From Halobacteriovorax sp. HLS (GTDB taxonomy: Bacteria; Bdellovibrionota; Bacteriovoracia; Bacteriovoracales; Bacteriovoracaceae): a stretch of 64,000 nucleotides of DNA. The first letter of the stretch is position 1; each line of letters begins with the position of its first letter. The translations under genes were made by a program, and so were the position numbers. The DNA lies in assembly GCF_004006665.1 (NCBI RefSeq), contig NZ_QOCL01000014.1, forward strand, positions 496,001 to 560,000. The letters run 5' to 3'. Shown here piece after piece: positions 1 to 64,000 of this stretch. The notes under the pieces are model-generated. The model made no database searches. It was not told the origin of the DNA and was given only the letters and a program-made list of their open reading frames with translations.

Positions 1-1
1 A

Positions 2-898
2 TCAAAGACAGGAAGTATTCAAGAAGAAGCAGAGGAGAATGCTGAAAAAATTCAGAAAATCATCGACCAAATGAATCGTATTAACAAACAAAGTACGGAT
101 ACGTTATCTGGTACAAACCTTAGTATCCCTTCTAAGATTCCTTACCCTTTAAAAGGAAATGATGGAATAATTATTGATAATAAGAAGCTTCCATGTGCTG
201 ATACTGATAAAAATGTAGTTTGTCAGAAATTATCTCCTCAGGTTGAAAATAGCCAAGGATTTGCTCAGCTTGGAGGAACAATGGGTGGTCTTGCTCTGAG
301 CGCGGCTCAGGCCGGTGATGACCTTTTTGGGAATAGTAGGATATCAAGTTCTGGGGTCGATAATATGGTTGGTCTTGCAAATCAAAATAATGCTATTCAA
401 AAAAGAGTGAGAGCCATCAAGAAGAAATTGAATGACCAAATTGTTGCAAATGGTGGAAAGGCAATTAACTTTGATAAAATGAATGACAAGCTTTTAGCCA
501 AACTTAGAAAAAGAACTCAGGATGCATTAAATAAGTCAGGAAAGTCTGCTAATGATGTTCTTGCTAGTATTGGTCAGGGAGCTTCAACAAAAGAAGACTC
601 TAAGGAAGAAAAAGTAGCAATCAAAGGACCAGGAGAAGTAAAGCCTACAACAGGTGGAGCTGCTAATAGTAAGAAAGCCCCGGTTTTTACAATGGATCTT
701 GATGAGGATAATCAAAACACTGGGATAAGTGCTGATGAGGTTGCTGCAAATCAACTAGCTGCCAATCAGTTAAATGCTGAAGCATCAGATGATATTGTTA
801 CAAATAAAGGCGTATCAATCTTTAAAGTAATCTCTGTTAGATATTTAAAATCTGGCTTTTCAAGACTACTCGAAGAAAAAGAAAAGACTAAGAAGTAA
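2..898 (+). CDS. Unknown protein, 5' end cut by window edge
   Basis: The reading frame is open from the first bases of the window; codons before the first ATG (71) read without a stop and are rich in Glu, Lys and Gln, so the gene begins upstream and ATG 71 is probably not the start. At least 298 codons are visible. The product is hydrophilic and low in complexity: a Gly/Ala stretch near 255-320, a Lys/Arg-rich helical part (390-600), an acidic Asp/Glu/Asn segment (670-800) and a basic tail. No catalytic motif is recognised. It ends 7 bases before a good terminator, so it is the last gene of its operon. Function unknown; a surface or secreted structural protein is possible but not shown. Confidence 0.75.
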   Translation, partial: SKTGSIQEEAEENAEKIQKIIDQMNRINKQSTDTLSGTNLSIPSKIPYPLKGNDGIIIDNKKLPCADTDKNVVCQKLSPQVENSQGFAQLGGTMGGLALSAAQAGDDLFGNSRISSSGVDNMVGLANQNNAIQKRVRAIKKKLNDQIVANGGKAINFDKMNDKLLAKLRKRTQDALNKSGKSANDVLASIGQGASTKEDSKEEKVAIKGPGEVKPTTGGAANSKKAPVFTMDLDEDNQNTGISADEVAANQLAANQLNAEASDDIVTNKGVSIFKVISVRYLKSGFSRLLEEKEKTKK

Positions 899-905
899 TT
901 AAATA

Positions 906-932
906 GGTCAGCGTTAAGCTGGCCTTTTTTTT
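906..932 (+). terminator. Rho-independent terminator
   Basis: Seven-base stem (906-912 with 918-924, one G-T pair), five-base loop, then eight T. It ends the transcript of the gene at the left edge. Confidence 0.85.
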
Positions 933-1014
933 GGACAATTTTTTTCAGATCTTCGAGACTCGGATAAATTATTTAATCTTGAATGATAATTGAATTATTG
1001 TAGAAGAGAAAAAA

Positions 1015-1091
1015 TGGCGGTCCCGGCAGGATTCGAACCTGCGACCATTCGCTTAGAAGGCGAATGCTCTATCCAGCTGAGCTACGGAACC
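1015..1091 (-). tRNA. tRNA-Arg (anticodon UCU)
   Basis: The reverse strand folds as a 77-base tRNA. The acceptor stem has seven pairs (one G-T), the T loop carries the usual GTTCGAATC, and the anticodon loop CTTCTAA gives anticodon TCT, which reads AGA. The 3' CCA is encoded (1015-1017). AGA is the dominant Arg codon in the surrounding genes, so this should be a heavily used tRNA. Confidence 0.95.
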
Positions 1092-1121
1092 GTGATTACT
1101 CTTTAAAGACATTGGAGACTT

Positions 1122-1150
1122 AAATTAAGCCCCTTTTCGACTTTTGTCAA
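1122..1150 (-). promoter_or_regulatory. Likely promoter of tRNA-Arg
   Basis: On the reverse strand a perfect -35 TTGACA (1145-1150) is followed after 17 bases by a weak -10 TAATTT (1122-1127), about 30 bases before the tRNA 5' end. Only the -35 is strong. Confidence 0.5.
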
Positions 1151-1243
1151 GATTCTTTCAAATGATAAATTATTTAAATTACAACACTTAGGTATTTCCT
1201 TGTAAAATATTCCTAATCTTTGTGATAGAGATAGTACTAATAT

Positions 1244-2584
1244 ATGAAACTAAATAAAATTACAATTAACTCGAAAGAAGCTTTGGCAGACCACATCAAG
1301 TCTGGCAAGGCCAGCTATTACTATAGCTCGGCAACTTCCACAGTTATTCCTTACGATAAGATTGAGAGTTACTTAAGTCATCTAGACGGAGATGACCTCT
1401 TTTGGGTCAACTTATCTACAATGCCTGAAGAGATGGAATTAGATGATAGTGGAGTTCTAACCATTTCTGGACCTGTTACTTGGCAAAGTGCTAAGCAGTA
1501 TTGTCGCTCAAAAGGAAGAGATATTATGACTTCTCCAACTGAAGAGCTTGCTTCAGTACTTTCTGGTCTTGCGACCTCTGCCACTGGGGAGAGGTGTTTT
1601 GGTTTTGGAACCTTGAGAGATCAAGTTGAGCAAATTGAATATTGCTCAGATAAGGGAGAATTTATTCTGTTGAATTCTAGTCGAGAGATTGAAGAGAGTG
1701 AGGCCTTAAGAAGGTATAGAGAAACTTACTCTAGGTATATTGATTTTAAAAATGCTCCATTTCCAAGAATGCTAAATGAAACAGACCAATTGATCGGAAC
1801 TGAGGGGCAGCTAGGTGTAGTTACACAAGCAAAGATTAGAACAACGACTTTCGATGAAAGAACATTTATCTTCATTAAGCTACCTCGCTGGGAGCAGGAG
1901 ATGATTGCTCACTTAGAAGTTTTTGAAAAAGTTCAAAGCTTTAGAGATCGAATTTTCTCTTGTGAGTTACTCGATTTTAACTCTATGAAAAACCTTCCAG
2001 AGCAAGAAAAGGTGACTAGCGAAGGAGATATTATATTTCTAGAGGTTAAGACAAAATCATTTGAGGCAATTTATGATGAGCTTTTAAGTTCATTGATTCA
2101 TATAAGAGAGGAAGATATTTTTGAAGTCTCTGCAAGTAGATGTAACCAACTAAGAATGAATGTTCCGCGATATACTTTTGAAATGAATTTAAAAATGGGT
2201 GTAGTGAAAAAAGGAACTGATGTGCAAGTATCTGTTCAAGATTTTCCTACCTTATTAGAATTTTATAGGGAATGGACTAGGTTAGGAATTGATTATAATT
2301 TATTCGGTCACTTTGGTGATGGGCATTTACATTTTAACTTTCTCCCTACCGCTGTTCAGGTAGATCAGTGTCAGGAAAAGCTTGTTGAACTTTACGACTT
2401 TATTTCAGAATTAGGAGGTTCTCCTTTTGCTGAGCACGGTATAGGTCTTATTAAACAGAAGTTCATAACTAATTTTTGGGAGGAAGCTCAGTATAATTTT
2501 TTTAGTGAGTTAAAGAGAAAAATGGATCCTAAGAATATTTTCTTTCCTCTTGGATTTCTGAGTTTAAAAAGGACTAATAGTTGA
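1244..2584 (+). CDS. FAD-linked oxidase (GlcD/D-lactate dehydrogenase type)
   Basis: Predicted flavoprotein dehydrogenase of the FAD_binding_4/oxidase C-terminal family, which oxidises 2-hydroxy acids or related substrates. The N-terminal half has a divergent FAD-binding region (GFGTLRD near residue 120; GTEGQLGVVT near 182-191, the conserved FAD-contact block). The C-terminal half has the family's histidine motifs FGHFGDGHLHF (about 357-367) and AEHGIG (about 398-403). Length 446 aa is typical. No signal peptide, so cytoplasmic or peripheral. The glycine-rich loop in the first third is weaker than in D-lactate dehydrogenases, so the substrate cannot be named. There is no clear Shine-Dalgarno site before ATG 1244. 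Its stop overlaps the TTG start of rsgA. Confidence 0.8.
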   Translation: MKLNKITINSKEALADHIKSGKASYYYSSATSTVIPYDKIESYLSHLDGDDLFWVNLSTMPEEMELDDSGVLTISGPVTWQSAKQYCRSKGRDIMTSPTEELASVLSGLATSATGERCFGFGTLRDQVEQIEYCSDKGEFILLNSSREIEESEALRRYRETYSRYIDFKNAPFPRMLNETDQLIGTEGQLGVVTQAKIRTTTFDERTFIFIKLPRWEQEMIAHLEVFEKVQSFRDRIFSCELLDFNSMKNLPEQEKVTSEGDIIFLEVKTKSFEAIYDELLSSLIHIREEDIFEVSASRCNQLRMNVPRYTFEMNLKMGVVKKGTDVQVSVQDFPTLLEFYREWTRLGIDYNLFGHFGDGHLHFNFLPTAVQVDQCQEKLVELYDFISELGGSPFAEHGIGLIKQKFITNFWEEAQYNFFSELKRKMDPKNIFFPLGFLSLKRTNS

Positions 2585-3537
2585 GAGCAAGAATTTATAA
2601 ATCAGATAAGAGATTCTTTGAATGTAAGGTTGATGAGACTGGTGATATTGTTAAGGCAATGGCAAGAGGTAATCTACTTAAAAAAGGTGAAACTCTGGTA
2701 GTAGGGGATTATGTTTTCTTAGAAGAAATTCCCGAGACAAAGGAAATAATGATCACTTCGCTTGAAAAAAGAAGTAGTGAAATTTTTCGCATCATTGTAA
2801 GAGAGTCTAGGAAAAAGGTAACTGCATCAAATTGTGACCTTCTCATTATTCTGACTTCAGTTTCTAGACCTCAATTTAAAAGAGGCCTAGTTGATAGGTT
2901 TTTAGTTCGTGCATGTCAGTGGGGAATTCGTCCTATTGTTGTGTTTAATAAAATGGATGAATTCGATGAGTCGTTTGATATCTCCTTTGAAGAGAAAAGG
3001 CTTAATCGCCTAGGTGCAAAGTGCTTTGAAATATCGGCGATTAATTCAGATTATTCTGCTCGATATTTAGAAAATGGTGTCAATGAGCTTCGAAATGAAA
3101 TTCAAGACAGAACGTCTATCTTTCTTGGTCAGTCGGGAGTAGGAAAGAGTAAGACAATTAATATGCTTTCTGATGGAAAGTTCGAATTAAGAACTAACAC
3201 TATTGCGAAAGTAGGAAAGGGTTCTCATACGACGACTTGGTCTGAAATTGTAGAATTAGATGGGTTTTGTACAATAGATTCGCCTGGAATACGTTCATTC
3301 TCTCTTGATGATATTGATCCTGATGATTTACTTTCATACTTCCCAGACCTTGAAGAAGTTGCTTCAGATTGTAAATTTTCTAATTGTGACCATACCGAGG
3401 GGACTAAGGGCTGTGCTTTTTGGAGTGAGTATTCTCCTGATACCACAGAAGGTGAATTTCTACATTCAAGACTCGACTCATTTCATCGTATTTACGATGA
3501 AATTTCTCAACTTCCTTTTTGGCAAAAAAAGTTCTAA
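2581..3537 (+). CDS. rsgA: RsgA, ribosome small-subunit-dependent GTPase
   Basis: Circularly permuted GTPase that checks and matures the 30S subunit. An N-terminal OB fold (about 1-70) precedes the permuted GTPase motifs: G4 NKMD (123-126), P-loop GQSGVGKS (183-190) and G3 DSPG (233-236). The C-terminal zinc site is C264, C269, H271, C278. Length 318 aa is normal. The start is TTG 2581: an in-frame TAG lies directly before it, and AAGGA sits at about 7 bases. It overlaps the stop of the FAD oxidase by 4 bases, so the two are translationally coupled, an unusual pairing for rsgA. Confidence 0.96.
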   Translation: MRARIYKSDKRFFECKVDETGDIVKAMARGNLLKKGETLVVGDYVFLEEIPETKEIMITSLEKRSSEIFRIIVRESRKKVTASNCDLLIILTSVSRPQFKRGLVDRFLVRACQWGIRPIVVFNKMDEFDESFDISFEEKRLNRLGAKCFEISAINSDYSARYLENGVNELRNEIQDRTSIFLGQSGVGKSKTINMLSDGKFELRTNTIAKVGKGSHTTTWSEIVELDGFCTIDSPGIRSFSLDDIDPDDLLSYFPDLEEVASDCKFSNCDHTEGTKGCAFWSEYSPDTTEGEFLHSRLDSFHRIYDEISQLPFWQKKF

Positions 3538-3645
3538 GTTGCTGAAAATATAGTGATTTATTTTATTTAGAAGTGGACTTTTTTCTAAGGCCCTCGCCGT
3601 ATTTAGCCGATAGGTTACTGAAGAATTAATCTTTAGGAGACCTAG

Positions 3646-4104
3646 ATGACTGATAAAGTATTAGATTTTATAGAAAAGAGAAAAGAAAATGTTGAAGCTA
3701 AGAGAAGAAACTTTGAGAGAATTCTTTTTCAAAACTTCCTAGGAGCTTATTCTGTAATTGATCAGGCGGGAGTAATCTATCCTATCAATTTAGTTGATAT
3801 TTCTCACGACGGTTGTCTAATTCAACTCCCTTGGGAGCCAAGTAGAGACCCTAAGTTTGAAGACGGTCTTGAAATTTCTATGAGAATGTACTTTACCAAG
3901 GCCAGTTACGTACCAGTTATCGTTAATGTTAAGTATGGTAGAGAGCACATTGGTAAAGATGGTAATACATATATGCAGTATGGATGTGAATTTGATAAGT
4001 CACTTCCTTCTTTTCAAGTTATGAATAATTTCATTGATTTTATGTATTCTTTTGCAGAGCATTCGGCCATTGACCGAGGCGATCAAAAAGTCTTTTTCTA
4101 CTAA
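3646..4104 (+). CDS. PilZ-domain protein
   Basis: Small cytoplasmic protein (152 aa) that is essentially one PilZ domain, the common c-di-GMP receptor fold. The RxxxR element is visible in the basic N-terminal part (RNFER, about 21-25) and the DxSxxG element as DISHDG (about 47-52); both are needed for c-di-GMP binding, so it is likely a real sensor. The C-terminal beta strands end in a QYGCEF block typical of the domain. Start ATG 3646 follows AGGAGA at 7 bases. It stands alone between rsgA and a terminator, so its target cannot be inferred from neighbours. Confidence 0.82.
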   Translation: MTDKVLDFIEKRKENVEAKRRNFERILFQNFLGAYSVIDQAGVIYPINLVDISHDGCLIQLPWEPSRDPKFEDGLEISMRMYFTKASYVPVIVNVKYGREHIGKDGNTYMQYGCEFDKSLPSFQVMNNFIDFMYSFAEHSAIDRGDQKVFFY

Positions 4105-4117
4105 AATCTTAATAAAT

Positions 4118-4145
4118 AGGCCCAACTTCTTGGGCCTTTTCTTTT
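4118..4145 (+). terminator. Rho-independent terminator after PilZ gene
   Basis: Eight-base perfect stem (4118-4125 with 4130-4137), four-base loop, then a T-rich tail. Confidence 0.88.
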
Positions 4146-4161
4146 AACTACGTTCAGTTCG

Positions 4162-4170
4162 TGATAGAAA
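4162..4170 (+). promoter_or_regulatory. Possible extended -10 six bases before ATG 4177
   Basis: TGA-TAGAAA at 4162-4170 resembles an extended -10. It ends six bases before the ATG and there is no Shine-Dalgarno site, so transcription would begin at or next to the start codon. The -35 position lies in the T tract of the preceding terminator and is poor. Confidence 0.35.
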
Positions 4171-4176
4171 ACCTCT

Positions 4177-5523
4177 ATGAAAATAGCAGTCCTTGGTAGT
4201 GGACCATTAGCTCTTGAAGCATCGCTTCACTTTGACCAGCTTGGAGCTTCGGTTACAATATTCGCAAATAATGACTTAGGTGGAATGGTTTCCAGAGTGG
4301 CTAAATTTGCTCCTGAAACATCTTTTGAGCTTGCTTGGAGTTCACTTACAACTAAGTGTGGAAGAGACTCAATAGGACTTCTTAATGGCCTAGAAGAGAT
4401 TCCAAGCGTAGGTGAATACTTTGAAAAGTATTTAAGTTCTCTAATTAAAAAAGGTAGTCCAAATATAGTGATTAAGCCTGGATCAGTTCAAAGAGTTCAC
4501 AAGAGGTTTCTGTCCATTGATGAACAAGTACCTGGTAAAAGTAGGCTCGAGGATTTGTTCAGAGTTGTTTTTACCACAGACCCTCAAACGAGTATTTTGA
4601 AACAAGTTGAAAGTAATCCCGAGTTATTCGAGAAGCTTGGTAAAGATGTGATTGACTCATTAAACGAATCAGTTGAGTCCTTCGATGATTTTGATATTGT
4701 CATAGATGCAACAGGTTCTTTTAAAGACCCTAATCCTATGGGACCTTCTAGAAGCTATGCTCTTAATGAATCTAGAATTAATAAAAGCTCTGACGTTTAC
4801 TATGGAAGAGAGTGCTTAAAAAATTATATTGAAGTAACGAAGAAGTCTAAGCATATTGTTCTAGTTGGAACAGGAGCCCTTTCGGCATTAGTTCTGAGCG
4901 AACTAGACCTTTGGTTAGAAGAAGATAAGTCTAGAATGGTTAGTCTTGTAACTACAGAGCTTAAACCTTATAAGGATCTATGGGAGAGTAAGAGGTGTGA
5001 AACACTTGCTCTTGGTACTATGGAAATACTAAAAACATATTACTCTAAGCTACAAAATGATAGGACCCAATATGAAAAGGATCTATTTGCATGGAGAGAC
5101 CTTGAGCCACATGTTAGGGCCAAGACAACTGAGCCTAAAGAGCCAGTTTCTCAATTAAATATAATTCCCGCAAGTAATGTAACCGCCTTAGATAAATTAT
5201 TAGATAGAGAGGGGCTTTTTGCTACTGTTGAATCTCACTCTTTTAGAAACTCAGGGAAAAAAAGTGAAGAGTACATCAGTACTTTGGCCTGTGATGCAAT
5301 CTTTGTATGCACCGGGCACTCTAAGAGTACAGATATATTCAATGGACTAAGAGTTGACTTTGATCATGACAAGATGGTTGCGCGTAAAGAAAATGGATCT
5401 CATGATGAACCAGGATTTTATACTCTAGGTTGTACGACATTATGTAAGTCCTCCTTAAAGCATGGCTTAGAACAGATTACAGAAATAGAGAAAGAGATTA
5501 TGAATTTCTTTAGTAGGGCATAA
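4177..5523 (+). CDS. FAD/NAD(P)-binding oxidoreductase, substrate unknown
   Basis: Flavoprotein with two Rossmann folds. The first, at the extreme N terminus (VLGSGPLALEA, residues 5-15), should bind FAD; the second (VLVGTGALSALVLSEL, about 228-243) should bind NAD(P)H. DATG near 177 and FVCTGHS near 403 are the usual flavoprotein ATG/TG motifs. No redox-active CxxC is visible. It resembles the glutamate synthase small subunit or monooxygenase-type class in outline only. It has no signal peptide. The next gene starts on the very next base, so the pair is one operon with a lipoprotein. There is no Shine-Dalgarno site before ATG 4177. Confidence 0.7.
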   Translation: MKIAVLGSGPLALEASLHFDQLGASVTIFANNDLGGMVSRVAKFAPETSFELAWSSLTTKCGRDSIGLLNGLEEIPSVGEYFEKYLSSLIKKGSPNIVIKPGSVQRVHKRFLSIDEQVPGKSRLEDLFRVVFTTDPQTSILKQVESNPELFEKLGKDVIDSLNESVESFDDFDIVIDATGSFKDPNPMGPSRSYALNESRINKSSDVYYGRECLKNYIEVTKKSKHIVLVGTGALSALVLSELDLWLEEDKSRMVSLVTTELKPYKDLWESKRCETLALGTMEILKTYYSKLQNDRTQYEKDLFAWRDLEPHVRAKTTEPKEPVSQLNIIPASNVTALDKLLDREGLFATVESHSFRNSGKKSEEYISTLACDAIFVCTGHSKSTDIFNGLRVDFDHDKMVARKENGSHDEPGFYTLGCTTLCKSSLKHGLEQITEIEKEIMNFFSRA

Positions 5524-6276
5524 ATGAAGTACTTAATTTTTTCATTAATGCTCTTCTCTTTAGGGTGTTCTGGTCCAACGATTAAGAATTACGAAAGAAG
5601 AAATACTAATGAGTACTACAATGGAATTGGAGTTGTTCAATATTTCTTAGCAGATTTACCTTCATGGGCGAATTACTCTTCTCAGGGAAGCTGTCATAGA
5701 GAGTACCCTGTTCGCTATAGCCATCTGAAGAATATGAGAGAAAGTTTTTCTCTTAATTATGAAGAGGCCATTCAATTTCAACTAATGTTTAATGAATACT
5801 CTACCTCTAGAAAGAAAGAAGCCCAGGCTGAAGTTATACCATTTAAAGATGAAGAGAAGATTTTCTTTACTATTCTAGATCGTGTTAAAGCAGGAATTAG
5901 AAGCTTTAGTAAACCGAAGTACAATATCTCTAATATCATATGGATAGACTCAGTGTTAAATGGACCTAAGGAATTAAGCAAAGTGAGGAAGGTCCTAAAT
6001 AGCGATCGATTCGCTAAGGGCCATCCTATTTTCCTATCTCTTTGCATGAATAGAGTTCAATTAAGAAGTTATTTAAAAGAGATGAAGCTCGATATTGCAG
6101 GATCTAAATTAATTTCCTATGAAATGTTTAATCCTTATGACCGAGAAGGTAATTTAGTAGCAATCCCAGTATTGTATCTAAATGATTTATTTTCTAAAAA
6201 TGATAAACTATATATTTTCACCCCTAAAGACATTCCTTCAGAATTTAGAGGAAAATTTAAGGTCAGAAAATTTTAA
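5524..6276 (+). CDS. Predicted lipoprotein, unknown function
   Basis: 250 aa with a short N-terminal hydrophobic segment ending in SLGC (C15), a plausible lipobox. The mature part is charged, with many Tyr, Arg and Lys residues, and has no recognised domain. The start is ATG 5524, directly after the TAA of the flavoprotein gene; translation is probably coupled. It is followed 14 bases later by a cyclophilin with its own Shine-Dalgarno site, so all three may be cotranscribed. Confidence 0.7.
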   Translation: MKYLIFSLMLFSLGCSGPTIKNYERRNTNEYYNGIGVVQYFLADLPSWANYSSQGSCHREYPVRYSHLKNMRESFSLNYEEAIQFQLMFNEYSTSRKKEAQAEVIPFKDEEKIFFTILDRVKAGIRSFSKPKYNISNIIWIDSVLNGPKELSKVRKVLNSDRFAKGHPIFLSLCMNRVQLRSYLKEMKLDIAGSKLISYEMFNPYDREGNLVAIPVLYLNDLFSKNDKLYIFTPKDIPSEFRGKFKVRKF

Positions 6277-6290
6277 ACAAGGAGAAATAA

Positions 6291-6827
6291 ATGTTCGGAA
6301 TGGGTTCAGTTAAGAAAAGTGATTACAAAGAAGATTTAGATAGAGTTAATGTTCACTTTAAAACAAATATGGGTGAGTTTGAAGCAGAGCTTTATGCAAA
6401 AGAATGTCCAGAGACTGTTTGGAACTTTATTAATTTAGTAGAGGGAAGACAAGAAACAAAGAAAGAAGGTCCGTACTATGATGGTTTAATTTTCCATAGA
6501 GTCATTGAAGGTTTTATGATTCAAGGTGGATGCCCAGATGGAAATGGAATGGGTGGACCAGGATATAAGTTTGGAGATGAGTGCACAGCTGAATTAAAGC
6601 ATGACTCTGAAGGAATCTTTTCAATGGCAAATGCTGGACCAGGAACAAATGGTTCTCAATTTTTCATTACTTTAGCGCCAACTCCTCACTTAAATGGAAG
6701 ACACACAGTTTTTGGCAAAGTTATTTCAGGTATGGAAGTTGTAAGAGAAATCGGTAGTACAAAAACAGGTGCTATGGATAGACCGGCATACGATGTTGTT
6801 ATGGAAAAAGTTACAGTAAAAAGATAG
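6291..6827 (+). CDS. Cyclophilin-type peptidyl-prolyl isomerase
   Basis: Cytoplasmic peptidyl-prolyl cis-trans isomerase (178 aa, no signal peptide). Family motifs are present: FHRVI with the catalytic Arg at 70, FMIQGG (75-80), GTNGSQFFIT (about 124-133) and HTVFGKV. A 20-residue N-terminal extension precedes the fold. AAGGAG lies about 7 bases before ATG 6291. The closest E. coli analogue would be PpiB, but I do not assign the symbol because several paralogues usually exist. Confidence 0.93.
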   Translation: MFGMGSVKKSDYKEDLDRVNVHFKTNMGEFEAELYAKECPETVWNFINLVEGRQETKKEGPYYDGLIFHRVIEGFMIQGGCPDGNGMGGPGYKFGDECTAELKHDSEGIFSMANAGPGTNGSQFFITLAPTPHLNGRHTVFGKVISGMEVVREIGSTKTGAMDRPAYDVVMEKVTVKR

Positions 6828-6840
6828 TTTTAAAAGAGTG

Positions 6841-6862
6841 GAGTGGAATTAATTTTCCACTC
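6841..6862. terminator. Bidirectional terminator between cyclophilin and recJ
   Basis: Eight-base perfect stem (6841-6848 with 6855-6862) with a six-base loop. On the reverse strand it is followed by TCTTTTAAAA, on the forward strand by a CT-rich tail. It overlaps the recJ stop codon (6849-6851). Confidence 0.6.
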
Positions 6863-8573
6863 TCTCTATCATCAATTGGATATATTGATTTCCATTGAAG
6901 TGATTCACTCCAAGGGTAAAGTAAGCTGTTAGTTCTTCATTTCTCATGGCCTGCGCATTATATATTTCTTCTGGGTGCATGATTCCCCACTTTCCAATAT
7001 AATTAAAACTTATTCCTTTAAGCTTTACTGATGGATCTGTTAGAGAGCTAAGGTTCCAGCGTACATGAACATCCTTAAGTAGGTCATAACTATCTAGCTT
7101 AAATCCTTTCATCTTAAAAATAGGCTTTTGGTTTCCCATTCCAAATGGTTCAAGAAGTTCTAGCTCTTTAAGAAGTTTAGGGTTGATTTCATCTGGACGG
7201 ATTTCGACATCATAATAATTTTGAACAGTTCTTTCTATGGCCGGAATTGTTGCGAGCATTTCAGTCATATTCTTTTTAAACTCATAGAAGTTATCTTTAT
7301 CCATTGAAAGACCGGCAGCAGCTTTATGCCCACCGAACTTTAAAAATAGAGATGAGTTTTCTTTTAAACAGTCAAATAAGTTTAAATCGCCTGCGCTTCT
7401 TGCTGAGGCCTTAATTACTCCAGGTTCCTCTGCATCTGTGAAAACTATTGCAGGTACTTTAAAAGCATCAACAAGCTTAGAAGCAACAATTCCTATTACT
7501 CCTTCATGCCATTCACTAGAGTATACAATTGAAACGACATGTTCTGATCCGTCAATTGATCTGAGAACTTGTTCTTTAGCATCATTAAAAACTTCGGCCT
7601 GGATAAACTTTCTCTCATTATTGCAAACTTCTAGGTGAGAGTAGTACTCAAAGGCCTTGGCATCATCGTCAGAAATAAGTAGCTGTAGGGCCTTTTCAGG
7701 ATGATCGAGTCTTCCTTTTGAGTTAATGAGGGGTCCAATATTAAATGAAAGCTTCTCAGAAGGAACGAAGCCTCTCTTTCTTTCTTCAGGAGCAAAGAAG
7801 GCCTTTATTCCAGGAAAAGTTGTTTGAGGTATTTGTTTTAGACCATGCCTTACAATCTTCAAGTTTGTAGAGTTTAGCTTTGCTAAATCACAAATTGTTC
7901 CAATGGCAGCAAATTGAAGTAAGTGATATATGCTTGGTATCTCTTGTCCCTTTTGGATAAGGTCTTGCCTAATTTTTACTGCCAGAGCAAAGCCGACTGT
8001 TACTCCTGCAAGTGCTCTAAGTGGAGATTCTTTAGGCTCATCTCTTCTATTTGGGTTAACAATTGCAAATGCATCTGGCATTTCATCTCTAGCGTCCGTG
8101 TGGTGATCAGTTATGATTAAATCTAATCCGAGCTCTTTTGCTCTTGTAGCAGCTTCATTATTTGTAATTCCGCAGTCAACAGTTACAACTACTTTATAAC
8201 CGTCTTCATGGGCCTTATCAATTGAAGGTGGATGAATTCCATATCCTTCTATAAAACGACTTGGTTGTATTAAACCAACTTCTACACCAAGCATTTTGAA
8301 GAACTGGTAAAAGAGTGCACAAGAGGTTGTCCCATCTACATCGTAATCACCGTAGATCGCAATCTTTTCATTTTTTTCAATGGCGCTAATCAGCCTCTTT
8401 GATGCTTTGTCCATATCATGCATATTCGTTAGATCTGGCATGGCCTTTAGGTCCCATGAAAGAAATTCACTGATCTCTTTAGGTCCCATTTCTCTTTTAT
8501 CAAAGATTCTTTGTATAACAGGATGAAAGTTTGGCTTAGTTGTTCTTTGTGTTTGTGTATTTGTTATTTGCAT
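6849..8573 (-). CDS. recJ: RecJ, single-stranded-DNA 5'-3' exonuclease
   Basis: DHH-family nuclease of RecF-pathway recombination and mismatch repair. In order: motif I YGDYDVDG near residue 75, motif II VTVDCGI near 132, motif III ITDHH near 155, a DHHA1 domain with GGHKAAAGLS near 418-427, and a C-terminal OB-like region. Length 574 aa is typical. All metal-binding acids appear intact. There is no strong Shine-Dalgarno site before the ATG; TATGAT lies 11 bases upstream, so the leader may be very short. Nine GGCC tetramers occur inside the gene, each an Ala GCC codon after a codon ending in G. Confidence 0.96.
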   Translation of the reverse strand: MQITNTQTQRTTKPNFHPVIQRIFDKREMGPKEISEFLSWDLKAMPDLTNMHDMDKASKRLISAIEKNEKIAIYGDYDVDGTTSCALFYQFFKMLGVEVGLIQPSRFIEGYGIHPPSIDKAHEDGYKVVVTVDCGITNNEAATRAKELGLDLIITDHHTDARDEMPDAFAIVNPNRRDEPKESPLRALAGVTVGFALAVKIRQDLIQKGQEIPSIYHLLQFAAIGTICDLAKLNSTNLKIVRHGLKQIPQTTFPGIKAFFAPEERKRGFVPSEKLSFNIGPLINSKGRLDHPEKALQLLISDDDAKAFEYYSHLEVCNNERKFIQAEVFNDAKEQVLRSIDGSEHVVSIVYSSEWHEGVIGIVASKLVDAFKVPAIVFTDAEEPGVIKASARSAGDLNLFDCLKENSSLFLKFGGHKAAAGLSMDKDNFYEFKKNMTEMLATIPAIERTVQNYYDVEIRPDEINPKLLKELELLEPFGMGNQKPIFKMKGFKLDSYDLLKDVHVRWNLSSLTDPSVKLKGISFNYIGKWGIMHPEEIYNAQAMRNEELTAYFTLGVNHFNGNQYIQLMIERVEN

Positions 8574-8669
8574 AGAGTCAATCTATCATATAATTTCTGA
8601 AATGACTCGAACAGAGTAGTGCGTTAAGAGACTGACTATAGATGTTTTAGTAAGAAATTGTTGGCATTT

Positions 8670-8687
8670 GGGTCACCCAAGTGACCC
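8670..8687. repeat. Perfect hairpin between zinc-ribbon gene and recJ
   Basis: A seven-base inverted repeat (GGGTCAC/GTGACCC) with a four-base loop sits 12 bases after the stop of the zinc-ribbon gene. No T tract follows on either strand, so it is either a weak terminator or an operator-like site upstream of recJ. Confidence 0.5.
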
Positions 8688-8698
8688 TGTTCTAATAT

Positions 8699-8947
8699 TT
8701 ACCAAATGACATTAATGCCTTTGATAAGATCTTCTTCATGAACTTCATAGGACTTTAAGAATAGGTTTTGAAAGTCTGCCGAATTCTTCGCGTGAACTTT
8801 TCCAAAATAATTTGATGGTAGAAATGATTTCTTGCAGCTTGGACACTTCTGAGCTTCTTGATTTGATTCAATTATCTCACCACAACAATGACATTTTTTA
8901 ATGATAACTTTTTCCGATGTCTTTCTAATATAATTTTCGGCCTTCAT
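8699..8947 (-). CDS. Small zinc-ribbon protein
   Basis: 82 aa. Two Cys pairs, CHCC (about 19-22) and CPSC (about 35-38), spaced as a zinc ribbon, followed by a helical C-terminal half ending in Trp. The length and single zinc knuckle suggest a regulatory or nucleic-acid/protein-binding role, but no family is recognised. GAGGGGTAAGG directly upstream of the ATG is a good Shine-Dalgarno region. It reads towards recJ, separated by a hairpin. Confidence 0.72.
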   Translation of the reverse strand: MKAENYIRKTSEKVIIKKCHCCGEIIESNQEAQKCPSCKKSFLPSNYFGKVHAKNSADFQNLFLKSYEVHEEDLIKGINVIW

Positions 8948-9115
8948 CCTTACCCCTCAATAAGTAATTATGTTTAAACATCGATCCTTGATTACTCTTT
9001 CACCAACATCCTTAAAGGTGATAATTACTAGTCGTTAAATATGAATAAATAATTAGGAAAAAATGGAAAAAAGTGCCGGTCTAAAAAACTCGGATTACTG
9101 ATATCAACTAATTAT

Positions 9116-9140
9116 AAAGGGGACTATTTTAGTCCCCTTT
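9116..9140 (-). terminator. Terminator of coiled-coil protein gene
   Basis: Eleven-base perfect stem (9116-9126 with 9130-9140) with a three-base loop, 8 bases after the stop at 9149. The T-rich tail is TATAATT on the reverse strand and GTTTTTAATT on the forward strand. Confidence 0.75.
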
Positions 9141-9148
9141 GTTTTTAA

Positions 9149-10591
9149 TTAAAAATTAAAGTATCCGCTCGGTGCTCTTTGAGAAGGATTATACATTTCT
9201 CTGATATTAAAATCATTAAATTCGCCACCGTATGGTGTTTGCTGACCGTAGTAGTTATTGTTTATAACGGTCGGAGTTGCATATGGGTCAAACATTGGAA
9301 GTCCCGTTTGTCCAAGACCCTGAGCTCCTCCACCTTGAAGCATTTTCATTAAGTACATATCACTTGTAGAAAATTGATTAAGTGGATTATGAAATGTTGG
9401 TACCTGTACAGCTTGTTGCTGTCTCATTAATTGAGGCATCATCATAAACTGAGACATCATCATTTGTATTATTGAATCAAATTCTTTTTTCTCTTCTTTG
9501 AATGCTTTATTTTCTTTTTCAATCTTTGCAAATTTCTCTCTTTCTTCTTCTCTTTCTTTTTTAAGATCTTTTATCGCCTTACTTGATTCTTTTATTGCAT
9601 CAGTACTCTTTTTTACCTGTGCCTCTAGATCTGTAATGGTTTTTGTATTCACTTTAATTTCTTCTTGCTGACAAGCTATAGTATTATTTTGAGCAAGAAT
9701 TTCTTCTTCTTTAACTTTTATGAGATCATTCTTTTCGTTTACTTGTTGCTCAAGTGCGATTTTATTCTCTTGTAATTTATCTTTCTCAATAATCAGAGCT
9801 TCCTTTTCTCCAGTTAAACTAAGTACATTCTGATTTAATGACTCAATTTGATTAGACTGATCTTCGATATTTAAATTTAATTTTGAAATAACTTCGTTCA
9901 AGGCAATTACCTCATCAGAGATTTCTTTATTATGAGAAACGGCCTGTGCGATAGCGATATTTTTGCTTTCAACTTCTGATTGCAGATCAATTAATTCTGC
10001 ATTTAAGCCTGCTGCTCTTAATTCTTCTTCTTTTAGCTTATCTTTTAATACACTTAACTCTTGAGTGTTTGCAATTCCACTTCTTTCAAGTTCATCTATT
10101 TTTGATTTTAGTGTTGAAGTCGATTTCTTTGCAGAGTTAACTTCACTTAATAGCTTCTTATTAGTAAGAGAAAGCCCCGCAATTGCTTTCTTGTGTTTTT
10201 CTTTGAGTGAAGTAATAGAGCTCTCAAGGTTACTCTTCTGCTCTTTTAGCTCTTTTAGGTCTGCTCTAAGTTTATTTAATTCATGAACAGTAAACATCGC
10301 TGTACTTCTGCGTACTTTTTGAGAAAGTCTTTGTTCTATCTCAACAATCTTATTTTTTACAGTGATCATGTCACCATTTGCTTTTTGTATCTGGACTGTG
10401 ACCTCTTGAATTCTAACTTTTTGCTGTTTAATAAACTCTGCTGAAATTGAATCAACGACAATGTCTGGTCTTTCAATTGAAGCAATTGATCTAAGGTTCA
10501 TTGGTGTCGTTGAAGTGTATACACTATAGGCTCCAAATGTTGCTGATAGTACAGTTAGGGCCATAACTGAGTTTGTTATTGTCTTTTTCAT
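9149..10591 (-). CDS. Exported coiled-coil protein with Met/Gln-rich tail
   Basis: 480 aa. The start is taken at ATG 10591 because GGGAGAG lies 5 bases before it; a GTG 13 codons upstream (10630) has no such site and would hide the signal peptide. Signal peptide about 1-22. A motif RSIASIERPDIV follows (about 33-44). Residues about 50-375 are almost entirely heptad-like coiled coil. The C terminus is different: runs of Met and Gln (MMMSQFMMM), then a Gly/Asn/Tyr/Pro-rich segment. No enzyme motif. The motif, layout and orientation are shared with the upstream gene 10789-11778, suggesting an ancient paralogous pair of envelope proteins. Function unknown. Confidence 0.8.
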   Translation of the reverse strand: MKKTITNSVMALTVLSATFGAYSVYTSTTPMNLRSIASIERPDIVVDSISAEFIKQQKVRIQEVTVQIQKANGDMITVKNKIVEIEQRLSQKVRRSTAMFTVHELNKLRADLKELKEQKSNLESSITSLKEKHKKAIAGLSLTNKKLLSEVNSAKKSTSTLKSKIDELERSGIANTQELSVLKDKLKEEELRAAGLNAELIDLQSEVESKNIAIAQAVSHNKEISDEVIALNEVISKLNLNIEDQSNQIESLNQNVLSLTGEKEALIIEKDKLQENKIALEQQVNEKNDLIKVKEEEILAQNNTIACQQEEIKVNTKTITDLEAQVKKSTDAIKESSKAIKDLKKEREEEREKFAKIEKENKAFKEEKKEFDSIIQMMMSQFMMMPQLMRQQQAVQVPTFHNPLNQFSTSDMYLMKMLQGGGAQGLGQTGLPMFDPYATPTVINNNYYGQQTPYGGEFNDFNIREMYNPSQRAPSGYFNF

Positions 10592-10734
10592 ATTTCTCTC
10601 CCGAAATAGATTTGTTAATTTTTTATTCACTATTGTTTATACAAGTTTGGTGCCAAAGGAATTGATGGGCATGTCCTTGAAATAAGGAGATAAGATATGT
10701 CTAATAATTAGACAGTGTTAGAAAAATTTACAAA

Positions 10735-10762
10735 AGAGGGCCAGCTTTATGCTGGGCCCTCT
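10735..10762 (-). terminator. Terminator of upstream coiled-coil gene
   Basis: GC-rich 11-base stem with one bulged base (10735-10745 with 10751-10762), then TTTTGTAAATTTTT on the reverse strand. It separates the two coiled-coil genes into distinct transcripts. Confidence 0.82.
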
Positions 10763-10788
10763 TATAGAAAATAGGGGAGAGATTTTCT

Positions 10789-11778
10789 TTATTTAAATGT
10801 TATAGCTTCTTCTCGAACAGTGGATCTATTAAAAGTTGGGATAAATGTCCGTGAGCTTCTTTGAAAAAGCTCACTTGTTATCGGTGCTCTATCTATTGAG
10901 CTTGAAAACATGTTAGAAGCAATTTCTCTATTGCCACCAAAGTAGCTCTTCATAAAGTTGAACCAAGGAGAAATCGTTGGTTGCATTTGAGCGAAGCTAC
11001 TCTGAACAAAGAAAGGAGAACTTGGAAATTGCAGTGCTGTATTTGGCATTGCAAAGCTTGCTCTTAAACCTTGACCAAATATCATTCCCATCGCATATAT
11101 CTTCTGGGCCTTCTTCATCTTTTCTTCACGCTCTTGTTTTTTCTTCTTTTTTTCCTCAATTTTAGCAAGAGCTTCCTCTTTATCTTTTAAAAGCTCTTTT
11201 ACTTGAGCTTGTAATTCAGCAATAACGTCTTTTTGTTCACATGTACTGATTTGATTTTCCTTATTCTCAGTACTTTGAGTATCTTCTTTTGCTGAAAGCG
11301 ATACTTTTTCATCTTCAATTGGATTTGTAATTATGGCATTATTCAGATCCCTTTCGAGGGAGTTAAAGTTTCTTGAAAAGCTTGCAACGACTTCAGTCGC
11401 AGTTGAAGAAGAGAGTTTTTTAAGAGATTCTTCAATACTTTTAGAAATCAAAGCTGATTCTTTTTGTAGTTTCTTTTCTTCACTCTTTAACTTAACTCTT
11501 TCTTCCTTTGATAAGGAGGCAAACTCTTTGTTTTCTTTAGACTTTTTGTGCTCATGGACTGAGTCTCTAAAGTCATTTATTCTTTGCTCCATTTTGTCTT
11601 TGTATATAACAATTGTGGATTCGTCACTTGCATCTAATTGTTCTACAAACTCTGGAAGTTGGATGGACGCAATAGTTCTGTAGGCCTTTGTGTAGTTTGG
11701 TGAATTCCATTCTTTAATTAAAGTGGGGGTGCTAAGTACGCTAAGGACTGCCAGTCCATAAATAATTGGTTTATTCAT
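10789..11778 (-). CDS. Exported Lys/Glu-rich helical protein, paralogue-like
   Basis: 329 aa. Start ATG 11778 follows AGAGGAG. N-terminal signal peptide or anchor (1-18). RTIASIQLPEFV (about 34-45) closely matches the motif in the neighbouring 480-aa protein. A highly charged helical stretch follows (about 60-225, with KEEKKLQK and KKKKKQEREEK runs). The C-terminal 100 residues are rich in Phe, Met, Ser and Pro, again like the neighbour in character but not in sequence. One Cys lies in the middle. No known domain; probably a periplasmic or surface structural protein. Confidence 0.78.
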   Translation of the reverse strand: MNKPIIYGLAVLSVLSTPTLIKEWNSPNYTKAYRTIASIQLPEFVEQLDASDESTIVIYKDKMEQRINDFRDSVHEHKKSKENKEFASLSKEERVKLKSEEKKLQKESALISKSIEESLKKLSSSTATEVVASFSRNFNSLERDLNNAIITNPIEDEKVSLSAKEDTQSTENKENQISTCEQKDVIAELQAQVKELLKDKEEALAKIEEKKKKKQEREEKMKKAQKIYAMGMIFGQGLRASFAMPNTALQFPSSPFFVQSSFAQMQPTISPWFNFMKSYFGGNREIASNMFSSSIDRAPITSELFQRSSRTFIPTFNRSTVREEAITFK

Positions 11779-11921
11779 AATAATTCTCCTCTATTTTATT
11801 TTCTGAGAATATGTATTACAAAATGGATGCCATAAAAAATATGACTTAAGTCTTTGAGAATTTATTATGAAAGTAAAAAAAGATGATTAAAATAAAGTAG
11901 TGTTGTAAAAAAAGTATACGA

Positions 11922-11946
11922 AAGGCCGTTAATTAAAAACGGCCTT
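11922..11946 (-). terminator. Terminator of small exported protein gene
   Basis: Nine-base stem (11922-11930 with 11938-11946), seven-base AT loop, with TTTCGTATACTTTTTTT after it on the reverse strand. Confidence 0.8.
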
Positions 11947-11952
11947 GATGAA

Positions 11953-12255
11953 TTATTGAATATTATCTAAATTCTGCATTGTCTTATTGAAAGCCGCTTG
12001 AATTTTCTTCATCATTTCGACTTCTTGTTGGTAACGTAGAGTCTCAATTTTTCTACGAACCATAAGCTCGTTTCTTTTTTCAAGCTTCTTTCTTAAAAGC
12101 TTCATTCTTTGCGCCGGAGTTAATTGTTTTTGACCAGGTTGCTGAGTATATGTTCCATCTATATCAATCGGCATGTCAAAATCAATATTTGTTGCAGGAT
12201 CAAACTGCGCATAGGCAGAGCTAACCAGTAAAAAAGCAGTAAGTAATAGCTTCAT
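11953..12255 (-). CDS. Small exported helical protein
   Basis: 100 aa. Clear signal peptide (1-16, AYA before Gln17). The mature protein has an Asp/Pro-rich start and then one long Lys/Arg/Glu/Met-rich helix (about 45-95). It follows the pair of coiled-coil exported proteins on the same strand and may belong with them as a helical partner, but each gene has its own terminator. GGAGAAAAT upstream of the ATG supports the start. Function unknown. Confidence 0.72.
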   Translation of the reverse strand: MKLLLTAFLLVSSAYAQFDPATNIDFDMPIDIDGTYTQQPGQKQLTPAQRMKLLRKKLEKRNELMVRRKIETLRYQQEVEMMKKIQAAFNKTMQNLDNIQ

Positions 12256-12332
12256 ATTTTCTCCAATTCAGATAATTTATTTATTATTTATACTTATTGC
12301 CGCGATATGTAAAATTAGATATCAAAGAGTGT

Positions 12333-12355
12333 AAAAAGTTTTAACGCCTTGCGTT
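12333..12355 (-). terminator. Possible terminator overlapping stop codon
   Basis: On the reverse strand AACGC-AAG-GCGTT (12343-12355) spans the stop codon and is followed by AAAACTTTTT. The stem is only five pairs. Confidence 0.45.
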
Positions 12356-12721
12356 TGTCTGTTGAATACAGTCGCTCCCGAGAATGGTTTCGCTAGTTAT
12401 ATCTGATCCAATTTCTAAATATTTAACATACTTAAGCTCATTTTCAACATGAGATATGGTTTCAAAGAATTTACACGTGGCCTCAGTTTCACATTCCCAA
12501 GATTGCTCTTTTTTTGCATAAAAGCCTGTTTGATCAAACTCGAGTTCTCCAAAGTAAGTTATATCATCTCTTTCAGAAGTATCTCTTCTCTTTGCTGTGA
12601 CTAGAAAGAAGCTAGTCTTGTCAATCACTGATATTTCTGAATAAGTAGGATGGTCTATTATAGAGCAATTTATAAATGCGAAAGTGTTGAGAGTGAGGAA
12701 CCAAAAAGCTAGATATTTCAT
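12341..12721 (-). CDS. Small exported protein downstream of receiver gene
   Basis: 126 aa with an N-terminal hydrophobic export segment (1-18, probable cleavage after NTFA). Four further Cys residues (about 19, 97, 103 and 117) suggest disulphides in the periplasm. No domain recognised. Its ATG overlaps the stop of the upstream receiver gene by one base (TAATG), so the two are translated together. Confidence 0.65.
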   Translation of the reverse strand: MKYLAFWFLTLNTFAFINCSIIDHPTYSEISVIDKTSFFLVTAKRRDTSERDDITYFGELEFDQTGFYAKKEQSWECETEATCKFFETISHVENELKYVKYLEIGSDITSETILGSDCIQQTNARR

Positions 12722-13092
12722 TACTTCTTTTTAAACTTTTTGAGCTTTTCTATGATCGAATTAAAACACTGAGGAGAATAGACGATGAAATCATTCGCTC
12801 CAAACTCAAAGCAGGCCAGAACATCTTCTTGGTTTGTTGTCTTATTAACAAATATAATAGGAAGTTGATCTTTTGTTTTTACATTCCTTATTAAACTAAG
12901 AATTTCTAGTCCCGGCATATCATGAGTGTTACCCATAATTATAACCGAAAAATATTCTTGTTTTTCAACTAGATGAACAGAGTGGAATCCGCCGTTTGCA
13001 AGCTCTACGTCATAGCCTTGCACTCTAAGTCTTGAAGCAAAGTTATTCTTTCTATTTGTATCGCCATCGATTAAGAGAATTAAGTTATTCAT
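12721..13092 (-). CDS. Degenerate stand-alone receiver-like protein
   Basis: 123 aa, the size of a single CheY-type receiver. The fold is readable: LILLIDGD at the first strand, VIIMGNTHDMPG at the third, PIIFVNKTT at the fourth and GANDFIVYSP at the fifth. Key residues are altered: the acidic pair is D-G-D, the phospho-acceptor Asp position carries Gly/Asn, and the conserved Lys of KPF is Ser. It is therefore probably a pseudo-receiver that does not take phosphate in the normal way and acts by protein contact. It is coupled to the downstream exported protein and lies 125 bases after a second degenerate receiver. Confidence 0.72.
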   Translation of the reverse strand: MNNLILLIDGDTNRKNNFASRLRVQGYDVELANGGFHSVHLVEKQEYFSVIIMGNTHDMPGLEILSLIRNVKTKDQLPIIFVNKTTNQEDVLACFEFGANDFIVYSPQCFNSIIEKLKKFKKK

Positions 13093-13216
13093 TAAAGTAG
13101 TTACTCGGTGTAATAAGTATTTTTAGATTGTACATTCTTATCGGCAATTGGTCATCAGTGAAAAAGTAAAGTTTTCTAAAGATAGTAGGGTCAATTAGTT
13201 GATCTTTTTAGTCTAG

Positions 13217-14539
13217 TCAGTTCTTATAAAGTCCCTTAAACAAAGTGGCATCACTAGGGAAGTGGCCGATAGCTGTGTCTATTAATTCATTTATAAAGTC
13301 TTTTTTTCTATTAGTTTGAATAGAGGTTTTGATAACAGCTTGATAGAGGGTTTTATTAACAATCCCTTTTTGAATAAGTGGAAGTCCTTTTTTAGAAACA
13401 GTCGTATTATCATTATTGTAAGAGGCCAGCTCAACTTCTAATATTTGATAGTTTTCATCATTTGCATGGAGAGGCTCAAATTTGTATAGGATATCTCTTG
13501 CAACCTTTACTTCTTTATTTAGAATTAAAGTTTGAACGATATTTTGTATGATTTGCAATTTTCCCATGGAAGATTTAGTTGCCTCTAAAAGAACTTGAAT
13601 GGCCTTAGTATTATTTCCAGATTCAAAATAGTACTTTCCACAAATGACTAAGCTTGCTGCTATATTAGTTCTTAATGAAGGACTTTTTTCATCGAGGGAT
13701 TGAAAGAACTTTGAAAAGTTTAGTAGATCATCATATTGCTTATTTAATAATGAAAGTCGTATTAGATCAGGCAATAAACTCGGATTTATGGGATAGTTTG
13801 CAAGTAACTTCTTGGTTGTCTCATAGGCTTCTACATTCTTTCCCAAAACTTGATAGCCTTTAATTAATTCTTTTAATGAGCTGTAGTGCTTGAAATTAAT
13901 CTCAAGGGCTTTTTCAAAAAAAAGTAGTGAGGTCTGTTCATCACCATGTTGCAGATATAATTTCCCCTCAAGATAGTAGGCTTCATCAGCATAATCAAAG
14001 TCTTCTTTAAGAATCTCAATACACTGTTCAGCTTTATCTAGGTCGTTCTCACTCAGGGCTGCCTTAGCTTGGTGATACTGAGTATAGCCGACGCTCGTAT
14101 TCATTTTTCTCTTCGTCAACTTTAAGAAACTTTCAGCAATTGAAGTTGCACTAAAAGGTTCTGCTATATAATCATCAATTTCACTGTCTAGAATTTTGCA
14201 AGCAGATGCCACCGAGTTAGGAGACCCTATCAGGGCGTATAAAAGATTAGACCTATTTGGGTACAGTTTAGAGTGAAGATCGATTAAGTCTATCGCACTG
14301 ACTTCACTGATTTTTTCATTACAAAAGACAATGTCGTGCTTCATTGCTTTGATTAGACTTTTAGCATGCTTTATAGATTCAGCTGTTTCTATCTTGGATA
14401 TATGAACACCAAAAGAAATAAGCATTTTCTTTATAGTTCCTTTTGCTGTTTTCTTCTCTTCAACGATTAAAGCAGTTTTATTTCTAAAGAAGTCTGTTAT
14501 GGCCTTTTGCTCATTTGGAGGAAGTTGATCTAGCATCAT
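13217..14539 (-). CDS. Degenerate receiver plus TPR-like repeats
   Basis: 440 aa. Residues about 20-140 look like a receiver domain: TALIVEEKK (Glu-Glu in place of the Asp pair), DIVFCNEKIS (Asn at the phospho-acceptor position) and DDYIAEPFS (Glu in place of the conserved Lys). From about 150 to the end are TPR-like helical repeats (ADEAYYLEGKLYL, QTSLLFFEKALEI and others). Start ATG 14539 has GAGGTGA 5 bases before it and overlaps the previous stop by 4 bases. It is probably a phosphorylation-independent scaffold protein in the cytoplasm. The receiver call rests on pattern only. Confidence 0.7.
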   Translation of the reverse strand: MMLDQLPPNEQKAITDFFRNKTALIVEEKKTAKGTIKKMLISFGVHISKIETAESIKHAKSLIKAMKHDIVFCNEKISEVSAIDLIDLHSKLYPNRSNLLYALIGSPNSVASACKILDSEIDDYIAEPFSATSIAESFLKLTKRKMNTSVGYTQYHQAKAALSENDLDKAEQCIEILKEDFDYADEAYYLEGKLYLQHGDEQTSLLFFEKALEINFKHYSSLKELIKGYQVLGKNVEAYETTKKLLANYPINPSLLPDLIRLSLLNKQYDDLLNFSKFFQSLDEKSPSLRTNIAASLVICGKYYFESGNNTKAIQVLLEATKSSMGKLQIIQNIVQTLILNKEVKVARDILYKFEPLHANDENYQILEVELASYNNDNTTVSKKGLPLIQKGIVNKTLYQAVIKTSIQTNRKKDFINELIDTAIGHFPSDATLFKGLYKN

Positions 14540-14979
14540 TTCTTCACCTCAGAAATGAGTGTACTTATTCTTATTTGCTGTTGTTCATAATCACCCTTAA
14601 TCTCATTCCATGAATGTTCTTTAAATTGGGTGAATTTTAACTCGATATGAACTAGCTCATCATCAACTTCAAATTCAACGACTTTTCCAATAATTGGGAG
14701 GCCATTGGTAGTATCAATATTTGGAAATTTCTTAAAAACTTTTTTTAATGGAGAGTCGTAAATAATAAAAGTTATGTTATGGCCTAGCTGACATATATTT
14801 CTAGGTAAAGATAGGCAGATGGAATCTATTTTTAATTCTGTAATTTGAATATCTTCAAATTGTAGATAGGAAACACCTGAAGTATCATTTCTAAGTATTA
14901 TTGAATGTCCCAACTCCTTATAGTCATTTTCATTTAGATAATCACTAAGTAGAGTTTTCTTTGTAGCGTCGTTACTCAT
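14536..14979 (-). CDS. Unknown cytoplasmic protein, possibly PilZ-like
   Basis: 147 aa, no signal peptide or membrane segment. The beta-rich layout (a SICLSLP strand, then GHNITFIIYD, then IIGKVVEFEVDDELVHIELKF) resembles the barrel of a PilZ domain, but the RxxxR and DxSxxG c-di-GMP motifs are not present, so it would be a non-binding member at best. Its stop overlaps the start of the receiver-TPR protein (ATGA), implying coupled expression. No clear Shine-Dalgarno site precedes the ATG. Confidence 0.55.
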   Translation of the reverse strand: MSNDATKKTLLSDYLNENDYKELGHSIILRNDTSGVSYLQFEDIQITELKIDSICLSLPRNICQLGHNITFIIYDSPLKKVFKKFPNIDTTNGLPIIGKVVEFEVDDELVHIELKFTQFKEHSWNEIKGDYEQQQIRISTLISEVKK

Positions 14980-15041
14980 TATTTTATTTTAGAGGGGATT
15001 GATATTGTTCTCAACAAGCTTTTTTCTGCCTATCAATAAAC

Positions 15042-16100
15042 TTATTCGCAATGGAATGTTAATTGGCCATCTTTGTTAATTAATTTTCCACTAAAATTAA
15101 ATGTTTCAGGATTAAAGGCACTTACTTTACCTGCGCCATCTTTTATATCAATGATATAAGTTGGTATTGACCACCCAGGTAGAATATTTCTTAATTCTGA
15201 GTAAATCCTACGACCTTTAGAAATAGGTAAGTAAAAGTTCATAGCACCTTTTACTTGATCAGGATGATGTAGATAATAGGGGCGAACTCCAAGCTCAATT
15301 AATTTCTCAATTAAATTCTTCAACTCTAGTGAACTGTCATTTACACCTTTTAATAAGACAGACTGAGAAAGTAGTTCACAGTCTATTTGTTTTAAAAGTT
15401 TAATGGAGTTTTCTACTGAGCTTGAAAACTCATCTACATGATTTGTATGAATTGTAATAATAAGTTTGTTAAATAATTTTGCAGTCTTGTTTAAAAGAGA
15501 AATTAACTCAGGAGTAATTCTTGAAGGAAGTGTTGTTGGGACCCGCGTATGAAATCTTATATATTTAATATGTTCTATTTTAGAAAACTGATCGATATAA
15601 AAAGATAACTTTTCATCACTAAGTATGAATGGGTCACCACCACTGAAAATTATTTCATTAATCTCAGTATGTGATTTTAGATATGATATTGTCTTAGTAA
15701 AATCAGGAGAGAAAAGTTCATCTTGTAGTGTTAGTTCATTTTTTCTAAAACAGTAGCGACAAATGATAGGGCAAACTTGCGTAGGAAAGAAGAGGACTCT
15801 ATTTTTGTAGCGATGAACGAGTTGAGAAGTCGGAGAGTTTAAGTGATCTCCAATAGGGTCTTCAAGTCCAGTGCTTAAATCATTTTCTTCTTCAGAGGGA
15901 AGAAATTGTTTTCCAAGAGCAGAGTGAATGCCTTTTTCTTTTATTAGTTTTGCAATTTCAAGAGGGATGAAAATCTTGTAAATAGATTTAGGAAATGAAG
16001 TCTTAAAGAATTCTTCTAGTTGCTCGTGGCTTCTAATAGCAGACTTAAATTCACTTTGCCAAGATGGTTGAATATTTAGGTCTTTACTCTTATCTAGCAT
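15042..16100 (-). CDS. KamA/EpmB-family radical SAM aminomutase
   Basis: 352 aa radical SAM enzyme of the lysine 2,3-aminomutase family. The CxxxCxxC cluster motif is CPIICRYC (near 109-116), followed by FSGGDP (SAM site), FHTRVP, and HHPDQVKGAMNF near 280, the form seen in short EpmB-type members. Length is close to EpmB (about 340) and shorter than clostridial KamA (about 415). EpmB makes (R)-beta-lysine for elongation factor P, but neither epmA nor efp is in this window, so free beta-lysine production is an alternative. The start overlaps the stop of the small membrane protein by one base. Confidence 0.83.
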   Translation of the reverse strand: MLDKSKDLNIQPSWQSEFKSAIRSHEQLEEFFKTSFPKSIYKIFIPLEIAKLIKEKGIHSALGKQFLPSEEENDLSTGLEDPIGDHLNSPTSQLVHRYKNRVLFFPTQVCPIICRYCFRKNELTLQDELFSPDFTKTISYLKSHTEINEIIFSGGDPFILSDEKLSFYIDQFSKIEHIKYIRFHTRVPTTLPSRITPELISLLNKTAKLFNKLIITIHTNHVDEFSSSVENSIKLLKQIDCELLSQSVLLKGVNDSSLELKNLIEKLIELGVRPYYLHHPDQVKGAMNFYLPISKGRRIYSELRNILPGWSIPTYIIDIKDGAGKVSAFNPETFNFSGKLINKDGQLTFHCE

Positions 16101-16330
16101 TAATCATCAAGGCCTAGTAGGTAACGGCGTCTGGCCCACTTAGCACATCCAAAGATAAGAACAGCGCCGAATAGACCAATTCCACTAAAGTGCAACAGGG
16201 TTTCTGTTGTCGTCATTGCACCTGCATTATTAAGCGTATACCAAATCCATCTAAGAAGAATGAGGTGAAGTATGAGAATAACTAGTTGTTGTAACCTGAG
16301 AGGTAAGTTCTTCTTTGTTAGATAGGCCAT
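16100..16330 (-). CDS. Small two-helix membrane protein
   Basis: 76 aa: a basic N terminus, hydrophobic helices at about 15-33 and 45-62, then ARRRYLLGLDD. It is tightly packed between the exonuclease gene (ATG starts on the base after that stop) and the aminomutase gene (one-base overlap), which supports it being real. Function unknown. Confidence 0.7.
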   Translation of the reverse strand: MAYLTKKNLPLRLQQLVILILHLILLRWIWYTLNNAGAMTTTETLLHFSGIGLFGAVLIFGCAKWARRRYLLGLDD

Positions 16331-17224
16331 TTATTTTCCATTTTTCTTAATTTTATTTAATAATTCAACTTTTTCTTCTTCACTAACTTCTCTTAGTTGG
16401 GAGATTTTTTTTAGTGAAAAGGACTTATACATATCACTGTGCAAGCAATGTGCGTATAGCATATTACCTTGCGGCATTGGCAAAAAGCTAATCGGTCTAA
16501 TTGGTCTAAATTGATTTTTTAGACTGCCACCACGATACTTAATCTCTATAATTTCTTGCTTTTTAACTTTGTCTAAAATGGGTTGTAGTCCGTTAGGAAT
16601 TTCAAAGTCAGATTGCTTCTCAAAATCCTTCATCTTGAATAGGTAACCCTCATTCAAAATCTTACGATCAGGTTTCTTAAATACAGAAAGTCCTTTTGCA
16701 TAGACTTTCAAACATGCGATTGCATCATCAAGTGCGCGATGATGATTTTCAAGAGGGATTTCCAACTCTTTTGTAAGCGTAGCTAGTTTAAAATTAGGCA
16801 TACCTTTGAGCGAGTATCTTGAAAACTTACATGAACAATAAACATGTATTTCATTTAAATCCATTTTGCACTGGTGCATGCCAAAAACAATAAACCCTAG
16901 ATCAAACTTTGCATTGTGTGCAACAAGAGGAAGGCTCCCCATAAAATTTACGAATGATGGAAGGACATCCTTAAGTAATGGCTTACCTTGCACCATGTCG
17001 TTCGTGATCCCATGAATATCAATTGTAAATTGAGGAATTTCGATTTGGGGATCTATGAGTTCATCAAATACCTCTTCGCCGTAAGGCGTTATCTTTATGG
17101 CCGATAACTCAATCACTTTATCTATGAGGGGAGAGAGTCCTGTCGTTTCTAGATCAAGCGCTATGATCCCATTTGGAAAGGATCTTAGTATCGCTTCTTT
17201 TTCTTGTTCACTCAAAAAACTCAT
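16331..17224 (-). CDS. DEDDh 3'-5' exonuclease with WYL-like C-terminal domain
   Basis: 297 aa. Residues about 18-175 form a DnaQ-type exonuclease: ExoI DLE (D24, E26), ExoII AHNAKFD (about 101-107) and ExoIII HRALDDA (about 156-162), the DEDDh subclass. The C-terminal part (about 215-285; IIEIKYRGG, then FRPIRPI, then MLYAHC and SFSLKKI) has the strand pattern of a WYL domain, a ligand or nucleic-acid sensing module. It is not part of a polymerase III operon. AGGGA before ATG 17224 supports the start. The role may be DNA repair or RNA turnover. Confidence 0.8.
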   Translation of the reverse strand: MSFLSEQEKEAILRSFPNGIIALDLETTGLSPLIDKVIELSAIKITPYGEEVFDELIDPQIEIPQFTIDIHGITNDMVQGKPLLKDVLPSFVNFMGSLPLVAHNAKFDLGFIVFGMHQCKMDLNEIHVYCSCKFSRYSLKGMPNFKLATLTKELEIPLENHHRALDDAIACLKVYAKGLSVFKKPDRKILNEGYLFKMKDFEKQSDFEIPNGLQPILDKVKKQEIIEIKYRGGSLKNQFRPIRPISFLPMPQGNMLYAHCLHSDMYKSFSLKKISQLREVSEEEKVELLNKIKKNGK

Positions 17225-17326
17225 TTATTCCCTATTGTGTGTCGTGTCGCAAATATACTTGCTATCTCGAACAATTGACGGTTTTCATGGCCAAAACTAC
17301 AAAGTATTGATATTAAACATGAACTT

Positions 17327-17332
17327 TATAAT
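17327..17332 (+). promoter_or_regulatory. Candidate -10 box for lpd-E2 operon
   Basis: Perfect TATAAT at 17327-17332, 63 bases before the lpd ATG; the only nearby -35 candidate (TATTGA) is weak. The 171-base divergent region must also drive the exonuclease operon. Confidence 0.4.
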
Positions 17333-17395
17333 TGTGACTTTTAAACTCTTTTTTAGAGTAGTCATATATCTTAAAACACCGAAGGATACAAATCG

Positions 17396-18784
17396 ATGAA
17401 GAGTTTTGATGTTGTTGTTATTGGTGCAGGACCTGGTGGTTATGTGGCCGCTATCCGTGCAGCACAGTTAGGAAAAAATGTTGCCATCGTAGAGATGGAT
17501 AAATTTGGTGGGGTTTGTCTCAATAGAGGATGCATTCCAACTAAAGCGGTTTTAAAATCTGCTCACTCTGTACATGAAATTGCAGAAATGAAAGATCTTG
17601 GAATTAATGTTGAGTTGAAGTCTTTAGATGGAGCTCAAGCAGTTAAAAGGGCCAAAGGAATTAGTGATCGAATCTCTAAGGGTGTTGAGTTCTTAATGAA
17701 GAAAAATAAAATTACCACTTTTATTGGTAGAGCTGTTTTAAAAGACAAGAACTCTATAGAAGTAAAATCTCCTAAGGGACATACTGAAACAATTAAGGCC
17801 GCCAATATCATACTTGCTACAGGAGCTCACTATAGAAGCTTTCCAGGTTTAGAGCATGATGGAAAAAGACTTATTGGTGCATGGGAAGCAATTAAAATGG
17901 AAAAGCTCCCAAAGTCTATTGGGATTATTGGAGCAGGTGCTATCGGCGTTGAGTTTGCTTATTTCTGGAATGCTTTTGGAGTAGACGTTCATATATTTGA
18001 ATTGCAAAAACACTTACTTCCTATAGAAGATGAAGACTCTTCAAAAGAAGTTGAGAAGGCCTATAAGAAGTATGGTGTGAAGTTATCTCTTGGTGTTGAA
18101 AAAGTTAGTGCAAAGAATAATGGAAATGACGTTACGATTACAGCTGTTGAAAACGGTAAGACTGTCGATTATAAATTTGAGATGGGATTAATTGCTGTTG
18201 GAATGACTGGAAATATCGCCGGAATCGGACTTGAGTCTGTTGGCATCAAAACTGATAGAGGTTTTGTAGAAGTAAATGATATGTACCAAACAAATGTTCC
18301 AAATATTTATGCTATTGGTGACCTTTCTGGACCACCTTTACTAGCACATGCAGCTTCTCACGAAGGTGTTGTTGCTGCTGAACATATTTCAGGAATGCAT
18401 CCTCATGCAATTGATAAAATGAATATTGCTGGTTGTACTTACTGTCAGCCTCAAGTTGCATCTGTTGGTTACACTGAAAGAGCGCTTAAGGAAAAGGGTA
18501 TAAAGTACAATGTTGGTAAACTTCCATTTCAAGCGAATGGAAAGGCCGTTGCATCTAATGAAACTGTTGGGTTTGTTAAAACTCTAATGGGTGAAGATGG
18601 AGAAATGCTAGGAGCACATATTGTTGGTGCACAAGCAACTGAGTTGATTCACGAATACGTTCTTTTTAGACAAATGGAAGGTATTGATGAGGAGATTTTT
18701 GCAACTGTTCATCCGCATCCAACGCTTGGTGAATTTTTAGCAGAATCAGTTATGAACGCAAAAGGAAGAGCGCTAAACTTTTAG
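17396..18784 (+). CDS. lpdA: Dihydrolipoamide dehydrogenase (E3)
   Basis: Homodimeric flavoenzyme that reoxidises lipoamide of 2-oxoacid dehydrogenase complexes using NAD+. FAD motif GAGPGGYVAA (10-19), redox disulphide CLNRGC (C41, C46), NAD site GIIGAGAIGVEF near 178-189, second FAD motif YAIGDLSG near 303-310 and the catalytic HPHPTLGE near 441-448. Full length (462 aa). AAGGAT before ATG 17396. It is followed 25 bases later by the E2 gene; no E1 gene is present. Confidence 0.97.
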   Translation: MKSFDVVVIGAGPGGYVAAIRAAQLGKNVAIVEMDKFGGVCLNRGCIPTKAVLKSAHSVHEIAEMKDLGINVELKSLDGAQAVKRAKGISDRISKGVEFLMKKNKITTFIGRAVLKDKNSIEVKSPKGHTETIKAANIILATGAHYRSFPGLEHDGKRLIGAWEAIKMEKLPKSIGIIGAGAIGVEFAYFWNAFGVDVHIFELQKHLLPIEDEDSSKEVEKAYKKYGVKLSLGVEKVSAKNNGNDVTITAVENGKTVDYKFEMGLIAVGMTGNIAGIGLESVGIKTDRGFVEVNDMYQTNVPNIYAIGDLSGPPLLAHAASHEGVVAAEHISGMHPHAIDKMNIAGCTYCQPQVASVGYTERALKEKGIKYNVGKLPFQANGKAVASNETVGFVKTLMGEDGEMLGAHIVGAQATELIHEYVLFRQMEGIDEEIFATVHPHPTLGEFLAESVMNAKGRALNF

Positions 18785-18808
18785 TTTAGTGCCATACAGG
18801 AGATAATT

Positions 18809-20428
18809 ATGAGACATGATATTGTAATGCCTCAAATGGGTGAATCAATTACAAATGGAACGATCACTAAATGGCATAAAGCCGCTGGTGATATGGTTGA
18901 GATTGATGAAACTCTACTTGAAATCTCAACTGACAAAGTTGAATCAGAAATCCCTTCACCAATTGCTGGTAAAATTGTTGAAATCAAATATGCTGAAGGT
19001 GAAACTGTTGATGTAGGCATTTTAATCGCAGTTATCGATGATGATGCAAATGCATCTGTTGGTGGACCGGCTTCGGCTCCAAGTGCTCCAGCGCCATCGG
19101 CCCCGGCCGCAACAACATCAAGCGCTCCTGCTGCAGGAAGTGAGAGAATGGATGTTGTAATGCCTCAAATGGGGGAGTCAATTACAAATGGAACAATTAC
19201 TAAGTGGCACAAAGCACCAGGTGATATGGTTGAAATTGATGAAACATTACTTGAAATATCTACTGATAAAGTAGAATCAGAAATACCTTCACCTGTAGCA
19301 GGAAGAATTGAAGAGATTCTTTTTTCTGAAGGTGAAACAGTAGATGTTGGAATTAAGATTGCGTCAATTGAACAGAATCTTGATATTCCTTTTGGAGCAG
19401 CAGGTGGAGCCGTAGCAGCAGCTGCCTCTCCTGCACAAACTGCAACTGTAACGACGACTGCTCCAGCAGCCGCAGCAGTATCAGGTGAAAGAAGGTTTTA
19501 TACTCCACTTGTAAAAGCCCTTGCAGCTAAACACGGAGTTGCTCTTAGTGAACTTGCAAATATCTCAGGTAGTGGAGCAGCTGGAAGAGTTAATAAAGCT
19601 GACTTTATGAACTACCTCGGAAATCGTGGCTCAGCTCCTACAACAACTTCTGCTCCAGCTCAACCTGCTAGAGCGGCTGCACCATCGGCTCCTGCCGCTG
19701 CTAAAGCTCCAGTATTCTCTTCTAGTGATAGAGTTGAGATTGTTCCGATGGATAATATGAGAAAAGCAATTGCTAAGAATATGATTGCTTCTAAAATGAC
19801 TTCTCCACACGTTAACTCAATTGATCAGGTTGATATGTCTAACCTTGTTAAGTTTAGAGAAGGATTTAAACATGAGTTTAAAAAGCAAGAGGGATACTCT
19901 CTTACTTATACTCACTTCATTCTATATGCACTTGTTCAAGCTCTTAAAGAGTTCCCAATTGTTAATGCTTCAATTGATGGAGATAATATTGTTTATAAGA
20001 AAGACATTAACCTTGGTTGTGCTGTAGCAGTTCCAGGTAATGGTCTTGTTGTCCCTGTAATTAAAGGAGCAGACAACTTAAATATTAGAGGAATTGCAAG
20101 AGCGCTTAATACTCTAGTAGAGAAAGCTAGAGCTAAGAAGCTTACTATGGATGATATGTCTGGTGGAACTTATACTTTCACTAACAATGGTTCATTTGGA
20201 ATTCTTGCTGCAACTCCAGTTATTCTTCAACCACAGCTTGGTATCTTCTGTGTTGGAACAATCAAGAAGACTCCAGTTTGTACAGATGAGCTAGCAATTG
20301 CTATTAGAGATATAATGTATGCAACTCATACTTATGATCACAGAGTAATTGATGGTGAAATTGGTTCTAAATTCTTAAAGCATGTTATAAATACGCTTGA
20401 GACAATGGATCCTGCCGCTTTATTCTAA
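18809..20428 (+). CDS. Dihydrolipoamide acyltransferase (E2), two lipoyl domains
   Basis: 539 aa core of a 2-oxoacid dehydrogenase complex. Two nearly identical lipoyl domains (about 1-78 and 114-190) carry the lipoylated lysines K43 and K154 in DKVESE. Ala/Pro/Ser-rich linkers separate them, then a peripheral-subunit-binding domain (about 229-272, YTPLVKALA and GSGAAGRV) and the catalytic domain with DHRVIDG near 512-518. The GESITNGTITKW lipoyl signature resembles succinyl- or branched-chain-type E2, but the substrate cannot be fixed without E1. AGGAGA lies 5 bases before the ATG. It is cotranscribed with lpdA. Confidence 0.95.
   Translation: MRHDIVMPQMGESITNGTITKWHKAAGDMVEIDETLLEISTDKVESEIPSPIAGKIVEIKYAEGETVDVGILIAVIDDDANASVGGPASAPSAPAPSAPAATTSSAPAAGSERMDVVMPQMGESITNGTITKWHKAPGDMVEIDETLLEISTDKVESEIPSPVAGRIEEILFSEGETVDVGIKIASIEQNLDIPFGAAGGAVAAAASPAQTATVTTTAPAAAAVSGERRFYTPLVKALAAKHGVALSELANISGSGAAGRVNKADFMNYLGNRGSAPTTTSAPAQPARAAAPSAPAAAKAPVFSSSDRVEIVPMDNMRKAIAKNMIASKMTSPHVNSIDQVDMSNLVKFREGFKHEFKKQEGYSLTYTHFILYALVQALKEFPIVNASIDGDNIVYKKDINLGCAVAVPGNGLVVPVIKGADNLNIRGIARALNTLVEKARAKKLTMDDMSGGTYTFTNNGSFGILAATPVILQPQLGIFCVGTIKKTPVCTDELAIAIRDIMYATHTYDHRVIDGEIGSKFLKHVINTLETMDPAALF
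18815..19375 (+). repeat. Direct repeat: duplicated lipoyl-domain coding sequence
   Basis: About 18815-19040 and 19148-19375 encode the two lipoyl domains and remain recognisably similar at DNA level, for example the shared block TCAATTACAAATGGAAC. Third-position differences show the duplication is not very recent. Confidence 0.85.
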
Positions 20429-20437
20429 TAATTTATT

Positions 20438-20464
20438 GGCCCTCTATTGAGGGCCTTTTTTTTT
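20438..20464 (+). terminator. Terminator of lpd-E2 operon
   Basis: Seven-base GC-rich stem (20438-20444 with 20449-20455), four-base loop and nine T. Confidence 0.92.
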
Positions 20465-20568
20465 GAGAAAAAATTTCCTTGATAATATTAAGTTTCTATT
20501 ACTCTATAACTTTCAACTCATAGTAATACTTCTAGAAATACGTTCTTATTCTTTCCATGAGACAAAAC

Positions 20569-20598
20569 TTATCACTTCATCTTTTTCCTAATTATAAT
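20569..20598 (+). promoter_or_regulatory. Candidate promoter of porin gene
   Basis: TTATCA (20569-20574), an 18-base spacer, then a perfect TATAAT (20593-20598), 21 bases before ATG 20619. Confidence 0.5.
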
Positions 20599-20618
20599 TT
20601 TATATATAGGAGAACCTC

Positions 20619-21638
20619 ATGAAAATAATATCAATAATACTATTGGCCTTTGCTCTTTCTAATACTACTTTTGCACAAGAGCAGACCAGTAAAAATAGTG
20701 ATCTAATGTATAAACCAAATGTGGTCTTTTCCGGCTATATCGAAGTGATCAGTGAATATGTTGATAACTTTAATACCTCTGCTACAAGTGATGTTTACTT
20801 ATCAGAAGCAAGCTTTACGGGAAAGTCTAATCTAAGCAATAAGATCTCAGCAGAAATTGAGTTCTTCCATGCTGATGGTTATGCCGATTTAAGAATGGAC
20901 CAAGGATTTCTTAACTATAAGGCCTCAGGCGATACCACTATTAAGGTAGGAAGGTACCAGTTACCATTTGGAAAGTACGAAGCAAGTTTAGTTTATTCTA
21001 GTTATGCTAAAGTTATCGGTAAAACTAAGCAGGCCGCTGTCGGAGCTTCTGTAAGGGAAGGTATCTTTACATTTAGCGGTTATTTCTTCAACGGAGATGC
21101 TGATGTATCTATAAAAGGTGATAGAATTGATAGTTATGGTGGGGAAATTAATATTGAAAAAGATAATTGGTTAGTTGCTCTTGGATATATTAATAATTTG
21201 AATGATTCTGAAAGACTTGCTTCAAAGTTGACCACTAATAGAAAGTACGTTGATGGTTCTGTGGTTTCTTTACGATATCAATTTGAAAATGGTTTTAAGC
21301 TCTTTGGTGAATATATTACTTCTTTTAGTAGATTTAATAGTAATGACTTGGCCTTTAAAAATAGTGGTGCAAAAATTTCTGCCTACCATACCGAACTTTC
21401 CTACACGAGAAATTTGTGGGGAAAGAAAATGGTCTTTGCTACTTCATTGCAAAGGTCTAAGGAATCTGTAAATCTCTCCGTTGCGCAAAAGAGATACTCC
21501 ATAGGAGCCTCTAGAGAGCTTGTCGAAAATATGAGTCTATATATTGAGTACTACCGTGATATCGATTATTCAGTCGCTGATGGTGGAACTGGACTTAAGG
21601 CGAACTCTATTGCTGCTCTATTCGCTTATACATTCTAA
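20619..21638 (+). CDS. Outer-membrane beta-barrel porin
   Basis: 339 aa with a signal peptide (1-19, cleavage after TFA). The mature chain alternates polar and hydrophobic residues with many Tyr, Gly and Ser, with strands such as TIKVGRYQLPFGKY and WLVALGYINNL, and ends in AALFAYTF; the final Phe is the usual barrel-assembly signal. It looks like the single-gene porins that share a KVGRxxxPFG motif. It stands alone with its own promoter and AGGAGA. The substrate is unknown. Confidence 0.82.
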   Translation: MKIISIILLAFALSNTTFAQEQTSKNSDLMYKPNVVFSGYIEVISEYVDNFNTSATSDVYLSEASFTGKSNLSNKISAEIEFFHADGYADLRMDQGFLNYKASGDTTIKVGRYQLPFGKYEASLVYSSYAKVIGKTKQAAVGASVREGIFTFSGYFFNGDADVSIKGDRIDSYGGEINIEKDNWLVALGYINNLNDSERLASKLTTNRKYVDGSVVSLRYQFENGFKLFGEYITSFSRFNSNDLAFKNSGAKISAYHTELSYTRNLWGKKMVFATSLQRSKESVNLSVAQKRYSIGASRELVENMSLYIEYYRDIDYSVADGGTGLKANSIAALFAYTF

Positions 21639-21702
21639 AATATTTTCTTTTTTCTCCTCTGTGACTAAGGTAGTATAACTTAAGTTTTAGAGGAGAGATT
21701 CC

Positions 21703-22524
21703 ATGAATAGTTTTCATATAAAGAAATTTTCTGGCTTTATTGAAGAATTTGATGAAAAAAAATTGAGAGAGAGTCTTATCTTAACTGGGGTTGGGCAAAA
21801 GATGGCATCTGAGGTTATTCAGGAGCTAATGCCAAAAATTAAACCCGGAATGAGTTCTACAAGAGTTCATAATCTCGCTTTTTCTAGTTTACAAAAAAAA
21901 TCTAAAATACATGCAGCTAACTATCGTATAAAAAGATCTATATTGGACTTAGGTCCATCAGGCTATCCTTTTGAAATCCTTTGTAGCGAACTTTTTAAAG
22001 CAAAAGGGTTTGCAACAGAAGTAGGGGTTGTTGTTAAAGGAAAACACGTTAGTCATGAAGTCGATGTTATAGCGACTAGACCAGATATGACTATCATGGC
22101 GGAGTGCAAGTTTCATAATTCAAAATCTCATAAGAATGATATCAAGACGGCCCTCTATATTCACGCGAGATCTCTTGATATTAAAAATAATCCAGATTCA
22201 AGAGATTTTGATAAGTTTGCTATTTGTACTAATACACACTTTTCCGGAGATGCTGTAACTTATGCTAATGGTGTTGGTATGATGTTGCTCTCTCTCAATA
22301 AAGACCCTGAGTATTCAATGATTGGAAATATTATTAGATATAAAGTCTATCCGATTACTTGTCTTAGAACGATTAAGAAGAAGGTGGCTTCGATTCTGCT
22401 GGAAAGAAAAATTGTAGTGATCAAGCAATTAGAGGAAAATATAGATATGCTTGAAGAACTAGACTATGACGAACATGATCGATTCTTAGTTTTAAAAGAA
22501 ATCCAAAAATTGAGGCAACAATGA
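21703..22524 (+). CDS. ATP-cone domain fused to PD-(D/E)xK nuclease
   Basis: 273 aa. Residues about 1-88 match an ATP-cone, the nucleotide-sensing domain of ribonucleotide reductases and NrdR (KKFSGFIEEFDEKKL, KIKPGMSSTRVHNLA). Residues about 88-190 form an Mrr/restriction-endonuclease-like fold: YPFEILCSELFKAKGF helix, then HEVDV (D121) and AECK (E134, K136), the PD-(D/E)xK catalytic set. The C terminus is helical. The stop overlaps the start of a beta-CASP metallo-RNase (ATGA), so the two nucleases are made together. GAGGAGAG precedes the ATG. Confidence 0.8.
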   Translation: MNSFHIKKFSGFIEEFDEKKLRESLILTGVGQKMASEVIQELMPKIKPGMSSTRVHNLAFSSLQKKSKIHAANYRIKRSILDLGPSGYPFEILCSELFKAKGFATEVGVVVKGKHVSHEVDVIATRPDMTIMAECKFHNSKSHKNDIKTALYIHARSLDIKNNPDSRDFDKFAICTNTHFSGDAVTYANGVGMMLLSLNKDPEYSMIGNIIRYKVYPITCLRTIKKKVASILLERKIVVIKQLEENIDMLEELDYDEHDRFLVLKEIQKLRQQ

Positions 22525-23861
22525 AAATATCATTCTTAGGGGCAACTAAAACGGTTACTGGTTCTAAGTATCTTATTGAAGCTAAATCTAAGAAGTTTCT
22601 TGTAGATTGTGGCCTTTATCAAGGCCAAAAAGAAGAGCAGCTGTTAAACCGAGAGTCTCTTGGATTTATGGCCAAGGATCTAGATGCAATATTTTTAACA
22701 CATGGGCATCTCGACCACTGTGGAATGATTCCAAAGTTAGTAAAAGAAGGTTTTCAAGGGAAGATTTTTGCAACTGCAGCTACGATTGAAATTGCAAAAA
22801 TTATTTTAATTGATAGCGCTAAAATACAAGAGTCTGATGCATCTAAATATACGTCAGAAAAGAATCCCCTTTCTACACCTCTCTATGATGCACAAGATGT
22901 TCAAAAGTCTTTTGAACTCTTTAGTCCCGTAGAATTTGACCATATCTTTTCTTGTCACGGTCTTGAAGTTACTTTTAGAAGAGCTGGTCATATTCTTGGA
23001 GCCTCTTGTGTCTATATTAAAGAAGATAAGACTGTTTTATTCTCAGGAGACCTTGGCAGGTTAAATGATCCGTTAATGCCAGCACCTAGTGAGATTCACC
23101 ACTGTGATTTAATTGTGATGGAGTCAACCTATGGAAATAGAATTCATTCTAAAAAGGATCCTGTCATTGAGCTTGAGAAGATCTTAGAAAGAGTTGTAAA
23201 AGATAGTAAAGTCTTACTAGTTCCTAGTTTTGCAGTAGCAAGAGCACAACTCTTTATTCATTACTTGAGTGAAATTTTCTCTAGAAGGGAAGATTTAAAA
23301 ATACCTGCATTTGTGAATAGTCCAATGACGAATCTTGTTACTGAAGTTTACAGAAATTACTCTGAACAAACTAATTTAACTAAAGAGAGTTTCAGTGATT
23401 CTATGAGTGGAGTTAGATTTTTAGAGTTCTCCAAAGAGTATTCTAAATTAAACAAGAGAAAGGGTCCCTTGATCATTATTGCTGCGAGTGGAATGGTTAG
23501 TGGAGGTAGAGTCCTTGAACATCTAGATCATTTTGGAAAGTACGATAATAATATTGTGCTATTAATAGGTTATCAAGGTGAGGGGACTATTGGCCATGAC
23601 CTTCAACATGACAAAAATGAGATTTCTTTGTTGGGTCATAAAATGACAGTTAAGGCCCAAGTCAATTTCTTGGAAAACCTTTCGGCCCATGCTGATCAGT
23701 CAGAGTTGTTGGAATGGCTTTCGACAAATAAAAATCCAGAGGCAAAAGTTGTTCTTGTTCATGGTGATGAGCAGGCACAACTTGAATTAAAATCTGTAAT
23801 TGAACAGAAGCTTAAGTTGGAAGTCGATCTTTCTAAGGTTATTAAAGAGATTGATTGTTAG
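22521..23861 (+). CDS. Metallo-beta-lactamase/beta-CASP ribonuclease
   Basis: 446 aa, full length for the CPSF73/YSH1-like bacterial family of RNA-processing exonucleases. Zinc motif THGHLDH (H61, H63, D65, H66), then SGDLGR, the beta-CASP region (VPSFAVARAQ and ASGMVSGGR) and the C-terminal RMMBL motif with SAHADQSEL near 391-399. No signal peptide. It overlaps the ATP-cone nuclease gene by 4 bases. It probably degrades or matures RNA in the cytoplasm. Confidence 0.92.
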   Translation: MKISFLGATKTVTGSKYLIEAKSKKFLVDCGLYQGQKEEQLLNRESLGFMAKDLDAIFLTHGHLDHCGMIPKLVKEGFQGKIFATAATIEIAKIILIDSAKIQESDASKYTSEKNPLSTPLYDAQDVQKSFELFSPVEFDHIFSCHGLEVTFRRAGHILGASCVYIKEDKTVLFSGDLGRLNDPLMPAPSEIHHCDLIVMESTYGNRIHSKKDPVIELEKILERVVKDSKVLLVPSFAVARAQLFIHYLSEIFSRREDLKIPAFVNSPMTNLVTEVYRNYSEQTNLTKESFSDSMSGVRFLEFSKEYSKLNKRKGPLIIIAASGMVSGGRVLEHLDHFGKYDNNIVLLIGYQGEGTIGHDLQHDKNEISLLGHKMTVKAQVNFLENLSAHADQSELLEWLSTNKNPEAKVVLVHGDEQAQLELKSVIEQKLKLEVDLSKVIKEIDC

Positions 23862-23925
23862 ATATCTTTAATTGGCACATTGGAAATAAGTCACTAGACT
23901 ATTGGTATATTTTCTAAGGTTAATT

Positions 23926-24666
23926 ATGAAGTTTTTATTAATTATTTCTCTTCTTTTTGTAGTCTCTTGTGCGAGTAAAGTTCGCACTGTGGTGGACTTT
24001 GATTTCTCTTCAAAAGATATTGAGGGTAAAGAGCTAAGTCTTTGGGGAACAAATTATTATACCCCTGTATACCATGTAAAAATGAACGGTATTCCCCTTA
24101 AGGATCTGGGAGATAATTCACTCGTTAGTGGTGTATATCCTGTTTTGCTTTCAAGAAAAGAGTGGTGCTATAGCGCAATGGAAGGTTCTGTAAGTGTTAT
24201 TTTTCCTGGAGGAACGATGAATACTTATAATTATGCCGGAACAACAACTAAGCAGGTCGATTGTAGTCCATACTTTGGAGATGATTTTCCTGCCACTAAT
24301 AAAGTGAGATTTCGCTCAGCTAGATCTAGATGGGGAGATGGAATTGAGAATTATTCTCTCATACCTTATCGTACAATTGCAGTAGACCCATCGGTTATTC
24401 CTTTTGGGAGTGCAGTTTTTATTCCTAAGGCCAAGGGAATAAAATTTATGTGGCTAGGTGAGAGTTTTGTCCATGATGGCTTCTTCTTTGCTGGAGATAA
24501 GGGAGGGGCAATAAAAGGTAATCACATTGATTTATTTACAGGTACAAATAAAGATCATGTATTTAACTTCATAACCAATAAGAAAAGTGGTCTCTTTAAG
24601 GCAATTATTCTAAATAACTCAAGTGTAACTGTTGAACTTAAGAAATTACACGAAATTTCATACTAA
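23926..24666 (+). CDS. 3D-domain lipoprotein (MltA-like)
   Basis: 246 aa. ATG 23926 is chosen because AAGG lies 6 bases upstream and it opens directly on a lipoprotein signal (VVSC, C15); an upstream TTG at 23902 has no ribosome site. The C-terminal half has the three-aspartate 3D domain found in lytic transglycosylase MltA and in Rpf-like/YuiC proteins: AVDPSVIPFG (D154), AGDKGGAI (D191) and HIDLF (D202). It lacks the larger MltA domain, so it may be a small peptidoglycan-cleaving or -binding lipoprotein of the periplasm. That would fit wall remodelling. Confidence 0.82.
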   Translation: MKFLLIISLLFVVSCASKVRTVVDFDFSSKDIEGKELSLWGTNYYTPVYHVKMNGIPLKDLGDNSLVSGVYPVLLSRKEWCYSAMEGSVSVIFPGGTMNTYNYAGTTTKQVDCSPYFGDDFPATNKVRFRSARSRWGDGIENYSLIPYRTIAVDPSVIPFGSAVFIPKAKGIKFMWLGESFVHDGFFFAGDKGGAIKGNHIDLFTGTNKDHVFNFITNKKSGLFKAIILNNSSVTVELKKLHEISY

Positions 24667-24667
24667 A

Positions 24668-24691
24668 CTGAGCTAGATCAGAGTTTTTTTT
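24668..24691 (+). terminator. Weak terminator before hemN
   Basis: A short CTGA/TCAG stem with a six-base loop precedes TTTTTTTT (24684-24691). The stem is only about four or five pairs. Confidence 0.4.
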
Positions 24692-24714
24692 CTATTTCAT
24701 GTCATAAAGACATT

Positions 24715-26016
24715 ATGGAAAATCTAATCAAAAAATACTCTACCAATGCCCCAAGATACACCAGTTATCCTCCTCTTCCTTTTTGGAATGGGGCTCCTGA
24801 ACTTCAGACATGGTTCTCTCATCTGCGGGAAACTTTAACAGATGATAATTCAATAGACCTTTATATTCACATTCCTTTTTGTGAAAAGCTTTGCCGCTAC
24901 TGTGGTTGCCAAAGAGTCATCACGAGAAATAGAGATAAGGGAACTGATCTTGTCGAAATAATATTAAAAGAGTGGGATATTTATAAATCACAATTAGGTG
25001 ATATTAGAATTAATTCCATTCATTTTGGTGGAGGGACTCCAACATTTCTAAGGCCACAAGACCTAGATTTACTACTTAGTAAGCTATCTCCTATGTTTAA
25101 TGAAGGTTTTATAGGTGCCATGGAGATTGATCCTAGAACCTGCTTAGATGAACATATTGAACTATTAGTTAAGTACGGCTTTAATAAAGTATCGCTTGGT
25201 ATCCAGGACTTTGATCTAGAAGTTCAAGAGGCCATTACAAGAATTCAACCATTTGAAATGGTTAAGACTCTTGTAGATAAGCTTAATGATAAGGGAATAG
25301 AAGATATTAACTTTGATTTAATTTATGGTCTTCCAAAGCAAACTCTAGACTCTGTTTCGAGCACAATTGAAAAAGTTGTACAGCTTGCACCTAGTTCAAT
25401 TTCTTTTTATAGTTATGCTCACGTGCCGTGGAAAATTTCCAACCAGAAACTCATTAATGAGAAAGATCTAGCAACAGGTATCGATAAATTTAATCTCTTT
25501 GTTAAGGCGAGAGAAGAGTTTTCTAAATTTGAATATATAGAAATAGGTTTTGACCACTTTGCTAAGAAAGGAAGTTTACTTGCTAATGCTAAAGAGCAAG
25601 GCTATTTGACACGTAATTTTATGGGATATACCCATAAAAAGGCTTCTGCATTAATTGGACTAGGTCCAAGCTCAATATCTTATTCGTTAAAGAGCTTTCT
25701 TCAAAATGAAAAAGATGTGGGCAAATACACTGAAGGAGTAAAAAGTGGTGAGATTGCTGTTATAAATGGTCATATTCAATCTGAATTAGATTTAGAGAAC
25801 GAAAAGAAGATCATTGAATTTCTTTGCCATGAATCAATTGAGCTTACTGATCAAATTGATGGACTCTCTAAAGAATTTATTGCAGATGAGCTCGGAGAAA
25901 TTAAAGGAAATAAATACGTTGTGACTGATAAAGGTAGACCTTTTATGAGAAACTTTGCAATGTTATTAGATCCATATATGAGTGGAACAGTTAAGAATTT
26001 TTCAAAAACTATATAA
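24715..26016 (+). CDS. hemN: Oxygen-independent coproporphyrinogen III oxidase
   Basis: 433 aa radical SAM enzyme that decarboxylates coproporphyrinogen III in haem synthesis without oxygen. Diagnostic features are the N-terminal PRYTSYP (13-19), HIPFCEKLCRYCGC with cluster cysteines C56, C60, C63 and the extra C65 typical of true HemN, GGGTPTF, and the C-terminal HemN domain. These distinguish it from HemW. There is no strong Shine-Dalgarno site before ATG 24715. It lies alone and converges on a secreted-protein gene. Confidence 0.93.
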   Translation: MENLIKKYSTNAPRYTSYPPLPFWNGAPELQTWFSHLRETLTDDNSIDLYIHIPFCEKLCRYCGCQRVITRNRDKGTDLVEIILKEWDIYKSQLGDIRINSIHFGGGTPTFLRPQDLDLLLSKLSPMFNEGFIGAMEIDPRTCLDEHIELLVKYGFNKVSLGIQDFDLEVQEAITRIQPFEMVKTLVDKLNDKGIEDINFDLIYGLPKQTLDSVSSTIEKVVQLAPSSISFYSYAHVPWKISNQKLINEKDLATGIDKFNLFVKAREEFSKFEYIEIGFDHFAKKGSLLANAKEQGYLTRNFMGYTHKKASALIGLGPSSISYSLKSFLQNEKDVGKYTEGVKSGEIAVINGHIQSELDLENEKKIIEFLCHESIELTDQIDGLSKEFIADELGEIKGNKYVVTDKGRPFMRNFAMLLDPYMSGTVKNFSKTI

Positions 26017-26017
26017 A

Positions 26018-26040
26018 AAAAGGAGCCAAAGGCTCCTTTT
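26018..26040. terminator. Bidirectional terminator
   Basis: Ten-base perfect stem (26018-26027 with 26031-26040), three-base loop, with A and T runs on both sides. It serves hemN and the convergent gene at 26047. Confidence 0.9.
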
Positions 26041-26046
26041 TAGTAA

Positions 26047-26805
26047 TTATCTATAAGCTTTACATTCTGATAAATCGCCATCATTGATTGAAGAAACTTT
26101 ATTTCCATAGCTATCTTCAATCCAACCAATAGTGTTTCCACCATCCCACTCGTCTTCAAAAGTGTAGAATGCTGTAAACGTTCTTCGAGTTGCAGTGTGA
26201 GTGAATTCCATTTTTCTAACTTCTGGCTTGAAGTCAATATCTGATTCAGCATATAAAGTGTCTTCATAAATTCTAGAAGCAACGAAGAAGTCTCCAAGAA
26301 CTTTAGAAGTAAATTCTTTTGAGTTTTTTAGCTCTCTTAAAGTTTCACCAAATACACAAGATCTTTCAGAAACAATTGTACAGTTTGACTTATAAACTTT
26401 GCCATCAGTTGTTCTGATTTGACTGCTATTTTTAGTTGGGTGATCTAAAAGAAGGTTTATAAAATAACCTTCTGAGTCTTTGGCCGTAGATTGGATTAAT
26501 ATCACTTCATTGTTAGATAAAGTTCCTGGACCAAAATATTTAACCTTTCCTCTTGAGTTTACTTCAATCGTTTCAGAAGTTGTTCCGTCAACACCACTAT
26601 TGGTTAAGCTCATTGTTAATGACTGGTTGTAAAATCTAGCGACACCTAAACTTCTTAATGTAGTCGATACTTCAAGCTCAGCACTTAAGCTAAATCTATT
26701 AACAAATGGATAATCCATTTCTTGGCACTGAATTTTTATCGTAGTTTTAGCGAATGAATTTAAAGATGCAACAACAGCAAGTAATACAACAATGGACTTC
26801 ATCAT
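26047..26805 (-). CDS. Secreted protein of unknown function
   Basis: 252 aa with a signal peptide (1-19, cleavage after SFA). The mature protein is beta-rich, with Cys at about 27, 142, 149 and 248 that may form disulphides. No catalytic motif recognised. GAGGGGAGAA lies just upstream of two adjacent ATGs; the first is used here. It precedes the endonuclease I genes on the same strand without an evident terminator between them. Confidence 0.72.
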   Translation of the reverse strand: MMKSIVVLLAVVASLNSFAKTTIKIQCQEMDYPFVNRFSLSAELEVSTTLRSLGVARFYNQSLTMSLTNSGVDGTTSETIEVNSRGKVKYFGPGTLSNNEVILIQSTAKDSEGYFINLLLDHPTKNSSQIRTTDGKVYKSNCTIVSERSCVFGETLRELKNSKEFTSKVLGDFFVASRIYEDTLYAESDIDFKPEVRKMEFTHTATRRTFTAFYTFEDEWDGGNTIGWIEDSYGNKVSSINDGDLSECKAYR

Positions 26806-26885
26806 AAAGTTCTCCCCTCAAAGTTTAAATAGTGTGGCTATTTTTTAACACTTTGAGGGGAGAAAAGATATGTAGTGTATGAATT

Positions 26886-27710
26886 TTACAGGTTTTTTAA
26901 CTTATAAATAAGGTTTGGATAATCAATAAATGGATTTCTATTATTTTGAACTTTGTAAACTGCGTTATTTCTATCTATTTCTGCCTGATCTACAGGATCT
27001 TCTTCGTGCCACTTTCTAAGAGCACTTTCCATTTTATCGTTTATTTTACCATCGTATCTAACAGCGAAGTAGAACATTGCTCTTGCAACATTTCCTCTAT
27101 GCTCAAATGGTGGCTGATATGCTCTTGATGTTGCTTGTGAAGCACTACAGTTACTTGTTGGAGCACGTCCAGAATTTACAATTCCAAAGTCATGATTTCC
27201 TCTTACGCTATTAGCTTTAGAGTCAGTAGGAAAGAGGTGGTGTAGATCACTTTTTTGGAAACGGCTATCTGAACCTGTAAACTTACTTTGTGGCCATGTA
27301 TGTTCACAATTAAGCATATTACTATTTGGAATACTTCTAGGTCCGATTGTTCCAGCGCTTCCTGAAGTGAACTTCTTTTGGCAGTAAACATCAACTAACT
27401 GATATTTTCCGTCTACTTGTTCAAGGTGTCCAAGTTCTACATTTCCAAAGAGATGAGTTCTTGCTCCTTTATAACCCAAGTTAATATTTGAGTAACACTG
27501 ACCTTCGCCTCTGTTGCAACCTAGGGTGTCTGGACCGTTTGAGTGCTTAGAGTGAGAGCTTTTTAAAACCTTCTTAATGGCCTGTCTTAGAGCTTCATCT
27601 TTTAAATTACCATTATCCAAAGAGTCTTGGAATGATTGCGGGTAATAAGTATGTCCAGCAAGGGTTAGTGTCGAAAAGAGAATTGAGGCCAGTAAAATAA
27701 GGTTTTTCAA
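26886..27710 (-). CDS. Secreted endonuclease I-family nuclease (copy A)
   Basis: 274 aa. Signal peptide about 1-18, then an Endonuclease_1 (EndA/Dns) domain: LGYKGAR, NCEHTWPQS with the catalytic His, QKSDLHHLFPTD and ANSVRGN, and ARAMFYFAVRY near the end. Cys pairs suggest periplasmic or extracellular folding. The family cuts DNA and RNA non-specifically. The start is TTG 27710, supported by AAAGGA 7 bases upstream and the absence of a better codon. It is a tandem paralogue of 27860-28678. It probably digests nucleic acid outside the cytoplasm. Confidence 0.93.
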   Translation of the reverse strand: MKNLILLASILFSTLTLAGHTYYPQSFQDSLDNGNLKDEALRQAIKKVLKSSHSKHSNGPDTLGCNRGEGQCYSNINLGYKGARTHLFGNVELGHLEQVDGKYQLVDVYCQKKFTSGSAGTIGPRSIPNSNMLNCEHTWPQSKFTGSDSRFQKSDLHHLFPTDSKANSVRGNHDFGIVNSGRAPTSNCSASQATSRAYQPPFEHRGNVARAMFYFAVRYDGKINDKMESALRKWHEEDPVDQAEIDRNNAVYKVQNNRNPFIDYPNLIYKLKNL

Positions 27711-27814
27711 GTTATTTCCTTTGGTTGATTCGTGAAAATTTTACATGATTTAATTAAGGTCTGGCCAATCTTTTTTATTAGTTTGGTCTTATAAATTTGT
27801 TAGGATTGAATTAG

Positions 27815-27845
27815 AAAAAAAAAAGCCCGGACAATGATGCCGGGC
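27815..27845 (-). terminator. Terminator of endonuclease copy B
   Basis: Six-base GC stem (27825-27830 with 27840-27845) with a nine-base loop, followed on the reverse strand by ten T (27815-27824). Confidence 0.85.
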
Positions 27846-27859
27846 AATAATTAAAGAGA

Positions 27860-28678
27860 TTAGAAATTCTGTATTGAGTCTACGAGGTGAGGAAAATCAA
27901 TGAATGGGTTTCTGTTTTGTTGAACAGTGTAAATTCCCTCATTTCTTTCCATTTCTTCAGCATCTACAGGGTCTTGATTGTGCCACTGTCTTAAAACTTT
28001 TTCTTGCTGTGCGTTTATTTCGATTTGATATCTAACTGAGAAGTAAAAAAGTGCTCTTGCAACATTACCTTTGTGTTCAGTTGGTGGCTCAAATTTTCCT
28101 CCATGCCCTTCAGATCTTGAGGCTTCACAGTTATTGAGCTCTCCAGAACCAACATTTGAAAAGTCGTAATTACCTCTAATGCTATTTGCTCTTGAGTCAG
28201 TAGGGTATAGGTGGTGAAGATCACTTTTTTGAGTTTCGTTATCAAACTTATTAGTGAACTTACTCTGTGGCCAAGTGTGCTCACAGTTCATAATATTACT
28301 GTTTGGGATTAAGTTCGGTCCAATTTTTGTATCTCTATTTGTTATTTCTTTACGACAGTAAACGTCTTTTACGTAGTAACCGTTGCTAGATTCTTCAAGA
28401 TGTAGTTTTCCAAAAAGAACTTTTCTAGCTCCTTTATAACCGAGAACTTTATATTGATAACATCTACCATTTGATGAAGAGCTACACCCTAGCTTGTCTC
28501 TGCCATTATTAGATTTTTGGTGAGAGCTTGTTAAAATTTTGAAAAGTGATTCTTTAAGCTCAGCACCTCTTAAGGTACCTTCTTCAAGACCAGTTACATA
28601 CTTTTGAGGGTAGTAATTGCTAGAAGCAAATGTGTTAATTGATACAAGTAAAACTAAAAGGGAAGCAGCAAATTTCAT
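27860..28678 (-). CDS. Secreted endonuclease I-family nuclease (copy B)
   Basis: 272 aa from ATG 28678, chosen because AAGGTAG lies about 7 bases upstream and it begins directly with the signal peptide (1-19); a TTG further up (28729) lacks both. The domain is the same as in copy A: LGYKGAR, NCEHTWPQS, QKSDLHHLYPTD, ANSIRGN and ARALFYFSVRY. The two copies share most motif residues but have different loops, so the duplication is old. It has its own terminator, so the two nucleases can be expressed separately. Confidence 0.93.
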   Translation of the reverse strand: MKFAASLLVLLVSINTFASSNYYPQKYVTGLEEGTLRGAELKESLFKILTSSHQKSNNGRDKLGCSSSSNGRCYQYKVLGYKGARKVLFGKLHLEESSNGYYVKDVYCRKEITNRDTKIGPNLIPNSNIMNCEHTWPQSKFTNKFDNETQKSDLHHLYPTDSRANSIRGNYDFSNVGSGELNNCEASRSEGHGGKFEPPTEHKGNVARALFYFSVRYQIEINAQQEKVLRQWHNQDPVDAEEMERNEGIYTVQQNRNPFIDFPHLVDSIQNF

Positions 28679-28852
28679 GTTATCTACCTTGTAAGATTTA
28701 TAGTGTGGAGCTTTTATATTGCTAAACAACAGCTTTGGCTAATAGTTTTTTTAAGTTTTTCTAATAATAAATATATGCTGAATAATATCGAAGGCCTTGC
28801 GGAGCGTTACTTTGTCAGATAAGTATCATAGTAAAAAAGTTTAGTAATTTCT

Positions 28853-28881
28853 TTGATTCTTTGTTTTGTGCTTGCTATATC
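28853..28881 (+). promoter_or_regulatory. Candidate promoter of small exported protein
   Basis: TTGATT (28853-28858), a 17-base spacer, then TATATC (28876-28881) with the TGC extension of an extended -10. It would give a leader of about 40 bases before ATG 28927. Confidence 0.5.
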
Positions 28882-28926
28882 TGTAGCGGTAAAACACACA
28901 CTAGATCAATGTCTAAGGAGCAAAAT

Positions 28927-29334
28927 ATGAAAATTGCAAGACTAGTTTTAATTACAAGCTTTCTCTTAGTAGCGGTATCTCAATTTACTTCAGCAAGCGA
29001 GTCAACCTGTATAGATAACTTAACAGATGGGTACACAGCAGACTCTGCAACTCATACTCTTAATATAAATGACCTTGAAATTCGTGATTATGGAAATGAT
29101 CATGTTGCATTCTCTATAAAGATCGTAAGAGAGCTTCTTGAAGAAGTTGGTTGTAGAAGAAATGATGTTAACTTCGGAAGAGGTTCAAGAGGTAGATCAC
29201 ATAGCCGTTGTGAGCAAGTTCTTAGAGGAACACCTTCTTCGAGAGTTTGTTATGTTGAATCAAACTTAGGTTACTTCTTTGTAACAAGAGACCTTTTAAC
29301 AAATGTTCATATTACTTTTAATCGTTGGGATTAA
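28927..29334 (+). CDS. Small exported cysteine-containing protein
   Basis: 135 aa from ATG 28927 (AAGGAG at 7 bases); the frame runs further up but without a signal or ribosome site. Signal peptide about 1-24 (TSAS). The mature protein has four Cys (near 27, 74, 95 and 107), consistent with two disulphides, and a basic Gly/Arg/Ser stretch in the middle. No family recognised. It lies divergently from the endonuclease I genes. Confidence 0.72.
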   Translation: MKIARLVLITSFLLVAVSQFTSASESTCIDNLTDGYTADSATHTLNINDLEIRDYGNDHVAFSIKIVRELLEEVGCRRNDVNFGRGSRGRSHSRCEQVLRGTPSSRVCYVESNLGYFFVTRDLLTNVHITFNRWD

Positions 29335-29363
29335 TCACCACTTTAAAAGTCAGATAATTAAAG

Positions 29364-29390
29364 AAAAGGCCTCAATCGAAGGCCTTTTTT
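29364..29390 (+). terminator. Terminator of small exported protein gene
   Basis: Eight-base stem (29364-29371 with 29381-29388) around a nine-base loop; the T run continues past the stem. Confidence 0.85.
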
Positions 29391-29427
29391 ATTTTTTCTA
29401 ATAAGATTTCACAACTGTTACTTTTTT

Positions 29428-29457
29428 TAGACACAATTTAGAAAAACTCTGTAATAT
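29428..29457 (+). promoter_or_regulatory. Promoter candidate ending six bases before ATG 29464
   Basis: TAGACA (29428-29433), 18-base spacer, TAATAT (29452-29457). No Shine-Dalgarno site lies between it and the ATG, so the message may be leaderless. Confidence 0.4.
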
Positions 29458-29463
29458 ATTAGT

Positions 29464-30309
29464 ATGATTACAAATACACGGATGTTATTAGTCGCTCTAG
29501 CATGTACGCTGAGCATACAGTCAACTCACTCTTTCTTCTCCTTTGGTAGGTTTAAAACACCGCCTTTAGATGAAATGCATCTAGTTAGGGGAAAGGCAAA
29601 GAGAACTTCTCTAAATCCCGATAATATTTCTATTCTTGTTTGGAATATTTATAAAGGTAAGAACGATTCTTGGAGAGAGGATTTTCCAGAGCTTTCTAAA
29701 GATAGAGACCTCTTACTTATTCAAGAAACTGATTCTGATTTAAGAGTTCAGAATACTTTGGAAAAGATGAAAGATTTTAGATGGGATACGGGGATAAGTT
29801 TTACTTATTCAAAGAAAGTTGGATCTTTTACAGGAACACTAATTGGATCAAAAGTTGAACCTAAGAAAGTAGATGTTCTACGTTCAAAATATAAAGAACC
29901 ACTTGTTAGAACTCATAAAGTTATTACGAGTGCTCTGTACCCGATAGAAGGTAAGAGTGAAAGTTTACTAGCGATTACAATTCACGCAATAAACTTTGCT
30001 AGAAAGTCTGCGTTTTATCATCAGCTGAGACAAACGGAGTCGATGATTAGAAATCATAAGGGACCTGTTGTTTTTGGCGGAGACTTTAACTGTCGATCAA
30101 AAAAGAAAACATTATATATGAGAAACTTCTTTAAGGAACTTGGTTTCAATGAAGTTACTTTTAGAAATGACAATAGATATCGCTCTGGTATGACTGGAAG
30201 AATTATTGATTATATCTTTGTAAGAGACTTAAAAGTCTTAGACTCTGAAGTCTATGGGCATTTAAAGTCGTCTGATCACATGGCAATGAGTGTCGATCTC
30301 GCTTACTAG
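29464..30309 (+). CDS. Secreted endonuclease/exonuclease/phosphatase-family protein
   Basis: 281 aa. N-terminal signal sequence (to about residue 23). The EEP (DNase I-like) fold is shown by VWNIYKG near 58-64, LLLIQET with the metal-binding Glu near 88, the catalytic-His segment ITIHAINFA, GGDFNCR, IDYIFVR and the final SSDHMAMSVDL with the catalytic His. A nuclease of DNA or RNA is most likely, although the family also includes phosphodiesterases and sphingomyelinases. It is the third exported putative nuclease within 4 kb. A second ATG at 29482 could also be the start. Confidence 0.87.
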   Translation: MITNTRMLLVALACTLSIQSTHSFFSFGRFKTPPLDEMHLVRGKAKRTSLNPDNISILVWNIYKGKNDSWREDFPELSKDRDLLLIQETDSDLRVQNTLEKMKDFRWDTGISFTYSKKVGSFTGTLIGSKVEPKKVDVLRSKYKEPLVRTHKVITSALYPIEGKSESLLAITIHAINFARKSAFYHQLRQTESMIRNHKGPVVFGGDFNCRSKKKTLYMRNFFKELGFNEVTFRNDNRYRSGMTGRIIDYIFVRDLKVLDSEVYGHLKSSDHMAMSVDLAY

Positions 30310-30318
30310 CAGCTGGTT

Positions 30319-30352
30319 AGCGATCTTAACTTAATTTAATTTTAAGATCGCT
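30319..30352 (+). terminator. Long hairpin after EEP gene
   Basis: Eleven-base perfect stem (30319-30329 with 30342-30352) and a 12-base AT loop. No T tract follows, so termination efficiency is uncertain. Confidence 0.45.
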
Positions 30353-30382
30353 GAACATTTCCAAATTAATTCATTTCTAACT

Positions 30383-30388
30383 TAAAAT
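30383..30388 (+). promoter_or_regulatory. -10-like box six bases before ATG 30395
   Basis: TAAAAT matches TATAAT at five of six positions and ends six bases before the start codon; the -35 is weak (TTCCAA, 30359-30364). Possible leaderless start. Confidence 0.35.
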
Positions 30389-30394
30389 AGTGGA

Positions 30395-31165
30395 ATGAAA
30401 CTATTCTCTATCTTACTCCTTATTGTCGCTTGCCCTCTAACTTTGGGGGCCGAGTTAACTGCCACAGGCCATCCCGATTATCCTCCTATTGCGTGGGAGA
30501 GTGGAGGATCTTTAAAAGGAGCTTCTGTTGAGCTCGTTAAGGCAGCGTTGAAAAACCTTGGACATACTGTGAGGTTTGTTCCTGTAGGAACCTGGGGAAG
30601 GGCACAGGAGGAAGTCAAAAGTGGAAGAATAGATATTCTTCTCCCTCCCTATAAAACTCCGAAGAGGGAGCTTGTTTATACATTCCCTGAAAGACCTTTT
30701 TTGATGGATAAGACTGCCATTTTTACTAAAAAGGGGAAGGTCATAAAGTTTAATGAATTTAAAGACCTAAAGCAATTTGATGGTGTTGCTATTGTGAATG
30801 ATAGCTTTGGTGATAAGTTTGATAAAGCAGATAATGACCACAAGATCTTAAAGCGTTTATCTAAAACTGAACAGTGCTTACAATTTTTACTTAGAGGTAG
30901 AGCAGATTACTTAATTGCGGGACAAAACGCAGCTTTAGCGGTAATAAGTAAACTAGGACTCAAAGATAAATTCGATATTCAAGAGCAACTGATTATTGAA
31001 ACTGGAATGTATACGGCAATCTCTAAGAAGTCCGTATACAATACTAAGAAATTTACTGAGAGCTTCTTTAAAGAAATGGATAGATTAGTCAGTGAAAAAC
31101 TTCACGAAAAAGCAATAGCAGATGCTTTAGATGACTACTCTAATGAAACTCAAGAGGATATATGA
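30395..31165 (+). CDS. Family 3 extracellular solute-binding protein
   Basis: 256 aa with a signal peptide (1-18). The fold of amino-acid-binding periplasmic proteins is readable: TATGHPDYPPIAW at the start of the mature chain, LKGASVELVKAALK, then VPVGTWGRAQEEVKSGRIDI and later RADYLIAG. No ABC permease or ATPase is adjacent, so it may work with a transporter elsewhere or act as an orphan sensor. The stop overlaps the start of the M3 peptidase (ATGA), linking peptide or amino-acid binding with peptide hydrolysis. Confidence 0.85.
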   Translation: MKLFSILLLIVACPLTLGAELTATGHPDYPPIAWESGGSLKGASVELVKAALKNLGHTVRFVPVGTWGRAQEEVKSGRIDILLPPYKTPKRELVYTFPERPFLMDKTAIFTKKGKVIKFNEFKDLKQFDGVAIVNDSFGDKFDKADNDHKILKRLSKTEQCLQFLLRGRADYLIAGQNAALAVISKLGLKDKFDIQEQLIIETGMYTAISKKSVYNTKKFTESFFKEMDRLVSEKLHEKAIADALDDYSNETQEDI

Positions 31166-32970
31166 CTTTAGAACCAACAGTATGGGACAATTCAAAAATT
31201 TATTCATCAATTAACGATCCAAAAATTCCACAAGACATCGCACAAATAACTACAATTTCAAATTCTCAAAGTTCAAATTGTTCGAAATTAGCGAATGCAT
31301 TAAATGAGTGGGACTCAGTCACATTAGACGAACAAAAATCACTCATAACTATTGCACAAGAAGTTATGAGAACATCAAGAAAAGTGTCAGTGCTTACAAG
31401 AACACTTTCTACTTACGTGAACTCTATTTTATCAGTTGATACAAATAACTCAGTTGCTAGTACTTTAAACTCGAAAATCTCGAAAGCTTCTGCAGATGTT
31501 TCAAAATTGTTCTCTCCTTTAGAAGTCTTTCTTATTAGATTGGATGATTCCTTAGTCGAAAATATTTTTGAAGGGGAATTAAGTGCGAAGAGATTTCAGG
31601 TCGAGCTTTTAAGAGATTTTAAAAAGTATACTCTTGACGTTAAAAGAGAGTCTTTAATCTCTGGTTTATCAACAGATGGTCTTCATGCTTGGGGACAATT
31701 ATATAATGACATAAGTGGTAAGCTTATGTGCGATGTTGATGGAGAAAAAATAAACTATGCCTCAGCAGCTTCTTTAACTAGAGGTAGTGATGGGGCCAAG
31801 CGTGAATCTGCATGGAGAGCTATTCAAAAAGCATGGACCGAGCAAGAGGTTTCAGCTGCAGCAATTTTAAATGCAATTAATGGTTGGAGACTTGAAGAAA
31901 ACACTGTTCGTTCGCAAGAGTCTCAGCTGCACTACTTAGACGTATCTTGCCAGCAGTCACGAATAACTAGAGAGACTTTAGACTCACTTATTAATTCTAC
32001 CTTTGAGAAACGAGAAGTTGGTCAACGAGCAATTGCATGTATGGCAAAGGTTTTTGGAAAAGATAAGCTTGGCCCGTGGGATCTACTTGCTCCGGCACCG
32101 AAAAAAGAAAGCAAGTCTATTCCTTTTAACGAGGCCATTGATATTATTGAAAAAGCATTTTCATCTTTATCGGTAGAGATGGGAGATTTTGCTCGTATGA
32201 TGTATGAGAAAAATTGGATAGATGCAAAACCATCTGAATTTAGAAGACCTGGGGCATACTGTACTGGCTTTGCTAATGTTAGAGAGCCAAGAGTTTTTAT
32301 GACTTACAACGGATCGATGGGGGACTTAATCACTCTCGCCCATGAACTTGGTCATGCTTATCATAATTGGGTTTTAAGAGATCTTCCTATCGAGGCAAGC
32401 TACTATTCAATGACACTTGCGGAGACTGCTTCAATTTTTGCAGAAACTTTAGTTCGAGATTATCTCTTTGAAACGCTTGAATCAAAAGAAGATAAAATGG
32501 AGATTGCTTGGCAAAATGGTGAAAGTGCAGCAGGTATGCTGTGTAATATTCCAGCACGTTTTGAGTTTGAAAAAAATATGGTGGAAAAGAGAAAAGATCA
32601 AACACTTTCAGCTAACGAGTTAAAAGAGCTCATGAATGGAGCTTGGAGTAAGTGGTACGATAATTCTTTAACAGAGTATGATGAAATGTTTTGGGCCAGT
32701 AAGCTTCACTTCTCTATTTCTGGACTAGGTTTTTACAACTATCCTTATCTTTTTGGATATCTCTTCAGCTTAGGAATTATGGCCCAGAGGGAAACTCTTG
32801 GTGATAAGTTTAATGAAGCCTATATAAATCTATTGAGAGATACTGGAACGATGAAGGTTGAAGACCTTGTTCAAAAGCATCTTGGTAAAGATGTAACAAA
32901 GTCAGAATTTTGGCTAGATAGTTTAAAAGTTGTTGAGAAGCAAGTAGAGATTTTTGAAGGGTTGGTATAG
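31162..32970 (+). CDS. M3-family oligoendopeptidase (PepF-like)
   Basis: 602 aa zinc metallopeptidase that cuts short peptides in the cytoplasm. HExxH motif HELGH (394-398) with the downstream Glu in YYSMTLAETASIF near 415-428; PepF-type NVREPRVFMTY precedes it. An N-terminal helical domain and a C-terminal M3 domain match the PepF/M3 family, and length is typical. No signal peptide. It is translationally coupled to the solute-binding protein and followed by slyX after 6 bases. Confidence 0.94.
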   Translation: MTLEPTVWDNSKIYSSINDPKIPQDIAQITTISNSQSSNCSKLANALNEWDSVTLDEQKSLITIAQEVMRTSRKVSVLTRTLSTYVNSILSVDTNNSVASTLNSKISKASADVSKLFSPLEVFLIRLDDSLVENIFEGELSAKRFQVELLRDFKKYTLDVKRESLISGLSTDGLHAWGQLYNDISGKLMCDVDGEKINYASAASLTRGSDGAKRESAWRAIQKAWTEQEVSAAAILNAINGWRLEENTVRSQESQLHYLDVSCQQSRITRETLDSLINSTFEKREVGQRAIACMAKVFGKDKLGPWDLLAPAPKKESKSIPFNEAIDIIEKAFSSLSVEMGDFARMMYEKNWIDAKPSEFRRPGAYCTGFANVREPRVFMTYNGSMGDLITLAHELGHAYHNWVLRDLPIEASYYSMTLAETASIFAETLVRDYLFETLESKEDKMEIAWQNGESAAGMLCNIPARFEFEKNMVEKRKDQTLSANELKELMNGAWSKWYDNSLTEYDEMFWASKLHFSISGLGFYNYPYLFGYLFSLGIMAQRETLGDKFNEAYINLLRDTGTMKVEDLVQKHLGKDVTKSEFWLDSLKVVEKQVEIFEGLV

Positions 32971-32976
32971 GAATTT

Positions 32977-33180
32977 ATGAAAGAACTAGAAGAAAGACTA
33001 ATTGCTTTAGAAGAGAAATTCTCTTATCAAGACCAGCTTGTTACTGAATTGAATAAGATTGTTTCTGATCAACAGTTAACGATTTCACAACTCATTAGGG
33101 AAGTTAAAGGTTTGAGTGAAATGAATGAAGGGGGAGCTTCTGCTAGAAGTTTGAAGGATGATGTTCCTCCGCACTATTAA
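32977..33180 (+). CDS. slyX: SlyX-family protein
   Basis: 67 aa coiled coil (about 1-47) followed by a short tail ending in PPHY, the hallmark C terminus of SlyX. The biochemical function is not known in any species. It is the last gene of the solute-binding/peptidase operon. Confidence 0.82.
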   Translation: MKELEERLIALEEKFSYQDQLVTELNKIVSDQQLTISQLIREVKGLSEMNEGGASARSLKDDVPPHY

Positions 33181-33194
33181 ATAGATTGAAAGAA

Positions 33195-33227
33195 AATACT
33201 GATTATAGAAAAACTATAATCAGTATT
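33195..33227. terminator. Bidirectional AT-rich terminator
   Basis: Fourteen-base perfect stem (33195-33208 with 33214-33227) and a five-base loop between convergent genes. The stem is AT-rich and the T tract is short. Confidence 0.7.
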
Positions 33228-33235
33228 TGATTGTT

Positions 33236-34159
33236 CTATTTATGGTTTAAGTCTGATTTCCATTTAGGATGATTGAAGTGTAAATTGTGATCGCAAGCAA
33301 CTGAAGTCGAAGATTCAGTAAACTCAATATGACCTAATTTCTTCCATACTTTCTTTTTATTTTTAACTGTACTTGTTGCGTAAATATCGAATAGAAGTGA
33401 TGTTCCTCTATTATCAATATTTAACTCATCTCTAAAGTCAGACTCATTAATATTTTGTCCACTTCTTGCTTTAATCATCATCCACTTTGGAGTGATGGCC
33501 TTACCTGTAGCACCTAATTCTGAGATTTGATAAAGCTGTCTTATACCTGGATTGGAATCAGCTTTTCCGAATGTTACGGCCAATTTCAGTGAGTATGCTA
33601 AATTCTTTATAACTGCCATTGTTTTAGATACAGCTGGCTCATTAGTCATTTCAACACTTGTGTAGTGCTTGGCCTTAGTTCCTCCAAGATCATCAACAAG
33701 AAAGAAGTTTGCTGTTTTAGAGACAGTAGACTCATCAGAAGTTGCAAATATTTTTCCTGCAAGACCAAAGCCTCTGAGTTTCCCAGCGGTAGTATCACTA
33801 AGAGCTACGGATGCTCTTGATATAATTATAGCATTTGTACCTGTTGCATATTGTCCTGTGTATGGACTTTCTTCAGTAATATTCCAGCTACCTTTCAAGC
33901 ATGTTCCATTAGGGTGGGCCAGCTTATTAAAGTATGGAAGAATATCTGATTTATCATTCAATGTTCTATTGGCAGAGTTCTTAATAAGGCTTGTAAGACC
34001 ACTGAATAAGCTTCTGTAGCTAATTTTATTTCTAGGAAGATCACTATATTGCCCCTCCTCAACTTTAGACCAAACGGCCTGTGCCGATGAGCCATTGTAA
34101 GTTGCTGCATTTACATTAAAAGTCATGGCCGCTAGACCAATTAGTGCAACTGATTTCAT
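33236..34159 (-). CDS. Secreted protein, possible catalase-like fold
   Basis: 307 aa with a signal peptide (1-18, VNA). The segment AHPNGTCLKGSW, then YATGTNAIIISRAS, then KLRGFGLAGKIF and ANFFLVDD follows the order of conserved blocks in catalase-fold proteins (HA.G...G, .FS/RFS, RG.A.K). The usual catalytic His/Asn context and haem Tyr are not convincing, so an enzyme claim is not justified. Two Cys are present. AGAGG precedes the ATG. It could be a haem or lipid-peroxide-binding relative; confidence in the fold is low. Confidence 0.6.
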   Translation of the reverse strand: MKSVALIGLAAMTFNVNAATYNGSSAQAVWSKVEEGQYSDLPRNKISYRSLFSGLTSLIKNSANRTLNDKSDILPYFNKLAHPNGTCLKGSWNITEESPYTGQYATGTNAIIISRASVALSDTTAGKLRGFGLAGKIFATSDESTVSKTANFFLVDDLGGTKAKHYTSVEMTNEPAVSKTMAVIKNLAYSLKLAVTFGKADSNPGIRQLYQISELGATGKAITPKWMMIKARSGQNINESDFRDELNIDNRGTSLLFDIYATSTVKNKKKVWKKLGHIEFTESSTSVACDHNLHFNHPKWKSDLNHK

Positions 34160-34263
34160 TCTAACCTCTTAGTACGTATTTAATTTCACTTATCTTATAC
34201 CTAAAGAAAAAACGATTATAGCTAATATGTACTATTTTCAGGGGTGTTAGTATATCTAACAGA

Positions 34264-35562
34264 TTAGCTCCAGAGGTTATCGAGTCTGTCCTTTATATTC
34301 TTCTCTCTTCCCATTTCTGTTGGGCGATAGAAGTTTGGAGTTCCATTTGGAGAGTATTGCTGTTTTACAAAGTGATGTGGGAAATTGTGAGGATATTGGT
34401 ATTTACCTTTAAACTCTTGTGGAGGAAAGTTTTTAAGATGCTTAGGCACTTCAATTGTTTGATTACTTCTCACATATTCTAAGGCTTCATTAATACCTAA
34501 ATAAGCTGCATTACTTTTAACTGTTGCCGCTAAATAAGTAGTGGCCTGCGCTAAGTTTATTCTAGCTTCTGGCATTCCTATTTGAGAGACAGCGCTTAAG
34601 CATGCTGTGGCCATCATTAATGCTTGTGGATCTGCATTACCAACATCTTCTGAAGCAAAAATAACCAGTCTTCTTGCTATAAAGACAGGGTCTTCGCCAC
34701 CATCGAGCATAACAGCTAACCACAAAAGTGCAGAGTTTGGATCACTTCCTCGCATACTTTTAATAAAGGCAGAAATAACGTCGTAGTGACGGTCTTTGTT
34801 TCGATCATATTCTCGAGCATTCTCAAGTACTAGTGGTTTTATTTCATTTAGGCTTAGTATTTTTTTAGTTTGCTTATATTGCTTTTCAACAAGTTCTAAA
34901 ATATTTAGTGCATTTCTTGCATCACCATTTGAGTAATCACTTATAAAGTTAATAGAGTCTTCATCAATAGAGATATCGAATTGCGAGGATACATTTTTAA
35001 CAATAGAGACGAGATCTTTTTCTGATAATTTTTTAAGCTCAATGATTTGCACACGAGAAAGTAGTGCCTTATTAACAGAACTTCTTGGATTTTCAGTTGT
35101 AGCTCCAATAAAAATAAAGCTTCCTTGCTCAACATATGGCAGTAGAGCATCTTGTTGAGCTTTGTTAAACCTATGGATTTCGTCTACAAAGATGATCGCC
35201 TCTTGAGCAGTTCTCTGTCTCATCTCAGTAGCACTTGCAATCAACTTCTTAAGTTCATTTACTCCACCAAGAACAGCATTAAAAGTATAGAGTTCAAGCC
35301 CACTGCTCTTTGCCAGAATGTGGGCCAAGGTTGTTTTTCCTGTACCTGGAGGACCCCAGATTACGAGAGATGGTATATTTGAGGTTCTCAGAAATGGATA
35401 GCGTTTAAAAACGTGTTCTTGACCAAAGTAGCCTTCAAAGTTTACTGGCCTAGCTCTAAAGGGGAGTGGTTCATTGCTTCGTAGCGTTGGCCTAGTCGTA
35501 TCTGGTCCAGAAGTATTTGAAAATAGGTCTTCTTGAATATTATTATTTATTTTATTACCCAT
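34264..35562 (-). CDS. rarA: RarA/MgsA replication-associated recombination ATPase
   Basis: 432 aa AAA+ clamp-loader-like ATPase that acts at stalled forks. Walker A GPPGTGKT (70-77), Walker B FVDEIHRFN near 122-130, sensor 1 GATTENPRSS near 153-162, sensor 2 region SNGDARNALN near 208-217, then the C-terminal tetramerisation domain with MRGSDPNSALLWLA. Length is typical. The extended N terminus carries a Gln/Asp-rich start before the RPxxFEGYFGQEH motif. It is divergent from rpsU. Confidence 0.96.
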   Translation of the reverse strand: MGNKINNNIQEDLFSNTSGPDTTRPTLRSNEPLPFRARPVNFEGYFGQEHVFKRYPFLRTSNIPSLVIWGPPGTGKTTLAHILAKSSGLELYTFNAVLGGVNELKKLIASATEMRQRTAQEAIIFVDEIHRFNKAQQDALLPYVEQGSFIFIGATTENPRSSVNKALLSRVQIIELKKLSEKDLVSIVKNVSSQFDISIDEDSINFISDYSNGDARNALNILELVEKQYKQTKKILSLNEIKPLVLENAREYDRNKDRHYDVISAFIKSMRGSDPNSALLWLAVMLDGGEDPVFIARRLVIFASEDVGNADPQALMMATACLSAVSQIGMPEARINLAQATTYLAATVKSNAAYLGINEALEYVRSNQTIEVPKHLKNFPPQEFKGKYQYPHNFPHHFVKQQYSPNGTPNFYRPTEMGREKNIKDRLDNLWS

Positions 35563-35586
35563 ATTTCTCTCAAGTATGGAAAACTA

Positions 35587-35615
35587 TTGACTTTATATTG
35601 GAGGCATCCTATCTT
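35587..35615 (+). promoter_or_regulatory. Promoter of rpsU
   Basis: TTGACT (35587-35592), 17-base spacer, TATCTT (35610-35615). The leader would be about 80 bases and contains a small CCTTC/GAAGG hairpin (35657-35670). Confidence 0.58.
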
Positions 35616-35686
35616 ATGCAACTTATAAAAGCTAGACCTGAAATATAGGTCCAAGGCCTTCAGAAGAAGGTACGATCAACCCGAAG

Positions 35687-35696
35687 AGGAGGTGAT
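35687..35696 (+). promoter_or_regulatory. Unusually long Shine-Dalgarno site of rpsU
   Basis: AGGAGGTGAT is fully complementary over ten bases to the usual 16S rRNA 3' end and lies five bases before ATG 35702. No other gene in the window has so long a match. Confidence 0.85.
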
Positions 35697-35701
35697 TACC
35701 A

Positions 35702-35932
35702 ATGGGAAAAGACAAGAGTTATTCAATTTACATTTCAATTGATGATAAACTTGGAGCAGAACGTTCTTTAAGAAAGTTTAAAAGACTATGCGAATCTTTT
35801 GGTGTTGTACGTGAGTATCGTAAGAGAAAAGAATTCAAAAAGCCTTCTATTCGCAAGATCGAAAAGCTTGAAGCAGCAGAGAAACGTAGAAACAAAACTG
35901 TTAGCAAAACAAGAAGATCATCAAAAATCTAA
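35702..35932 (+). CDS. rpsU: Ribosomal protein bS21
   Basis: 76 aa basic protein. The pattern of one helix with LRKFKRLCESFGVVREYRKRKEF followed in two parts by KPSIRK and a Lys/Arg-rich tail is diagnostic of bS21, which sits near the anti-Shine-Dalgarno end of 16S rRNA. The N-terminal 20 residues are somewhat longer than in E. coli. It is a single gene with its own promoter, a perfect ten-base Shine-Dalgarno site and a terminator. Confidence 0.94.
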   Translation: MGKDKSYSIYISIDDKLGAERSLRKFKRLCESFGVVREYRKRKEFKKPSIRKIEKLEAAEKRRNKTVSKTRRSSKI

Positions 35933-35943
35933 TTTGAAATTAA

Positions 35944-35969
35944 GGCCCGATTTATCGGGTCTTTTTTTT
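35944..35969. terminator. Terminator between rpsU and convergent gene
   Basis: Seven-base stem with one G-T pair (35944-35950 with 35955-35961), four-base loop, eight T on the forward strand. The reverse strand reads TTAATTT after the stem. Confidence 0.88.
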
Positions 35970-35979
35970 ATCCAAAATT

Positions 35980-36795
35980 CTACTTTCGTAAAATTATTTT
36001 AAGAATCTGATTCCATCTATTATGAATTATGTCTGAATATAGAGTCTTGCTCTTTGGAAGGTCAAAATTTCCTTTAGTTATATTTTTATGAAAACTATTC
36101 CAGTCGATATTAAATCTCTCTAAGTGGGAAAGAAGAAATTCTTTATCATTCTTTCTTAAGACATTTTGTTCAATTGGAAGTACGAATCCTTTCCATACTT
36201 TTTCGAATTCAGGTCTTAGATGTGAAGGCATAAGGGTATTAATTTTCAAGTTGAGTAAGAAGAGTGCTTCATTGGTGCCATCACTAATATCATACATATT
36301 CTTAGAGTATCTCTCTAGTTCAGAATCTTTCAATAGACTGTACTCTTCTATCGAATGAGATAAAGAAGAAATTTTTACTGCAAGGTCTTTAAGTAAGCGA
36401 AGATACTCGATTTGATCATCGATCTGTACACTTGTTATTTTGACATCTTCAATTTCTTTGAAAATACTCTTTTCAAAGTTTACAATTTCTTTTTTTATAC
36501 TTTTGAGTTGGTTGCTGCACTTTGAATTAAAGTCTCTACACTCTAGGGTTATACTTTCTGATTTAGAATTAATGCTTAAAGCATACTTTCTCAAACTTAG
36601 AATTTTAGCCGATTCTGGAGAAACTTTCTTCATAACTAAGAAATATTCATTCACCATGCTTCTTAATTGAGGAGTGGCGTACCGTCTGAAGCTCTCAGAG
36701 CTTAGTGAAAGTCCTTCAATTGGAATTCTGAAATAGGAGTAACTATAGCTAGAGCTAGATAGAAAGAGAAAAAACAAAAGGATGAAAATCTTCAT
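35980..36795 (-). CDS. Secreted helical protein of unknown function
   Basis: 271 aa with a signal peptide (1-18, SSSSYS). The mature chain is mostly helical and charged, with two Cys (about 82 and 90) close together. No domain recognised. AAGG lies directly next to the ATG, too close to be an ideal ribosome site. It converges on rpsU. Confidence 0.68.
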   Translation of the reverse strand: MKIFILLFFLFLSSSSYSYSYFRIPIEGLSLSSESFRRYATPQLRSMVNEYFLVMKKVSPESAKILSLRKYALSINSKSESITLECRDFNSKCSNQLKSIKKEIVNFEKSIFKEIEDVKITSVQIDDQIEYLRLLKDLAVKISSLSHSIEEYSLLKDSELERYSKNMYDISDGTNEALFLLNLKINTLMPSHLRPEFEKVWKGFVLPIEQNVLRKNDKEFLLSHLERFNIDWNSFHKNITKGNFDLPKSKTLYSDIIHNRWNQILKIILRK

Positions 36796-36839
36796 CCTTC
36801 TATTGTTTAATCTCTGGTAGTAATTGTCAAAGAATTGAA

Positions 36840-37343
36840 TTATGCGCAGGCCTTATAAAGTGTTTTAAATGGTGCTACCCATGAATCTTCATTGTACGTG
36901 AATTTCACATCCGTATCCGAAGTTAACGCTTTCTTTACAAATTTCTTTGGAAATAACTCAACAGGACTGTCTTCAAGTTCAAAGCTTAGCTTTAGATCTT
37001 GTGGAATTTTTCCAGAATGTAGTGCTGCTAAGCAGATATAGCTTCCAAAATCACTTGTTTCGATTTTGATTTTCTTCTTAGAAATAGGAAGAGCGTTTAT
37101 AAATTTATCAACATACTTCAATATAACTTCATCATCTAAAGACTGATATTGATGAATGATCTTTCTATGTTCAATACTAAGTTCTTTCTTCTCTTCTTTA
37201 GTGAGCTTTAAGTTTGAATAACAACTCATTAAGGAGTCACACAGGGGGAGCTCTTCTTCGGGCAGGTTGAAATTGAGCTGAGTTTCTTTAGACGTATCAC
37301 AATAGATTTTTATCTTTCCCTTAAAAGGATGTGTCGTTGCCAT
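36840..37343 (-). CDS. Cytoplasmic protein of unknown function
   Basis: 167 aa. Two in-frame ATGs lie 6 bases apart; the downstream one (37343) is chosen because GGGAG sits 6 bases before it, whereas it touches the upstream ATG (37349). No signal peptide. Mixed alpha/beta composition, with Cys near 16, 35, 41, 104 and the penultimate residue. No motif recognised. Confidence 0.66.
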   Translation of the reverse strand: MATTHPFKGKIKIYCDTSKETQLNFNLPEEELPLCDSLMSCYSNLKLTKEEKKELSIEHRKIIHQYQSLDDEVILKYVDKFINALPISKKKIKIETSDFGSYICLAALHSGKIPQDLKLSFELEDSPVELFPKKFVKKALTSDTDVKFTYNEDSWVAPFKTLYKACA

Positions 37344-37452
37344 GGCCATCTCCCGAAGATTACATTATGGACATTATTATTATAGGCCTGATCGGAGTGT
37401 AGGGGAGTAAAGATTAGTTAAATTTCAAAGGAAAATAGTTAAGTATCTAAAA

Positions 37453-37477
37453 AAAGGGGAGTTAAATACTCCCCTTT
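37453..37477 (-). terminator. Terminator of ileS
   Basis: Ten-base perfect stem (37453-37462 with 37468-37477), five-base loop, and a T run on the reverse strand. Confidence 0.9.
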
Positions 37478-37485
37478 ATATAAAA

Positions 37486-40400
37486 TTAGGCCTTGTTAAT
37501 TGCCAATTTAATGTTGTGATCATCAATATTGAACTCAATCCCAGTATTATTGTCACTTTTAGAGATTGAATTCGCAAGAGTCTCTCTAGCGATGTGTTCT
37601 GAATGCTTTAGAACTGATGCGCAAATCTGCTCATCTCCGCTGAATTCAATTGTTATTCTGTCGTCAATATTAAATCCAAGATCCTTACGACTTCTTTGAA
37701 TTCTATTTACAACTTCACGTGCAAGTCCTTCTTCAACGAGTTCATCAGTAAGAACTACATCCATATCAATTGAAATATATCTATTTGATACGGCTTCAGT
37801 CCCTTCTTTGGCCTCTCTAAAAATATCAATATCTTCAGTAATCAGCTTTTCTCCGCCTAGCTCTATGAACCCGTTATCTTCCAAAGAAGCTAGGTCTTGA
37901 GCATTCATTGCCTGGATAAGTTTTCCAAATTGCCCCATTCTCTTACCAAGCTTCTTTCCAAGTACTTTGAAGTTAGGTTTTGCAAAGAGCTTAATGAACT
38001 TATCTTCCTCAGTTGAGTACTCAATAGACTTGATATTTAGTTCAGATTGAATATAAGTTTCAAGTTTAGAGATTTCATCTAATAAGTCTTGGTCTTTATG
38101 AATAATAGTTAGTCTCGCTAGTGGAGTCTTAACTTTTATTTGTACTTGGTTTCTTTTTTGTCTTCCAAGTAAAATTAGCTGTTGCATTCTATCAACAGCA
38201 TCTTCTAATTTAGGCTTTATCTTGTTTTCATTGGCAACAGGGTAGTCACAAAGATGAACTGAAACTTCCACCTCATCAGAGTTAAACTTCTTGAGTTCAG
38301 CATATGTGTATTCTGCAAGAAATGGTGCAAATGGCGCCATACACTTTGAAATTTCCGTTAGAACGTAGTGAAGCGTAGTGTATGCTGCACACTTATCATC
38401 ATTTAAGCCTTCTCCCCAAAAACGAGAACGGTTAAGTCGAATGTACCAATTTGTAAGGTCTTCGATGAAGTTAAATAGTGCTGGAACAACATTATAGAGT
38501 TTATATTCTTCCATTTCTTTGGCGATATTCTTCTTTAATGTCTGTAGTTTTGAAACTACCCACTGATCAACAATATTTTCACCTTCGAGAGAATTTGTCG
38601 TAGCTTGCCAACCGTCAACTTGAGCGTAAGTTTGGAAGAATTTAAAAGCATTAAACCACGGAAGTAACGCTCTTCTAACCATATCTTTTACACCAGCGTC
38701 AGTGAATCTTTGTTCTTCACCTCTTACCAGTCCTGAGTTTATTAAATAAAGCCTTAGGGCATCTGCTCCATACTCTTCCATTAATGTATCTGGAGGTGTG
38801 TAATTCTTAAGACGCTTTGACATTTTCTTGCCATCTTCGGCCATTACTAAACCGTTAACAATAACATTCTTAAATGCTGGCTTTTCAAATAAAGCTGTAG
38901 ATAAAACAGTTAAAGTGTAGAACCATCCTCTTGTCTGATCGAGACCTTCTGCGATGAATTCAGCTGGGTATCCCTTTTCAAAAACTTCTTTGTTCTCAAA
39001 TGGGTAGTGAAGTTGAGCGTATGGCATTGAACCTGATTCAAACCAGCAGTCAAATACTTCAGTGATTCTTTTATAAGTACCCTCTTCACCATCAATAGTG
39101 AATGTGACAGCGTCAGCATTTTCTCTGTGCAGATCTGTGAGTTCAACTCCTGAGAGTTCATTTAATTCTTGAATACTACCAATACAGATACATTTCCCAG
39201 ATTCAGTATTTCTCCAAATAGGTAGAGGAGTTCCCCACACTCTATTTCTAGATACGGCCCAATCACGAGCACCTTCAAGCCACTTACCAAATCTTCCGCC
39301 CTTTATATGTCCAGGAACCCAGTTGATTTGTTCGTTAGATGCCAGAAGCTTATCAACATTTTCTTCAACCTTTACATACCAAGAAGGAATCGCTTTATAG
39401 ATTAAAGGCGTATCAGATCTTGGACAGAATGGGTAACTGTGAACAAGTACTGATTGCTCATAGAGTGATCCATTTTCTTTAAGGTCTTTAATTATTTGTT
39501 TATCGGCTTCTTTTACATGAACACCTTGGTAGGCAGGAACATGTTTTGTAAACTTTCCAGCATCATCAACAGGGCAAACCGAAGCATTGATTCCTGCTTC
39601 TTTCATAATTCTATTATCATCTTCACCAAATGCTGGAGCAGTATGTACGATACCAGTACCATCATCTGTAGTAACGTAGTCATCATTTAAAACTTGAAAT
39701 GCACCGTCAGCTTTTAGCTCTTTGAAGAAATCGAAAATAGGAGTGTAGGTCTTTCCTTTAAGTTCACTTCCTTTAAGTTCTTCTACTGTTGTGAGATTTC
39801 TTTTCTTCGAATAGTGCTCTAGTCTCGATTTTGCCAAGTAGAAGAAGAGGTCTTTGTCTTCATCTTTTACTTTTACATAATCAATATCAGCACCAACACA
39901 GAGGCATAAATTTGAAGGAAGGGTCCAAGGAGTAGTGGTCCAAGCAGCAAGATAAGTATTCTCTTCACCATCCATTTTAAATAAAACTGTAACGGCCGGG
40001 TCTTGAACATCCTGGTAATTTGAAGTTGCTTCAAAATTAGATAGAACTGTTCCTAGTTCTGTCGAGAAAGGTACAACCTTAGTTCCTTGATAAACAAGAT
40101 CCTTTTCCCAGAGTTGTTTAAATACCCACCAGACAGATTCCATAAATGGAGTGTCCATCGTTTTATAGTCATTTTCAAAATCAACCCATCTACCAATTCT
40201 TGTAACTGTCTTTTCCCATTCAGATACAAATCTTTGAACAATTCCACGGCATTCGTCGTTATATTTCTTTACGCCAAACTTCGCTACTGCATCTTGAGCC
40301 GACATTCCAAGTTTCTTATCAATTTCGTGTTCAACAGGAAGTCCATGACAATCCCAACCAAAACGTCTTTCAACGTAACGACCTTTCATTGTCCAGTATC

Positions 40401-40617
40401 TTGGAACAATATCTTTTAGGGTAGAGGCCAGTAGGTGACCATGGTGAGGTAGTCCAGTTGCAAATGGAGGTCCATCATAGAAAATATATGGATTCTTATC
40501 TTTGGTCTTGTCTAAAGACTTTTTAAAAATATTCTGCTCTTTCCAAAATGATAAGACTTGATGTTCATTTTCTACAAAAGAAAAACTTTCATTATTTGTG
40601 CTTTCTGTTTCGGCCAC
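37486..40617 (-). CDS. ileS: Isoleucyl-tRNA synthetase, type IleS2
   Basis: 1043 aa class I synthetase that charges tRNA-Ile. The HIGH motif appears as HHGH (58-61) in the context YDGPPFATGLPHHGHL and ERRFGWDCHGLPVE, which is the eukaryote-like IleS2 form; bacterial IleS1 has NGxxHxGH. KMSKR is at about 598-602. The CP1 editing domain and the anticodon-binding domain (RLNRSRFWG) follow, and the C terminus is long and lacks the Cys4 zinc finger of E. coli IleS. The start is GTG 40617 with GGGAG about 7 bases upstream. IleS2 enzymes are usually insensitive to mupirocin. Confidence 0.96.
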   Translation of the reverse strand: MAETESTNNESFSFVENEHQVLSFWKEQNIFKKSLDKTKDKNPYIFYDGPPFATGLPHHGHLLASTLKDIVPRYWTMKGRYVERRFGWDCHGLPVEHEIDKKLGMSAQDAVAKFGVKKYNDECRGIVQRFVSEWEKTVTRIGRWVDFENDYKTMDTPFMESVWWVFKQLWEKDLVYQGTKVVPFSTELGTVLSNFEATSNYQDVQDPAVTVLFKMDGEENTYLAAWTTTPWTLPSNLCLCVGADIDYVKVKDEDKDLFFYLAKSRLEHYSKKRNLTTVEELKGSELKGKTYTPIFDFFKELKADGAFQVLNDDYVTTDDGTGIVHTAPAFGEDDNRIMKEAGINASVCPVDDAGKFTKHVPAYQGVHVKEADKQIIKDLKENGSLYEQSVLVHSYPFCPRSDTPLIYKAIPSWYVKVEENVDKLLASNEQINWVPGHIKGGRFGKWLEGARDWAVSRNRVWGTPLPIWRNTESGKCICIGSIQELNELSGVELTDLHRENADAVTFTIDGEEGTYKRITEVFDCWFESGSMPYAQLHYPFENKEVFEKGYPAEFIAEGLDQTRGWFYTLTVLSTALFEKPAFKNVIVNGLVMAEDGKKMSKRLKNYTPPDTLMEEYGADALRLYLINSGLVRGEEQRFTDAGVKDMVRRALLPWFNAFKFFQTYAQVDGWQATTNSLEGENIVDQWVVSKLQTLKKNIAKEMEEYKLYNVVPALFNFIEDLTNWYIRLNRSRFWGEGLNDDKCAAYTTLHYVLTEISKCMAPFAPFLAEYTYAELKKFNSDEVEVSVHLCDYPVANENKIKPKLEDAVDRMQQLILLGRQKRNQVQIKVKTPLARLTIIHKDQDLLDEISKLETYIQSELNIKSIEYSTEEDKFIKLFAKPNFKVLGKKLGKRMGQFGKLIQAMNAQDLASLEDNGFIELGGEKLITEDIDIFREAKEGTEAVSNRYISIDMDVVLTDELVEEGLAREVVNRIQRSRKDLGFNIDDRITIEFSGDEQICASVLKHSEHIARETLANSISKSDNNTGIEFNIDDHNIKLAINKA

Positions 40618-40793
40618 GAATTAGCTCCCATAAACTTAGTAAAATAGGTCATTTTAAGGGACAGATAATAGCAAAAAGCACGTGAAATTAACAGTTTAAT
40701 CTTGCTGTGCGTCCTCTTGTGTCAAATTTTGCCGAAGCTTCAACTTTATTGGAGTTATCTCTTAGAAAAATCTTAAATTCCGATAGGTTAGCT

Positions 40794-42212
40794 ATGAAGA
40801 CTTTAATTTTACTAGTCACGCTTATGACAATTGCTCCGATATCTCTTTCTCAGGAAAGGAAGTTTGGCACAACGACACGTTATCGAAAATCTACTAATAG
40901 TCTTATTCAGTGGGATAAATTGGATCCTGTGGACTATTTGGACTACGACCTTTGGCTAAATGATACTAAGCTCAAGGATAGATGGCCTAATTGGGAGAAG
41001 ACCGTTAGGGAGAAAAGACAGAAGGAGTCGCTTGGAAAAGTTCTCGATTGTGTCGGTGAGTGTAGGATGTTTCGAGGAGTAGGAAACTATAGGACTCAGT
41101 TTAGATCTGCTGTAATGGAAGGTGATGAGCTTATTACGAGTAGCGATAGTTACGCTTGGGTTTTCTTGTTAGATGGAACAATGGTTAGGCTCTCTCCAAG
41201 TAGTTCAATAACTTTCAGAGAAATAAATATTGGTGTAGATGAAACTTTTATTCATGTAAGAATCAATTCAGGAAATATTCTTTGGCTATCTAGAATGAAT
41301 GAAAAGTTCAAAGAAGTTAATGAAAGGGAAACAGATTCTATCTTTTTACCTATGTCGTATTATGAGGCCATGCCTATTACTGATAAGGTTAAAGTCGTTG
41401 AAGGGGATCTCTTTTCTCTTCTAGAAAAAAAGAAAACTGTTCTCAAACAGTATCAACGACTTAATAAATTAATTGAAGAAAATAATAAGAAATTTAAAAA
41501 GCGTGATACCTATGCTTTTCTCGTTAGTCCAAATGGAACGGTTGCCGGGCGTAACTTAAATATTGAATTTATTTCTCTTATTGGAAATTTGTCTTATGTT
41601 AAATCTAGAACTTATTCACAACTTGGCCTTGATCTTGGAGTAGAAGATAGCGATAAATCAAGTGAAGCTTCTTTTTATCTGAGAGGGTTTGAAAATAAAG
41701 AGAGCATCACATTAACTCCAGGGCAATGGTATCGAATAGGGAAAAAAGGGCGAGAGATAAATCTTTATCAGGATACTCAGCTCCAGCAGATAGGCGAGTT
41801 ACTAACAAAGAGAATTCCTTCAATATTAGTAGGAAGAGAATTATTGTTTGAAAAATATTCTACTTTTATGAATGAAGCCCAAGATGCCGATGTCTTGGCC
41901 TATGATCATAGTTATAGACAGTGGGGGAAGATGTCAGATCCTAAAAGTGATATGAGTCTTAGGTTGAGTTACTTATTGGAGTACACAAGAAGAATTGAGA
42001 CCACAAACTTATTAAGCTCTGGTCGATTACGTGATAAGTTAATCGCAAGAGGTGAGCCTACTGATGATATGGAGTATAGTTTGAAGTTCTTTAATAAGGC
42101 GCTGGTTAATTATATGAGAGCAAATGACGACCCAACACTTGAAGAAAGTGATAGGGAAGTTTTAAATAGTGTAACGAAGAAATATTGGAAGATAATAAAT
42201 GACATCAAATAA
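40794..42212 (+). CDS. Exported FecR-domain protein
   Basis: 472 aa from ATG 40794, which begins directly with a signal peptide (1-19, SLS before Gln); the frame runs on to a GTG at 40707 that would bury it. Residues about 85-180 form a FecR domain (MFRGVGNYRT, FRSAVMEGDEL, AWVFLLDGTMVRLSPSSS, INSGNILWL). A coiled-coil segment follows near 210-240 and a second beta-rich domain after it. FecR domains of this free type occur in periplasmic structural or polysaccharide-linked proteins, not only in iron signalling. No sigma factor gene is adjacent. It overlaps the maf gene by 14 bases. Confidence 0.78.
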   Translation: MKTLILLVTLMTIAPISLSQERKFGTTTRYRKSTNSLIQWDKLDPVDYLDYDLWLNDTKLKDRWPNWEKTVREKRQKESLGKVLDCVGECRMFRGVGNYRTQFRSAVMEGDELITSSDSYAWVFLLDGTMVRLSPSSSITFREINIGVDETFIHVRINSGNILWLSRMNEKFKEVNERETDSIFLPMSYYEAMPITDKVKVVEGDLFSLLEKKKTVLKQYQRLNKLIEENNKKFKKRDTYAFLVSPNGTVAGRNLNIEFISLIGNLSYVKSRTYSQLGLDLGVEDSDKSSEASFYLRGFENKESITLTPGQWYRIGKKGREINLYQDTQLQQIGELLTKRIPSILVGRELLFEKYSTFMNEAQDADVLAYDHSYRQWGKMSDPKSDMSLRLSYLLEYTRRIETTNLLSSGRLRDKLIARGEPTDDMEYSLKFFNKALVNYMRANDDPTLEESDREVLNSVTKKYWKIINDIK

Positions 42213-42849
42213 AGTACATCAATTAATACTTGCGAGTGGTTCCCCAAGAAGAAAGGAACTGTTGTCGTGGCTAGACGTTAAATTTACAATTATTAGCTCT
42301 GACGTAGAAGAGGTTACTGAAAAAATTGAGCCAGTGGAAGTTGCACAAGATTTGGCGGCCCTAAAAGGAAGAGATGTTTTTAGTAAAATAGATCGTTTGC
42401 AATTTCCCAATCCTATTATTATTTCATCAGATACTATTGTAACTTATAATGGTCTTATTTATGGAAAACCTAAGAATAAGGCATCAGCTAGAGAAATGCT
42501 ACTTGAGCTAGAGGGGAAGACTCACGAAGTTATTACAAGTGTCTTTTTTTTAAAGAGTGATCTGCATAGTGGAGAAGTTATAGAAAAAGTCTTCTCTGTA
42601 TCGAGTAAAGTTACGTTTGAGAAAATTGATCGAGACTTGCTTGATAGATATATAGAAAGTGGTGAGTCTTTAGATAAAGCGGGTTCCTATGGAATTCAAG
42701 GTCGAGGTCTCTCTTTTATTTCGAACTTAGACGGATCTTACTCGAATGTTGTTGGACTTCCTTTGTCTGACTTTTTTAGGGAATTCAAAGCTTTCCTTGG
42801 TTTTGAGAACTCTATTAATGGAGAGTGGAGAAAGGTTTTAGGTGAATGA
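42199..42849 (+). CDS. maf: Maf-family nucleotide pyrophosphatase
   Basis: 216 aa house-cleaning enzyme that hydrolyses non-canonical or modified dTTP/UTP/CTP to monophosphates. N-terminal SGSPRR (13-18), SSDTIV near 76-81 with the catalytic Asp, GKPKNKASAREML near 89-101, and SYGIQGRG near 168-175. It overlaps both neighbours, so the four-gene run is one operon. The exact substrate class (dTTP/UTP against 7-methyl-GTP) is not decided. Confidence 0.92.
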   Translation: MTSNKVHQLILASGSPRRKELLSWLDVKFTIISSDVEEVTEKIEPVEVAQDLAALKGRDVFSKIDRLQFPNPIIISSDTIVTYNGLIYGKPKNKASAREMLLELEGKTHEVITSVFFLKSDLHSGEVIEKVFSVSSKVTFEKIDRDLLDRYIESGESLDKAGSYGIQGRGLSFISNLDGSYSNVVGLPLSDFFREFKAFLGFENSINGEWRKVLGE

Positions 42850-43204
42850 ATTCCAAGCACTCTTACAAGAATTAGGACTTAATTATTTTGATCTAACACA
42901 TAATGAAGATGGAATACATTTTTCTATCGAAGTGTGGGCCAAGCCTGGATCTAAGCTTGAAAAAGTACAAATTGGACAAAGAGGTGAGTTGGTTTCTTTT
43001 ATTAAAGAAAGGGCCGTTGAAGGTGCTGCTAATAAGGGGTTACTAAAGAGTATTGCTAAGGTCTTTGGAACAAATTCTTCTAATATCGTGCTTTTAAGCG
43101 GTGGAAAATCAAAGTTTAAAAGATTTTCTGTAGCTTTAACTTTTACAGACCGTAAAAGAATATCTTATTATTTAGAGAAACTAAATGGTGCACTTAAAAA
43201 ATGA
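42842..43204 (+). CDS. YggU/DUF167-family protein
   Basis: 120 aa. The conserved block EVWAKPGSKLEKV, then AVEGAANKGLLKSIAK and VLLSGGKSKFK identifies the UPF0235/DUF167 family, a small alpha/beta protein of unknown function. It overlaps maf by 8 bases and the next gene by 4. Confidence 0.88.
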   Translation: MNEFQALLQELGLNYFDLTHNEDGIHFSIEVWAKPGSKLEKVQIGQRGELVSFIKERAVEGAANKGLLKSIAKVFGTNSSNIVLLSGGKSKFKRFSVALTFTDRKRISYYLEKLNGALKK

Positions 43205-43662
43205 AAATCTTACTAATTCTATTACTCACAGTTAACGTTTCTTGGTCACAAGAAAAGTCGGCCTTTGAGTACACTAAAGAGATTCACAATAAAATTAACG
43301 AGCTTTCTAAAGTTCAGCCAACAAGTTATCAATCTAGAGTATTTGAACTTAAAGCTGATTTAGAAAAATTCTTTTCATTCAAAAAGAAGGTTTGTAATGG
43401 AGAGTTTTCAGCTGTGATACTTAGTGAGGAGCCATCAGTTTCAAGTAGCAGTAAGCTGTCTAAAGAAGAAAAGGAATTGTGCTTTAGAGAGTTAAAAGCT
43501 CTGCAAACTTCATTTATAAATAATCTCTTTCTTGCTAGAAAGAATTATCTTCAATGGGGTCATGATAAGAATTTAAAAGAATTAAATGAAGAAAGAGAAA
43601 AGGCTATCCTAAGCTTAAATGAAAGCTTCGGAAAAAAGAGTTCTAAGATTCGTGGAAGATAA
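43201..43662 (+). CDS. Small exported helical protein
   Basis: 153 aa with a signal peptide (1-16, SWS). The mature part is mainly amphipathic helix, with two Cys (about 63 and 97). No family recognised. It is coupled to the YggU gene by an ATGA overlap. It converges on a small basic-protein gene. Confidence 0.68.
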   Translation: MKILLILLLTVNVSWSQEKSAFEYTKEIHNKINELSKVQPTSYQSRVFELKADLEKFFSFKKKVCNGEFSAVILSEEPSVSSSSKLSKEEKELCFRELKALQTSFINNLFLARKNYLQWGHDKNLKELNEEREKAILSLNESFGKKSSKIRGR

Positions 43663-43672
43663 GATATAAATC

Positions 43673-43873
43673 CTAATCTTGTGAATCCTTGATTTCTTCT
43701 TTTTTAGTACTTAGTACTGCTTTTGGTCTTAAACTCTTTGCTCTACCAAATGATCTTGTAGGTTTTAAGCTTAAAGTCTTTGTAGATGATCTAAAAGAAC
43801 TTCTCATTAAACCTTTGTGGTCAAATTTGATTTCAGTTTCAGAGTTTGTAGTAGTTTCATTTGAAGTGCTCAT
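43673..43873 (-). CDS. Small basic protein, unknown
   Basis: 66 aa, rich in Ser, Thr, Lys and Arg with no hydrophobic core, so probably disordered and possibly nucleic-acid binding. It is judged real because GGAGGAAG stands 5 bases before the ATG, while the opposite-strand frame over the same bases has no such site. No recognised family. The coding evidence is composition and ribosome site only. Confidence 0.55.
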   Translation of the reverse strand: MSTSNETTTNSETEIKFDHKGLMRSSFRSSTKTLSLKPTRSFGRAKSLRPKAVLSTKKEEIKDSQD

Positions 43874-44229
43874 GCAACTTCCTCCATATTGAGTGTGACT
43901 GATTTATATACACCATCAGATCACACAAGAGAGGAACTTACCTAGCTGGTGATCTTTTGATTCTTATTTTTGCTAAAATAGCTTACTTTCAACAACGGCA
44001 AATCCTTAGCCAAAGTTTCTTTTAACTTGATCCTTAACGGTCAAAATATGTAAAAACTTAATTCAGTTTGCACTAAACTAAGTTATCGTTATTTTAACAC
44101 ATTCTGCCATAAAATGCACACTTTCCAAGAGGCAATCCTGTCCTGTTGCGCCATGAGTTGTAAATAGCTGAAATCTAGGGCAATCTATATCTTAAAATAT
44201 GAATAAATTGTCAAAAAGGAAGACGTTCC
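43874..44229. other. Intergenic region upstream of TRAP operon
   Basis: 356 AT-rich bases without a convincing gene. A six-base inverted repeat GATCAC/GTGATC lies at 43919-43954. TTGCAC followed after about 16 bases by TATTTT near 44070-44096 is a possible forward promoter. I see nothing else that can be named; a small RNA or regulated leader is possible. Confidence 0.45.
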
Positions 44230-45213
44230 ATGTCGAGAAACTCTATTTACACTAAGGTGTTGTCAATTTTTACACTTATTTTAGTTACTGCATGTGGTGG
44301 CATACAAAAAGCAGCAGTTGGAACAACTGGTTCACTGATGTATGAGGCAACTAAAGGTCTTGAAACTGAAGGTAATTGGCACAATTTTAAAGTAGGTACT
44401 TTACCTAACTTATTGCTGGTTGATGGCCTTTTAAGTCTTAAGCCAGATGATCGCGAATTACTTGTAACAGCAATTAAGGGTTACACAGGGTACGCTTTTG
44501 CTATTAATGAGACAGAGTATTTGAAAGACTATTTTGAAGAAAAGGAAAAGAGTGTTCATAAAGATCAGGCCATTATTAATTATGCAAAGGCATTTTCTTA
44601 TGGACAAAGATTACTTCTAAAATATGGAGTGAGCTGGGATGATCTATTAAAATCTCAAAATCAAGAAGGTGGAGTTGAAAAACTCTTAGAAGATAACCTA
44701 AGAGAAGATCAACCTATATTAGAAGGTGTTCTTTTCTCGGCCCAAGCTTTAGGAGGAATGATTAATCTCCAAAAAACAGATATGTCTATGGTTGCCTTAC
44801 TTCCTATCGTAAAAGGGATGTTTGATTGGGTTTGCCATAAGGAGCCAGATATAAACTTTGGTGCTTGTCAGATCTTTGATGGAACATATGCTGCTTCAAG
44901 ACCTAAAATGCTAGGCGGGGACCCTGAAAAAGGAAAAGAAATTTTCTTAAAGCTTATAGCAAAAAATCCAGAGAATTGGTTAGCCCGACTTGCTTTTGTT
45001 CAGTACTATGTAATTCCTATGTCTGAAGAAGATGATTATAAAACTCAAAAGTTCTTTTTAGAGACGGCCAGTAGAAACTTAGCAAAAGAATTGCGAGGTA
45101 ATCCTAAGAGAAAGATAGACAAAGCTTTTACGCAGCCAAGATTAAGACTTTATCAGTCGCTTGCTGTAAAAAGATATGAAATTATTAAACAATATGAAGA
45201 TGATTTATTTTAA
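44230..45213 (+). CDS. TatT-type lipoprotein of a TRAP transporter
   Basis: 327 aa with a lipoprotein signal (LVTAC, C22). The body matches the TRAP transporter T-component family (TatT), helical TPR-like proteins that cap the substrate-binding protein; see GSLMYEATKGLETEGNW, LLSLKPDDRELLVTAIKGY, AKAFSYGQRLLLKYG and LGGDPEKGKEIF. TatT was described for Treponema as part of TPR-protein-associated TRAP transporters (TPATs). AAGGAAG precedes ATG 44230. It is the first gene of an operon with DctP-, DctQ- and DctM-type genes. Confidence 0.85.
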   Translation: MSRNSIYTKVLSIFTLILVTACGGIQKAAVGTTGSLMYEATKGLETEGNWHNFKVGTLPNLLLVDGLLSLKPDDRELLVTAIKGYTGYAFAINETEYLKDYFEEKEKSVHKDQAIINYAKAFSYGQRLLLKYGVSWDDLLKSQNQEGGVEKLLEDNLREDQPILEGVLFSAQALGGMINLQKTDMSMVALLPIVKGMFDWVCHKEPDINFGACQIFDGTYAASRPKMLGGDPEKGKEIFLKLIAKNPENWLARLAFVQYYVIPMSEEDDYKTQKFFLETASRNLAKELRGNPKRKIDKAFTQPRLRLYQSLAVKRYEIIKQYEDDLF

Positions 45214-45225
45214 TAGGTGATAACA

Positions 45226-46197
45226 ATGAAAAAAACTATTTCGACACTAGCACTAAGTGTGCTCCTTACTTTTAATGCTCATGCCCTTACGGTTAAGGTT
45301 GGAGTTCTCGCTCCTGAAGGAACTAATTGGTCAAATAACTTAAAGAAAATGGCCAAGGAAATTAGAGAAAAAACAAATAAGAAAGTTAAGATTAAGTTCT
45401 ACTTTGGTGGTTCTCAGGGTGATGAATCTGATGTGCTTAGAAAAATAAGAGTAGGTCAGTTACATGGAGGGATCTTTACGGGGAAAACTCTTGGAGATAT
45501 TAATGGTGATGTCAGAGTAATGGAACTTCCTTTTACCTTTTTTGAAAAAAGAGAAAAGGCGTTAAAGATTTTAGAGAATATGGCACCATTCTTTAATGAG
45601 AAATTCGAAAAGAATGAATTTAAGAATTTAGGCTTCTTTGAAATTGGAAATGTTTACTTTGTTTCTCAGCAAAAAACTGACTCACTTAAGTCAATGATGG
45701 GAGTGAAGATTTGGTCATGGGAAGGAGACAAGCTTGTTTCTACAATGATTGAGAGCATGAAATTTGTTTCTGTACCACTTCCTCTTCCAGATGTACTTTC
45801 TTCTTTATCTACAGGAATTATTGAAGCTGCCTATGCACCACCTCTTGGGATCATTTCCTTACAGTGGAATACTAAAGTTAAATATGTAATTGATCTTCCA
45901 ATATCATTTTCAGTAGGAGCTTTCCTTGTTAACTCTAAACAATGGAATAAGATCTCAGCTGAGCACCAAAAAATTATTAATGAAATCTCTAGCAAGTATG
46001 TAGGAGAGGTTAATAAAGGTAATGATAAAGATAATCAAGAAGCTATTGCTTCAATGAAGGCGCAGGGAATTCAATTTCTAAAATTTGCTCCAGAAGATAT
46101 GAAGAAGACAAAAGCATTAAGAGATGACGTAATTAAGAAACTAAAGGGTGATCTCTTTTCAGCAGAAGCACTTAAAAGGTTAGAGAGTCAGTTATAA
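45226..46197 (+). CDS. TRAP transporter substrate-binding protein (DctP/TatP type)
   Basis: 323 aa from ATG 45226 (AGGTGA 6 bases upstream; the GTG inside that site is not the start). Signal peptide 1-20 (AHA). The DctP fold is clear: KVGVLAPEGTNWSN, FYFGGSQGDESDVLRKIRVGQL, VMELPFTF and PDVLSSLSTGIIEAAYAP. At the position where carboxylate-binding DctP proteins have KIR, this one has KIW (MGVKIWSWEGD), so the usual Arg that holds the substrate carboxylate is missing. That fits the TPAT subgroup with a non-standard, possibly hydrophobic ligand. Stop and next start overlap by one base. Confidence 0.9.
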   Translation: MKKTISTLALSVLLTFNAHALTVKVGVLAPEGTNWSNNLKKMAKEIREKTNKKVKIKFYFGGSQGDESDVLRKIRVGQLHGGIFTGKTLGDINGDVRVMELPFTFFEKREKALKILENMAPFFNEKFEKNEFKNLGFFEIGNVYFVSQQKTDSLKSMMGVKIWSWEGDKLVSTMIESMKFVSVPLPLPDVLSSLSTGIIEAAYAPPLGIISLQWNTKVKYVIDLPISFSVGAFLVNSKQWNKISAEHQKIINEISSKYVGEVNKGNDKDNQEAIASMKAQGIQFLKFAPEDMKKTKALRDDVIKKLKGDLFSAEALKRLESQL

Positions 46198-46685
46198 TGA
46201 AAGTTTTAGGAACGCTAGATCAATTTTTAGAAAAATTTGCGCGCTATGGACTCGTTTTTAGCGTTTTAACAATGCTTATTTTAAGTGTGTTAACGATCGT
46301 TTTGAGATGGTTCGATACAACGATCCATTGGGTTGAACCATTCGTTAGACACTTGGTTTTCTTAAGTACATTTCTGGGTGGTGTTCTCGCTACAGGTAGG
46401 GGAGAGCATATCGGAATTGATATTGTTAGTAAGTGGCTTGAGGCCAGACACTTAGATAAGGCACAAGCAATAATCAAGAGGATCATTTCTCTTGCATCAT
46501 GCTTAACTTTGTTATGGATGATTAAAGCCTCTTATGACTTTTTTCTAGTGGAACTTAAATATGGAAAAGAAGTCTTTTGGGGAATCAAAAGTGGGTATTT
46601 AGTCGCCATCATTCCTTTTGGATTTTCTCTAATTGCTTATAGATTCTTCTATAGTTTCATAAGCTCTTTTGGGGGGGATGAGTAA
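46197..46685 (+). CDS. TRAP transporter small permease (DctQ type)
   Basis: 162 aa with four predicted membrane helices (about 17-37, 49-67, 92-113 and 131-150). The motif LATGRGEHIGIDIVSKWL in the second loop is typical of DctQ. The start overlaps the stop of the binding-protein gene (TAATG) and its own stop overlaps DctM by one base. It is the inner-membrane scaffold of the transporter. Confidence 0.9.
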   Translation: MKVLGTLDQFLEKFARYGLVFSVLTMLILSVLTIVLRWFDTTIHWVEPFVRHLVFLSTFLGGVLATGRGEHIGIDIVSKWLEARHLDKAQAIIKRIISLASCLTLLWMIKASYDFFLVELKYGKEVFWGIKSGYLVAIIPFGFSLIAYRFFYSFISSFGGDE

Positions 46686-47950
46686 TGATTGAGATCTTAT
46701 CTTTTGTTGGTATTCTCGTACTTGCTTCAATAGGTGTTCCACTATTTGTTATTATGGCCTTAGCGGCCCTTGTTGCATTTAGCTTCACTGACGTTGCGAC
46801 TTCTGCAGTTGCTGTTGAAATTTACAGAATATCAAGTGCTCCTACTCTTTTAACAATACCACTATTTACCTTTGCTGGTTATATAATGGCAGAATCAAAG
46901 TCTCCACAAAGACTTCTAAGGTTTGCTGAGGCGGCCCTCGGATGGATGCCTGGTGGAATTGCAATTGTTAGTTTAGTTATTTGTGCTTTTTTTACTGCCT
47001 TTACAGGTGCTAGTGGTGTTACCATCATTGCACTTGGTGGTCTATTATATCCAATATTAAAAAATGAAGGATATACAGAGAAGTTTAGCTTAGGACTTAT
47101 TACAACTTCAGGTTCACTTGGATTACTCTTTCCGCCATCTCTTCCAATTATTCTTTATGGACTTGTTGCGAAAGTAGATATTGATAAATTATTCTTAGCT
47201 GGAATTATTCCAGGAATCTTACTTATTGTAATTCTCTCTTTTTGGTCAATTAAAAATGGAACTTTTGCTGCAAGTAAAAAGACATTTGATGCAAAAGAAG
47301 TGATGGAAGCATTTAAAGGTTGTTTCTTTGAAGCCATTTTACCAGTAGGTGTTCTGGTTGGAATTTATGGTGGATTTACGACGGCAACAGAAGCAGCTGC
47401 AATGACAGCCTTTTATATACTTATCGTTGAGTGTTTTATCTATAAAGATTTAGATATTTTTAAAGATATACCAAGAGTTGTCGCCGATAGTATGAGTCTA
47501 GTTGGTGGTATTTTACTTATTCTTTGTTGTGCTCTTGGATTAACTAACTACTTAGTTGATGAAGAAGTTCCGATGAAGATTCTAGATTTTATGAGAACCT
47601 TCTTAACGAATAAGTATTCATTCCTATTATTTTTAAATATTTTCTTACTGATTGTAGGAAGTTTAATGGATATCTTTAGTGCAATTATTGTTGTTGTTCC
47701 TTTGATTGTGCCAATCGCTGAAGAGTTTGGGGTACATCCAGTTCATCTTGCGATCATCTTCTTAACGAATCTAGAGATTGGATATATTACTCCTCCAGTA
47801 GGGATAAATTTATTTATATCTAGTTTTAGGTTTAATAAACCCGTCACAGAGCTTTATAAGGCATCTTTTCCTTTCTTGCTCTTATTATTAGTGGCGCTAA
47901 TTATCATTACATACGTACCTGATTTGAGTTTAATGTTAATAGGTGAATAA
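46685..47950 (+). CDS. TRAP transporter large permease (DctM type)
   Basis: 421 aa polytopic protein with about 11-12 membrane helices, the sodium-coupled translocation subunit. Conserved blocks include TIPLFTFAGYIMAES, FFTAFTGASGVTIIALGG, GSLGLLFPPSLPIILYG and EIGYITPPVGINLF. Full length for the family. Gene order T-P-Q-M is uninterrupted, and the next gene starts 3 bases after the stop. Confidence 0.94.
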   Translation: MIEILSFVGILVLASIGVPLFVIMALAALVAFSFTDVATSAVAVEIYRISSAPTLLTIPLFTFAGYIMAESKSPQRLLRFAEAALGWMPGGIAIVSLVICAFFTAFTGASGVTIIALGGLLYPILKNEGYTEKFSLGLITTSGSLGLLFPPSLPIILYGLVAKVDIDKLFLAGIIPGILLIVILSFWSIKNGTFAASKKTFDAKEVMEAFKGCFFEAILPVGVLVGIYGGFTTATEAAAMTAFYILIVECFIYKDLDIFKDIPRVVADSMSLVGGILLILCCALGLTNYLVDEEVPMKILDFMRTFLTNKYSFLLFLNIFLLIVGSLMDIFSAIIVVVPLIVPIAEEFGVHPVHLAIIFLTNLEIGYITPPVGINLFISSFRFNKPVTELYKASFPFLLLLLVALIIITYVPDLSLMLIGE

Positions 47951-47953
47951 AGT

Positions 47954-49537
47954 TTGAAAAGTGTGCTGCAACTTTTATTAATTAGTTTTTTCTTGTGCAA
48001 TTTTACGATTGCACAAGAGAGTTCAAATAATTTTTACGATAGTGTTCATCTTGGTGAGAGAAAAATCCCAATGTTCTATGGGACTACAGATCCTCTATAT
48101 AAATTCTCAAACATTTTAGGCAATATTTCCTTTGAGGAAACTCATTATTATGAGCAGTACCTACCTTCTTTTATTTCGAAAGATATATTTAGCCTCTATA
48201 AGCTTTGGGAAGAAGAAATTCCTGTTAAGTCTAATTGTCCTGATTATTATCTTAATGAGAATATAGAGTATATTCGTTACCTTTATAGACTTTTAACGAT
48301 TAGTTATATCTTTGAAGGGCTAAAAGAGTATCATATTCAGCTTTACGAAATAGGTGAAAATGAAAAAGCAGCTTCTCTAGACTGGAACAAGGTCATTGGA
48401 AAGTGTACGCCTAAGACAATCGAAATGAGGAAGTTCGTAAAAAGAGTTAAGTCTAGATATATGGAAAATTGGAATCCAGGTTCTTTTTCTAAGCTTAATA
48501 AGTCGGAACTTTCAAAGTGGTTAGAACGTTTTAAAACCCTACGACCTCGAGGGATTGCAAAAATTAGAGCGTATAAGTGGTTGCTCGAAAATGGCTACGA
48601 TATCTCCGATGTTTCGATTGAAGATATAGGTAAGGCATTGATTAGTTCTTATAATAGTGATCTTAACTCTTTAAATACTTTTTGCTCTGAAAAAGATGAC
48701 TTGTATGGAATGAGCTATATTAATAATGCTGCTGATCTTATTATTCAATCTAATGCGTCTAATGTTATCAATGACGGAGGTCATGGGCTTAGTTGTTTGA
48801 ATCGATATTCCAAGTTATTTAAGTCTAAGGAAATGATCTATGCCGATCTAGATGTTATTTTCTCTCTCGTTTCAAAACAATTAATTGCAAAAGATTCTAG
48901 ATATGTTCAGGGGGAATTATTTCTTCCTGGGGCATTAAAAGAGTTTGATGATAAAGGACTTGGAGACTTTCTCTTTGTCGAAAAAAAGGTTGAGCCAAAA
49001 CCAGTTCCAAAGCCTGTTATCATTGCTAAAATTGAGCCTAAACCAGTACCAAAACCTAAGGTTATTCCTAAAGTTGTGGAAAAGAAAAAAGTGGTGGTAG
49101 TGCCAAAAGTTGAGCCAAAACCAGTTGTAAAAGTCTCAGCTTTTGAAACAGCTAGAAATATTTTAGAAAATACTGATGTTAATAAAGTATCAATTAATAT
49201 GAATAAAATGAAAGAGGATCTAGTTTTTTCACAGGCCATGATCAAGGCCCTTGAAGCACCGATTAAGGATTATCAAACTAGAGAGGCCTTGGATGATATG
49301 AAGAAGTATGATGGACTAGGTACTAAAACTGAACCTATGCGCCTGATCTTTTTAAAATTTTTAATTGAAAATAATATGCATCAAGGTCTCTACAATATTA
49401 CTTCTATAATCGGTGAGAAGTTCTGGGTTTTAAATGACCTCGAAGGAAAGACGACGCCTGTCTATGCTGAAATCCTTAATGATGAAAGCACTAAGTATAA
49501 GTGGCAGTTAAACCTCTTGGATCACAATAAGAAATAA
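47954..49537 (+). CDS. Exported protein with Lys/Pro repeats, part of TRAP operon
   Basis: 527 aa. The start is TTG 47954, with AGGTGA about 8 bases upstream. Signal peptide 1-20. The N-terminal 330 residues are helical with many Tyr, Trp and Cys. Residues about 345-395 are a Lys/Pro/Val-rich spacer with three copies of the [IV]EPKPV element, as in TonB-type periplasm-spanning segments. The C-terminal domain (about 397-527) is helical. Only 3 bases separate it from dctM, so it probably works with the transporter. No such subunit is standard for TRAP systems; function unknown. Confidence 0.75.
   Translation: MKSVLQLLLISFFLCNFTIAQESSNNFYDSVHLGERKIPMFYGTTDPLYKFSNILGNISFEETHYYEQYLPSFISKDIFSLYKLWEEEIPVKSNCPDYYLNENIEYIRYLYRLLTISYIFEGLKEYHIQLYEIGENEKAASLDWNKVIGKCTPKTIEMRKFVKRVKSRYMENWNPGSFSKLNKSELSKWLERFKTLRPRGIAKIRAYKWLLENGYDISDVSIEDIGKALISSYNSDLNSLNTFCSEKDDLYGMSYINNAADLIIQSNASNVINDGGHGLSCLNRYSKLFKSKEMIYADLDVIFSLVSKQLIAKDSRYVQGELFLPGALKEFDDKGLGDFLFVEKKVEPKPVPKPVIIAKIEPKPVPKPKVIPKVVEKKKVVVVPKVEPKPVVKVSAFETARNILENTDVNKVSINMNKMKEDLVFSQAMIKALEAPIKDYQTREALDDMKKYDGLGTKTEPMRLIFLKFLIENNMHQGLYNITSIIGEKFWVLNDLEGKTTPVYAEILNDESTKYKWQLNLLDHNKK
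48989..49127 (+). repeat. Lys/Pro-coding direct repeats
   Basis: Three copies of an 18-27 base unit resembling GTTGAGCCAAAACCAGTT at 48989, 49031 and 49109 encode the periplasmic spacer. Confidence 0.85.
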
Positions 49538-49563
49538 AAAAAGGAGCGACGATGCGCTCCTTT
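49534..49563. terminator. Bidirectional terminator ending TRAP operon
   Basis: Nine-base stem (49540-49548 with 49555-49563) and a six-base loop. T-rich tails follow on both strands; the reverse-strand tail is the better one (seven T). It serves the convergent lipoprotein gene too. Confidence 0.85.
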
Positions 49564-49590
49564 CTTTATCTGAATCGATAAGTGTATGAA

Positions 49591-50244
49591 TTAATACTTC
49601 TTAGCAACTTTCTTTAATTTTCTTTTTACTGATCCCTTCATATCTAACATAAGTAAGAAACCACCATTTTCACTATTGATATCTTCCCCTACTAGAGAAA
49701 GGTTACCAACTCTTGAACCACCAGCATAGAATCTTGCCGTGATGATTGAGTTTTGCATGTTAAGACCTTTTACTGGAATAAAGATACCAAAAATACTTGG
49801 TCCAATATAAACACCCATGTTATGAAACTTTTCAATACTAAACGCTACCGCAGGTAATCTACCACTTGAAACTCCTGGTAACGCTCTACCACCTGGAAGT
49901 GATTGTGGGTCTAGTCTAGATAAGTCTCCATTAAACACATCATCAAGTGAAATTGAAACTGACATTAGAGTACCACTAGATTGAAGATCTGGTGAAACTT
50001 CAATATAAGAGTTAGGGTATTTAGGAATGGCATATCTTAGGCCACCTTGTAGTTCTATACCATCAAATACCATGGAGATTAAAACATCGTCTTGTTGTAA
50101 TGTAACCACAGGACCAACTACTCCTGGAATAGATAAATTTGATCCACTCTTACCGCTACCACATGATGTTGTGAATAGGGATACAGATAATAGGACTGAT
50201 AAAAAAACTAACTTTGATTTACTCGCCAATTCCATTACTTTCAT
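49591..50244 (-). CDS. Predicted lipoprotein, unknown function
   Basis: 217 aa. A long lipoprotein signal with lipobox TTSC (C28), then a Gly/Ser linker. The body is beta-rich, with repeated Gly/Pro turns (PGVVGPVV, PGGRALPGVSSGRLP), ending in a basic KRKLKKVAKKY tail. No family recognised. GAGAGAA precedes the ATG. It may be an outer-membrane lipoprotein. Confidence 0.7.
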   Translation of the reverse strand: MKVMELASKSKLVFLSVLLSVSLFTTSCGSGKSGSNLSIPGVVGPVVTLQQDDVLISMVFDGIELQGGLRYAIPKYPNSYIEVSPDLQSSGTLMSVSISLDDVFNGDLSRLDPQSLPGGRALPGVSSGRLPAVAFSIEKFHNMGVYIGPSIFGIFIPVKGLNMQNSIITARFYAGGSRVGNLSLVGEDINSENGGFLLMLDMKGSVKRKLKKVAKKY

Positions 50245-50606
50245 AATTCTCTCTCAATAGAAACATTATGTTTCTGGTATCTATATTGTCTTTACAAGAT
50301 ACGGACGATTGGAACTGACGTACAACAACAGACTTATATAGAAATCTCTCTTACGAGGAACAAGGTTATCAGCTTGAGCAATTTGATCAATTACTTTTTT
50401 CGAATTTAATTTTCATTTTTGTATTTTAAGCAATTCAATACTTTATTATTCAATGATTTTATGACTTTAGCTCGACTCGCTATTTTTGAGATAAGAAAGT
50501 GAGTTGCCCATTTATTTAGGCAGCTATTTTTTTAGCACTGCCAATCACACTTGCTAAGAAAGTCTTTCCGCTCGTAAACTCGATAAATACTGGCTATAAT
50601 TAAGGT
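50245..50606. other. Divergent intergenic region
   Basis: 362 AT-rich bases between divergent genes. It holds a perfect TATAAT at 50595-50600 for the forward gene, and an interrupted inverted repeat around 50277-50302 (GTATC...GATAC) near the reverse gene's start. A TGCC/GGCA hairpin is followed by a T run at about 50503-50533, terminator-like but with no gene to end. Nothing else is recognised. Confidence 0.45.
50595..50600 (+). promoter_or_regulatory. Perfect -10 box six bases before ATG 50607
   Basis: TATAAT ends six bases before the start codon, so transcription should start at about the A of ATG. AAGG is present but touches the ATG. The -35 is poor. Confidence 0.5.
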
Positions 50607-51080
50607 ATGAAAGTATTTAGCACCTTTGATAACAGACCTTCTACTACCGACCAAGTTACTTCAAAAAGAAAGAAAAGCTCTGGTCCAAAGAAAAATACGA
50701 AAAGCTATAGACCTCCAAGAGAGCAATTGTCTGCCGAAGAAATAAAGGCAAGAGTCGCTCAGAAAACTAAAAAGAGTGTGGCAAAAGTTAATATAGAAAA
50801 AGGGAAGCAAGTTAGTACCTTTATGTCTGATGAAGCTAAACCTAAAGTGGATATTTCAAAGAGAGCACAGCAGGCAGCGAAGCCTGAAGAAGCTAAAGCT
50901 GAGGCTAAAGTTGAAGGCAAGGTTGAAGAGAAGAAACTCTTATTACAACCAGATGTTGATAAGAATGATCCTCAAGATCCAAATGTGCGTAAAAAGCTTA
51001 AAGGTCTTCTAAGTGTAGGAGGCTTTGGCTGGAACGAAAAAGAAAGAGCTGCTCTTGCTGAAATTCTAGAAAAAGACTAG
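50607..51080 (+). CDS. Lys/Ala/Glu-rich, probably disordered protein
   Basis: 157 aa without signal peptide. The N-terminal 70 residues are basic and Ser/Pro-rich; the middle (about 75-115) is Ala/Lys/Glu repeat-like (KPEEAKAEAK); the C terminus GLLSVGGFGWNEKERAAL is the only part that looks ordered. No family recognised. The reading frame is supported by codon use typical of the neighbours and by a consensus -10 just upstream. Its last 4 bases overlap the end of the convergent nrnA gene. Confidence 0.65.
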   Translation: MKVFSTFDNRPSTTDQVTSKRKKSSGPKKNTKSYRPPREQLSAEEIKARVAQKTKKSVAKVNIEKGKQVSTFMSDEAKPKVDISKRAQQAAKPEEAKAEAKVEGKVEEKKLLLQPDVDKNDPQDPNVRKKLKGLLSVGGFGWNEKERAALAEILEKD

Positions 51081-52060
51081 TCCTTACTTCCATCTATCAT
51101 TAGTTGAATCTTTTCAATTGAATTTTTGACGATATCTTCTAGAGTTCCCTCTAGAACAGTCGCTGCTGAATGATTGTGGCCGCCACCACCAAGTGCTTGG
51201 GCCATAACTCCAACATCAATATTAGCATCTGCACTTCTCATACTTAGCTTTACCGATTTTCCATTTTGTCTAAACATACAAGCGACTTTTATATTATCTA
51301 AGATGAGTAAGTGATTAATAAACCCGTGAGTATCTTCAGCATCAGATTTATGTTTATCAATCATCTCTTCGTTGAGACATATCCAGGCCACTTCTTCTGA
51401 TTCATTTGTTTGAGCAGAAGAGAGAACTTCTCCAATCAATCTCATATATCCAATTTTCTTTGTTCCATTGATTTGATTAAATGCTCTAGGTGGTCTAACC
51501 CCTGTGTCCATAAGTTTAGCAATTAGGCGATGAGTATTTGCTGAAACCGTAGGGTATCTAAAGCTTGAAGTATCAATTAAAATTGCAGTATATAGGGCGA
51601 GAGCGATAGGGTGGGTAAACTCCACTCCTATATCACTAATAAGATTTCCTACTAGTTCTCCAGTCGCGGCCATTGATGTATCAATACAATGAATACTCTT
51701 TAATTCTCTAGGGCATGGATGATGGTCTATGAAGAGTAGTTCTTTAGAATTGAGAACTAACTCTTGCGTATTCTTTCCAATGCGCGGAAGACTATTTGTA
51801 TCTGCAACGATGAGAAGGTCTATCTCTGTAAAAGGCTTATCCATATATTCTTGATAGGATATGACCACATCTTGTGGGTCGAGATACTTATACCTGTCAA
51901 ACAGAGGCATCTCATTTACACAAATTGCGTTTTTGCCAATGGACTTTAGGGCCATGCAAAGAGCTATTTGACTTCCAATACCATCGGCATCTGGGTAGAT
52001 GTGGGTCGTAATGATAATATTTTGTGCCTTCTTAACGTGTTCTTTAAATAAATTGTTCAT
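51077..52060 (-). CDS. nrnA: NrnA-type DHH phosphoesterase (nanoRNase/pAp phosphatase)
   Basis: 327 aa. DHH domain with DADGIGS (24-30), VADTN (D87), IDHH (D112-H114) and SMAATGELV, followed by DHHA1 with GGGGHNHSAA near 292-301. Length and motif spacing match NrnA, which degrades 2-5 base oligonucleotides and 3'-phosphoadenosine 5'-phosphate. Cytoplasmic. No strong Shine-Dalgarno site precedes the ATG. Orn is not in the window, so it may be the main nanoRNase. Confidence 0.92.
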   Translation of the reverse strand: MNNLFKEHVKKAQNIIITTHIYPDADGIGSQIALCMALKSIGKNAICVNEMPLFDRYKYLDPQDVVISYQEYMDKPFTEIDLLIVADTNSLPRIGKNTQELVLNSKELLFIDHHPCPRELKSIHCIDTSMAATGELVGNLISDIGVEFTHPIALALYTAILIDTSSFRYPTVSANTHRLIAKLMDTGVRPPRAFNQINGTKKIGYMRLIGEVLSSAQTNESEEVAWICLNEEMIDKHKSDAEDTHGFINHLLILDNIKVACMFRQNGKSVKLSMRSADANIDVGVMAQALGGGGHNHSAATVLEGTLEDIVKNSIEKIQLMIDGSKD

Positions 52061-52135
52061 AACTTATACTATCGGTAAGTATTCGAATTTTCTTGAAAAA
52101 ATAGGGTTGTTTTCATCATTTTTGGCCATTAACGC

Positions 52136-52165
52136 TTTAACTTTCCGTAATAAATTTGCTACGAT
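52136..52165 (+). promoter_or_regulatory. Candidate promoter of Gld-like operon
   Basis: TTTAAC (52136-52141), 18-base spacer, TACGAT (52160-52165) with the TGC extension of an extended -10, about 30 bases before ATG 52195. Confidence 0.45.
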
Positions 52166-52194
52166 TAGGTCTATCTACATCTATAGGTGATTTT

Positions 52195-53088
52195 ATGGAA
52201 GAAAGCGCCCTTGAAATTTCGCATATTCAAAAGAATTTTCCAGGTACAATGGCCTTGGACGATATAAGCTTTACTGTGTCTAAAGGTAGTATTCATGGTT
52301 TCCTTGGTCCAAACGGAGCAGGAAAATCTACTACAATGAAGATCATTACAGGTATTTTGCAACCCTGTTCTGGGGAGCTGACTATTAACTCCGAAAGATC
52401 AATTGGCTTCTTACCTGAAAATCCACCTCTTTATAAGAATATGGATGTAAGGAGCTATTTAGATTTTGTTAAATCTATTTATAAATCAGCAATTAGTGTT
52501 GATTCAGTTTTAGAGAAATGTGGACTGCTTCAAGTGAGTTCACGTTTAATTAGAAATCTATCGAAGGGATATCAGCAAAGAGTCGGTATTGCTCAGGCCT
52601 TAGTTGTTGATCCTGAAATCATTATTTTAGATGAGCCTACTGTTGGGCTTGATCCCCATGCGATTAAGGAAATTCGAGAATTGATCCTCTCTCTTAAGAA
52701 TGATCATACAATTCTCTTTTCTACTCATCAACTTTATGAAGCGAGTAATCTCTGTGATGAGGTGACAATTATTCATAAGGGAAGAATCCTTAAAACTGGA
52801 AAAATTGAAGATGTGAAAAAAGACCTTGTAACAGGACAGGTTATTAAAGTCGAACTAGATTCGGTCTTAACAGATGAAGACCATAAAGAGCTTATGTCTT
52901 CATTTGAAATTTCCTCCATCGAGTATAGCGGTGCTTTTGTAATTATTTACACAAAGAATGATGAAGATATTAGAGGAAAGCTTAATAAATTTTTAATGGA
53001 CAAGAATTATAATGTGAATTCTTTATCAAATGTCGAAATAGATTTAGAACAAATTTTTGAAAGAGTTACAGGATCAACAGATGCTTAG
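52195..53088 (+). CDS. ABC transporter ATPase (GldA-like)
   Basis: 297 aa from ATG 52195 (AGGTGAT 5 bases upstream; an earlier frame start has no such site). Walker A GPNGAGKS (38-45), signature NLSKGYQQRVG near 122-132, Walker B IIILDEPTVGLDP near 142-154, switch His in FSTHQ. A C-terminal 80-residue domain follows as in GldA/NatA-type exporters. First gene of a five-gene operon; its stop overlaps the permease start. Confidence 0.93.
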   Translation: MEESALEISHIQKNFPGTMALDDISFTVSKGSIHGFLGPNGAGKSTTMKIITGILQPCSGELTINSERSIGFLPENPPLYKNMDVRSYLDFVKSIYKSAISVDSVLEKCGLLQVSSRLIRNLSKGYQQRVGIAQALVVDPEIIILDEPTVGLDPHAIKEIRELILSLKNDHTILFSTHQLYEASNLCDEVTIIHKGRILKTGKIEDVKKDLVTGQVIKVELDSVLTDEDHKELMSSFEISSIEYSGAFVIIYTKNDEDIRGKLNKFLMDKNYNVNSLSNVEIDLEQIFERVTGSTDA

Positions 53089-53806
53089 TATTTTTAAAAG
53101 AGAGTTCAAAGAGTCTCTATCATCTCCATTGTTTTATATTTTATGCGCAATCTTTAGCGCAATCGTAGGATGGATTTTTTATAATTATATACTTGCTTCT
53201 AAAGAACATACGGGAGCTTCTCTAACTCAAAATGTATTAATTCCTTTATTTAATATTATTAGTTTCTTGTTTATGATTTTAACTCCAATGTTAACCATGA
53301 ATACTTTTTGTGAGGAAAATAAGTCTGGAACTCTTGATTTGCTGTTAAGGTCTAAAGTCTCTATATGGAAAATAATTATAGGAAAATTTCTTTCTAATCT
53401 AACGATGATTTCAATTATGTTGGGACTTTCTTTTATTTGCCCAATAGTATTGATGTTCTCCGGCTATAGTGACTGGGGAGTCGTTTTTAGTGCCTACTTA
53501 GGACTATTGTTAAATATTAGCTGCTTTGTTGTTGTAGGAATGTTTGCTTCTTCTTTGAGTGAAAATCAAATAGTATCGGCGTTCATTAGTTTTGCTATAC
53601 TCATATCGATCCTTCTATTAAATCTCTCTGCTAATTCAACGAATAACTTTATTGTGGGGCAAATCTTTAGCTATATGAATAATTCTTTTCATTTCTCTTT
53701 TATGGTTAAGGGAGATTTAAGAAGCTATAGTTTTGTTTATTTCTTTTCTTTCATTGGCCTCTTTATGCTCTTTATTAATAAGTCTCTTGACTCAAGGAGA
53801 TGGTAA
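53081..53806 (+). CDS. ABC transporter permease (GldF-like)
   Basis: 241 aa from ATG 53081 (AGGA about 6 bases upstream), six predicted membrane helices. The ABC-2 family signature appears in TPMLTMNTFCEENKSGTLDLLL, characteristic of GldF/NosY-type permeases. It overlaps the ATPase gene by 8 bases and the next gene by 1. Confidence 0.88.
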   Translation: MLSIFKREFKESLSSPLFYILCAIFSAIVGWIFYNYILASKEHTGASLTQNVLIPLFNIISFLFMILTPMLTMNTFCEENKSGTLDLLLRSKVSIWKIIIGKFLSNLTMISIMLGLSFICPIVLMFSGYSDWGVVFSAYLGLLLNISCFVVVGMFASSLSENQIVSAFISFAILISILLLNLSANSTNNFIVGQIFSYMNNSFHFSFMVKGDLRSYSFVYFFSFIGLFMLFINKSLDSRRW

Positions 53807-55314
53807 TGAAGGGAAAGTTATTTAATGTACTTGTTGGCTGTAATATTGTTTTGTATCTAACTTCATTGGCCTTGTGGATATCAATTGACGACGAAGTCTT
53901 TCTTAATAGTGTTGTCTCGCTTATAACGTGTTCGCTCACATTAATTCTCGTGATCATCAAGAGAAATCGATTCTCGGCCTATTACAAGAGTGCACAGTTT
54001 CAAAAACTGAGTTCATCTTTATTAACTTGCTTCTTAGTTTTCTATATTCTTGGGCTAATAAACTATTTATTTTTTAAGAATCCTCTGCAAGTTGATCTTT
54101 CTCAGAAGAAGTTTAACTCTCTTAGGCAGCAGACTGTAAAAGTTTTAGATTCACTTGAAGGGAAAATAGAAGTTGATGTATTTGCAAAGAAAAGTGATCA
54201 CGCTAATATCAGCGCTCTATTTAAACTCTATTCTGTTCACAAGAGTGACATCTCAGTTAGGTACATAGATATAGATACTAGACCAGACCTTGTTGCTGAG
54301 TCGAAAATTACTCAAGTTCCAACTATTATTGTAACAAAAGGTGATCGCACTGCTAGATTCACGAGAGTCAGAGAATTAGAGCTAACGAATGCTCTTTATC
54401 GTGTAGGATCGGCCAAAGAAAGTATTCTTTGTGTTGATAGTTCTCACTCAAAATTCAGTTGGTACTCTGACGATAATATTCATCATAGTGCCCTAAAAAG
54501 ACTTTTAGATAAAGAAGGTTATAGGATTGAAGATTATAAATTAGTTTCTTCAGATCCTTTGGGGATTTGTGATGCACTTGTTCTTTGGGGCGTTGAGGTT
54601 GATTTAGAACAAAGAGAGATTGAAGCGATTAAGAAATATCGTAAATCTGGTGGAGCCTTACTAGTTGCAATTAATCCTCAGTTTAATGGGGATAGCATTC
54701 CAAACTTTAGAAAGTATTTGAAAGAAGTTGGAATAAAGGTTCATAATTTATTGGCCATCTCTCCGAAGTCTAATGTTCAAGGGTCAAAAGGAACTGTTCC
54801 GATAGCGGAGGACTTTGACCTAAGACATCCTATTTTTGAAGGTTTCACTGGTTATGCTTTCTTTCCTCTGGCAACAGTTTTAGAGTTTGATAAAACGAAA
54901 ATTGATAAAGGTAGAACTTTAATTAGATCGACTCCTTTAAGTTGGGGAGAGTCTAATTTTCTAGAATTAGATAAGAAGAAATTTGATAAATCTAAAGATA
55001 TTCCAGGCCCATTAAACTTTGCTCTAGCACATGAGTTTGATGATAGTTCTAGAATTGTTGTTTTCTCAAATAGCTCATTTGTATCGAATAACTTTACTAA
55101 ATACGGAGTGCATTTCTCTATTGTTGTAAATTCAATTTCTTGGCTAACAAGGAATAATCAATTAATAAGCTTTGATAGAACAACAATTAAAGATGAGCCT
55201 ATATTTATTAGTGCACCTCAATTAGGAATTATATTCTTTTTTAGTGTTATTATTATTCCTGTTATTCTAATTATACTATCCATCATTATTTATAGAAGAA
55301 GAGGTCGGCTGTAA
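53806..55314 (+). CDS. GldG-like ABC auxiliary protein
   Basis: 502 aa from ATG 53806; an ATG 6 bases earlier touches the AAGGAG ribosome site. Three N-terminal membrane helices (about 8-27, 36-48 and 66-86), then a large periplasmic region of the ABC_transp_aux type: VDLSQKKFNSLRQQTVKVL, YIDIDTRP, ILCVDSSHSKFSW and DALVLWG, and one C-terminal helix (about 473-494). GldG usually has one or two N-terminal helices. It probably forms the transporter with the GldF-like permease. Confidence 0.85.
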   Translation: MKGKLFNVLVGCNIVLYLTSLALWISIDDEVFLNSVVSLITCSLTLILVIIKRNRFSAYYKSAQFQKLSSSLLTCFLVFYILGLINYLFFKNPLQVDLSQKKFNSLRQQTVKVLDSLEGKIEVDVFAKKSDHANISALFKLYSVHKSDISVRYIDIDTRPDLVAESKITQVPTIIVTKGDRTARFTRVRELELTNALYRVGSAKESILCVDSSHSKFSWYSDDNIHHSALKRLLDKEGYRIEDYKLVSSDPLGICDALVLWGVEVDLEQREIEAIKKYRKSGGALLVAINPQFNGDSIPNFRKYLKEVGIKVHNLLAISPKSNVQGSKGTVPIAEDFDLRHPIFEGFTGYAFFPLATVLEFDKTKIDKGRTLIRSTPLSWGESNFLELDKKKFDKSKDIPGPLNFALAHEFDDSSRIVVFSNSSFVSNNFTKYGVHFSIVVNSISWLTRNNQLISFDRTTIKDEPIFISAPQLGIIFFFSVIIIPVILIILSIIIYRRRGRL

Positions 55315-56597
55315 TGAAGAATCTCTACCTTTTTATCGGACTAATAGCTCTGCTTTCTGTTGTTTATTTTACTCAGGAGAAGAAGCATGTAGAAAAGAAG
55401 GAAAAAGATGACATTGTCTCTAGGTTAGTTGTAAGAAAAGAGTTTGGCCGTCTAGAAGAGATTCAAACGCCTTATAATCATCTTGTAAGAAGAGGTGAAG
55501 ATATTGTTTATTTTTCAAGTGATTTTAAAGTTAGCCAAGAAAAAATAAATGAATTTCTTAAACGTATTGCTAATATACGATCTAAGAAAAAACTTAGTGC
55601 AGAGGATATAAAGAATCCAAAGGACTTCTTTCCTGAACAATTTCCAAAGATAAGTTTCCAAATGGAGAAGTGTCGAATCGAGTTTAGGCTAGGTAAGAAG
55701 TTAGATTTTTCACAAGACTTCTATGTTGAAGTTAAAACAGATGGTGTCTCTGAATACTCAATAGCTCATGATATAACTCCGTATGAAGGAGTTATCTATA
55801 ATCAAGAAGAGTCACATCGATCAGATCATAAATACCAAAGAGTAAAGTCTCTGTTCTTCTTGCCAACAGGATTCTTTATGGACTTAAAAGTCTTTAGCGA
55901 AGATTTTGATAATAGTTCAGTTAAAATAACAAATATAAGAAATAAGAGCTTTTCAATTGATTTTAAAACTAAGATGACAGAGCCAGCACCTATTGCTGGT
56001 ATTAAAGTATCTTCTAATATTCTCGATTATTTAAAGCGTAAGTATGAAAGTTTTGAAGCAGAGATGTATATTAAAGATTATGATAAATCAAAGCTTGGAA
56101 GAAAAGTTGGATCTCTCGAGACAAGTTCTGCAGTATTTAATATTTTCGAGTCCTATAATAATGATCATAGGTACTACTTGAAAGCACCAAATTATCCAGG
56201 GATTTTTCTCATAAAAAGTGGAGAGCAGAGGCTTTTCTTATATAATGTTCAAAATCTTTGGGATCTTAAACCATTTGAAGTTATAAATGGTGAACTTGAA
56301 ATAAAGTTTGATAATAATGAATCGATGAAGATTGGTTCTCACCAGTTTGGTTTAAAGGCCATGAATACTTTGAAGATGATGCAAAGTCCGGCCAAATATA
56401 TTTTAGATGAATTTAAAGACTCTGATTTTCCTCATCCAAAATTACAAATTGCCTTTCAAGCAAGAAATATTGAATTTCATTTTACTGAAAGAGAAATTAT
56501 TTTAGTCGATAGACGCTCTCGAATTTCATATCATTATGAACGAGTTGATAAAGACTTAATCAGTATTGATCCGGATGATTATAGGGTAGAGCAATGA
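55314..56597 (+). CDS. DUF4340-like membrane-anchored protein
   Basis: 427 aa. One N-terminal membrane anchor (about 4-20) and a long periplasmic beta/alpha region. DUF4340 proteins commonly follow GldG-like genes, and the strand pattern and position fit. Start overlaps the previous stop (TAATG); the stop overlaps the next start by 4 bases. Function of the family is not known; the domain call rests on context more than sequence. Confidence 0.68.
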   Translation: MKNLYLFIGLIALLSVVYFTQEKKHVEKKEKDDIVSRLVVRKEFGRLEEIQTPYNHLVRRGEDIVYFSSDFKVSQEKINEFLKRIANIRSKKKLSAEDIKNPKDFFPEQFPKISFQMEKCRIEFRLGKKLDFSQDFYVEVKTDGVSEYSIAHDITPYEGVIYNQEESHRSDHKYQRVKSLFFLPTGFFMDLKVFSEDFDNSSVKITNIRNKSFSIDFKTKMTEPAPIAGIKVSSNILDYLKRKYESFEAEMYIKDYDKSKLGRKVGSLETSSAVFNIFESYNNDHRYYLKAPNYPGIFLIKSGEQRLFLYNVQNLWDLKPFEVINGELEIKFDNNESMKIGSHQFGLKAMNTLKMMQSPAKYILDEFKDSDFPHPKLQIAFQARNIEFHFTEREIILVDRRSRISYHYERVDKDLISIDPDDYRVEQ

Positions 56598-57292
56598 TAA
56601 CAATTATTAATGATTACATAGTCGCTTTTTTACACCCATTTAAAACTCATGAAGCTTTGAGGCATAATCGCCATAAGGCCTTAGTAAACTTGAGATCTTC
56701 TGGACTTACCATTGCTGATCAGTCGCATGTGGAGCATCAAGAGCATTTAAAAAATGAAGGATTAAGCTTTGTTGAAGTCTTAAGCGTATCTTGGATCATG
56801 GCGATCATTAATGGAATTTACTCTGTAGGTCTTATTTATCTAGGATTTTTAACGACAGAGAGCATGAGTGATAGTGACGCTTTTTCTTTTTTAATCAATG
56901 ATGAAATATCAGTTGAAGGTCAGAAGGTACTTATTTCGTGGTCAATTATTCAAGCAATTTTCTTTCCGGTGACTCTTTGGTTCTATTCAAAAGTTTGGAT
57001 GGTTGTTGTAAAGTTCTTTGGATCATTATTTAATTTTGAAGGTGACCTAGAGAGTGTTTCAGCGCAAGTTGTAAATCACTCTATTGTGACCAATGTTTTC
57101 TTGATCGTTCCAATTTTTGGAGAAATGATTCGTCACTTCAGTTCAATTATTTATCTCTTTGCAGGACTCAAGAATAATATGGGCCTTACTACTCTACAAA
57201 GTTTGATCGTAGTTTGTTCACCACTATTTATTTTTGTTCTCTTAATTGTTCTAGTAGTGGTCTATTTTTCAACTCTTTTTGCAATGCTTTAA
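56594..57292 (+). CDS. Yip1-like multi-pass membrane protein
   Basis: 232 aa with about five predicted membrane helices (about 65-83, 115-132, 156-175, 184-197 and 203-228). Layout (cytoplasmic His/Arg-rich N terminus, then five helices) resembles bacterial YIP1-family proteins. It is the last gene of the Gld-like operon. Role unknown; perhaps assembly or regulation of the transporter. Confidence 0.62.
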   Translation: MITIINDYIVAFLHPFKTHEALRHNRHKALVNLRSSGLTIADQSHVEHQEHLKNEGLSFVEVLSVSWIMAIINGIYSVGLIYLGFLTTESMSDSDAFSFLINDEISVEGQKVLISWSIIQAIFFPVTLWFYSKVWMVVVKFFGSLFNFEGDLESVSAQVVNHSIVTNVFLIVPIFGEMIRHFSSIIYLFAGLKNNMGLTTLQSLIVVCSPLFIFVLLIVLVVVYFSTLFAML

Positions 57293-57307
57293 AATAGATC
57301 CTATTTT
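57291..57307 (+). terminator. Weak hairpin at end of Gld-like operon
   Basis: AAAATAG-ATC-CTATTTT overlaps the stop codon; it is AT-rich and lacks a T tract beyond the stem. Confidence 0.35.
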
Positions 57308-57401
57308 GACAAGTTGCCAAAGTCAGACGGTGTTAGAAAATACTTTTCCACTATCTATTGGAATTCATTAAAATAGAAAAAGAACACATATTTGAGTTCA
57401 T

Positions 57402-57425
57402 TTACAGAGCGAAAATTCTCTGTAA
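57402..57425 (+). repeat. Inverted repeat in tk leader
   Basis: TTACAGAG (57402-57409) and CTCTGTAA (57418-57425) form a perfect eight-base stem with an eight-base loop, flanked by two copies of TTCATTTACA. It lies 51 bases before the tk start and could be an operator or a leader hairpin. Confidence 0.6.
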
Positions 57426-57475
57426 GAATTCATTTACACACACAGATATGCATTACATTTAAAAAGGAGAGAGAC

Positions 57476-58117
57476 GTGTCGCCTTACGCAGCAAGCTTCA
57501 TGACAGGAAGTGTTGAAGTCGTTTGTGGCCCTATGTTTTCTGGTAAGACTGAAGAGTTAATCAGAAGAGTTAGAAGAGCGCAAATTGCAAAAATCAAGAT
57601 TCAAATCTTTAAACCAGCTATAGATGATAGATATCACGAAAGTGATGTTGTGAGTCATTCTTCGCAATCAGTAAAGGCACAGCCGGTTTCTTGCGCTATT
57701 GATATTTTAAAAAATCTCTATGACTCTACGAGAATTGTAGCTATTGATGAAGTTCAATTCTTTGATGAAACCATCATTAAAGTTGTTAATAAGCTCTCAA
57801 GAAGAGGTATTAGAGTTATTCTTGCTGGATTAGACCAGGACTACAAGGGTGAGCCCTTTGGACCTATGCCACATCTTATGGCAGTAGCTGATGAAGTAAC
57901 TAAGGTTAAGGCCGTGTGTACTTCTTGCGGTGCTCCGGCTTCTAAAACGCATAGAAAGTCTGCTTCTAACTCAGATCAAGTTCTTGTTGGAGAGGCCGAT
58001 CTTTATGAAGCTAGATGTACAACACATTGGGATTATCAGCCAGAAGATGAAGATCTACTCGCTTTTTCAATCAATGTTCAATCTTCAAGCGATACTGCTC
58101 TAGAAAATCAAATATAA
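57476..58117 (+). CDS. tdk: Thymidine kinase, type II
   Basis: 213 aa from GTG 57476, chosen because AAGGAGAG lies about 6 bases upstream; the frame is open further up but without a site. Walker A GPMFSGKT (18-25), DEVQFF near 88-93 (catalytic Glu), the lasso-region [13 protein letters not shown], and zinc ligands CTSC near 145-148 and CTTH near 181-184. It phosphorylates thymidine for dTMP salvage. Length is typical. ATG 57500 is an alternative start. Confidence 0.94.
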
Positions 58118-58124
58118 TTTTATG

Positions 58125-58153
58125 AAGGAGACTCTGGTCTCCTTTTCTTTTTT
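58125..58153 (+). terminator. Terminator of tdk
   Basis: Eight-base perfect stem (58125-58132 with 58137-58144), four-base loop, then TTCTTTTTTTT. Confidence 0.9.
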
Positions 58154-58162
58154 TGTTATAAT
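58154..58162 (+). promoter_or_regulatory. Extended -10 promoter of hpt
   Basis: TGT-TATAAT is a perfect extended -10 ending 30 bases before ATG 58193; the -35 region overlaps the tdk terminator. Confidence 0.55.
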
Positions 58163-58192
58163 CATTGGGTATTAACTAAACCCGAGGTTTAT

Positions 58193-58711
58193 ATGTCTTA
58201 TCCTGTTCTATTTTCTAAAGAAGTTATTCAAAAGAGAGTTAAAGAGTTAGGTGAACAAATTTCAAAAGATTTTCATGGAGAAGAGCTTGTTGTTATTGGA
58301 GTTCTAAAGGGCTCATTTATTTATTGTGCCGATCTCATTCGAGAATTAAACCTTCCGGTTCATTTGGAATTTATGTCAGTTTCATCCTATGAAGGAACTG
58401 AATCAACTGGAAACCTTAGAGTTAATCTCGACATTAATGTTGATGTTGCAGGAAAGAACGTCCTTCTGGTTGAAGATATTGTTGATACTGGACTAACGAT
58501 CTCATCATTAGTTGAGAGTTTTAAAAAGAAAAATCCGAAAACTTTAAAAGTAAGTTCTCTACTATATAAGCCTGCAAGACTTGAGCATAAAGTAGAAATT
58601 GACTACCTTGCCTTTGAAATAGAAGATCACTTTGTTATTGGATACGGACTAGATTTCAATGGCCGCTTTAGAGAGTTACCATATGTAGGAATATATAATG
58701 GCGAAGTATAG
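58193..58711 (+). CDS. hpt: Hypoxanthine phosphoribosyltransferase
   Basis: 172 aa purine-salvage enzyme. PRPP-binding motif VLLVEDIVDTGLT near 91-103, flexible-loop SVSSYEGT near 63-70, and the C-terminal FVIGYGLDFNGRFRELPY, all diagnostic of HPRT. It converts hypoxanthine or guanine to IMP or GMP. It overlaps the next gene by 14 bases. Confidence 0.95.
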   Translation: MSYPVLFSKEVIQKRVKELGEQISKDFHGEELVVIGVLKGSFIYCADLIRELNLPVHLEFMSVSSYEGTESTGNLRVNLDINVDVAGKNVLLVEDIVDTGLTISSLVESFKKKNPKTLKVSSLLYKPARLEHKVEIDYLAFEIEDHFVIGYGLDFNGRFRELPYVGIYNGEV

Positions 58712-59705
58712 TGGATCAGTAAGAGTAGACTTGTTAGGTGGAACTATTGATTTAGAGCCAATTAACTTAATTATTCCAAATACTGTAACTCTAAATCTTG
58801 CGACAAGTTTAAAGGCCGAAGTTACAATTGAAGAATTTGAAAAAGGAAAAGTTCAGATTCATTCTCTAGATTATGACACTTCAGTGGTTTTCGATAGCAG
58901 TGACTTTACTGTTGAAAATTTATTAGGAGATCACTTCTCTCATTTTTCTTTTGTGTGTCAGATTTTAAATCACTTTGAACTAACCAGTGGAATTACACTT
59001 CACTTAAAGTCTGGCTCTCCAGCAGGAGCTGGTCTTGGTGGTTCCTCTTCTATGGGAGTGACACTTTACTGCGCTATTTGTAATTTTCTAAAAATACCAA
59101 TTGATAGAAATGAAGCTATTAAAGTTGTTAGATCAATTGAGGGTAGAATCTTAGATTCAGGGCCAGCAGGTTATCAAGATTATTATCCTGCTGTTTATGG
59201 AGGAGTTTTAGCCCTCATTCCAAAGTTAGATAAGATTGAAGTAGAGCAACTCTATAGTGATGAGCTTAAAGAATACTTAGAAAATCACATCTCACTTGTT
59301 TATTCCAAGCAGTCTAGACTTTCAGGAATAAATAACTGGGAAGTTTACAAAGGCTTCTTTGATAAAGATATCAATATTAGAAAGGGCTTAATGCAAATAG
59401 CAGACCTAAGTGAAAAGGCCTATGAAGCTATAAAAAATAAAGACTTTAGCTCGCTAGGCGAGTTTATTTCTAAAGAAGGATCCACTCGTAAAGAACTTTT
59501 TCCTGGAATAGTTTCTGAAAAAATGGATATGGTGTATAATAAAGTTGTACAAGCGGTTCCTAGTGCAGGTTTAAAAGTCTGCGGTGCCGGTGGTGGAGGT
59601 TGTTTTTTAATTGTACATCCATCAGAGCAAAGAGAGCTTGTAGAGAGTATAGTCACCAGTAATGACATGGATATTCTCCCATTTTCGATAGATAAACCTC
59701 TTTAA
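58698..59705 (+). CDS. GHMP-family sugar kinase
   Basis: 335 aa. GHMP motif 1 region VDLLGGTID near 10-18, motif 2 SPAGAGLGGSSSMG (107-120) and motif 3 KVCGAGGGGCFL near 296-307. Best resembles D-glycero-D-manno-heptose 7-phosphate kinase HddA or fucokinase types (GPAGYQDYYPAVYGG). No heptose or LPS genes are near. It overlaps hpt by 14 bases, an unusual pairing. The sugar substrate is not decided. Confidence 0.85.
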   Translation: MAKYSGSVRVDLLGGTIDLEPINLIIPNTVTLNLATSLKAEVTIEEFEKGKVQIHSLDYDTSVVFDSSDFTVENLLGDHFSHFSFVCQILNHFELTSGITLHLKSGSPAGAGLGGSSSMGVTLYCAICNFLKIPIDRNEAIKVVRSIEGRILDSGPAGYQDYYPAVYGGVLALIPKLDKIEVEQLYSDELKEYLENHISLVYSKQSRLSGINNWEVYKGFFDKDINIRKGLMQIADLSEKAYEAIKNKDFSSLGEFISKEGSTRKELFPGIVSEKMDMVYNKVVQAVPSAGLKVCGAGGGGCFLIVHPSEQRELVESIVTSNDMDILPFSIDKPL

Positions 59706-59713
59706 AGAGAGCA

Positions 59714-60670
59714 GTGGTGGTTCAGTCTAAAAATATTGCGGGTATGAGTATGAAAGGTGGAAGAAAGGATAATTTCTTCTTCTGCCTCATCGAATACTAC
59801 GAATCTTCTCAAAGATGGTTTCTGAGATCACTTTTACAAGTTAAAGATGAAGAAGGTCTAGAGGGCGATGATGCTATTAGGTCTTGGATAGAGGACTATA
59901 GCGTCAAGCAACTTGTTGTAGACTTCCCTCTGACTTGGCCGGCCTGTCATAGTTGCCAATTAGATTGCCCTGGATCGGATAAATGTCCGGTTGAATCGGT
60001 TACTAGTGTGAAGCAAAGAATTGAAGCAATTCTAGAAGAAGATAAAGAAATTCATGCGAATCACCCTAAGGCCTATGAAAGAAATAGAAATAATGATGAT
60101 GAAGTAGATAAGGGAAGAGATTTTTGGGATAAAGAGTCTCACGAGCATCTACTTTCCAGATCATTTAAAAGAAGGTTGAAGAAAGGCTTTCTTCCTTATT
60201 GGAATAGATCTGCAGATTATTGGATTTGGAAATATTACTATGACCAATATTTAGAGCTATTTAACTCTTCCTATGACTCGTTTGGAAATACCTCTTTGAT
60301 GATTCTTTCTAGATTCTCTTACTTAAGAAGACACTTTCCAAAGAATATTGATCTCTATGAAGGAAATGTAAACCTAACACTCATCGAACTTATGAGGTCT
60401 AAGAATTTACTTAAGAGAGATATTTTAAATATGAGTGATATCGAACTTGGAATTGATGCAAGGTTAGATATTATTAAGAAGATAGAGGCCAGGCTAAATA
60501 TCTTTATTTATGACCACGATCTAGAGCTCATTATCAAGAATCCACGGGCCTTTGACTCATTCATACTAGCAGTTACAGGTCAGAGAAACCTTTTGGAGAA
60601 AGTAAGAGATCTTCCTCCATGGACAAATCCTGAAAAAACTAGGATTTTAGTGCCGGACTTTTCACTTTAA
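59714..60670 (+). CDS. DUF429-like protein with Cys cluster
   Basis: 318 aa. An RNase H-type outline is suggested: a first strand NIAGMSMKGG, VVDFPLTWP near 69-77 and AFDSFILAVTG near 283-293, as in DUF429 proteins. The first catalytic Asp is not evident (GMSM). A cysteine group CHSC-x3-C-x5-C near 79-92 could bind a metal. Proposed start GTG 59714; weak ribosome site, so an internal ATG (59744) is possible. It lies 8 bases after the GHMP kinase and overlaps the convergent membrane-protein gene by 32 bases. Confidence 0.58.
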   Translation: MVVQSKNIAGMSMKGGRKDNFFFCLIEYYESSQRWFLRSLLQVKDEEGLEGDDAIRSWIEDYSVKQLVVDFPLTWPACHSCQLDCPGSDKCPVESVTSVKQRIEAILEEDKEIHANHPKAYERNRNNDDEVDKGRDFWDKESHEHLLSRSFKRRLKKGFLPYWNRSADYWIWKYYYDQYLELFNSSYDSFGNTSLMILSRFSYLRRHFPKNIDLYEGNVNLTLIELMRSKNLLKRDILNMSDIELGIDARLDIIKKIEARLNIFIYDHDLELIIKNPRAFDSFILAVTGQRNLLEKVRDLPPWTNPEKTRILVPDFSL

Positions 60671-61130
60671 AAATCTTTAGTCCATTTGCTACAAATAGAA
60701 GAGCGATTCCTGCCGCAGCAAGTGCTAAGTAGATGGTGTCATTGAGTATATTAGGAATTCCCGCTAGTAGTAGACCAACTCCTCCAATCCATGCCTGTAT
60801 TCGAAGGTATTTAAAAGCAAATAATCTATTTTGATAATAGAATAGATAATTTAGTAAATGCACTAGAATGACAGCAATAAGCATTAAGACTAGTGAGCTT
60901 GTCCATATTTGAAAGAATTCGTTAAAGAAGTCTTTAGGGATTAATTGTTCGTCGAAGTTAGGACTATGTTTCATCTGATCTATAGCTTGAACAAAGTATT
61001 TTTCAAATACTGTTTTATCAGCGAAAATAAACCAAATATATTTTGCGATAACGAGATCAGAAAATAACGCACAGGTAATAGCTACGACTTTAAATTTCTT
61101 TTCGGTAAAGTTACTATATATTGTCTTCAT
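60639..61130 (-). CDS. Small four-helix membrane protein
   Basis: 163 aa with hydrophobic helices at about 14-35, 76-95, 111-126 and 131-148. No family recognised. TATAAT on the reverse strand ends six bases before the ATG, with no Shine-Dalgarno site. It overlaps the end of the convergent DUF429-like gene by 32 bases. Confidence 0.62.
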   Translation of the reverse strand: MKTIYSNFTEKKFKVVAITCALFSDLVIAKYIWFIFADKTVFEKYFVQAIDQMKHSPNFDEQLIPKDFFNEFFQIWTSSLVLMLIAVILVHLLNYLFYYQNRLFAFKYLRIQAWIGGVGLLLAGIPNILNDTIYLALAAAGIALLFVANGLKIFKVKSPALKS

Positions 61131-61136
61131 AAGTTA

Positions 61137-61142
61137 ATTATA
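61137..61142 (-). promoter_or_regulatory. Perfect -10 box six bases before start 61130
   Basis: Reverse-strand TATAAT followed by TAACTT and then ATG; a TTGTAG lies 16 bases upstream. Probable leaderless promoter. The two divergent genes are only 22 bases apart. Confidence 0.5.
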
Positions 61143-61152
61143 GGGAAGGATT

Positions 61153-62088
61153 ATGACACTACAAGTAGTTTTATTAGTTTTAGCAATCGTAATGCTATAT
61201 TTTGGAGCAGAGTTTGCTCTTGAATCAGCAGAGAAAATTGGTCTTTTCCTCGGAATGTCACCTCTTGTTATAGGATTACTCATTGTAGGGTTTGGTACGT
61301 CATTACCAGAGTTCTTTGTCTCCCAATTGGCGTGCTTTAGGGGTGAGACACCAATAGCACTGGGAAATATTGTAGGTTCTAATATAGCCAATCTCTTTTT
61401 AATAATGGGATTGACGGGGATGGCCGTACCTCTCTATATGGCCGGAAAAGAAATTAAGGTTCAGCTCTTTTTTCATATTGTTCTAACAGCAATTCTCTCT
61501 TTTATCTTATTGCAAACAAAACTATTTTGGTGGGGAAGTGCTCTTCTTGTAGGCTTCTTTATTGTGTATCTAACACATACCTTTAGGGGGATGGCCAAAG
61601 AGAGACATTTAAGAAATGCAAGTGAGGAAGAAACAATTCATGAAATCACTCCTATAATGTTTGTGAAGTTATTAATTGGCTTTGTTTTACTCTATCTAGG
61701 TGGAGAGCTCTTAGTTAGTTCTGGCTCTAAGATAGGTGCAGCATTAGGTATTTCTACATATGTTATATCTGCAGTTTTCGTGGCCTTTGGAACTTCATTT
61801 CCAGAGCTCGTAACAGCACTTCTAGCTTGTGTGAAAAAGAAGAATACAGACTTGATTACGGGAAATATCATTGGTTCAAATATTTTCAATGTTGCTTTTG
61901 TATTAGGTTCACTAGGCTTCTATGATGTGGCAATTAATAAAGACTACACGCTTGAGATTTCAGTACTTGTCTTTGCAAGTGTCTTTCTAATAGGTCTAAG
62001 TCTCATTAAGAGAAACTTCTATAGGTTCTCTGGGATTGCATTCTTTGGAACTTACTTATTCGTTGTTTATAACTGGGTAGCAAAATAA
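61153..62088 (+). CDS. CaCA-family sodium/calcium exchanger
   Basis: 311 aa with about ten membrane helices. The two alpha repeats are clear: GFGTSLPE then GNIVGSNIANL (about 49-83) and AFGTSFPE then GNIIGSNIFN (about 213-249). The acidic residues of GTSxPE are intact. Closest to YrbG-type bacterial exchangers. AAGGA lies 3 bases before the ATG. Confidence 0.93.
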   Translation: MTLQVVLLVLAIVMLYFGAEFALESAEKIGLFLGMSPLVIGLLIVGFGTSLPEFFVSQLACFRGETPIALGNIVGSNIANLFLIMGLTGMAVPLYMAGKEIKVQLFFHIVLTAILSFILLQTKLFWWGSALLVGFFIVYLTHTFRGMAKERHLRNASEEETIHEITPIMFVKLLIGFVLLYLGGELLVSSGSKIGAALGISTYVISAVFVAFGTSFPELVTALLACVKKKNTDLITGNIIGSNIFNVAFVLGSLGFYDVAINKDYTLEISVLVFASVFLIGLSLIKRNFYRFSGIAFFGTYLFVVYNWVAK

Positions 62089-62092
62089 GAAA

Positions 62093-62114
62093 AAGACCTA
62101 CTTTAGTAGGTCTT
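62093..62114. terminator. Bidirectional terminator
   Basis: Nine-base stem (62093-62101 with 62106-62114) and a four-base loop; the hairpin overlaps the reverse gene's stop codon. The reverse strand continues TCTTATTTT. Confidence 0.78.
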
Positions 62115-62577
62115 CAATATTTGAACTTAGTTCACTTGGCTTTGTTTGAGGTGCAAACCTTGTGATTGACTGGCCATTCTTTCCGATAAGAAACTTCGTG
62201 AAATTCCACTTTATTTTCTTTGATCCAAGTAGTCCTGGAGCACTATTTTTGAGCTCTTCGTAGAATGGGTGAGTACCATCTCCGTTAACATCTATCTTCT
62301 CCATTAATGGAAAAGAGATATTAAATTGTAGGTCGCAAAATGATGCGATTTCTTCACTTTCGCCAGGCTCTTGTCCCCCAAATTGGTTACAAGGGAAAGC
62401 AAGAATCTCAAGCCCCTCTTCTTTGTACTTTGTATATAACTCTTGAAGACCTGCATACTGAGGTGTAAAGCCACATTTAGAAGCAGTATTTACAACAAGA
62501 ACGACCTTATCTTTATAGTCCGATAATGAAACTTCTTTACCTTTATTATCTATAACTTTGTGATCATAAATGGACAT
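62098..62577 (-). CDS. Glutathione peroxidase family (Cys type)
   Basis: 159 aa thioredoxin-fold peroxidase. Active-site NTASKCGFT with peroxidatic C35, LAFPCNQFGGQEP near 59-71 and WNFTKFL near 124-130. It has Cys rather than selenocysteine and a second Cys in SFCDLQF, a pattern of thioredoxin-dependent enzymes such as BtuE. No signal peptide. GGAGAAG lies before the ATG. It lies 8 bases after smpB. Confidence 0.93.
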   Translation of the reverse strand: MSIYDHKVIDNKGKEVSLSDYKDKVVLVVNTASKCGFTPQYAGLQELYTKYKEEGLEILAFPCNQFGGQEPGESEEIASFCDLQFNISFPLMEKIDVNGDGTHPFYEELKNSAPGLLGSKKIKWNFTKFLIGKNGQSITRFAPQTKPSELSSNIEDLLK

Positions 62578-62585
62578 ATCTTCTC

Positions 62586-63035
62586 CTATTCGTAGATACC
62601 TTTTTGTAGCTTTCGTTGAACATCTTTTTTCTGATCATCCGCTCTTTTATCATGGAGTTTCTTCCCTCTTCCTAGAGCGATCTCTAATTTAACGATTGAT
62701 CCTTTAAAGTATATCATTGTTGGTACAAGAGTAAGCTTTTGTGCACGCATTTTATGAAAGAGCTTAGACGTCTCTTTTGCATTTAGAAGGAGTTTTCTCT
62801 TTCTTGTTTCATCGTGATTATTAATATTTCCAAACTCGTATTGAGGAATATTAATATTATGGGCCCAAACTTCAAAGTTACCATCAATAGTAATATGAGA
62901 TTCAGCTATGGAAACTTTTCCATTTCTAAGACTCTTTACTTCAGTTCCAACTAAAACCATTCCAGTTTCAATTTTATCTTCAAGAGCGTAGTCAAAATGA
63001 GCTCTCTTATTCTTTGCAATTATTTTAATACCCAT
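62586..63035 (-). CDS. smpB: SmpB, tmRNA-binding protein
   Basis: 149 aa OB-fold protein of trans-translation. KRAHFDYALEDKIETGMVL, then GTEVKSLR, GKVSIAESH and the basic tail GRGKKLHDKRADDQKK are all typical. AGGA lies 6 bases before the ATG. No ssrA (tmRNA) is recognised in the window. Confidence 0.96.
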   Translation of the reverse strand: MGIKIIAKNKRAHFDYALEDKIETGMVLVGTEVKSLRNGKVSIAESHITIDGNFEVWAHNINIPQYEFGNINNHDETRKRKLLLNAKETSKLFHKMRAQKLTLVPTMIYFKGSIVKLEIALGRGKKLHDKRADDQKKDVQRKLQKGIYE

Positions 63036-63042
63036 AAAAATC

Positions 63043-64000
63043 CTAAAAACTAATATTCATACCTAATGATCCAACCATTACGCTTCCGCCAACCTTATAT
63101 CCTGGTGAGCCGATTTTATTTCCAGCTCCACCACTTTCTAAGTTTGCAGACTTTACAACATTAAGCTCTTCTAGCATATGATATTGGAAAGAAGCGCCTA
63201 GTTTGATCGGAAAATCAAATAGGTTCATATTGTAGAGACCAGCAGTTGTCAGTATTGTTGAATTTGTATCCAAAGTATTTCCGGCCCCCGAAAAGTCACC
63301 TTGAATAGGTGTTGGTCTGTAGATGACACCGAAGTCTAATTCTAACTCTTCAGTTAGATTTAGAGCTAGGCCAAGTTTTGGAACAAAGATGTCTTCAGTT
63401 TTTAAACTTTCGTAGTCGTTACTAGGTTGAATTCCACCACCTCTTTGAATGACTTGAACTATTGGAGACTTATATGATCCCCACATCTGATATTCTAACA
63501 GTCCGTAAAATTTAAACATACTAAACTGGTGCCCAAATCCAAGACGTAGAATATGTGGATCGTAGTAAATCATACTCTTAACATTTAAATCGAGAATATA
63601 GTCTGTTGTTGTTGAGATACTGACTTTACCAAAGGCCGCTGCTTCGAGGTTATTCTTCATTTCTTGCTGATAAGCAAAGTAGGTCTGTGTATTGGCAGAA
63701 GGTCTATAGAGAGCTGACAAGATTACACCAAGGCTTGGTTTAATATCAGACTTTGCAGAACCATATGAACCGAATCCTGATTGAATAGAGACTTGAGTCT
63801 TTACATCTGCTGCGGCCTGAAATCCAAGCTGAGTTCCAATTGAAAAGGCCAGTGTATTGTTTAAAAATGCTTTAGCGTAATTAAAGTAGAATATACTTCT
63901 GCTATAGCGAGAGCGGTACATTACATATTCAGGAAGAGTAGGGTCTCCTGAGTTTACTTTCATAAGACTACCAACAGGAGTATTTACACTTAGGGCAATT
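63043..64000 (-). CDS. FadL-like outer-membrane protein, 5' end cut
   Basis: At least 319 codons; the frame stays open to the right edge beyond the first ATG (63963), so the gene begins outside the window. Beta-barrel composition with alternating strands and Gly/Asn loops; LGLALNLTEELELDFGVIYRPTPI and a final GSLGMNISF with terminal Phe. The upstream part (NTPVG...SGDPTLPEYVMYRSRYSRS) resembles the substrate-domain region of FadL/TodX hydrophobic-compound channels. It precedes smpB by 7 bases. Confidence 0.75.
   Translation of the reverse strand, partial: IALSVNTPVGSLMKVNSGDPTLPEYVMYRSRYSRSIFYFNYAKAFLNNTLAFSIGTQLGFQAAADVKTQVSIQSGFGSYGSAKSDIKPSLGVILSALYRPSANTQTYFAYQQEMKNNLEAAAFGKVSISTTTDYILDLNVKSMIYYDPHILRLGFGHQFSMFKFYGLLEYQMWGSYKSPIVQVIQRGGGIQPSNDYESLKTEDIFVPKLGLALNLTEELELDFGVIYRPTPIQGDFSGAGNTLDTNSTILTTAGLYNMNLFDFPIKLGASFQYHMLEELNVVKSANLESGGAGNKIGSPGYKVGGSVMVGSLGMNISF

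Follow-up and report, generated by a model that had tools for sequence, protein, structure and literature searches.

The locus analyzed here lies within a 64,000-nucleotide stretch of DNA (the window) from the marine predator Halobacteriovorax sp. HLS, in which five genes follow one another on the plus strand in the order tatT, dctP, dctQ, dctM and a fifth gene. The first, tatT (44230–45213), encodes a 327-residue TRAP transporter T-component lipoprotein (PF16811, E 2.8e-30) with the lipobox LVTAC at residues 18–22. The next (45226–46197, with an alternative start at 45217) encodes a DctP-type solute-binding protein that has a signal peptide and carries Trp163 at the position of the ligand-carboxylate arginine (PF03480, E 9e-39; NF037995, E 1.3e-80). 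The small and large permease subunits are encoded by dctQ (46197–46685; PF04290, E 2.1e-17) and dctM (46685–47950; PF06808, E 3.9e-84; TIGR00786 above its cut-off), respectively. The fifth gene (47954–49537) has a TTG start, and its predicted product is an exported protein of 527 residues, as judged from conserved family alignments and an AlphaFold2 model. Only 3 bases separate the dctM stop codon from the fifth reading frame; this junction and the gene order had been proposed in a preliminary description of the sequence, and open reading frames were found at exactly those positions.

Directly behind the fifth gene is an intrinsic-terminator-like hairpin with a 9-bp stem (49540–49563) that would work from both strands, and the unit most likely ends there because of this placement. 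Co-transcription of the five genes is suggested by the shared terminator and by the gaps between dctM and the fifth gene, which across relatives are mostly −35 to +30 bases. Judged from sequence, the five genes appear to form a single transcription unit whose products fall into two parts that are separable in function. A scan of positions 40000–51000 against Rfam gave no match. On the minus strand, and divergent from tatT, there is a 66-residue basic open reading frame (43673–43873) with the motif SLKPSRSF..VKSLRP, which is conserved in the genus (43–53% identity, E 1e-12 to 1e-14) and, to a lesser degree, beyond it in other genera. Convergent with the five genes is a minus-strand gene (49591–50244) for a 217-residue putative lipoprotein that has a TTSC lipobox, 83–91% identity within the genus and no Pfam family.

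The first four genes had been assigned to the TPAT class beforehand, and our searches agree with that assignment. TatT scored 106 bits against a PF16811 cut-off of 26.5 and is the single protein of this family in the genome; the DctP, DctQ and DctM families were likewise matched above their cut-offs, and the binding protein has Trp163 in place of arginine, known TPATs mostly, though not always, being without that arginine. That TatT is a lipoprotein is predicted from the LVTAC motif, identified by inspection, and from a lipobox pattern in 50 of 63 relatives, with most of the others near the consensus. On these sequence features, tatT-dctPQM is a TPAT-class TRAP transporter with a Trp-type binding protein. 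It resembles the TPR-protein-associated TRAP transporter of Treponema pallidum (TatT/TatPT/TatQM; Tp0956, Tp0957) in its TatT-family lipoprotein, its arginine-less DctP-type protein, its TRAP permease and its single operon (PMC5812351). The two differ in that a review describes one tatQM gene in Treponema (PMC5812351), whereas dctQ and dctM are separate here; in that alanine is reported at the arginine position of the Treponema TPAT (PMC5812351) and tryptophan is found here; and in that the binding protein here, unlike that of T. pallidum, has no lipobox (the pattern was found in 0 of 51 DctP sequences). The exported fifth protein behind the transporter is a further difference from the T. pallidum system. 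The searched literature on Halobacteriovorax and its relatives held no mention of TRAP transporters.

The tryptophan falls in the exact column of the arginine. In phmmer alignments to four TRAP binding proteins of solved structure (PDB 4ng7, 4x04, 4p47 and 4xfe), the GVKIWSWEGD stretch of the binding protein aligned on GMKIRVQG-like stretches with zero shift, so that Trp163 (numbered by alignment to the window DctP, with its start as translated at 45226) occupies the column of the KIR arginine on beta-strand 6 that marks carboxylate-binding DctP proteins. The family alignment placed Trp163 in the same column. The KIW-for-KIR substitution noted earlier is thus upheld, with no arginine at a shifted position. 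Tryptophan was present in all 58 home-type DctP sequences, a set in which one genome (G021) is counted twice and three other Bdellovibrionota genomes with tatT-dctPQM (G039, G047 and G054) are included. Arginine, by comparison, was present in all four DctP proteins of a second tatT-dctPQM type, which is distinct from the first and occurs within this family (L095, L102, L107 and L108). About 97% of TRAP binding proteins retain the arginine, which contacts the ligand carboxylate through a salt bridge; TatPT homologues mostly have alanine at this position (PMC5812351). As this arginine pairs with the carboxylate and is replaced by tryptophan here, a non-carboxylate or hydrophobic ligand is plausible for this DctP.

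The fifth protein appears to be built of two domains joined by a flexible spacer. The AlphaFold2 model, made with 29 relatives, had an overall pLDDT of 77.5; its N-terminal domain is helical and is followed by residues 326–379, modelled with low confidence, and by a C-terminal domain. We place the Cys-bearing helical domain at residues ~60–320, the spacer at ~326–379 and the compact C-terminal domain at ~395–522. When predicted alone, the C-terminal domain reached a pLDDT of 93.3 and a pTM of 0.85. Comparison with PDB structures gave nothing above chance: the highest VIA Z was 4.4 for the whole model (82 aligned residues, rmsd 4.8), the highest Z for the C-terminal domain was 2.4 (73 aligned residues, rmsd 4.6), and Foldseek E values were at least 0.47. 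The lack of a PDB match for a predicted model is no demonstration of a new fold. Searches of the protein against Pfam, NCBIfam, PHROGs and PDB sequences returned low-complexity or chance matches only. The profile search called for in the preliminary description yielded a conserved, order-specific family and no named Pfam family.

The N-terminus of the fifth protein, read by eye, is signal-peptide-like and ends in an A-x-A-like motif in several relatives; none of 52 sequences had a lipobox pattern. Six cysteines are conserved in the family, and the number of cysteines per protein is mostly even (4, 6 or 8). In the window protein, C140 and C233 are missing jointly. The mostly even numbers and this joint loss fit disulphides, and hence export, so the protein is probably periplasmic. 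The spacer is nearly fixed in length, at about 58 residues (mostly 56–62 in 34 relatives), but its composition varies widely: Lys makes up 0–38% and Pro 2–35% of it in the same 34 relatives, and Lys/Pro-rich, Thr/Pro-rich and Pro-poor types all occur. The Lys/Pro-rich spacer on which the TonB comparison was originally built is indeed present in the window protein and is a feature of this genus; what the wider family keeps is its length.

The fifth gene is a genuine, ancient gene. A profile search of 129 genomes of the order (that of the window and 128 relatives) found it in 111, all within one family and covering 37 of 48 genera. Elsewhere in the phylum, about 240 genomes gave no full-length match, and spacer-only matches were confined to one of them; a profile of the C-terminal domain, run on 39 genomes around G039, recovered members of the order only, plus one chance-level match. 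A GTDB-wide pattern scan gave 36 loci that are all consistent with the same order, although a few metagenome titles are vague or seemingly mislabelled, and the closest named relatives in it were Halobacteriovorax and other Bacteriovoracaceae. In one genome (G021), the gene is broken by stops. In about 94 of the 111 genomes, it comes directly after dctM and has the same orientation. This figure consists of 92 counted by script plus G117 and G130, which the script missed only because their fifth gene is split across two contigs. The proposed neighbourhood check across Bdellovibrionota thus places the fifth gene beside tatT-dctPQM order-wide. The flanking genes (ileS, a FecR-like gene, Maf and a DHH gene) are syntenic across the order too and, because of this, adjacency alone is no proof for or against a shared function.

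There are also genomes in which the two parts have come apart. In six (G076, G112, G114, G118, G123 and G136), tatT-dctPQM is wholly missing and the fifth gene is an intact open reading frame, preceded by the LipHP gene (the 153-residue reading frame at 43201 in the window). Neither DctP nor DctM was detected anywhere in these genomes, apart from a chance-level DctM match (1e-3) in G112. Most of the evidence for these losses comes from drafts or metagenome assemblies, which are 81–99% complete; G136 is one contig at 98%. In a tree of flanking genes, some nodes of which have low support, the six are interleaved with transporter-bearing genomes, and the tree does not support them as one clade. 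The transporter and fifth-gene trees agree in the main with this species tree. Up to six separate losses is the simplest reading of the scattered placement and the largely concordant trees. The fifth gene is under constraint without the transporter as well, having changed no faster there than in transporter-bearing pairs; dN/dS mostly had no numeric value because synonymous sites are saturated, as between G114 and G118, whose fifth proteins are 76% identical.

The converse also occurs: six genomes (G006, G016, G075, G108, G109 and G135) have all four transporter genes but lack the fifth gene after them, and G005 has TatT and no fifth gene. In other genomes, the operon is split. Only tatT is beside the fifth gene in G011, G146 and G147; dctPQM is elsewhere in the genome in G011 and G147, and dctM was seen at a contig edge in G146. 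In G022, G028 and G092, tatT-dctP is beside the fifth gene and dctQM elsewhere. We considered whether the dctQM absent from this locus had been lost in G011, G022 and G028, and rejected this since orthologues are located elsewhere in those genomes. In G101, dctM is located elsewhere and looks broken, and in G115, G142 and G143 the locus keeps tatT and the fifth gene only.

Overall, our data favor, with a probability of roughly 65%, an exported two-domain envelope protein that is co-transcribed with, yet separable from, a TPAT importer, and that is not an obligatory subunit of it. The importer would combine the TatT lipoprotein and the DctQ/DctM permease with a soluble DctP-type protein in which tryptophan replaces the ligand-clamping arginine. 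If it works like the Treponema TPAT, its ligand, most likely hydrophobic or in some other way not a carboxylate, would pass from TatT to DctP and then to DctQM. The order-specific fifth protein, with its putatively disulphide-bearing helical domain, ~58-residue spacer and compact C-terminal domain, would act in the periplasm, either by itself or together with TatT, in the envelope or in the handling of ligands. Because the fifth gene outlives the importer where the latter is lost, we read it as a linked neighbour with its own role. Against this stand the draft state of most of the assemblies from which losses are read, the syntenic flanks, which make adjacency say little either way, and the presence of both parts together in most lineages, which could mean a real but dispensable partnership.

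Alternatively, the fifth protein could be a true accessory subunit of the importer that links TatT or the outer membrane to the inner-membrane complex and that found a secondary use after transporter loss. The shared operon in about 94 genomes and the near-constant spacer length agree with this idea. Where operon splits were found, the fifth gene also remains next to tatT, although this says little, as the splits remove the inner block. We nevertheless regard a bridging subunit as unlikely, given the up to six retentions of the fifth gene alone after full loss of tatT-dctPQM and the complete transporters that do without it. Nor does the likeness to TonB extend beyond the Lys/Pro-rich segment that the exported protein has in this genus: TonB_C matched neither the fifth protein nor 29 relatives, the only TonB models that touched the fifth protein being low-complexity spacer models, and the spacer lies between two globular domains and varies in composition. 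The TonB-like bridge of the preliminary description is accordingly not supported. Bridging may occur where a lineage has both parts, but it cannot explain the retention of the gene where the transporter has been lost.

About as improbable is that the fifth protein and TatT, or a TatT-like protein, move a hydrophobic molecule through the periplasm with no need of the TRAP permease, other transporters finishing the import. Pairs of tatT and the fifth gene with dctPQM absent at the locus (G011, G146, G147, G115, G142 and G143) are in keeping with this, as is BstC of Methylococcus capsulatus, a TatT-family protein that binds sterols with no TRAP permease involved (PMC10942540). BstC has in common with the TatT described here its family and a lipid-handling setting, the latter putative for TatT here; its partners are BstA and BstB, and it is not described in a TRAP operon (PMC10942540), whereas TatT here is part of one. 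TatT-family genes were also observed in genomes with no detectable DctM (at 5473–6390 of L097 in G035, and in G104, G105, G106 and G136), and TatT too may therefore act without a TRAP permease. Arguing against a TatT partnership are the six genomes that have the fifth gene and no TatT at the home locus, and G005 with the reverse. A small outer-membrane beta-barrel gene (PF13505) was observed to adjoin a stand-alone TatT gene (L101, 5215–6641) and a TatT gene of the second type (L107, 4665–6157).

Slightly less probable again, and speculative, is a role for the fifth protein as a novel kind of periplasmic carrier or tether, present in this order alone, which would hand hydrophobic and perhaps prey-derived molecules to TatT and could serve other importers once the permease is lost. 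That the fifth gene is simply an unrelated housekeeping envelope gene, in place since the ancestor of the order, is consistent with the wholly syntenic block from ileS to the DHH gene, but is very improbable given the short gaps and shared terminator that suggest co-transcription.

To our knowledge, the characterisation of TPAT transporters comes from one pathogen and has not yet yielded a substrate. The locus described here adds a Trp-type TPAT subclass that is fixed across an order of predatory bacteria, with an Arg-type subclass in the same family, and the two provide a natural comparison for substrate assignment. It also adds a widely retained, order-specific envelope protein without a recognisable domain, for which the genomes that have the fifth gene but no transporter offer a ready genetic route to its stand-alone role.
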